Shown here piece after piece: positions 1 to 33,599 of a DNA stretch of 33,599 bases; the stretch's first letter is position 1, and each line of letters opens with the position of its first letter. Origin of the DNA: Acidimicrobiales bacterium (GTDB lineage Bacteria; Actinomycetota; Acidimicrobiia; Acidimicrobiales; SZUA-35); the NCBI GenBank assembly GCA_024638805.1, contig JAHEJO010000011.1, positions 1 to 33,599 on the forward strand. Direction: 5' to 3'. A program made the translations under genes and the position numbers. The notes below the pieces were generated by a model. It had not been told where the DNA came from and did not search any database. It saw only the letters and a list, made by a program, of their open reading frames with translations.

Positions 1-390
1 CATGCGAGAAACCTGAGCTCGGCCCTGATCGATGATCTCCTGTCGCTCCTGACGTGCCTGGGCCAGGAATTCCTCTTTCTCCTTCAGCAGCCAGCGAGCG
101 CGCCGCAATTCCTCGGGCAACGCCTCGCGGATCTCTTCGAGCACCTCGAGCAGCTCAGCTTTGTTGACCTTGACGGTGGACGACATGGGCAGGGGCCGCC
201 CCTGGGCGACCATGCCGATCGCCTCGTCGATGAGCGCTTCGAGTTCGGGAACAGCGTACTGATCGTGGGCGGTGGCGGTGAGATCGATCTCGACGTCCTC
301 GTCACCGGTGACGTCGATGATGGCCTCGCCGACGGGCACCTGGTCCTCGGGCGACGCGTACTCGTACGGCGGCATCCGTTGGTCGGTCAT
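1..390 (-). CDS. Conserved coiled-coil (DivIVA/ATP synthase subunit b-like) protein, C-terminus truncated by window edge
   Basis: Open reading frame from ATG at 390 to the window edge: MTDQRMPPYEYASPEDQVPVGEAIIDVTGDEDVEIDLTATAHDQYAVPELEALIDEAIGMVAQGRPLPMSSTVKVNKAELLEVLEEIREALPEELRRARWLLKEKEEFLAQARQERQEIIDQGRAQVSRM. Start overlaps the coaD stop by 4 nt. Absent from the ORF track because no stop lies in the window. Confidence 0.65.
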   Translation of the reverse strand, partial: MTDQRMPPYEYASPEDQVPVGEAIIDVTGDEDVEIDLTATAHDQYAVPELEALIDEAIGMVAQGRPLPMSSTVKVNKAELLEVLEEIREALPEELRRARWLLKEKEEFLAQARQERQEIIDQGRAQVSRM

Positions 391-875
391 TGTCCCAGCG
401 CTCCTGTCTTTCGTTGCATTGCACTCCACACCGGTTCGGGCACCAACCCGGATATGTCCCCTCCGCGGGTTCCGATCTCACGAAGATACCTGCTCGCCAC
501 TAGTGCTGCTGAGCCGACAGCAGGTATCAGGACTGTTCGGGCCTGCCCGGTCACGGCGTTGGTGTTCGCTTGGACGAGTTCAGCATCGAGGTCGGAGGCT
601 CCTCGTACGCCCTTGACCAGACAGTCGACGCCGAGATCGGTGGCCGCTGTCGTCACGAGCCCTGTGAACACCGCCACCTGGACGTTTTCGAATCCGGCCA
701 CGGACGCCTCGACCATCTCTCGCCGTTCTTCGGGGGTGAACAGACCGCTGGGTTTGGCCGGATTGTGGCCAACGCCGACGATGACCCGATCGAACAGCGC
801 AGCCGCCGTTCGGGTGACGGCGAGGTGCCCGTTGTGGAACGGATCGAACGAACCCGGAATCAGAGCAGCGGTCAT
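387..875 (-). CDS. coaD: Phosphopantetheine adenylyltransferase
   Basis: MTAALIPGSFDPFHNGHLAVTRTAAALFDRVIVGVGHNPAKPSGLFTPEERREMV: PGSFDPxHxGH nucleotidyltransferase motif and CoaD-typical length. Confidence 0.95.
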   Translation of the reverse strand: MTAALIPGSFDPFHNGHLAVTRTAAALFDRVIVGVGHNPAKPSGLFTPEERREMVEASVAGFENVQVAVFTGLVTTAATDLGVDCLVKGVRGASDLDAELVQANTNAVTGQARTVLIPAVGSAALVASRYLREIGTRGGDISGLVPEPVWSAMQRKTGALGQ

Positions 876-922
876 GACCTCGGCAAGCGTACTGCATTTA
901 CGCCTCGTCAGAGCACTCTTGA

Positions 923-1462
923 CTACTGCCGGCGGCGGGCCACCACGACATGCGGTCGTCCGTAGGATCGGCGGCGCAACTCCTCCCAGTCCTCGCCGAG
1001 CGGTAACGGTCCCTCGGTGTGGGCGATCAACAATTCGGCGGGAATCCGCTGGAGAAGATCGGGCCAGGGATCGGCGGCGTACGGCGGGTCACAGAAAGCC
1101 AGGTCGAAACGTCCCTCCAGCGAGGACACCGCAGCGCCCACGTCACGGGCGTCGATCCTGGCCCTGGCAGCGAGGCCGAAGTTGTCGAGGTTTGTCCGGA
1201 TGGCACTGATCGCCGCACGATCGCGTTCGACGAAGACCGCTTCGGCCGCCCCCCGGCTCAGACACTCCAGTCCGAAGGAGCCTGATCCGGCGTACAGATC
1301 CAGCACCCGCGTTCCCTCCAGGCCCGGGGTGCCCCGTTCCATCCGGATGCTGAGGATCATGTTGAAGATCGCGGTCTTGGCCCGATCGGGTATCGGGCGC
1401 GTCGTCAGGCCGTTGGGTGCGACGAGTTTGCGCCCTCGGGCGGTTCCGGAGATGATCCTCAC
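923..1462 (-). CDS. rsmD: 16S rRNA (guanine(966)-N(2))-methyltransferase RsmD
   Basis: VRIISGTARGRKLVAPNGLTTRPIPDRAKTAIFNMI..., VLDLYAGSGSFGLECLSRGA (SAM motif) and DPPY catalytic motif. Start placed at the GTG at 1462 rather than the ORF-track start at 1504. Adjacent to coaD. Confidence 0.92.
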   Translation of the reverse strand: MRIISGTARGRKLVAPNGLTTRPIPDRAKTAIFNMILSIRMERGTPGLEGTRVLDLYAGSGSFGLECLSRGAAEAVFVERDRAAISAIRTNLDNFGLAARARIDARDVGAAVSSLEGRFDLAFCDPPYAADPWPDLLQRIPAELLIAHTEGPLPLGEDWEELRRRSYGRPHVVVARRRQ

Positions 1463-1532
1463 GCAGACCACACCCACCCGATCCCGCTGACCGGTTCGCT
1501 GCAATTCGACGTCGATCGCTCCATCGCCTCCG

Positions 1533-3704
1533 TCATCCCTTCAGCAGGAATTCTTCGTCGCTCTCGTCGGAGAAGAACCGGAGTTCCTCGGCCAAGGCGA
1601 GGTGTTCGGAAAGATCGGGATCGGCGTCGAGCAACTCGACGGCGGCGCGCCGGGCATCGACCACCACCTCCCGGTCACGGCGAAGGCTCGCGAGTTTCAG
1701 ATCGTTTCGACCCTTCTGCCTTTCGCCGAGAATGGTCCCCTCGCCACGAAGCTCGAGGTCGATCTCGGCCAGAGCAAAACCGTCATCGGAATCGACGATC
1801 GCGTTGATGCGGGCCTCCCCGTCGGGTGTGGTGGGGCTGGCGACCAGCCAGCAGACCGATGCGTCCGCCCCACGTCCGACCCGACCTCGGAGTTGGTGGA
1901 GTTGAGCGATGCCGAACCGATCCGCATCCAGAACCACCATCACGGTCGCATTGGGCACGTCCACACCCACCTCGATCACCGTCGTTGAGATCAACACATC
2001 GAGTTCACCCCGCCGGAACGTGCGCATGACCGTGTCCCTGTCATCGGCGGACACCCGCCCGTGGAGGAGGCCGACGCGCAGACCATGGAGTTCTCGAGCG
2101 GTGAGCCGTTCGAAGGTCTCCTCGGCCGAGGCGACCTCGAGCTTCTCGGACTCGTCGATCAGCGGACACACCACGTAGGCCTGACGTCCGGAGGCAACAG
2201 CCTCTCGCAACTCCGACCACATGTGTTCGAGTTCGAGTGGCACCTGGCCATCGAGGGTGCCGGCCGCCTCGACGTGTTGTGTGGCGATGGATGTTCTCCC
2301 GGGCGGCAACTCGTCCAGAACGGACACGTCCAGGTCGCCGTAGACCGTCATCGCCGCGGTACGAGGAATGGGCGTGGCGGTCATCACGAGGACGTCGGGG
2401 ACGGTTCCGTCGAGGTTCTTGTTGCGCAGGGCGGCTCGCTGCTCGACTCCGAAACGGTGCTGCTCGTCGATGACCACCGTTCCGAGCGAGTGGAACTGCA
2501 CCCGCTCCTGCAGTAGTGCGTGCGTGCCGATGACAACGTCGGTCAGACCCGAGGAAAGACCACCCAGTATTCGTTTGCGATCCGGTCCCGATGTACGGCT
2601 GGTCAACAACTCGACGCTGAGCGGTCGACTGCCGAGCAGGCTCGACGGCTCGGGCACGTCGAGGCCCTGTAACAGGTCGCGAATCCCGATCGAGTGCTGT
2701 TCGGCCAGGACCTCGGTGGGTGCCATCAGGGCGGCCTGATGGTCACCATCGACGGCGGTCAGCATCGCCGCCACGGCCACGAGGGTCTTCCCGGAGCCGA
2801 CATCACCCTGCAGCAGGCGATGCATCGGCGCCGGTTGGGTGAGATCGGCGGTGATCTCGGCGATGGCCCGTCCTTGAGCAGCGGTCAGAGCAAACGGCAA
2901 CGACGCCGCGAAAGCTGCCATGAGCGGACCCCCGCTGCGATGGGCGACCCCGCGTTGAGTGGTCTCCAGAAGGCGCTTGCGACGTACCAGCGCCACCTGC
3001 ATGCGAAACAGCTCGTCGAAGACGAGTCTTCGACGAGCATCGCTGATCTGCTCGTGGTCCTCGGGCAGATGGATCCCCACCATCGCGGTCGATCGATCGA
3101 CCAGACCGCGCCGACGGCGAGTTTGTTCGGGAATCGGGTCGACCAACGATCGAGCGTCGGGGTTGGTTATCGTCCGCCGTAGCGCTTCTCCGATGAAATT
3201 GGCGAGGTCGCTGCTCGTCACCCCCGCCTTCTCCGACTGTGGGTAGACCGGGATGATCTTGCCGGTTTGGTTCCCGACCAGATCGACGACGGGATTGGTC
3301 ATTTGGGGCCGGCCGCGGAAACTCTCGAGCTTGCCGAAGACGATCGCCTCGAGGCCCGCCCGCAGCTGCCGCTCCCGCCAGCCCTGGTTGAAGAACGTGA
3401 GCGTCATCCGGCTCTGCCCGTCGGTGACCATGCTCGTCACGAGAACCCGGTTGCCTCTCAGTCGGCGTGACTCGGTTCGCAGGACCTCGACGACGATGGT
3501 TGCTTCCTCCCCCTCGGTCAGATCGGCGATGGCGGCCTGCCGGGTCCGATCGAGGTATCGGCGCGGGTAATGGGTGAGGAGGTCGGTCAGGTTCTCCAGT
3601 TCCAGCCTGGCCAACGCACTGCGTTTCTTGGGGCCCACGCCGCGGAGTTGTCCGACATCGATCTCGAAGAGGGCACGCAGGCTCAGCGGCTCCAAGGACC
3701 CCAC
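1533..3704 (-). CDS. recG: ATP-dependent DNA helicase RecG
   Basis: Wedge/OB region then LLQGDVGSGKTLVA, VIDEQHRFGVEQR, MTATPIPRTAA, LHQLRGRVGRG. Strong SD (GGGAGGAGGTG) before GTG at 3704. Confidence 0.96.
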   Translation of the reverse strand: MGSLEPLSLRALFEIDVGQLRGVGPKKRSALARLELENLTDLLTHYPRRYLDRTRQAAIADLTEGEEATIVVEVLRTESRRLRGNRVLVTSMVTDGQSRMTLTFFNQGWRERQLRAGLEAIVFGKLESFRGRPQMTNPVVDLVGNQTGKIIPVYPQSEKAGVTSSDLANFIGEALRRTITNPDARSLVDPIPEQTRRRRGLVDRSTAMVGIHLPEDHEQISDARRRLVFDELFRMQVALVRRKRLLETTQRGVAHRSGGPLMAAFAASLPFALTAAQGRAIAEITADLTQPAPMHRLLQGDVGSGKTLVAVAAMLTAVDGDHQAALMAPTEVLAEQHSIGIRDLLQGLDVPEPSSLLGSRPLSVELLTSRTSGPDRKRILGGLSSGLTDVVIGTHALLQERVQFHSLGTVVIDEQHRFGVEQRAALRNKNLDGTVPDVLVMTATPIPRTAAMTVYGDLDVSVLDELPPGRTSIATQHVEAAGTLDGQVPLELEHMWSELREAVASGRQAYVVCPLIDESEKLEVASAEETFERLTARELHGLRVGLLHGRVSADDRDTVMRTFRRGELDVLISTTVIEVGVDVPNATVMVVLDADRFGIAQLHQLRGRVGRGADASVCWLVASPTTPDGEARINAIVDSDDGFALAEIDLELRGEGTILGERQKGRNDLKLASLRRDREVVVDARRAAVELLDADPDLSEHLALAEELRFFSDESDEEFLLKG

Positions 3705-3737
3705 CTGTCACCTCCTCCCGGCGAGTCGCTCCGGCTT

Positions 3738-3771
3738 TCACCGTAACCGGGTGCGATGACACCTACGGTGA
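3738..3771. promoter_or_regulatory. Divergent promoter pair formed by an inverted repeat TCACCGTA-N18-TACGGTGA
   Basis: 3738-3745 TCACCGTA and 3764-3771 TACGGTGA are perfect reverse complements; each contains a TACGGT -10-like hexamer, one pointing to recG (-), the other to the + strand. Confidence 0.45.
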
Positions 3772-3846
3772 GCGACGGTCCTCCCGACACGACGATCGCC
3801 GGTCCCCGCAGCACAGGGGTTGTTTCGTGAGCGCCCAAGCGGCGGG

Positions 3847-3858
3847 TACCCTCGCCTC
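3847..3858 (+). promoter_or_regulatory. Leaderless-type -10 (TACCCT, 6 nt before ATG)
   Basis: TACCCT at 3847-3852, start codon at 3859. Confidence 0.5.
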
Positions 3859-4095
3859 ATGCAGGGAGTGGTGAAGTCCTACGATCCGATCACCCGCGAC
3901 GGTGTCGTGATGCGAGACACCGACATGGCTGAGTTCGATCTGGCCCCCGACGCCCTGGCCGGGTCGATTTTTCGCATGTTGCGCCCTGGTCAGCGGGTAA
4001 TCTTTCATCTCGACGACGCATCGTTGGCCACCGGCCTCGGACTCGGTTCAGAGACCGACATGGGAACCCCCGCATGGATGGAGCAACTCGACTGA
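3859..4095 (+). CDS. Cold-shock-domain-like small protein
   Basis: MQGVVKSYDPITRDGVVMRDTDMAEFDLAPDALAGSIFRMLRPGQRVIFHLDDASLATGLGLGSETDMGTPAWMEQLD: CSD-like G.V..YD...G.V and G.RV.F pattern. ATG at 3859 preferred over the ORF-track start 3820. Confidence 0.65.
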   Translation: MQGVVKSYDPITRDGVVMRDTDMAEFDLAPDALAGSIFRMLRPGQRVIFHLDDASLATGLGLGSETDMGTPAWMEQLD

Positions 4096-4105
4096 GGAGG
4101 AAGCT

Positions 4106-4121
4106 CGGGTCATTCGACCCG
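4106..4121 (+). terminator. Candidate hairpin terminator lacking a U-tract
   Basis: CGGGTC-attc-GACCCG directly after the stop at 4095. Confidence 0.35.
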
Positions 4122-4161
4122 GGCGGGTTGAGCTGGATGCTCATCGTTCCGATACCTCGGT

Positions 4162-5004
4162 GTGCGCTCAGCAGCAATCGTCACAATCGTGTCGCTCCTC
4201 ATCTACGCGGCCGCGGTCGGTTTCCCGGATCCGGGCAACATCGACGAGTGCGACGCTGACCGGTTGGGTGAGGCGTTCGGACCACTGCGCACGATCTACA
4301 CCGTCGACGAGGGCGCCCTTTCGGGTGTCTGCCACGGAACGGACGATACGACCGTGTACGAAGCCTGGACGTCGTTGACCGCGTTCACCACCGCTGAGGA
4401 ACGTGCCCCGATAGTGGGGTTTGCCGGTTTCGACAACACGAGTGGGGCCGACGTTGCGGCGTTCGCCGTCGCGCTGGACCGATCGCAGTCTCGGTTCCTG
4501 ATCGCGGTGAACCGCGAGATGGTCCAGTTGAGGCCGAGACAGGTGAGGCGGGTGGTCGGCCACGAGTTCGCGCACGTACTCACCGGCACCGCCCAAGGCA
4601 TCGACCGGGCCCAGGGTGAGGACTGCGGGACCCGGGACGCCGGGTACGGGTGCATCACCAACAACAACTATCTGAGTCTGTGGGTGGACGAATTCTGGCC
4701 CGAAACCGAACTGGCGTCCCTGCAACAGGACGGATACCGCAACGAGACCGCTGCCGCCCGTCGGTGTTCGACCGATCCAGGGTTTCCGTCCCTCTACGCG
4801 GCGACGAACCCATCGGAGGACTTCGCCGAATCATTCGAGTTCTTCCTCTACGGCAACCGGGTTGCAGCCAACGTCAGGCCGAGGATCGAGTTCCTCTCGA
4901 CCTTCCCTCAGCTGGTTCGCATGCGGGACCGCATCGCAGCCCTCGGCCTGTCCGACACCCGGCTCTATCAACACGACTGCTCGGTGGAGAATCGCCCACG
5001 GTGA
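4162..5004 (+). CDS. Putative exported/membrane-anchored zinc metallopeptidase-like protein
   Basis: N-terminal hydrophobic segment (AAIVTIVSLLIYAAAVGF), HExxH motif in VVGHEFAHVLTG, downstream NPSEDFAESFEFFLYG as possible third zinc ligand, several Cys. Confidence 0.65.
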   Translation: MRSAAIVTIVSLLIYAAAVGFPDPGNIDECDADRLGEAFGPLRTIYTVDEGALSGVCHGTDDTTVYEAWTSLTAFTTAEERAPIVGFAGFDNTSGADVAAFAVALDRSQSRFLIAVNREMVQLRPRQVRRVVGHEFAHVLTGTAQGIDRAQGEDCGTRDAGYGCITNNNYLSLWVDEFWPETELASLQQDGYRNETAAARRCSTDPGFPSLYAATNPSEDFAESFEFFLYGNRVAANVRPRIEFLSTFPQLVRMRDRIAALGLSDTRLYQHDCSVENRPR

Positions 5005-5029
5005 ACCGAGGGGGGTGTCGGTCGATCCG

Positions 5030-5320
5030 TCAGCTCAGGAAACCACCGAAACCGGCGAGGGTCCCCGCACCCCGGAAGACGTGAGCGGTTCCGTCCGATC
5101 GCACCAACAGCGCCGGGCCGGCGAGGGGGCCCTCGGGCCCGCTCATCTCGAGGGTATGGGGGGCCATGTCGATTCTGGTGTGCGATGCGGTCCGGCACAC
5201 CAGCTCCCAGTCGAGGTCGGGTCGTCCTTCGACTTCGGCAATGATGAGATCACCGCCGACACAGGACATCACCTGGCCCGAGACCGTCAGCTCGTCGATG
5301 AAACAACGATGGTGGCGCAC
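5030..5320 (-). CDS. Hypothetical protein (96 aa)
   Basis: Intact ORF from GTG at 5320; TACGGT -10-like hexamer 7 nt upstream (5328-5333). Confidence 0.55.
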   Translation of the reverse strand: MRHHRCFIDELTVSGQVMSCVGGDLIIAEVEGRPDLDWELVCRTASHTRIDMAPHTLEMSGPEGPLAGPALLVRSDGTAHVFRGAGTLAGFGGFLS

Positions 5321-5395
5321 CCCCGCAACCGTACCGTGTGACCTCTCGCTGACGAACCCCCGCGACTCGCACCGCTGATCACGGCGGTGGACGGC

Positions 5396-5746
5396 CTACA
5401 GCACCACGGCCCGTAGGGCCAGTCCCATGATGAAGAGATTGCCGGCGCCGTAGAGGAGATACTCCCACTGGGGGATCTGTTGGCGATAGCTGTAGATGAT
5501 GGCGATCGAGGCCATCGCCAGGAATCCGTAGAAGGTGTGGAGACCGTCCACCTCCAAGCTCTCGGACTGGAGGACGATCACCCCGACCGTCACCTGGAGC
5601 ACGGTCAGAACCCAGCTGACATAGATCGCCGGCACGAGCGCGCGGTTGCGAAGCTCGGGGCGCCGGTGAGCGATGGCAGACCAGATCCCGGTCAGCAGCG
5701 TCACGACGACGACCACCCAGGCCAGCCAGACGTGGAGCGCTCGCAC
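5396..5746 (-). CDS. Small integral membrane protein (about 4 TM segments)
   Basis: MRALHVWLAWVVVVVTLLTGIWSAIAHR...VSWVLTVLQVTVGVIVL...LHTFYGFLAMASIAIIYSY...; starts 6 nt after the LmbE gene stop, likely same operon. Confidence 0.7.
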   Translation of the reverse strand: MRALHVWLAWVVVVVTLLTGIWSAIAHRRPELRNRALVPAIYVSWVLTVLQVTVGVIVLQSESLEVDGLHTFYGFLAMASIAIIYSYRQQIPQWEYLLYGAGNLFIMGLALRAVVL

Positions 5747-5751
5747 CGAAA

Positions 5752-6546
5752 CTACAAACCGGGCAGCAGATCTACGTCGACCGGTCCGCCGCCGTCGCCA
5801 TCGCCGGGCACAGCGTAGAACTCGTAGCCGAAGATACGACCGAAAGCCTCGTCGGACATCGAGAGGAAGAAGTCGTCCTCGCTGATCTGGCTGGCGTGGG
5901 CGCGCACCGCTGCCCGTTTCGGGCCGAGCGCGTCACCGACGGGGACGCGATACCGGATGCGGGCACGGGGCATGCCGAAATCATCACCGAACCCATCGGC
6001 ATCAGGATCTCCCTCCTCGGGCGACATGTCCATCTCTTCGAAGGCGGCCATCGCATCCTCTCGGCTGACCGTGGCTTCGAAGACATGCGACACACCGGCG
6101 ATCTCGGCAGCTCGGAGTCCGACCCGATGGACCTGAATGTGGTCCGGGTGACCGTAGAGACCGTGATCGTCGTAAATGGTGAGGACATCGGCCCGCACCC
6201 GCTCGAGAATCGACGCCAGCCGGTGTGCGGCCTCATCGTGGTCAGCCCGCCAGAAACAGGTCGGATTGTCGTTGGTCGGCTCACCCATCATTCCCGAGTC
6301 CTCGTATCCGAGGAATTCGTTCGACACGCAACCGAGGATCTCGGCCGCCACCTTCGTCTCTTCGACCCGGCGCTCCCAGAGCTCTTGACCCTCGAGCAGA
6401 ACGCCGGGCTTGGGTTCACCCTGCTCACCTCGCGTTGCGGTGACGAGAACGACCTCGTGCCCGGCATCGGCCGCTCTGCGCATGAGACCACCGGTCGAGA
6501 GTGCCTCGTCATCGGGGTGAGCGTGGAAGCAGACGAGGACGGGCAT
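5752..6546 (-). CDS. LmbE/PIG-L family deacetylase (mycothiol S-conjugate amidase/MshB-like)
   Basis: MPVLVCFHAHPDDEALSTGGLMRRAADAGHEVVLVTATRGEQGE (HPDDE motif), YGHPDHIQVHRVG. Start moved from 6558 to ATG 6546 because TATGCT lies 7 nt upstream of it. Confidence 0.85.
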   Translation of the reverse strand: MPVLVCFHAHPDDEALSTGGLMRRAADAGHEVVLVTATRGEQGEPKPGVLLEGQELWERRVEETKVAAEILGCVSNEFLGYEDSGMMGEPTNDNPTCFWRADHDEAAHRLASILERVRADVLTIYDDHGLYGHPDHIQVHRVGLRAAEIAGVSHVFEATVSREDAMAAFEEMDMSPEEGDPDADGFGDDFGMPRARIRYRVPVGDALGPKRAAVRAHASQISEDDFFLSMSDEAFGRIFGYEFYAVPGDGDGGGPVDVDLLPGL

Positions 6547-6584
6547 CCCACGAAGCATATTCTGGGGGTCGGAGATCCGGCCGC

Positions 6585-7559
6585 TCAGCGGGCCTCGATC
6601 GTCAAGGATCGGTCGCCGAAGCGCACACGCTGGCCGGATTCGATCCGCACGGGGACACCGACCACGATCTGGGGTCCGGCCCCCGGCCGATCGTGGTCAT
6701 CGATGAAGCAGCCGTTCAGCGAGTTGGTGTCGATGATCTCGGCTCCCCCGTCGACGGGGCGTACGAGGAGGTGGCAACGGCTGACCTGATCCCCGCTCAC
6801 GACCATGGGCACCGCTCCCGCCGGGACGAGATCGCTTCCCTCGGGAGCCCTCCCGATCGCCAGTGTCCGGCTGAGATGCACGGCGTGCCCGTCGTCGAAG
6901 ACAACAACTATCCGCGGTCGCTCGTCAACGTGCTCGGCCGGTTCGGCTGAGGGCCACATGGGCGCTGCGGACGATCCGGGAGGCGGGGGCATTTCCGCAG
7001 GCGGCGGCGGGGGCGAAGCCGGTTCCGGCGAGGGGGTGGGCAACGACGGTGCCGGTTTCGACACGACCCCCGGCGATCGGTCCTGCTCGGCCCCGCCCCG
7101 GGTGGGTCTGACGCCCGGTGACGGCGATCGCTCGACGTGGGGCTCTGGGCCCATGCCGTCTGTTTCGATGCTGAGTGCGTAACCGGGCAGCTCGAAGCCC
7201 GATGCCGCAGCAACTCCGGCGGCGATCCAGTAGGGGTCGTGCTCGCCGGGTGCAATCGCGAAACGCACCGAAGATCCCGGGTTGCGGGTCAGTCGGGCTC
7301 TCACCGGCGGGCGGCCCGGCTCGGTGAACAGTGCAAGGCCGTCGTCGCGAACCTGTATGAGTGCCACGTGAGCGCCGGCGGGCAGATCGGCCGGTGTCAG
7401 CGCATCGAGTACTGCCTCGGGGGCCGAGGCCAGGGCCAGTTCACAGAACTCCTCTCCGGCCCGTCCGTTCGGAGCGACGAAGGCGACCACGTTGTTGGCG
7501 ACAGCGAGAACACCGCCGCCGGGCGAGTAACGGATCGCTCCCGAATCGGTCGTCACCAC
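6585..7559 (-). CDS. FHA domain-containing protein with Pro-rich linker
   Basis: C-terminal IGRAPEGSDLVPAG...VVSGDQVSRCHLLVRPVDGGAEIIDTNSLNGCFIDD..., FHA GR/SxxH/N-x-G pattern; central Pro-rich segment. Confidence 0.82.
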   Translation of the reverse strand: MVTTDSGAIRYSPGGGVLAVANNVVAFVAPNGRAGEEFCELALASAPEAVLDALTPADLPAGAHVALIQVRDDGLALFTEPGRPPVRARLTRNPGSSVRFAIAPGEHDPYWIAAGVAAASGFELPGYALSIETDGMGPEPHVERSPSPGVRPTRGGAEQDRSPGVVSKPAPSLPTPSPEPASPPPPPAEMPPPPGSSAAPMWPSAEPAEHVDERPRIVVVFDDGHAVHLSRTLAIGRAPEGSDLVPAGAVPMVVSGDQVSRCHLLVRPVDGGAEIIDTNSLNGCFIDDHDRPGAGPQIVVGVPVRIESGQRVRFGDRSLTIEAR

Positions 7560-7714
7560 GGTCCAACCGTAGGCCGCGACGACGGGTGACGGAAGCGGGA
7601 TCCTGCGCTGCTGCGATCGGCCAGGCAGAACGACCTACCGACGCCCGACTGTGACCGCTGTTACCTTTGGCGCCTGTAAGGGGTAAACCGGAGAGCACAC
7701 AAAGGCGGCGGCCG

Positions 7715-7894
7715 ATGCTGACAATCCCACTCGAGGGACCATCGATGGAACAACGCCAAGCCGTCATTCTCACCACGTCCGGGCTCCTGCGGGGATTGAT
7801 CCTGTTCGAGGACCCAAGCGAAATCCGCGTGCTCATCAACGGCAAACAGCGGTCGATAGCAAAGAGAGACATTCGTACCATCGCCACTACCTGA
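7715..7894 (+). CDS. Small conserved-looking protein (59 aa), possible Sm-like/SH3-like fold
   Basis: MLTIPLEGPSMEQRQAVILTTSGLLRGLILFEDPSEIRVLINGKQRSIAKRDIRTIATT from ATG 7715 (alternative ATG 7745); purine-rich aaaggcggcgg upstream. Confidence 0.5.
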   Translation: MLTIPLEGPSMEQRQAVILTTSGLLRGLILFEDPSEIRVLINGKQRSIAKRDIRTIATT

Positions 7895-7944
7895 GCCTCC
7901 CGCTGACAACTCGGTGGCAGGTGACAGAAGGCGACGGTGAGAGA

Positions 7945-7977
7945 CGTGGCCGATCCGCTCGGAGCGGATCGGCCACG
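7945..7977. promoter_or_regulatory. Perfect 16-bp-arm palindrome (operator or terminator)
   Basis: CGTGGCCGATCCGCTC-G-GAGCGGATCGGCCACG; additional flanking GAGAC (7941-7945)/GTCTC (7981-7985). Confidence 0.7.
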
Positions 7978-8012
7978 AAAGTCTCCCCACTGTTGAGGTA
8001 CGGTTCTTCGCA

Positions 8013-9653
8013 ATGGCCACGCATCGGTGGAACCTCGCCCAGTTCAACATCGCCAAGATGCGGTATCCGCTCGACGATGATCGGATGGCGGGCTTCGTCG
8101 ATCAGCTCGACGCTGTCAACGCCATCGCCGACGAGTCCCCCGGCTTCGTCTGGCGCCACCAGACAGGCGAAGGCCACAGCACGTCGATCCGGATGTTCGA
8201 TGACAGCGATGTGATCATCAACTTCAGCGTGTGGGAGACGATCGAGTCGCTGCACGATTTCACGTACCGGCGCTGCCAACACAGAACTCTCCTGCGCCGC
8301 CGTCGAGAGTGGTTCAAGCCAGTTCCGGACATGCCGGTGACGGTGATGTGGTGGGTGCCGGCCGGCGAGATTCCGTCCCTCGACGACGCAAGGGGACGGC
8401 TCGAGCACCTGCGCGACAACGGCCCGAGCGAAGAAGCGTTCACCTTCCGACACCGACATAGCGCACCTGACACCGAACGCCCACCTCACGCCCCACCGCA
8501 GTATCACCAAGTCCCGGACGACCCGACCGACCCGACCGTCAACGGCGATTTGCGTGAGTTGGTTGCGCGGCCTCTAGTCTCGGTCGGCGTGAAACCACCC
8601 CGCGACTTCTACGCCCCCCTGGCCGTCGGCGCTCCGCGACCGGTCATCGAGATCCCGGTTCGGCCGAGTCGAATGATCCACTTCTTTGCGCCGTCCAACG
8701 CCAAGATGGTGGCCAAGATCCCCCAGATCGCCCCGACGGTCGACGTCCTTCTCGGAAACCTCGAAGACGGCATCCCCGCCGGTGACAAAGAGGCGGCTCG
8801 GGCCGGACTGGTCGATGTCGGAAAGACCGTCGACATGGGCGACACACAGCTGTGGACCCGGGTGAACAGCCTCGATTCGCCATGGTGTCTGGACGACGTG
8901 ACCACGCTGGTTTCCGAAATCGGCGACAAGCTCGACGTGATCATGCTCCCGAAGGTCGAAGGACCCGAGGACATCCACTATGCCGATCGCCTCGTCGCCC
9001 AGCTCGAGGCCAGGGCCCGACTGGCGCGGCCGATCCTTTTCCACGCCATCCTCGAGACCGCCCGCGGTGTCGCCAACGTGGAGGCGATCGCTGGGAGCTC
9101 GCCCCGCATGCAAGGCATCTCGCTGGGCCCGGCCGATCTCGCTGCCAACCGAGGGATGAAGACCACCCGGGTCGGTGGAGGCCACCCGGACTACGTGGTT
9201 CAGGGTGACCCGCCGCTCGGCGCCGACGGGACGCCCGACATCCATGCGCCGCGAGATCGTTACCAGCAGGACCTCTGGCACTACACGATCGCCAGGATGG
9301 TGGACGCCTGCGTCACCTACGGGATCCAGCCGTTCTACGGACCGTTCGGCGACATCGCCGACACGGTGGCGTGCGAGGCACAGTTCCGGAATGCCTACCT
9401 CCTGGGGTGCGTGGGCGCATGGAGCCTTCACCCCAAGCAGATCGACGTCGCCAAACGGGTTTTCAGTCCCCGACCCGACGACGTGGTCCAGGCCCAGCGG
9501 GTGATCGACGCCATGGGTGACGGCACCGGTGCGATCATGCTCGACGGCAAGATGGAGGATGACGCCAGCGTGAAACAGTGTCGGGTTGTGGTCGAGTTGG
9601 CCAAGAGCCTGGCGGTTCGGGACCCGGAACTGGCGGCCGGTTATGGCTTCTGA
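8013..9653 (+). CDS. DUF3291-like domain fused in frame to L-malyl-CoA/beta-methylmalyl-CoA lyase (HpcH/HpaI aldolase family)
   Basis: N-terminus [48 protein letters not shown]... ending [11 protein letters not shown] is DUF3291-like; C-terminus [40 protein letters not shown]...GNLEDGIP...MLPKVE...[15 protein letters not shown]...[11 protein letters not shown] is Mcl-like. Internal GTG at 8589. Confidence 0.82.
8575..8591 (+). promoter_or_regulatory. Promoter-like -10 (TAGTCT) and GTG start inside the fusion linker
   Basis: TAGTCT 8575-8580, 8 nt, GTG 8589 beginning [14 protein letters not shown], the plausible native lyase N-terminus. Confidence 0.45.
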
Positions 9654-10521
9654 TCCGTCGACCAGCGCCATGACCGTCCTCAGGAGCGTTCTCTACATGC
9701 CGGCCGCCAACGAGCGGGCGCTCGAGAAGGCCAAGACCCTCGACGCCGACGCCATCATCTTCGATCTCGAGGATGCGGTCGCTCCGGACAGCAAGGCCGA
9801 CGCCAGGGTCAGAGCTGGGGCCGCCGCGTCGAGCGATGCGTACGGACGGCGCTCGCTGACGATCCGCTGCAATGGTCTGGACACCCCGTGGGGCGCCGCC
9901 GATGTCGCCGCCGCTGCACCGGCTGCACCGGCGGCGGTCGTGATCCCGAAAGTCGACTCGGTCGACCAGATCAGCGCTGTCGCCGCCCTGCTCGAGGAAC
10001 ACGGCGCGCCGGAAACCACCGGGATATGGGCGATGGTCGAGACCCCTCTGGGGCTCCTCAACTCACGCCAGCTCGCCGCTCACGAGCGTTGCACCGGATT
10101 CGTGTTGGGCACCAACGATCTCGCCAAGGAACTTCGAGCGCCGCTGATTCCCGGCCGGGCGAATCTGGTGCCCCATCTGGCAGCTGCCGTCGTTGCTGCT
10201 CGGGCGGCTGGGATCGTTGTTCTCGACGGCGTCTTCAACGATATTCACGACGCCGATGGGTTCGCCGCCGAGTGCCGACAGGGTTTCGAACTCGGATTCG
10301 ACGGTAAGACTCTGATCCACCCGGCGCAGATCGAAATCTGCAACGAGACGTGGTCACCGACCGATTCCGAGGTCGAATACGCAAGAAGAGTGATTTCTGC
10401 ATTCTCGCTCGCGGAGGCCGAGGGCCACGGTGTCGCAACGGTCGACGGACGCATGATCGAGAACCTCCACGTGGCGAATGCGCAACGCGTTCTTGCCTTC
10501 GCCGAGGCGATTCCCCAGTAA
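9643..10521 (+). CDS. CitE-like/malyl-CoA lyase or thioesterase family protein
   Basis: [55 protein letters not shown]...IPKVDS...[12 protein letters not shown]...[11 protein letters not shown]...[19 protein letters not shown]. Start overlaps the preceding stop by 11 nt. Confidence 0.85.
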
Positions 10522-10684
10522 CTACGGGGCCTGGCGCCGATTTTCGGCTGCACCCGACACCCACATAGTAGCGTTTGCGACCAAATTTGATCACTTAGGG
10601 TAGCGGTTTCCCGGGACCTGAGTGCGGATGGTGGTAGGCGACTCCGGCGGGAGCGTCGAAGGTCCGTACTGTGAACCTCCGTTG

Positions 10685-10713
10685 CGTTTAGGTTACGCTC
10701 CGTAATGCGAACG
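10685..10713. promoter_or_regulatory. Dyad symmetry CGTTtaggTTACG-ctc-CGTAAtgcgAACG
   Basis: Inner arms TTACG/CGTAA and outer arms CGTT/AACG symmetric about 10699, upstream of the DUF389 gene. Confidence 0.4.
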
Positions 10714-10774
10714 AAACATTTGGAAGTGGCACACGGGCGATGGCCGCTTCATCCAATGCGACGGAGACACGGCG

Positions 10775-12154
10775 ATGCAACCTGATGACCCGCTCGAGAA
10801 GCTCGGCCATGCCCCGCGACATCCGCCTCCCCGGGCGGATGAACAGCGACGGCGGTCGTATCCATCTCTGATCGAACACGTTATCGCCCGCATGGCCCGC
10901 ACAACCTTGCTGAGCAATCGAATGCGACGCGACGAGCGCTCACGGGTTGTCTCCAATCTCTTTCACGAAGGCGGCCGGCACACGCCGTTCGTCCACCGGT
11001 TCGTCGCTCTCATGGTGCTCTCGTCGCTCATCGCCGTACTCGGGCTTCTCGCCGACTCGACGGCTGTCGTCATCGGGGCGATGATCGTCGCCCCGTTGAT
11101 GGCTCCCGTGCTCGGGATTGCCGCCGCCATGGTGATGGACTGGCCCCGCCGGGCGCTGGTGGCCGGCACCACCGTCGCACTCGGGAGCCTGATGGCGATC
11201 TTCCTGTCCGCGGTCACATCCTTCATTCTCCCCACCCCCGAGGAGATACCGGCGGAGGTGCTGGCGAGGACCGCACCCAACCTCCTCGACCTCGGCGTCG
11301 CGGTGTTCGCCGGATCGGCCGGCGCGTACGCACAGATACGGCGGGCCGCCGGCGAAGCACTCACGGGGGTGGCGGTCGCCGTGGCGCTCGTGCCGCCCCT
11401 GGCGGTGATTGGGATCACCCTCGAGATGGGCCAGTGGACGCTGGCCGCAGGTGCCGTCCTGCTCTACCTGACCAACGTCGCCGGCATCATCTTGAGCGCC
11501 GCCGCCACATTCGTGCTGTGTGGATTCGTACCTCCCGGTCGGCTCCTCTCGGGTCGCACCCACGTCGCCCGCAGCCTACGCCTGGCCGCGTTCGCCGTTC
11601 TGCTGGTGCTGGCTCCACTGCAACTGACCGACGCCTGGCGAGAACGCAGGCCGATCAATGAGGAAGAGACGCGCAGCGCCGTGAAGGAGGTGCTCGAGGA
11701 GAGCAACCCCAATGCAGCTGTCATCTCGATCGAGATCGACACCGAGGAGGGCGAGCGGACGATCGACATCACCGCCTCGGACGAGGAACGGCCGATCGAC
11801 CTCGAGAGCCTTGCCGAGGAGCTGAGCGACAAGCTCGACGTCGACTTCAAACTGGCGATCACGACCCTCGAAGCACACTCGGAGTCAGCGACCGTCCACG
11901 AAGGGGACGCCGAAGGAGAGGTGAAAGTCGAGGTCGAGGAGCCGAGCGAGGACGTCGCCGAGACGACCGACAGCACCGGGACCGAAACGGACGGCTCGGC
12001 TCCCGACGACGGATCGGACGGCGCCGATGGGGAGGAACCGGCAGCCGACGCCGGGGACGGTTCAGATCAACCCGATGACGAGGTCCCCGATGGGGGTTCG
12101 TCGGATGGAAACGGTTCGGATGCCGAAACCGAGCCCACATTGACGAACCCGTGA
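10775..12154 (+). CDS. DUF389 family membrane protein with long acidic C-terminal tail
   Basis: MVLSSLIAVLGLLADSTAVVIGAMIVAPLMAPVLGIAAAMV... and GEALTGVAVAVALVPPLAVIG, DUF389 hallmarks; C-terminal region rich in E/D/G/S. Confidence 0.85.
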   Translation: MQPDDPLEKLGHAPRHPPPRADEQRRRSYPSLIEHVIARMARTTLLSNRMRRDERSRVVSNLFHEGGRHTPFVHRFVALMVLSSLIAVLGLLADSTAVVIGAMIVAPLMAPVLGIAAAMVMDWPRRALVAGTTVALGSLMAIFLSAVTSFILPTPEEIPAEVLARTAPNLLDLGVAVFAGSAGAYAQIRRAAGEALTGVAVAVALVPPLAVIGITLEMGQWTLAAGAVLLYLTNVAGIILSAAATFVLCGFVPPGRLLSGRTHVARSLRLAAFAVLLVLAPLQLTDAWRERRPINEEETRSAVKEVLEESNPNAAVISIEIDTEEGERTIDITASDEERPIDLESLAEELSDKLDVDFKLAITTLEAHSESATVHEGDAEGEVKVEVEEPSEDVAETTDSTGTETDGSAPDDGSDGADGEEPAADAGDGSDQPDDEVPDGGSSDGNGSDAETEPTLTNP

Positions 12155-12824
12155 TGTCCGTCGGCGCCCGGTTCGGTGGACCAGACCGCACCCTCGCCGG
12201 TTCCTGAATCGGCCGGCACGGGGGCGACCACCGGTCCTGTTTCGGCAAGGGTGAGAGCCTCGCCGCCGGTCGTCAACCCGACGAGCGCGATCGTTCCGGG
12301 AAACCATGGAGCGACGATCGAACCCAGGGTGCCACTGCCCTGCGTGATGCCGGTATGTTCGGGCCCGGCCAGAAGAATGCCGGCTGACCGCGGTCGAGAG
12401 TCCATGGCGGCCAGAAAATGGCCGGCCATTGCCTCGTCACGGGGTCGCTCGATCCGGTCGAGGCTGGAGAGATCGACCGGCGAGCCAGGCGCCACCCACG
12501 CAGCATCCAGTCCGACCGGCGTGACCGGATATCCGGTTGCACGCAGGTCGGCCAGGGTCGTCACCAATTCGGCCATCGCCAGGCTGCTCCGACCATCGGC
12601 GTAGCGCCGATCGCGGGTCCAGAACGGTCCCCAGACCTGGCCGTCGAGCCGTTCGTTGAAGGGGACCTCCAACCCGACGACGACGGACCCACCGCCCGAG
12701 ACGACCTGGGCGACGAGGAGTGTGACGAGATCAGGGAATTCCCGGGTCCCGAGGATCTCGCCGATCAGGAGAACGCGGTCCGGGACCAGGATCGGAACGA
12801 GGTCGGCGACCGTGGCCTGGGAGA

Positions 12825-12828
<4 letters not shown>
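12067..12828 (-). CDS. ChaN/erythromycin-esterase-like family protein
   Basis: VLLIGEILGTREFPDLVTLLVAQVVSGGGSVVVGLEVPFNE resembles the GExHGTxExP...lglE motif; 88-nt convergent overlap with the DUF389 gene. Confidence 0.5.
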
Positions 12829-14246
<1,418 letters not shown>

Positions 14247-14316
14247 GCGGTGATCGTACGGTGCCGGCGAACCGAAATCGGTTCGGATCACCGATGGCGC
14301 CCGGACGAATCCACTC

Positions 14317-14967
14317 TCAGAGCCGGCGGAGGAGTTCGGCTTTCTTCGTTTCGAACTCCACATCGGTGAGGATGCCCTTCTGCCGAAGGTCGTCGAGTTG
14401 GGCGATCTGTTCGGGGATCGTCGCCGACGATGCCGCCTGCCCAAGACTCCCGAGGTGCGTCTCGAAGCTCTGGCCGACCCGATCGAACTTGCGGTTCTCG
14501 TTGTCCTCCATCTGGCGATAGATCTCGTTCTGGACATCCAGAGGGCGGCGGATGTCGCTGAATTCCTGAGTGCCTTCCTCCGAGGCTGACTCGATCTCCA
14601 GATCGCCCGACTTGATTATTCGCTCGAAGAGGCTCTGGCGGAAGAAAACGGTGTTGATCTTCTCGAGCGGGATCTCGATGCCCGACCGGCTGAGCACACC
14701 CACCCGAGAGATCAGGCGGTCGGTGGTGACGATGAAACTCGTTGTCGTCCACCGCAGGTATGTGAACCCGAACCAGCCGAGTGCTGCGAGCACACCCACC
14801 GCCACGATGAGACTGAGGGGGTCCGGAGCGTCAAAGGAGAGCACGGCGACCCCGAGGGCGATCGCCCCGACGAGAAGAAGCAATGGTCGGGCGAAGAACC
14901 ACCAGTGGGGGCGTAGGAAGAGAACCACCTCCTCGTTCGAGTTCAGCAGGTCGGAGGGGACGGTCAT
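14317..14967 (-). CDS. Membrane protein with bPH2 (YdbS/DUF304-like) domain and C-terminal SHOCT domain
   Basis: Hydrophobic pair LLLVGAIALGVAVLSF / LIVAVGVLAALGWFGF, then TTSFIVTTDRLISRVGVLSRSGIEIPLEKINTV (bPH2), C-term IAQLDDLRQKGILTDVEFETKKAELLRRL (SHOCT). Confidence 0.85.
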   Translation of the reverse strand: MTVPSDLLNSNEEVVLFLRPHWWFFARPLLLLVGAIALGVAVLSFDAPDPLSLIVAVGVLAALGWFGFTYLRWTTTSFIVTTDRLISRVGVLSRSGIEIPLEKINTVFFRQSLFERIIKSGDLEIESASEEGTQEFSDIRRPLDVQNEIYRQMEDNENRKFDRVGQSFETHLGSLGQAASSATIPEQIAQLDDLRQKGILTDVEFETKKAELLRRL

Positions 14968-15059
14968 GTGCCAAGGATAGATCGCCTGCGCGCCGGTCGC
15001 AGTCCGCTATGTGATGCGAGCGGGCATCAGTGTCCCTGGCACCGCATAGGGTCTAGTCG

Positions 15060-17027
15060 ATGGATCCCGATCGCCTTCTGGACGGGCTGAACGAGCCGCA
15101 GGTGGCGGCGGTCACCGCACGCGGTGGTCCCGTCGTCGTCCATGCCGGGGCGGGCTCGGGCAAGACGAGGGTGCTCATCCGCCGCATCGCCTACCGGATC
15201 GTCACCGGCGATACCGACCCCCGTCATGTCCTAGCCCTCACATTCACCCGCAAGGCGGCCAACGAGCTCCAGTCCCGTCTCCGCCAACTCGGTCTACGCG
15301 ATCAAGTGGTGGCCGGCACGTTCCACAGCGTTGCGCTGACCCAGCTCCGCCGGCGGTGGGAGGAACGGGGCATCGAGCCTCCAACGGTTCTGGATCGGAA
15401 ATACGCCCTCGTTGCCCAGCTGATCGGCCGGCGCCGTGACGTCGAGGTGCAGGACGTCATCGGCGAGATCGAGTGGAGCACGGCACGCATGATCGATCCC
15501 GCCCAGTATCACCTCGAAGCGGAGAAGGCCGGGCGAACTCCGCCGCTGGGTGCTGACGAATTCGTCGACGTGATGGAGCGTTTCGCGCAGATCAAGAAAC
15601 GGCGTCGCGTGGTCGATTTCGACGACCTGCTCGGCCTCGCAATCCGTGACCTGCGAGTCGATCCCGGCTACGCCGATGCGGTCCGCTGGCGGCATCGGCA
15701 TCTCTACGTGGATGAGTTCCAGGACGTCAACCCGCTCCAGAACACGCTGCTCAATCAGTGGCGAGGTGGCAGCGACGACCTTTTCATCGTCGGCGACCCC
15801 AACCAGGCGATCTACGGCTGGAACGGCTCGAATCCGTTCCTCATCACCGACTTTGCCCAACGGGAACCGACGACCACTGTCATCACACTCGCCGACAACT
15901 ACCGTTCGACCGCTCAGATCCTCACTTTGGCCAAAGCTTCGCTCGGCGGCCGCGGTGGTGAACTCGTCCCCCACCGCGGCGACGGACCGGTCCCGGTCGT
16001 CACCGTCTATGACAACGAAACCGGAGAGGCCGAGGGCATCGCCGAGGCGGTCCGCAGGTCCAAGGACCCCTCGGAGGGCTGGAACGGTCAAGCGGTTCTG
16101 GTCCGCACCAACGCCCAACTCGTTCCGATCGAGCAGGCGCTGGCCGGCGCTGGGATTCCGGTCCGATTGAGGGGTGGCAAAGGGCCGCTGGCCACTCCTG
16201 AGGTGAGGGAGGTGATCCGGCGCATCAGCCGACCCGGGACCGACTTCACCCAGCAGGTCCAGGAGTTCGCCGTCGAACTCGAAGAGAATCGCGAGGAGAG
16301 CTCGCCGGCCGAGGCCGAACGCAGGGCAAATCGCCAGGCGCTGTTACGGATCATCCAGGACTATTCCGTGGTCGACACGACCCCCACAGGTCCCGGTTTC
16401 CTGGCCTGGCTCGCCACCATTCAGGCCAACGAGGTCCACCGGGACACCGACGCGGTCGACCTTTCAACCTTCCACGGCGCCAAAGGTCTGGAGTGGCCCG
16501 TCGTGCATATCGCCGGTCTGGAACAGGGTTTCGTTCCGATCAGCTACGCCGAAACCGGGGCGCAACTCGCCGAGGAACGACGTCTGCTCTACGTGGCGGT
16601 GACCCGGGCCGAGCGGGAGTTGTATCTCAGCTACACCCAGGAACGGACCTTCAAAACCAAACCCACATCCCGCCGACCCTCTCCCTATCTTCCCGAGATC
16701 GAACGAGCGATCGAGCACCTCCGCCGAGGACTGGACCCCACCAAGTACAAGGTTCTGGTCGATCGGGCCCGCAAACCGCTGGGGGCTCGGAAACCAAGAG
16801 GATCCGATGAGGACGACCCGTTGTTCCAGAAACTGCGTTCCTGGCGCTACGCCCAGAGCAAGGCGCACAACGTTCCGGCCTACGTCGTGTTGAACGACGC
16901 CACGCTCAAGGCGATCGCGCAGAAGCGCCCCACCTCCAAGGGGCAGCTGGCCTCGATCTCGGGAATCGGTCCCACCAAGCTGGATCGTTACGGCGACGCG
17001 ATCCTCGATATCGTCGCCGCTGCGTGA
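15060..17027 (+). CDS. uvrD2: UvrD/Rep superfamily I helicase with C-terminal HRDC domain (UvrD2-like)
   Basis: VVVHAGAGSGKTRVLIRRIAY, ALTFTRKAANEL, YVDEFQDVNPLQ, VGDPNQAIYGWNGS, LSTFHGAKGLEWPVVHI, VAVTRAERELYLSY; C-terminal LKAIAQKRPTSKGQLASISGIGPTKLDRYG (HRDC). Confidence 0.9.
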   Translation: MDPDRLLDGLNEPQVAAVTARGGPVVVHAGAGSGKTRVLIRRIAYRIVTGDTDPRHVLALTFTRKAANELQSRLRQLGLRDQVVAGTFHSVALTQLRRRWEERGIEPPTVLDRKYALVAQLIGRRRDVEVQDVIGEIEWSTARMIDPAQYHLEAEKAGRTPPLGADEFVDVMERFAQIKKRRRVVDFDDLLGLAIRDLRVDPGYADAVRWRHRHLYVDEFQDVNPLQNTLLNQWRGGSDDLFIVGDPNQAIYGWNGSNPFLITDFAQREPTTTVITLADNYRSTAQILTLAKASLGGRGGELVPHRGDGPVPVVTVYDNETGEAEGIAEAVRRSKDPSEGWNGQAVLVRTNAQLVPIEQALAGAGIPVRLRGGKGPLATPEVREVIRRISRPGTDFTQQVQEFAVELEENREESSPAEAERRANRQALLRIIQDYSVVDTTPTGPGFLAWLATIQANEVHRDTDAVDLSTFHGAKGLEWPVVHIAGLEQGFVPISYAETGAQLAEERRLLYVAVTRAERELYLSYTQERTFKTKPTSRRPSPYLPEIERAIEHLRRGLDPTKYKVLVDRARKPLGARKPRGSDEDDPLFQKLRSWRYAQSKAHNVPAYVVLNDATLKAIAQKRPTSKGQLASISGIGPTKLDRYGDAILDIVAAA

Positions 17028-17069
17028 CCCACCGACCGCTGCGACGGCGGATGACGAGCCGGACCCTGC

Positions 17070-18245
17070 TCAGGCCTCCCACACGGGGAAACCGGGGAAC
17101 ACGGTAAGGGGCAGCGGTGGCACACGTTCGTCGGTGAGCAACCGAATGGATCCCTGCGTGAGATCCACCAGGACGAGATCGAGCAGCGCAGCCGTCTCCG
17201 GTGCCTGCGCCGCCACCACGAAACGAGAACCATCAGCAGACCACCCCGGCGGTGCCGCTGTCACCGACCACCCGTCGGGGAGCGGATCGGTCAGTTCTGC
17301 GTCACCCTGACCGATCGCCACGATGAGGAGTCGCGCATCGACCCCGACCGCCAGGAGACCGCTGGGCGACCACGACACCCCCGTGATCAGAGAGGCCGGT
17401 TCGGCGATCCGGTGCTGTTCGGTGGTAGCCGTGGTCAGGTCGTGCACGTACAGCGTGCCGGTCACTCCCTCGGCCCAGGCGACCGCGCGGCCGTTCGGAT
17501 CGAAGGCGGGATCGCTGAAGGTACCGGTGAATCGTGCCGAGTCAGCGGGTGATCGAACCGTCTCGAGGGTTGTCCGCTCACCGGAATCCCGATCGATCAT
17601 GACCACCCTGTAAACGTCCTCCATCGTCGAGGTGTCGGAAGACCTGGTGGCCACGACGATTTCGGTACCGGCCGGTGAGAACCGGGCAGCTCCGAGCACA
17701 TCGTGGTCCGCCGTCAGATCGAGGCGGGTGAACACCGCCGTACCCGTGACCCGTGATCGGTCGAGGTCGACCACGATCACCGCCGAACGGTCGACGACAA
17801 GAAGAGCTGAGCCATCGGAACTCCAATCGAGCGGGCCTGAGAACGACGGCAGAGCGAGGGTGAGATCGGCACGCCCATCCGGTGTGCGCAGGACGACGGT
17901 TCCCTGTGAGCCCTGACGTTCGGCGTAGGCGATCAACGAGCGGTCAGGGCTGAGCACCGGCCGCGTCAGCGCCCGAACGCTATTGCCGAAGTCCTCGAAG
18001 GATCCGGTCGAGATGTCGATCGAGCAGCCGCGAACTTCGCTGGGGGAATCGGTCTCATCGCCGCACACCAGAAAGACACGGTTCGATCCGAATCGATCCC
18101 CGCCCGCGGACCGCTCGCCCTCGTCCCCACCGACGAGACCGCCTCCGAGGACGGCAACCCCAGCCACGAGCGACACGACCGCAGCCACCGCGACGAACAG
18201 GAGTGGCCCGGCGGTGGGGATCCCGTTCGGCGAGCGCTCACTCAC
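17070..18245 (-). CDS. Membrane-anchored TolB/WD40-like beta-propeller protein
   Basis: N-terminal TM LLFVAVAAVVSLVAGVAVLGGGLVGG; repeated blade-like SPDRSLIAYAE, SSDGSALLVVD, SPAGTEIVVATR, DPNGRAVAWAE, SPSGLLAVGVD, SADGSRFVVAAQ. Confidence 0.75.
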   Translation of the reverse strand: MSERSPNGIPTAGPLLFVAVAAVVSLVAGVAVLGGGLVGGDEGERSAGGDRFGSNRVFLVCGDETDSPSEVRGCSIDISTGSFEDFGNSVRALTRPVLSPDRSLIAYAERQGSQGTVVLRTPDGRADLTLALPSFSGPLDWSSDGSALLVVDRSAVIVVDLDRSRVTGTAVFTRLDLTADHDVLGAARFSPAGTEIVVATRSSDTSTMEDVYRVVMIDRDSGERTTLETVRSPADSARFTGTFSDPAFDPNGRAVAWAEGVTGTLYVHDLTTATTEQHRIAEPASLITGVSWSPSGLLAVGVDARLLIVAIGQGDAELTDPLPDGWSVTAAPPGWSADGSRFVVAAQAPETAALLDLVLVDLTQGSIRLLTDERVPPLPLTVFPGFPVWEA

Positions 18246-20466
18246 TGGATGGGAGCACCACGACCACGACGGTCTGGGGTGCGTTGTCCAACACCGCCTG
18301 TACGTTCTGGCCGAGGTGGTAGGAGTCGCCCAGGCGCCGCAGTTCGGCGCCGACGATGATCAGGTCGGCGTCCACTTGGGCGGCGTGACGCACGATTTCG
18401 TCGCTGACGCTGGCCGAGAATCGCAACTCGGTCTCGAAGCTGGCCCGCAGATCCACCGCCTGGTCCGATGCTGTCCTCAGAACCTTCGACGCGGCGTCCC
18501 GGGAGTGGATCGCAGTGGCATCGCGCAGTCGTTCGACCAGACCTGCGCCCACCGTGACCAACGCCGAATCCTGATAGATCACATGGCTCAGCGTCAACTG
18601 TGTTCCGAGGTTGGCCGAGAGGTTCCCGGCCAGTTCCAGAGCGGCTCGACTCGAACGTGACCCGACGACGGGGACAAGCGCACGAGCGAAAACCCCGGGC
18701 AGGCGGTTGCCGGTGTTGCGGGCTCTTCGGACGACGACGATGGGAATACGAAGCTCGTTGAGGAGATCGTCGGCGAGGCGTGCCAGCGAGGCCACGCCGG
18801 CGTCGGCCACGCCGACCGCGGCTACCGAGTAGCCGAGCTTGGACTCGGCGATCAGACGTTCCGCCGCCTCGTAGTCGGCGGCCCGGAGAACCTCGACCTG
18901 GCGGTCGAACATCGTGTTCGTGACCGGCTCGAGATTGGGTTCGTTCCCGTCGGCATCGTCGATGGCCACCACCGTGACCGCGGCGGACTCGGGCCAGGCG
19001 AAGTGTACGACCTGGGCGGCGACGATCGAACTCTTCGAACCGGCGGACGGGATGAGAATGGGTCCGTCGCGAACGACGAGGTTCTTGGCCAACGCTTCCT
19101 CACGGCTGAGTCGCTCGCGTTCGGCGACCGAACCCTCCAGGTTGTGGGCCAGCGCCCGGACCCCGACAGAGGCGATCAGGGAGGTGACCAGCGGAATGAT
19201 CACGATCATCGTGAACGTGGTCTGGTTGAACACCCCGAGACTCAACGCCACGGTGGCGATGATGATCTCCAGTGCACCGCGTGCGTTGAGGCCGGCGCCG
19301 AGGATCATCCCCTCGCGCCGGGACAGGCCACCGAACAACGCGCCGGCGTAGGCGCCGACGAATTTCAACCCGAGAGCGACGCCGAGGAGGATCAGGGTCC
19401 AGGTGAGTGCGTCGCCTCGCAGAAGACTGAGGTCCACGCGGAGCCCGGCGGTGGCGAAGAACAACGGCGCGAAGACGACCGATGTGAGGTCTTCTATCAC
19501 GTGGACCGCCTCGGCCTGTTGGTAGCGCGACCGGGCGAGGACGACACCGGCCACGAACGAGCCGAGGACCGCCTCGACACCGAGCCATTGGGTGATGACA
19601 CCGAAAATCAACATCGCCGCGAGCGCCACGGTCAATGCACCCCTCAGATTGGCGCCTTCACGGCGTACCGCCCGGAGCGAACCGTCGACCACGCGCTGCC
19701 CGATCGTGAGAGCGCCAGCGAGGAAGGCAACCAGTCCGAAGACCGTCAGGATCGTGTCGACCAGGGAGAGGCTGCCCGAGACGGCCAGCCCCGAGATCAC
19801 GCCGAGGATGATCCATCCGATCAGATCGTTGGCCATCCCGGCGGCGACGGTGATCTGACCCACGTCACGACGCATCAGCCCGAGATCGCCAAGCACCTTG
19901 GCCACGACCGCCAGTGCTGACACCGCAACGCTCAAGGCGATGAACAGCGTGAACGTCAGCCGATCGGCGTCATCTCCCCACAGGATCCGAGGGATCTGCG
20001 AGCCCGCCGCCAACCCACCGATGAAGGGAACGGTGATCGAACCGACCGTGACGAGCAGGGCCGGCCGACCCAGCCGCGTGATCAGGTTCAGATCGGTTTC
20101 GAAACCCGCCACCATCAAGAGGAACGCTGCGCTGAACCAGCCGACGCCGAGGAGCAGCGAACTCTGGATCAGGGCCTCCTCGCCGCCGGGGAGAAACCAG
20201 TCGAACCCGTCCGACCAGGCGGCACCGAAGATCGAGGGGCCGAGCACCAGCCCGGCGCTGAGTTCACCGACGACCGACGGCAGCCCGATCCGGCGCGCAC
20301 CGGCGCCGAGAATCCTCGCCACCGACCAGAGGGCCAGGATCTCGACCCAGAACACGAGGAGCTCGTGATGAGGAACGTTGATGACCCGCTGTCCCTCGGC
20401 GCTGGTGGCAACGTCGGCGGCGAACCCAACGAGACCGAGGTCAGGCATGTGCCGGATCCAGTGCAT
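18238..20466 (-). CDS. Kef/CPA2-type cation:proton antiporter with C-terminal USP-like domains
   Basis: LGAGARRIGLPSVVGELSAGLVLGPSIFG, multiple TM segments, GLNARGALEIIIATVALSLGV; C-term ALVPVVGSRSSRAALELAGNLSANLGTQLTLSHV and DADLIIVGAELRRLGDSYHLGQNVQAVLDNAPQTVVVV (USP). Alternative start ATG 20448. Confidence 0.88.
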   Translation of the reverse strand: MHWIRHMPDLGLVGFAADVATSAEGQRVINVPHHELLVFWVEILALWSVARILGAGARRIGLPSVVGELSAGLVLGPSIFGAAWSDGFDWFLPGGEEALIQSSLLLGVGWFSAAFLLMVAGFETDLNLITRLGRPALLVTVGSITVPFIGGLAAGSQIPRILWGDDADRLTFTLFIALSVAVSALAVVAKVLGDLGLMRRDVGQITVAAGMANDLIGWIILGVISGLAVSGSLSLVDTILTVFGLVAFLAGALTIGQRVVDGSLRAVRREGANLRGALTVALAAMLIFGVITQWLGVEAVLGSFVAGVVLARSRYQQAEAVHVIEDLTSVVFAPLFFATAGLRVDLSLLRGDALTWTLILLGVALGLKFVGAYAGALFGGLSRREGMILGAGLNARGALEIIIATVALSLGVFNQTTFTMIVIIPLVTSLIASVGVRALAHNLEGSVAERERLSREEALAKNLVVRDGPILIPSAGSKSSIVAAQVVHFAWPESAAVTVVAIDDADGNEPNLEPVTNTMFDRQVEVLRAADYEAAERLIAESKLGYSVAAVGVADAGVASLARLADDLLNELRIPIVVVRRARNTGNRLPGVFARALVPVVGSRSSRAALELAGNLSANLGTQLTLSHVIYQDSALVTVGAGLVERLRDATAIHSRDAASKVLRTASDQAVDLRASFETELRFSASVSDEIVRHAAQVDADLIIVGAELRRLGDSYHLGQNVQAVLDNAPQTVVVVVLPSSE

Positions 20467-21229
20467 AACCCGCGAGAACGGGGGCGTGATCGCTGGGTTT
20501 GGTCCCCTTGCGTGCGTTGCGGTCCACCACGTCGAGGAAGCTGGTCCGAGCCAGCGGTTCGGACGCCAGGAGAAAGTCGATGCGCATTCCCTCCCGTTTG
20601 TGGAATCGGCCGGCCTGGTAGTCGTAGTAGCTGAACAGCCCCCCTTGGTCGTAGCGCTGACGGAAGGTATCGATCAGCCCCCAGTCGATCACCTTCTGGA
20701 GGGCGCCTCTCTCCTCCGGTGTCACGTGGGTGGAGTCGACGAACCTGACGGGGTCCCAGACGTCGCGGTCATCAGGAGCGATGTTCCAGTCGCCGGCGAC
20801 GACGACGTGGTCGGTCGGGGACGTGGTGTCGTTGAGATGGGCGGTCAACCGGTCGAGCCAGGAGAGCTTGTAATGGAAGTGCTCGTGCCCGACCTCGCGG
20901 CCGTTGGGCACGTAGACACTGTGGACCCGGACACCTCCACAGGTTGCCGAGATGAGCCGCGCATCGGGATCGGGCTCGATGCCCGGTGCGAAACCGTCGA
21001 TCGGCCGATCGACACCCATTCGTGACAAGATGGCCACTCCGTTCCATTGATTGACGCCGTGGTGGATTGCTTCGTAGCCCAGGCCGGCGAACAGCAACGC
21101 CGGGAAGTCCTTGTCGGCGAGCTTGGTCTCCTGCAGGCACACGACGTCGGGTCGCACATCGGAAAGCCATTCTTCGACCCGCGGCAGGCGGGCCTTGAGC
21201 GAGTTCACGTTCCACGTCCCGATCAACAC
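20441..21229 (-). CDS. xthA: Exodeoxyribonuclease III
   Basis: VLIGTWNVNSLKARLPRVEEWLSDVRPDVVCLQETKL, VVAGDWNIAPDDRDVWDP, RIDFLLAS, PSDHAPV. Start placed at GTG 21229. Confidence 0.93.
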   Translation of the reverse strand: MLIGTWNVNSLKARLPRVEEWLSDVRPDVVCLQETKLADKDFPALLFAGLGYEAIHHGVNQWNGVAILSRMGVDRPIDGFAPGIEPDPDARLISATCGGVRVHSVYVPNGREVGHEHFHYKLSWLDRLTAHLNDTTSPTDHVVVAGDWNIAPDDRDVWDPVRFVDSTHVTPEERGALQKVIDWGLIDTFRQRYDQGGLFSYYDYQAGRFHKREGMRIDFLLASEPLARTSFLDVVDRNARKGTKPSDHAPVLAGYALDPAHA

Positions 21230-21238
21230 AGACTCCAA

Positions 21239-21263
21239 ACAATAGTGGACCCCGGACTAGCCT
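21239..21263. promoter_or_regulatory. Overlapping divergent promoters of xthA (-) and kgd (+)
   Basis: Minus-strand TATTGT (21239-21244) 9 nt before GTG 21229; plus-strand TAGCCT (21258-21263) 6 nt before GTG 21270. Confidence 0.5.
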
Positions 21264-21269
21264 GAGATC

Positions 21270-24200
21270 GTGGCCTCAAACCAAGAACCGACCTCGCTTG
21301 GCCCCAACGCCTGGCTCGTCGAGGAACTCGCCCAGAACTACAAGGGCAATCCCAAGTCCGTGGACCAGGACTGGCGGGATCTCTTCGCCGGGGCGCAAGC
21401 CGAGTCGACCGCGACCCTCATCGAGACGGGCGCGCTCACGATCACCGAAGCGCCCACCGATGCGCCAGTGCGGACCGAACCGACGATCCCGGTTCCTCCG
21501 CCCGGGAACGGCACACAACCCGAGACCGAGAAGACCGGCGCAGCGGCGCCATCGAGCGCGAAACCCCAAACGACCGCACAACCCCAAACCAAGGCCCTCG
21601 ACCCCGAAGTCGCGTCAGCCGAACCGGGTGAACCGCTGCGAGGTGTTGCGGCGCGGATCGTGACCAACATGGAAGCCAGCCTCGGTGTTCCGACGGCCAC
21701 GAGTTTCCGCCAGGTTCCCGCCAAGCTCCTCGAGATCAACCGCAAGGTCCTCAACAACCATTTGCAGAGGATCCGGGGCGGCAAGGTCAGCTTCACCCAT
21801 CTGATCGGCTATGCGGTCGTGCTGGCGATCAAGGAACAGGTCCCCTCGATGGCGTACAGCTATCACCTCGGGGCAGATCGAACACCGCGGGTGATCAAGA
21901 ACGAGACCATCAACGTCGGCATCGCCGTCGACCAGACCAAGGCCGACGGTTCCCGTTCACTCATCGTCCCGGTGATCAAGGGTGCCGAGACCATGTCATT
22001 CCGGGAGTTCCTCGACGCCTACGAGGTGGCGATCGGCAAGGTGAGAAACAACAAGCTCACCATCGACGATCTGACCGGCGCCAACGTCACCATCACCAAC
22101 CCGGGCACCATCGGTACGGTGCAGAGCGTGCCTCGCCTCATGCCGGGCCAAGGCACGATCGTGGGACTAGGGGGAATTGGCTTCCCCACCGAGTATCAGG
22201 CTGCCGATCCGATCACCCTGGCCGATCTGGGCATCTCGAAGATCATGACCGTCTCGAGCACCTACGACCACCGGATCATCCAAGGCGCCGAATCGGGCGT
22301 GTTCCTCAAGCGGGTACACGAGCTCATGATGGGCGAGTACGGCTTCTACTCCGACATTTTCACCTGCATGCGGGTGCCGTACGAGGCCGTGCAGTGGCGA
22401 AAGGACAACGTCGCTGAATCCCAGGAGGCCGACCTGGCCCAGGAGAAGCAGCACGGCGTCAACACGCTCATCAATCAGTACCGGGTTCGCGGTCATCTGA
22501 TCGCCAACACGAATCCGCTCTCCGACGGTCCCAAACAGACCCATCCCGAACTCGACCCGGCGACGTACGGCCTGACGATCTGGGATCTCGATCGTCGGTT
22601 CCTGACCGGCAGCACCGAAGGCATCTACGCAGCCATCGACGGCGAAGCCAAGCAGATGAAGCTGGGCGACATCCTCGGGGTTCTCCGAGATGCGTATTGC
22701 CGCACGATCGGGATCGAATACATGCACATCGCCGACCCGGTCGAGAAGCGGTGGATCCAGGAGCAGGTCGAGACGCCGGCGGTCCGGTTCGATCGGGACA
22801 CCCTGCACCATGTGCTCGAACGGCTGAGCACTGCAGAGGCATTCGAGAAGTTCCTGGCCGCGCGTTATGTGGGGCAGAAACGTTTCGGACTCGAAGGCGC
22901 CGAGAGCGCCGTTCCCATCCTCGACGCGATCCTCAATGATGCCGCCGACGGTGGGGTGGAGCGATCGGTGATCGGTATGGCCCACCGCGGTCGTCTCAAC
23001 GTGCTCACCAACATCATGAAGAAGGAGCACCGCGAACTGTTCAAGGAGTTCGAAGGGGCGGTCGACGAGACGGCGATACAGGGCTCGGGTGACGTGAAGT
23101 ACCACCTCGGCTACACCGGGACGCACACCAGTCGAGTGGGCCACACCGTCGAGGTCGAATTGGCGGCCAATCCCTCGCATCTCGAGGCGGTGGGACCGGT
23201 CGTCGAGGGGATGTCCCGGGCGTACATGGACCAGAGCGAGGCGGGCAACTACCCGATTCTGCCGATCATGTTGCACGGCGACGCCGCATTCGCCGGACAG
23301 GGTGTCGTCGCCGAGACACTGAACCTCAGCCAGGTGAAGGGGTTCAAGGTCGGCGGCACGATCCACCTGATCATCAACAACCAGCTCGGCTACACGACCG
23401 CACCCCACCACAGTCGATCATCTGAATACTCCACCGATGTCGCCAAGATGGTCCAGGCGCCGATCATGCACGTCAACGCCGACGACCCCGAGGCCTGTGT
23501 CCGCGTAGGCCAACTCGCATTCGCCTATCGTCAGCGGTTCAACAAGGACGTCGTGATCGACATGATCGGCTATCGACGGCACGGTCACAACGAAGGCGAC
23601 GATCCCAGCTACACCCAGCCGGTGATGTATCGAAAGATCGCCGACCGACCCAGCGCCCGGTCGATCTTCACCCAGTCCCTTATCGACCGGGGCGAACTCA
23701 GTATCGAAGAGGCCGAGCAGGCGATCGAATACTTCCAACAGCTCCTGCAGATGGCGCTCGAGGACACCCGCGAGTCCGCGCCTCCGGAGGGGATCCGTGC
23801 CAAACCGTCACCGCCGGCGGTCGGGGTGCTGCCCCATGTGGACACGTCGGTGGATCGGGCCACGCTCGATGCGGTGTACGCCGCCCTTTCCTCGGTCCCC
23901 GACGGGTTCGAGGTCCATCCCAAGCTGGCCCGGCAGTTCGTCGCCCGGGACAAGATGTGGGCCTCGGGCCAGATCGACTGGGCCCTCGGCGAGGCCTTTG
24001 CGATGGGATCGCTCGTCGTCGAGGGAACCTCGGTGCGGCTGACCGGCCAGGACAGCCGGCGGGGAACGTTCGCCCATCGGCATGCGACCCTCAACCACTA
24101 CCAGACCGGTGATGAGCACACCCCGCTGGCCACTCTCGGCAAGGGGAAGACGAAGTTCTGGGTCTACGACTCGACCCTGTCGGAGTACGCCGGCCTCGGT

Positions 24201-25001
24201 TTCGAGTACGGCTACTCGCTCGCCAATCCCGAGGTTCTGACAATCTGGGAAGCCCAGTTCGGCGACTTCGTCAACGGCGCCCAGATCATCATCGATCAGT
24301 TCCTCGTCGCCGCCGAGGACAAGTGGAACGAGCACTCCCCGCTGGTGATGCTCCTCCCCCACGGCTTCGAGGGGCAAGGTCCCGAGCACTCCTCGGGCCG
24401 CCTCGAGCGTTTCCTCCTGCTGTGTGCGGAGGACAACATCCAGATCGCCAACGCCACCACGGCGGCTCAGTTGTTCCATCTCCTTCGCCGGCAGATCGTG
24501 CGGGAGGTCAACAAGCCGTTGGTCGTGTTCACTCCCAAGTCGGGCCTTCGCGCAAAATGGTCGCGCAGCCCGGTCGATCACATCACGTCGGGATCCTTCG
24601 AAGAGGTTCTCGAGGCGGTACCGGCAGCCGATCCGGCCGCGGTGAGCCGGGTCGTGTTCGCCTCCGGCAAGGTGGCGGCCGAAGCCGAGGAAGCGCGCGA
24701 CGGCATCGAGGCGCCGGCCGCCGTCATCCGGGTCGAGCAGCTCTACCCGTGGCCCTTCGCGGACGTTGCCGCAGCCCTAGCCCGGTATCCCAATGCCCAT
24801 GAGATCGTGTGGCTCCAGGAAGAGCCCGAGAACATGGGGGCCTGGAACTCGGTGAAAGGTCGTCTCTACGAAGCGCACGGAGAAACCCACACGATCCGTC
24901 GCGTCAGTCGAACCGAATCGGGCAGCCCCGCCACCGGCTCCCGGAACATCCACCTGCAGGAGCAGGAGTCGCTACTGGAGCGAGCATTCGGCGATCTGTG
25001 A
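21270..25001 (+). CDS. kgd: Multifunctional 2-oxoglutarate metabolism enzyme (Kgd; fused E2 catalytic domain and E1)
   Basis: GPNAWLVEELAQNYKGNPKSVDQDWRDLF; TSFRQVPAKLLEINRKVLNNHLQRIRGGKVSFTHLIGYAVV and TVSSTYDHRIIQGAESGVFL (E2); SVIGMAHRGRLNVLTNIMKKE, HVNADDPEACV, MIGYRRHGHNEGDDPSYTQP, QDSRRGTFAHRHA, LPHGFEGQGPEHSSGRLERFL (E1). 1243 aa. Confidence 0.96.
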   Translation: MASNQEPTSLGPNAWLVEELAQNYKGNPKSVDQDWRDLFAGAQAESTATLIETGALTITEAPTDAPVRTEPTIPVPPPGNGTQPETEKTGAAAPSSAKPQTTAQPQTKALDPEVASAEPGEPLRGVAARIVTNMEASLGVPTATSFRQVPAKLLEINRKVLNNHLQRIRGGKVSFTHLIGYAVVLAIKEQVPSMAYSYHLGADRTPRVIKNETINVGIAVDQTKADGSRSLIVPVIKGAETMSFREFLDAYEVAIGKVRNNKLTIDDLTGANVTITNPGTIGTVQSVPRLMPGQGTIVGLGGIGFPTEYQAADPITLADLGISKIMTVSSTYDHRIIQGAESGVFLKRVHELMMGEYGFYSDIFTCMRVPYEAVQWRKDNVAESQEADLAQEKQHGVNTLINQYRVRGHLIANTNPLSDGPKQTHPELDPATYGLTIWDLDRRFLTGSTEGIYAAIDGEAKQMKLGDILGVLRDAYCRTIGIEYMHIADPVEKRWIQEQVETPAVRFDRDTLHHVLERLSTAEAFEKFLAARYVGQKRFGLEGAESAVPILDAILNDAADGGVERSVIGMAHRGRLNVLTNIMKKEHRELFKEFEGAVDETAIQGSGDVKYHLGYTGTHTSRVGHTVEVELAANPSHLEAVGPVVEGMSRAYMDQSEAGNYPILPIMLHGDAAFAGQGVVAETLNLSQVKGFKVGGTIHLIINNQLGYTTAPHHSRSSEYSTDVAKMVQAPIMHVNADDPEACVRVGQLAFAYRQRFNKDVVIDMIGYRRHGHNEGDDPSYTQPVMYRKIADRPSARSIFTQSLIDRGELSIEEAEQAIEYFQQLLQMALEDTRESAPPEGIRAKPSPPAVGVLPHVDTSVDRATLDAVYAALSSVPDGFEVHPKLARQFVARDKMWASGQIDWALGEAFAMGSLVVEGTSVRLTGQDSRRGTFAHRHATLNHYQTGDEHTPLATLGKGKTKFWVYDSTLSEYAGLGFEYGYSLANPEVLTIWEAQFGDFVNGAQIIIDQFLVAAEDKWNEHSPLVMLLPHGFEGQGPEHSSGRLERFLLLCAEDNIQIANATTAAQLFHLLRRQIVREVNKPLVVFTPKSGLRAKWSRSPVDHITSGSFEEVLEAVPAADPAAVSRVVFASGKVAAEAEEARDGIEAPAAVIRVEQLYPWPFADVAAALARYPNAHEIVWLQEEPENMGAWNSVKGRLYEAHGETHTIRRVSRTESGSPATGSRNIHLQEQESLLERAFGDL

Positions 25002-25022
25002 CAGCGGCGGCTGCCGCCCACC

Positions 25023-26324
25023 TCAGGCCGGCGCCTCGCCCAACTCGAGGAGTCCGTACAGCTCGGCGAGGGCCGCATGCGACTCGAGCGCCAGCTGAGG
25101 ATCGGTGAGGTCCTCCAGGGTCAGCTCCGTCCGGTAGTGGCGCTGGACCCAACGTTCGAGTTCGTCGAACAGCGAGGAATCGAGCACCACCCGACCCCCG
25201 AGCGCTGCCATCTCGTCGTCGGTCATCGCAACCCGAAGCCGCAGACACGCCGGTCCGCCACCGTTGCTCATACTCTGACGAAGATCCACGAAGTGGACGG
25301 CGTCGATCGGATTGGAGCGGTCGGCGAGAATGCGGTCGACCTCGCGGCGCGTAGCGTCGTTCTCCCGCACCTCGACCGGGGCGATAATCGCCATCGAGCC
25401 CTCGGCGACGGTGACGAGCTGGGAATTGAACAGATAGCTCTGGACCGCATCCGCCAGCGAGACCCGGGCACCGTCGACGCCGATCGCAACGATGTCGTCG
25501 AGGGTGGCAAGGTCCGCGGTCGCAAACGCCTCGGCGTGATACAACAGCACGTTCTCGTTGGCGACGGCGACCACGTCGTTGTGGAAAGCGCCGGCATCGA
25601 CCGACGCCCCCTGCTGGTGCCAGAACCGGACCCGACCGGGTCGCAGCTGGTGTCGCCGGGCGACGGCCTGGCTGGCGAGAAGGGTTTGGCGTCGCGGGAA
25701 CCCCGCCGGTGCGACCGAACCGGCGGTCGAGCCGTAGACGAACACCTCGGTTCCCGGTTCGCCGTGGGCGGCGGTGAGCCGCATGTGGTTGGCAGCTCCC
25801 TCGTCACCGAAGGCTGGGGTTGCGGGCAGTGGATCGTGAACCGCGAAGTAGCGGCGGTCGGCGAAGACCGTGCGCAGGACCGCCGCCGTCCGAGAGGCCT
25901 CGATGGATCGGTGAGTGTTCGATACGAGGTTGGCGACCGAGAGATGGACCCGACCGTCGCCGGTGTCGGCCGACGGCGAAACCGTGGCTGCGTTGGCGGC
26001 CCACATCGCCGACGCCGAGTAAACCAGGGCCAGCAGCTCCGGAGCGTCGGCTGCCATGCGTTTGACCGCGTCGGGCAATGGCCCTTCGAAGCCGAGTGAC
26101 GCCAGCACCGGACCGTACGGGCGGGGCTGGGGCGGCAGCACGGCCTGTGGTATGTCGAGCGTGGAGAGGAGCCGCATCTTGGCGATGCCCTGCAGGGCCG
26201 CCGCTCGAGGGCTCGAAGGAAGTCCTCGATGTCGTCCCGATGCAAGATTCCCGAACGACAGTCCGGCGTAGTTGTGGGTCGGCCCGACCAGCCCGTCGAA
26301 GTTCGTTTCGCGTGCTCTAGTCAT
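25023..26324 (-). CDS. astB: N-succinylarginine dihydrolase
   Basis: MTRARETNFDGLVGPTHNYAGLSFGNLASGRHRGLPSSPRAAALQGIAKMR: AstB signature N-terminus; FHNDVVAVANENVLLYHAEAF; NGGGPACLRLRV. ATG at 26324 used instead of the ORF-track 26618. Confidence 0.95.
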   Translation of the reverse strand: MTRARETNFDGLVGPTHNYAGLSFGNLASGRHRGLPSSPRAAALQGIAKMRLLSTLDIPQAVLPPQPRPYGPVLASLGFEGPLPDAVKRMAADAPELLALVYSASAMWAANAATVSPSADTGDGRVHLSVANLVSNTHRSIEASRTAAVLRTVFADRRYFAVHDPLPATPAFGDEGAANHMRLTAAHGEPGTEVFVYGSTAGSVAPAGFPRRQTLLASQAVARRHQLRPGRVRFWHQQGASVDAGAFHNDVVAVANENVLLYHAEAFATADLATLDDIVAIGVDGARVSLADAVQSYLFNSQLVTVAEGSMAIIAPVEVRENDATRREVDRILADRSNPIDAVHFVDLRQSMSNGGGPACLRLRVAMTDDEMAALGGRVVLDSSLFDELERWVQRHYRTELTLEDLTDPQLALESHAALAELYGLLELGEAPA

Positions 26325-27759
26325 CCTCAGCACCGTCCACGCCGTGCAACTCGGCCACATCCTGCAGGCGATCAGCGACGAGGCTGGCGACGGGATCGGC
26401 ACAGTAGTCAGCGGCGGAGAAACCGGCCGGCCGGTGGTTGCCCGACCACCCGATCCCGCCGAAGGGTGCTGACCCGGATGCGCCGACCGTCGGCTGATTC
26501 CAATTGACGATCCCCGCCCGCAGCCGGTCCAGGGCCAGGTGCCCGGTCTGCTGGCGCGGCGAGAGAACAGCCGCTGCCAGGCCGAACCGGGTGGAGTTGG
26601 CGACCGAGATGGCCCCATCGAGGTCGGCGACCCGGTGGACTTGAAGCAGCGGGCCGAAGATCTCCTCGTCGGGAGGATCGGGGACGTCGGTGACGTCGAT
26701 CAGGCCCGGCTGCAGGAACGCCGGGCCGAGATCGGTCCGAGCGCGGGCAGCGAGGAGCGACACGGCGCCTCCGTCGACGAGCAGTGTCTGTTTGGACAGC
26801 ACCCCAGCTGCAGCGCCCGCCGAGATCAGTGGGCCGTGGAAGGGCTGGGGTTCGGCGAGTGGATCACCGATCCTTAGTCGCCCGGTCAGATCGATCACCT
26901 CATCGACCAGGGCCGCTCCCGACCGCGTTCGGGGCACGATCAGTCGACGGGCACACGTGCACCGCTGGCCAGCCGAGACGAACGCGGAGCGGACGATGAT
27001 CCTGGCCGCCACCGATCGATCCTCGTCGTCGTCGAGGTCCCACGCGATCATCGGGTTGTTACCGCCGAGCTCCAAGGCCAACAGCACCTCGGGACGGCCG
27101 GCCAGTGACCGGTGGATGGCCCGACCGGCTGCGACACCGCCAGTGAAGAGGACGCCGGCGACCCTCCGGTCGGCGATGACGTCCTGAGCGACGCCGGCCG
27201 CGCCCTGCAGAACCTGCACGACCCCCTCGGGGGCGCTCGCTTCGAGCCAGGCTCGCCCCATCCACTCGCCGACGGCGGCAGCGTGCTCACTCGGTTTGAA
27301 AACGACCGTGTTGCCGGCGAGCAGAGCCGGCATGATGTGCCCGTTGGGCAGGTGCCCGGGGAAGTTGAACGGCCCGAGAACCACCATGACCCCGAGAGGT
27401 CGATGGGAGACGGCCAGTGTTGTGCCGCCCAGCGGTGATGAGGAGGTCCCGGTGCGTTCATGGAATGCCCGGCCGGACAGCTTGGCCTTGCCGATCATGG
27501 CATCCACTTCCGACAGGGCGTCCCACCGCGCCTTTCCGACTTCGCCGGCGATCAGCTCGGCCAGTTCGGCCCTGCGGCCAGCGACGAGGGCGGCGAAGCG
27601 GTCGACCACCTCGATCCGTTCGTTCCGGGGTCGACCCGCCCATGCCTGAGCTGCGCCGGCTGCGAGCGCCATGGTTCGTTCGATGTCGGCGCCGGTGGCG
27701 ACAGGGCCCCGCCAGACGACCGACCCGTCCGTGGGTGAGCGTGACTCGAGGATTGTCAA
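26317..27759 (-). CDS. astD: N-succinylglutamate 5-semialdehyde dehydrogenase
   Basis: ALDH family: VMVVLGPFNFPGHLPNGHIMPALLAGNTVVFKPSE, LALELGGNNPMIAWD, SAGQRCTCARRLIVP, EIFGPLLQVHRV; AST context. Possible TTG start at 27759. Confidence 0.92.
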   Translation of the reverse strand: MTILESRSPTDGSVVWRGPVATGADIERTMALAAGAAQAWAGRPRNERIEVVDRFAALVAGRRAELAELIAGEVGKARWDALSEVDAMIGKAKLSGRAFHERTGTSSSPLGGTTLAVSHRPLGVMVVLGPFNFPGHLPNGHIMPALLAGNTVVFKPSEHAAAVGEWMGRAWLEASAPEGVVQVLQGAAGVAQDVIADRRVAGVLFTGGVAAGRAIHRSLAGRPEVLLALELGGNNPMIAWDLDDDEDRSVAARIIVRSAFVSAGQRCTCARRLIVPRTRSGAALVDEVIDLTGRLRIGDPLAEPQPFHGPLISAGAAAGVLSKQTLLVDGGAVSLLAARARTDLGPAFLQPGLIDVTDVPDPPDEEIFGPLLQVHRVADLDGAISVANSTRFGLAAAVLSPRQQTGHLALDRLRAGIVNWNQPTVGASGSAPFGGIGWSGNHRPAGFSAADYCADPVASLVADRLQDVAELHGVDGAEDD

Positions 27760-28802
27760 CGGATTGAGGCCGAGGTTGGTGGTGACGCCGACGGGGGTCC
27801 ATAGGCACTGACGAGCTCGCCTGTCGCCACGTCCAGGGCGGCGGCCGCCGCCTCGTCGACGACGATCCGGTCCTCGGAGATCAGGCCGCTCGAAGCGATC
27901 GTGCGGAACTCACCGAGGCGGCCGGCGCAGACCAGTATCGACCGCGCCCCCTCGGGGCTCATCGATCGTGTCTCGATCGGCGCGGTCACACCGTCGCGCA
28001 CGGCGAGCAGGTCGTCGATGTGAGCGTCCATGGTGGGACCTGCATCGAAGATGTCGACGTAGCCGTGGAACCGAAAACCTTCGCGTTTCAGCATCGCCAG
28101 GGCCGGCTCGGCACCCGGATGCGGCACCCCGATGACGTTCTGGGCCTCGGTCGGGAGGAGGTCGACGTAGAGCGGATAACGAGGGAGGAGATCGGCAATG
28201 AACCGGTACTCCTTTGCACTGCGCACATCGGCATCACTCAACTCGAGCTGGAAGAACTTTCGTCCCACCGCATCCCAGAACGGTGACCGGCCCTCGTCGT
28301 TGGTGAAACCACGCATCTCGGCCAGGACCTGCTCGGGGAACCGCTCACGGTGGGTTGCGAGGAAGAGGAACCTGCTCAACGAGATCAGCGAGCCTCGACC
28401 CCGACCGCGTCGATCCGGACGCACGTACAGACCACCGACCTCGGCGACCCCGGTGTAGTCGTTGACCGGACTGAGGATCTCGGTGTCCAGTCGCATCTCG
28501 AGTTCCGGCGACGATTTGGTGATCTTGGAGATCTTGTAGGAGTAGAAGGGCCGGTCGAGACCGACGTTGGAGTAGATGGCCGACGTACCGATGATCTCAC
28601 CGTCGTCGTCTTCGAGGACGAACAGGTACAGCTCGTCACCACGGAGTTCCCGATCGGGTTCGAAGCTGGTCAGGGCGCGCTGTAGCCGGGTGCTCATGCC
28701 CTCGCGGTCGCGGGGCATCGTGGTCATGTTTCCGTCGATCGATTCGGCCAGCTCGGCGAGAGCGTCGACGTCCTCTTCGGTCGCCGAGCGGACCCGCCGC
28801 AT
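27756..28802 (-). CDS. astA: Arginine N-succinyltransferase
   Basis: MRRVRSATEEDVDALAELAESIDGNMTTMPRDREGMSTRLQRALTSF... YTGVAEVGGLYVRPDRRGRGRGSLISLSRFLFLA...AEMRGFTNDEGRSPFWDAVGRKFF: AstA family. Start ATG 28802. Confidence 0.93.
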   Translation of the reverse strand: MRRVRSATEEDVDALAELAESIDGNMTTMPRDREGMSTRLQRALTSFEPDRELRGDELYLFVLEDDDGEIIGTSAIYSNVGLDRPFYSYKISKITKSSPELEMRLDTEILSPVNDYTGVAEVGGLYVRPDRRGRGRGSLISLSRFLFLATHRERFPEQVLAEMRGFTNDEGRSPFWDAVGRKFFQLELSDADVRSAKEYRFIADLLPRYPLYVDLLPTEAQNVIGVPHPGAEPALAMLKREGFRFHGYVDIFDAGPTMDAHIDDLLAVRDGVTAPIETRSMSPEGARSILVCAGRLGEFRTIASSGLISEDRIVVDEAAAAALDVATGELVSAYGPPSASPPTSASIR

Positions 28803-30034
28803 CAGCCGACCCCCGGTCGGATACCGGGCGAGGTTGCGACTCGATCGATGACGCCGACCAGCAACGCCACCGAGTCGGCGAATGTCGACACGTCCGTCGT
28901 TTCGGCGTCGGTGTGTATCCCCATCCCTTGAACCCCGAGGGTGTCGATCACACCCAAACCGAGTGCGGCCAGATTGTTCCCGTCGCACACCCCACCGGTG
29001 TCGATGAAGTCGAGCGGTTGACCCAGCTCGGTGCTGACCGACTCGACCAGGGAGGCGAGCCGCGACGTGACCTCGCTCCAGGGTTTGGCCGGTCGGTGGA
29101 TACCGCCGCGCACGTCGATGTGCACCTCGTGGTCCTGTGCGACTGAGTTCGCGTGCGATCGGGCCCCGTCGACGGCATCCTCGAGATCGCCGACCGAAGC
29201 GGAGCGGAGGTTCATCCGCACCGTCGCCCGGTCAGGCACGGCGTTGAAGGCATCCCCTCCGTGGAGGGAAGCGATGTTGACACCGACCGATCCTGGGGAA
29301 CAGCTGTTCACCCGGCCGACCAGATCGGCGGCGGCCCCCACAGCGTTGCGACCTTCTTGGAGCGCACGACCGGCATGGGCGGACCTACCGGTCACCATGA
29401 AGGTGAGATTGGCCGAGCCCGCTCGAGCGCGAGCAACACCGCCGCCGACCATACGAGGCTCGACGACCAGTGCCGCGCACGCCCGCCGGCCTACCGCGTT
29501 CAGCGTCGGGATGGAGCTGGGCGAACCGGTCTCCTCATCACCGCTGATCACGACTTCGATACCGAGGTCGGGGGCGAGGTCTCGTTCCAGGATCACCTCG
29601 AGTGCTGCCAGCAGAGCGACGAGGCCACCCTTCATGTCGGCGACACCGGGGCCGTGCAGCAGATCGCCGTCCCGTCGGACCTCCTGAAACCCGTGGTCCG
29701 GGCCGAAGACGGTGTCCGCGTGACCGGCAACCATCACTCGCCGGGGCTCGTCGGGACGAACGATCGCATGCAGGAGCGGCCCGATGCCCACCGCCCTCGA
29801 TGTCCCGTGATGGTCCACGGTGTCGATCGGGTCCGGGTACTCCAGCCTCATCACGGCGCCGAGCGTCCTCAACGCGTCGGCGAGTACGTTCTGAACCCGA
29901 CCGACCCCTTCCGGATGCACTGAACCACTGTTCAGCACGGCCAGGGATGTGATCAGACCGACGTGTCGATCCAGTTCGGAGGCGACCCGGTTGCGCACAT
30001 CGGTCAGGAGATCGGAGCCGGTCGGGTTCAGCAC
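28802..30034 (-). CDS. M20 family metallohydrolase (CPG2/ArgE/DapE-like), candidate succinylglutamate desuccinylase
   Basis: VMVAGHADTVF, HGPGVADMKGGLVALLAAL, VISGDEETGSPSS, VVEPR, GRSAHAG, GGDAFNAVPDRATVRMNLR, GMGIHTDAETTDVSTF: M20 ligand pattern intact. Overlaps astC by 7 nt and astA by 1 nt (TGATG). Confidence 0.9.
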   Translation of the reverse strand: MLNPTGSDLLTDVRNRVASELDRHVGLITSLAVLNSGSVHPEGVGRVQNVLADALRTLGAVMRLEYPDPIDTVDHHGTSRAVGIGPLLHAIVRPDEPRRVMVAGHADTVFGPDHGFQEVRRDGDLLHGPGVADMKGGLVALLAALEVILERDLAPDLGIEVVISGDEETGSPSSIPTLNAVGRRACAALVVEPRMVGGGVARARAGSANLTFMVTGRSAHAGRALQEGRNAVGAAADLVGRVNSCSPGSVGVNIASLHGGDAFNAVPDRATVRMNLRSASVGDLEDAVDGARSHANSVAQDHEVHIDVRGGIHRPAKPWSEVTSRLASLVESVSTELGQPLDFIDTGGVCDGNNLAALGLGVIDTLGVQGMGIHTDAETTDVSTFADSVALLVGVIDRVATSPGIRPGVG

Positions 30035-31260
30035 GGGTGACCCTCCCGGTCGACGACATCAGCACACACCCATGCCATTTTCGACAGCCCGGCATCAGCA
30101 TCGGCCGCCGAGAGGTTCAGCGGCGGCGCGATCCGTAGGACATCGGTGCCGGCGACGAGCACGATAAGCCCTTGGCCGAGTGCAGCGATTTGTAGCTCCT
30201 TTGCTCGACCGGCGAACGCGCCGGACAGCTCCAGCCCGATGAGCAGCCCCAGTCCGCGTACATCGGCGAACATGCCGGGCGGAGCGATCTCGTGCAGCCC
30301 GGCGAACAACTGCTCGCTTCTCGCCCGAACGTTGGCCAGAAGTTGCGGACGGCTCACCTCGTCGAGCACCGCTCCCGCCACCGCGCAGGCCAGAGGGTTG
30401 CCGCCGTAGGTCGTACCGTGGGTTCCGAGGGCCAGGCTCCTGGCGACCTCCTCGGTCGCCAGCATGGCCCCGATCGGAAAGCCGCCTCCCAAGCCCTTGG
30501 CCGAGGTGAGAATGTCGGGTACGACCTCGTATTGCTCGTAGGCGAACAGTGTTCCCGATCGCCCGACCCCGATCTGCACTTCGTCGAAGATCAACAGCGC
30601 ATCGGCCTCGTCGCACAGATCGCGGGCGGCCTGCAGATACTCCCGGGACAGCGCGCGCACACCGCCTTCTCCCATTACCGGCTCGAGGATCACCGCGCAG
30701 ACCGACGCGTCCATTTCGCTCCGTAGCTCCTCGATGTCCTCGCGTTCCACGTGGGTGATGCCCTCGATCGCAGGACCGAATCCCGCCGAGTAAGACGGCT
30801 TGCCGCCGACCGACACGGTGAACAACGTGCGCCCGTGAAACGCCTCGTTGAGCGCCACGATCTTGTGTTTGTCCGGTCCGTGGCGATCGTGGGCATGTCG
30901 ACGGGCGAGCTTGAGCGCCGCCTCGTTCGCTTCGGCACCGGAGTTGGCGAAGAAGACTCGATCGGCGAAGGTCAGTTCTGTCAACCGTCGGGCCAGTGAC
31001 AACGCCGGCTCGTTGGTGAACACGTTGGACAGGTGCCAGATCAGTTCGGACTGCCGACGAAGTGCGTCGAGCACCGCCGGATGCCCGTGGCCGAGAGCGC
31101 TCACCGCAATCCCGCTGCCGAAATCGAGATAGCGCCGTCCTGCGTCGTCGGTGATCCACGACCCCTCCGCCTTCACCGGCAGGATGTCGAGCGGGGCGTA
31201 GGTCGGCATCATCACCGCCTCGGCCCGCTCGATCACCGTCTCTCGTCGGTCATCTGCCAT
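30028..31260 (-). CDS. astC: Succinylornithine/acetylornithine aminotransferase (class III PLP)
   Basis: SNVFTNEPALSLARRLTELTFADRVFFANSGAEANEAALKLARRH, ALNEAFHGRTLFTVSVGGKPSY, LLIFDEVQIGVGRSGTLFAYE, ILTSAKGLGGGFPIGAML, GTHGTTYGGNPLACAVA; first gene of the AST operon. Confidence 0.92.
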   Translation of the reverse strand: MADDRRETVIERAEAVMMPTYAPLDILPVKAEGSWITDDAGRRYLDFGSGIAVSALGHGHPAVLDALRRQSELIWHLSNVFTNEPALSLARRLTELTFADRVFFANSGAEANEAALKLARRHAHDRHGPDKHKIVALNEAFHGRTLFTVSVGGKPSYSAGFGPAIEGITHVEREDIEELRSEMDASVCAVILEPVMGEGGVRALSREYLQAARDLCDEADALLIFDEVQIGVGRSGTLFAYEQYEVVPDILTSAKGLGGGFPIGAMLATEEVARSLALGTHGTTYGGNPLACAVAGAVLDEVSRPQLLANVRARSEQLFAGLHEIAPPGMFADVRGLGLLIGLELSGAFAGRAKELQIAALGQGLIVLVAGTDVLRIAPPLNLSAADADAGLSKMAWVCADVVDREGHPC

Positions 31261-31344
31261 CGTTCACACCCTCGTCGTTGCTCACACCGGTTCCACTCGT
31301 TCTCCAGCATCGCCTGAGAACGGGCCCTTGGGAAGTGACCCGCA

Positions 31345-31375
31345 TGCAATATTGCTTCCGCTGGGGAATACTGCA
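31345..31375. promoter_or_regulatory. Inverted repeat TGCAATATTGC-N9-GGAATACTGCA in astC/GT-B intergenic region
   Basis: Arms 9/11 complementary, arm centres about 20 bp apart; left arm also contains the perfect palindrome GCAATATTGC (31346-31355). Confidence 0.4.
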
Positions 31376-31443
31376 CTCAGGTCATCCCTGGCGGCGTCGC
31401 TACTCGGTCCCGTCAACGCGGCTGACCCCCACAAGGAGACCTC

Positions 31444-32991
31444 ATGGACACCCAACGCTTCTCCCTCTACGGGAACACGATCACCGCGGCACAGGATCGC
31501 AAGGCGCTCGAGTGGCAGGAGATGTTCCGCAAGCAGTTCGACTACGACCCGAACGAGCGTTACGAGCTGAGCGTCCACGACAACGCTCAGCTCGGCGACG
31601 TGCTCGGAATTCGGGATATTCGGCGTGACTCCGAAGGGGATCCGATCGATCGCGACGCCGGCGTCGTGATCTCGACGATCCGCATGGGGTACGGCCACTA
31701 CCGAATCGCCATGGCCGGAGCCTCTGCGGCGCGAGCGATGGGACGCACGCCCTACTGGCTCGATCTGCTCGCGATCCCTGGCATCACCCAGGATGCGATC
31801 AACTGGTGGAACACCAATTACAGCAAGTATTCCCGGGTGTCACAGCGCAGCGCTCTGTTCGACAAGTACGTCTGGGAATCGGTGACGTCGGGTGACAAGA
31901 CACTCCCGGGCTTGAACTGGCTGCTGAACAATCAGGCGATGGGCTGGCCGTGGCGGTTCCTCAAAGCCAACGCGCGCGACTACCGCAAGAGCGAATTGTT
32001 TGCCAATCTGCACCGCGCCATGCCCTCCGACATGCCGATCCTCACCGCCCACATGTGGAACTGCATGGGGGCCGTCGCCGGGGGAATGACGAACGTCGTC
32101 GACATGATGTTCGACAACTGGCCGATGGCGTTCCAGCTGACCGAGGGCGCAACCCACGCCGTCCAGTCGCCGTCGGGTTACTACGGATTCCGGATCATGA
32201 ATCAGTTCGACGAGGACGACAAGATCCTGAATCCGACACCGGCAGACGCGATCGAGTACGTCGGCCATCACGTCGACCATGAGTTGGTGGAGAACATCGA
32301 GGTCGATTGTGCGGCTCGAATGGACCGTATGCGAAAGGGCGAGCCGCGTCGCTTCGTGCTGACGATGGGCGGCGCTGGAGCCCAACGCGAACTCTTCAAG
32401 GCGATCATCGACCATTGCCAGCCGATGATCGAGCGCGACGAGCTCACGTTGTTCGTCAACCTCGGCGATCACGCTGACAACTGGGACTGGCTACGAGCCG
32501 AGCTCGGATCGGCAGCGTCATCGGTGCACACCCATCTCACGTGGGACGACGCTCGTGGGTTTGCTGACGACATCCGGGATGGGGAGACACGGGGGCTGCA
32601 CGTCTTCTTGTTCGACAACACCTTCCATGGCGTCTACACCACGAACTACCTGATGCGAGTCAGCGACGTGTTGATCACCAAGCCGTCCGAGTTGGCGTTC
32701 TACCCGATCCCGAAGATCTTCAATGCTCGGGTGGGCGCACACGAGGCGTGGGGTGCGATTCGCAGCGCCGAGCTCGGAGACGGGACGATCGAGACGCGGA
32801 CGATTCCACGCACGTTGCAGGCGATCGACTTGATCACCTGTGAGACGGATCTTCTGGAGCTGTTCTGTGATTCGATCGTGAAGAACAAGCAGATCGGAAT
32901 CTACGACGGCGCCTACAAGTGCGTCGCCCTCGCAACCGGCTCGACATGGGAACGCTCGCCCAACGGAAACACGGTCGACCGCGGAGCCTGA
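31444..32991 (+). CDS. Uncharacterised GT-B-like (MurG/MGDG-synthase-like) protein
   Basis: GVVISTIRMGYGHYRIAMAGASAARAMGRTPYWLDLL, RRFVLTMGGAGAQRELFKAII, RVSDVLITKPSELAFYPIPKIFNARVGAHEAWGAIRSAELGDGT; SD AAGGAG 5 nt before ATG 31444. Confidence 0.55.
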   Translation: MDTQRFSLYGNTITAAQDRKALEWQEMFRKQFDYDPNERYELSVHDNAQLGDVLGIRDIRRDSEGDPIDRDAGVVISTIRMGYGHYRIAMAGASAARAMGRTPYWLDLLAIPGITQDAINWWNTNYSKYSRVSQRSALFDKYVWESVTSGDKTLPGLNWLLNNQAMGWPWRFLKANARDYRKSELFANLHRAMPSDMPILTAHMWNCMGAVAGGMTNVVDMMFDNWPMAFQLTEGATHAVQSPSGYYGFRIMNQFDEDDKILNPTPADAIEYVGHHVDHELVENIEVDCAARMDRMRKGEPRRFVLTMGGAGAQRELFKAIIDHCQPMIERDELTLFVNLGDHADNWDWLRAELGSAASSVHTHLTWDDARGFADDIRDGETRGLHVFLFDNTFHGVYTTNYLMRVSDVLITKPSELAFYPIPKIFNARVGAHEAWGAIRSAELGDGTIETRTIPRTLQAIDLITCETDLLELFCDSIVKNKQIGIYDGAYKCVALATGSTWERSPNGNTVDRGA

Positions 32992-33006
32992 GGGCGTGGG
33001 GGCACG

Positions 33007-33119
33007 GCGATCACCATCGACGACATGGGGGCGGACCTGCAGGTGACGTGTGCCCACAACATCACGTCCATCCGCTCGTCGCACTACCCGAACGACCCGC
33101 TTTCTACGACCTGACAGAT
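33007..33119 (+). pseudogene. Remnant of GH2 beta-galactosidase (LacZ-like), frameshifted
   Basis: Frame 1 (from 33007): [31 protein letters not shown]; frame switch at about 33097-33099, then AFYDLTD. Together resembles the conserved LacZ segment T..DM..D...M...N.NAVR.SHYPNDP.FYDLCD. Confidence 0.7.
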
Positions 33120-33207
33120 GGTCGTGTCGGCGGATTCAGGGACATCCGTCGAGTGTCGTATCGCCGAACGATCCCAGCGTGGCGGTATAGGCCTGCGCCG
33201 ATCGCCG

Positions 33208-33599
33208 CTAGCACTCCGTTGCGTCGTCGAGGAGCGACTCGGCGGTGATCGATGGTTCACCCAGGACGGCGGCCAGGTCACACAGGGCCTGGCGCTCGGA
33301 GCTGACCTTGATCGTCGTCATTCCCATCTGCCTTGCCGGCTTGAGATTCACGCCGAGGTCGTCCAGAAAGACCGCCTCGTTCGGTTCGATCCCCAGATCG
33401 GCTAGTACGGCATCGTAATAGGCGACTTCGGGTTTGCGAAAGCCGATCTTCGAGGACTCGTAGATCCTCTCGAACAACGACATCGCAGATGCGATGTCAG
33501 CGCGCCGGGACTCCAAACCCGCCACGTTGTTGGTCAGGCAGGCGATATGGAAACCAAGCCGCGGCAGCAGCTCGAGAGCGGTTCTCATCGACGGACGAA
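33208..33599 (-). CDS. HAD-superfamily hydrolase, N-terminus truncated by window edge
   Basis: RTALELLPRLGFHIACLTNNVAGLESRRAD...YESSKIGFRKPEVAYYDAVLADLGIEPNEAVFLDDLGVNLKPARQMGMTTIKV: HAD motifs II-IV (LTNN, GFRKPE, FLDDLGVN). Confidence 0.9.
   Translation of the reverse strand, partial: RPSMRTALELLPRLGFHIACLTNNVAGLESRRADIASAMSLFERIYESSKIGFRKPEVAYYDAVLADLGIEPNEAVFLDDLGVNLKPARQMGMTTIKVSSERQALCDLAAVLGEPSITAESLLDDATEC

Follow-up and report, generated by a model that had tools for sequence, protein, structure and literature searches.

A truncated and frameshifted LacZ-type GH2 relic at the probable edge of DNA inserted between kgd and HAD genes in an Acidimicrobiales genome

The window analysed here, the whole 33,599-nucleotide stretch of DNA, contains a short relic of a GH2 (beta-galactosidase, LacZ-type) gene close to its right end. 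The relic is best read as a truncated LacZ/EbgA-type GH2 piece lying at the right edge of DNA inserted between the convergent kgd and HAD genes, and as a non-functional pseudogene; we give this reading a probability of about 0.8. Directly observed are the GH2 homology, the frameshift, the sharp ends and the 8.2 kb that four relatives lack at this site. The features concerned are as follows.

21270–25001, plus strand: kgd-type 2-oxoglutarate dehydrogenase/decarboxylase, left flank.
25002–33207, no strand: extra interval of 8.2 kb, absent between kgd and HAD in the relatives G001, G002, G004 and G011.
25023–31260, minus strand: arginine succinyltransferase catabolic operon (astC-like, M20 hydrolase, astA, astD, astB).
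31444–32991, plus strand: DUF6937 + DUF6938 gene (GT-B-like), from domain search, relatives and predicted fold.
33001–33119, plus strand: GH2 TIM-barrel relic, from PF02836, frameshift-aware alignment, DNA identity and NCBIfam LacZ models.
33120–33207, no strand: spacer from the relic to the HAD stop, in which no GH2, RNA-family or relative-spacer similarity was found.
33208–33597, minus strand: HAD-IA hydrolase, right flank, cut by the contig end.

Translation of the three forward frames of 32900–33260 bore out the reading frames given in the original prediction. The GT-B-like gene ends with a TGA stop at 32989–32991, and the same frame then continues as [40 protein letters not shown]-stop. 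The peptide AFYDLTD is read in another frame than the preceding relic codons. The relic spans 119 bases, or about 40 codons; it lacks a start codon and its frame shifts once, near 33097. Homology can be followed from about 33001 (GTAIT, corresponding to GKAVT), six bases upstream of the position 33007 first proposed, and ends at 33112–33113 at the DNA level and at 33119 at the protein level. The relic codes for part of the conserved GH2 TIM-barrel segment and ends in [16 protein letters not shown].

The assignment of this segment to LacZ/GH2, also part of the original prediction, was confirmed by profile searches. When the two frames were joined, 37 residues matched positions 33–69 of 302 of PF02836 (E = 2.1e-8, 34 bits, for a Pfam cut-off of 21 bits), and the unjoined frame alone also scored above this cut-off (E = 6e-7). 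When the whole genome was searched with PF02836, the relic was recovered unprompted at C95:32995–33099, again above the family cut-off. The NCBIfam LacZ, EbgA-like (PRK10340) and Bga2A models matched the same internal segment with E-values down to 1.6e-10, and the relic corresponds to about positions 365–404 of PRK09525, the E. coli LacZ-type model. Frameshift-aware protein-to-DNA alignment, a check that had been proposed together with the prediction, gave scores of 97, 111 and 121 with GKAVT-type GH2 proteins from three genomes and of 76 with the GH2 of the genome itself, compared with 30–44 for 15 random stretches of the window. Judged by these sequence comparisons, the GH2 match is not due to chance. 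The expectation that ORF-based annotation would miss this relic, placed between the GT-B-like and HAD genes, is supported as well.

The relic represents about 4% of the protein and at least 95% of the GH2 gene is missing. Intact GH2 genes continue with the residues DELGxYVxDEANxESH, which are conserved as strongly as the relic segment, and no counterpart of these was found downstream of the relic in the window. Since these conserved residues are missing, the ends of the relic are cuts rather than the result of gradual decay. Frameshift-aware alignment detected no GH2 trace in 33114–33260 and nothing above background in the gap upstream of the DUF6937/DUF6938 gene (31250–31450). Hence, the sequence following the relic, first described as degraded, is better described as a point where homology simply stops, 33120–33207 holding no recognisable GH2 sequence. 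Likewise, the proposed single missing nucleotide agrees with the one frameshift observed but is not what destroyed the gene.

In this state the relic cannot be an enzyme. An intact open frame with catalytic glutamates is replaced by 40 frameshifted codons without a start, and the sequence stops before the acid/base and nucleophile glutamates of LacZ, so that neither is present. Where the N-terminal sugar-binding (jelly-roll) and immunoglobulin-like domains would lie, the intact DUF6937/DUF6938 gene is found directly upstream. Significant homology is thus combined with disabling changes, namely a frameshift and truncation on both sides, and the relic is not conserved as such in the kgd–HAD gap of G001, G002, G004 and G011. 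Residue conservation was judged against 48 distinct GH2 relatives. The relic still carries the invariant residues of the segment (G, R, H, Y, P and the final D) and departs from the relatives at four positions with at least 85% conservation; two of these changes, T to S in column 28 and C to T in column 41, introduce residues seen in no relative. In addition, it reads VTC where the relatives mostly read VMK, LMK or AMR. Since R, H, Y, P and D, all invariant, persist, decay is modest, a point that weighs against the preferred reading.

Because the motif residues R, H, Y, P and N are still readable, we considered whether the relic has been retained to serve in another way, be it as a short peptide, as a regulatory RNA or as a recombination target. 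This seems extremely improbable: no isolated relic-like fragment was found elsewhere in 397 genomes of the order, where every other match belongs to an open frame of 475 codons or more, no Rfam family matched the relic region, and the sequence is frameshifted and lacks a start. We infer that the relic is a non-functional pseudogene fragment with no present function.

The relic aligns with LacZ/EbgA/Bga2A-type beta-galactosidases (PF02836) over 40 residues without gaps after frame joining, in the region of the RxSHYPN motif, and differs from them in its frameshift and in having lost the sugar-binding domain, both glutamates and all else. Its best relatives are intact GH2 genes of 900–1100 codons from the same order. 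The closest belong to another family of that order (f7) and reach 65% protein identity. The GH2 genes of G261, G136 and G049 are 57–65% identical to it at the protein level (57% for G049), and that of G261 is 78% identical at the DNA level over 114 bp. They share the GKAVT-type motif with the relic and, in contrast to it, are complete open frames of 966–1097 codons at other loci. The whole-genome PF02836 search found a single intact GH2 gene of 1004 codons in the genome itself (at C171) and no further GH2 TIM-barrel pieces. This gene and the GH2s of the genus carry the GRHQS-type motif, and their identity to the relic over the matched stretch is only 45–50%. As the subtypes differ and identity is this low, the relic did not arise by breakage of a copy of the resident GH2; the subtype call rests on the motif and on identities, 40 residues giving a tree little weight. 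A 26-bp match at C157 of the same genome was rejected as a chance match inside an unrelated coding sequence (IIDDIGADL).

In three genomes of the same genus (G001, G002 and G004) and one of the same family (G011), kgd and HAD are convergent with adjoining ends, separated by short spacers without GH2. In the window, the same two genes are separated by the ast operon, the DUF6937/DUF6938 gene and then the relic, that is, by 8.2 kb of extra DNA between genes that are adjacent in the relatives. This arrangement bears on whether the HAD gene of this lineage once had a full-length GH2 neighbour that was deleted in place down to 40 codons. The relic does lie in an intergenic gap with room for a gene; however, none of these four relatives has a GH2 between kgd and HAD, and the GH2 genes that they do have are located at other sites and belong to the other subtype, so that decay in place seems unlikely. 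The GH2 relic of the original prediction is real, but the loss of a resident gene beside the GT-B-like gene, which it was taken to indicate, is not supported as stated: an intact GH2 beside that gene, for which a synteny check had been proposed, was not found in the flanking sequence fetched for 80 related loci (up to 6 kb), no GH2 lies between kgd and HAD in the four relatives, and the genome keeps an intact GH2 of another subtype.

The flanks also bear on an assembly artefact, in which a false join would have placed the GH2 fragment or a base-calling error would have created the frameshift. The genome is a draft of 213 contigs that is 84.6% complete, the relic lies about 480 bases from the contig end, and the loss of one base may stem from a sequencing error. 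On the other hand, a chimeric contig is unlikely because kgd and HAD, on its two outer sides, are the neighbours to be expected from relatives, and the truncation is independent of the frameshift. We consider an artefact of either kind very unlikely.

The DUF6937/DUF6938 gene was not found in 60 near relatives or in the 396 other genomes of the order that were searched. Homologues 64–89% identical occur in scattered genomes, mostly MAGs (80 relatives fetched), with up to 87–89% identity in records labelled Demequina and Nanopelagicales and others in Acidimicrobiia, Chloroflexi and Spirochaetes. This patchy distribution of highly similar genes points to horizontal transfer, and the gene was very likely acquired. 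The sequence following its stop codon was different in every related locus inspected. Despite its patchy occurrence, the gene is strongly conserved (mean column identity of 77% in 23 sequences). No PDB sequence match was found for the protein. Its predicted model, of moderate confidence (mean pLDDT 69.6, mostly 75–95 in the C-terminal half), resembles GT-B glycosyltransferases such as CalG3, MGD1 and MurG with modest scores; the GT-B-like label is thus plausible, with weak support from this comparison.

Under the preferred reading, DNA would have been inserted, in a single step or in several, at the point where kgd and HAD converge with their 3' ends; the 8.2 kb may reflect several insertion events. 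The GH2 piece would have come in together with the DUF6937/DUF6938 gene or in the course of that gene's insertion, either through ordinary illegitimate recombination or through transfer from a genome with a GKAVT-type GH2. The annotated genes include no integrase, the edges of the interval show no convincing direct repeats (only short, chance-like ones), and no composition step marks the insertion, codon use and GC matching those of the neighbours. As no donor locus carrying both the DUF gene and a GH2 was found, and no integrase, repeat or composition step, the joint arrival of gene and relic is what we infer. It is conceivable, though doubtful, that the kgd–HAD gap is a recurrent insertion site in this family of bacteria and that the GH2 scrap is the cut end of DNA from another family of the order that arrived with the DUF6937/DUF6938 gene.

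Failed horizontal transfer is a well-documented source of bacterial pseudogenes (Liu et al. 2004, PMC522871). Like these, the relic is a disabled intergenic homology detected by translated search, beside a gene of foreign distribution; it differs in being very short and in that its own transfer is deduced. Such pseudogenes are common, and the relic is an ordinary molecular fossil of an already known kind. It illustrates that as few as 40 codons of an intergenic protein relic suffice for its recognition and for its placement by synteny, and it would mark where an insertion ends. For the organism's biology it changes nothing, a different GH2 being intact.

Further observations concern the interval and its site. 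The spacer that follows the relic shares no sequence with the kgd–HAD gaps of the relatives. In G002 (C15) that gap contains a directly repeated sequence of about 100 bases, and shorter repeats occur in those of G001 and G011; the kgd–HAD spacer is possibly a repeat-rich insertion site. Homologous ast-type operons are present at other sites in G001 and G002. In the operon of the window, an M20-family hydrolase (28802–30034) occupies the place where the succinylglutamate desuccinylase AstE would be expected, and it may replace AstE.
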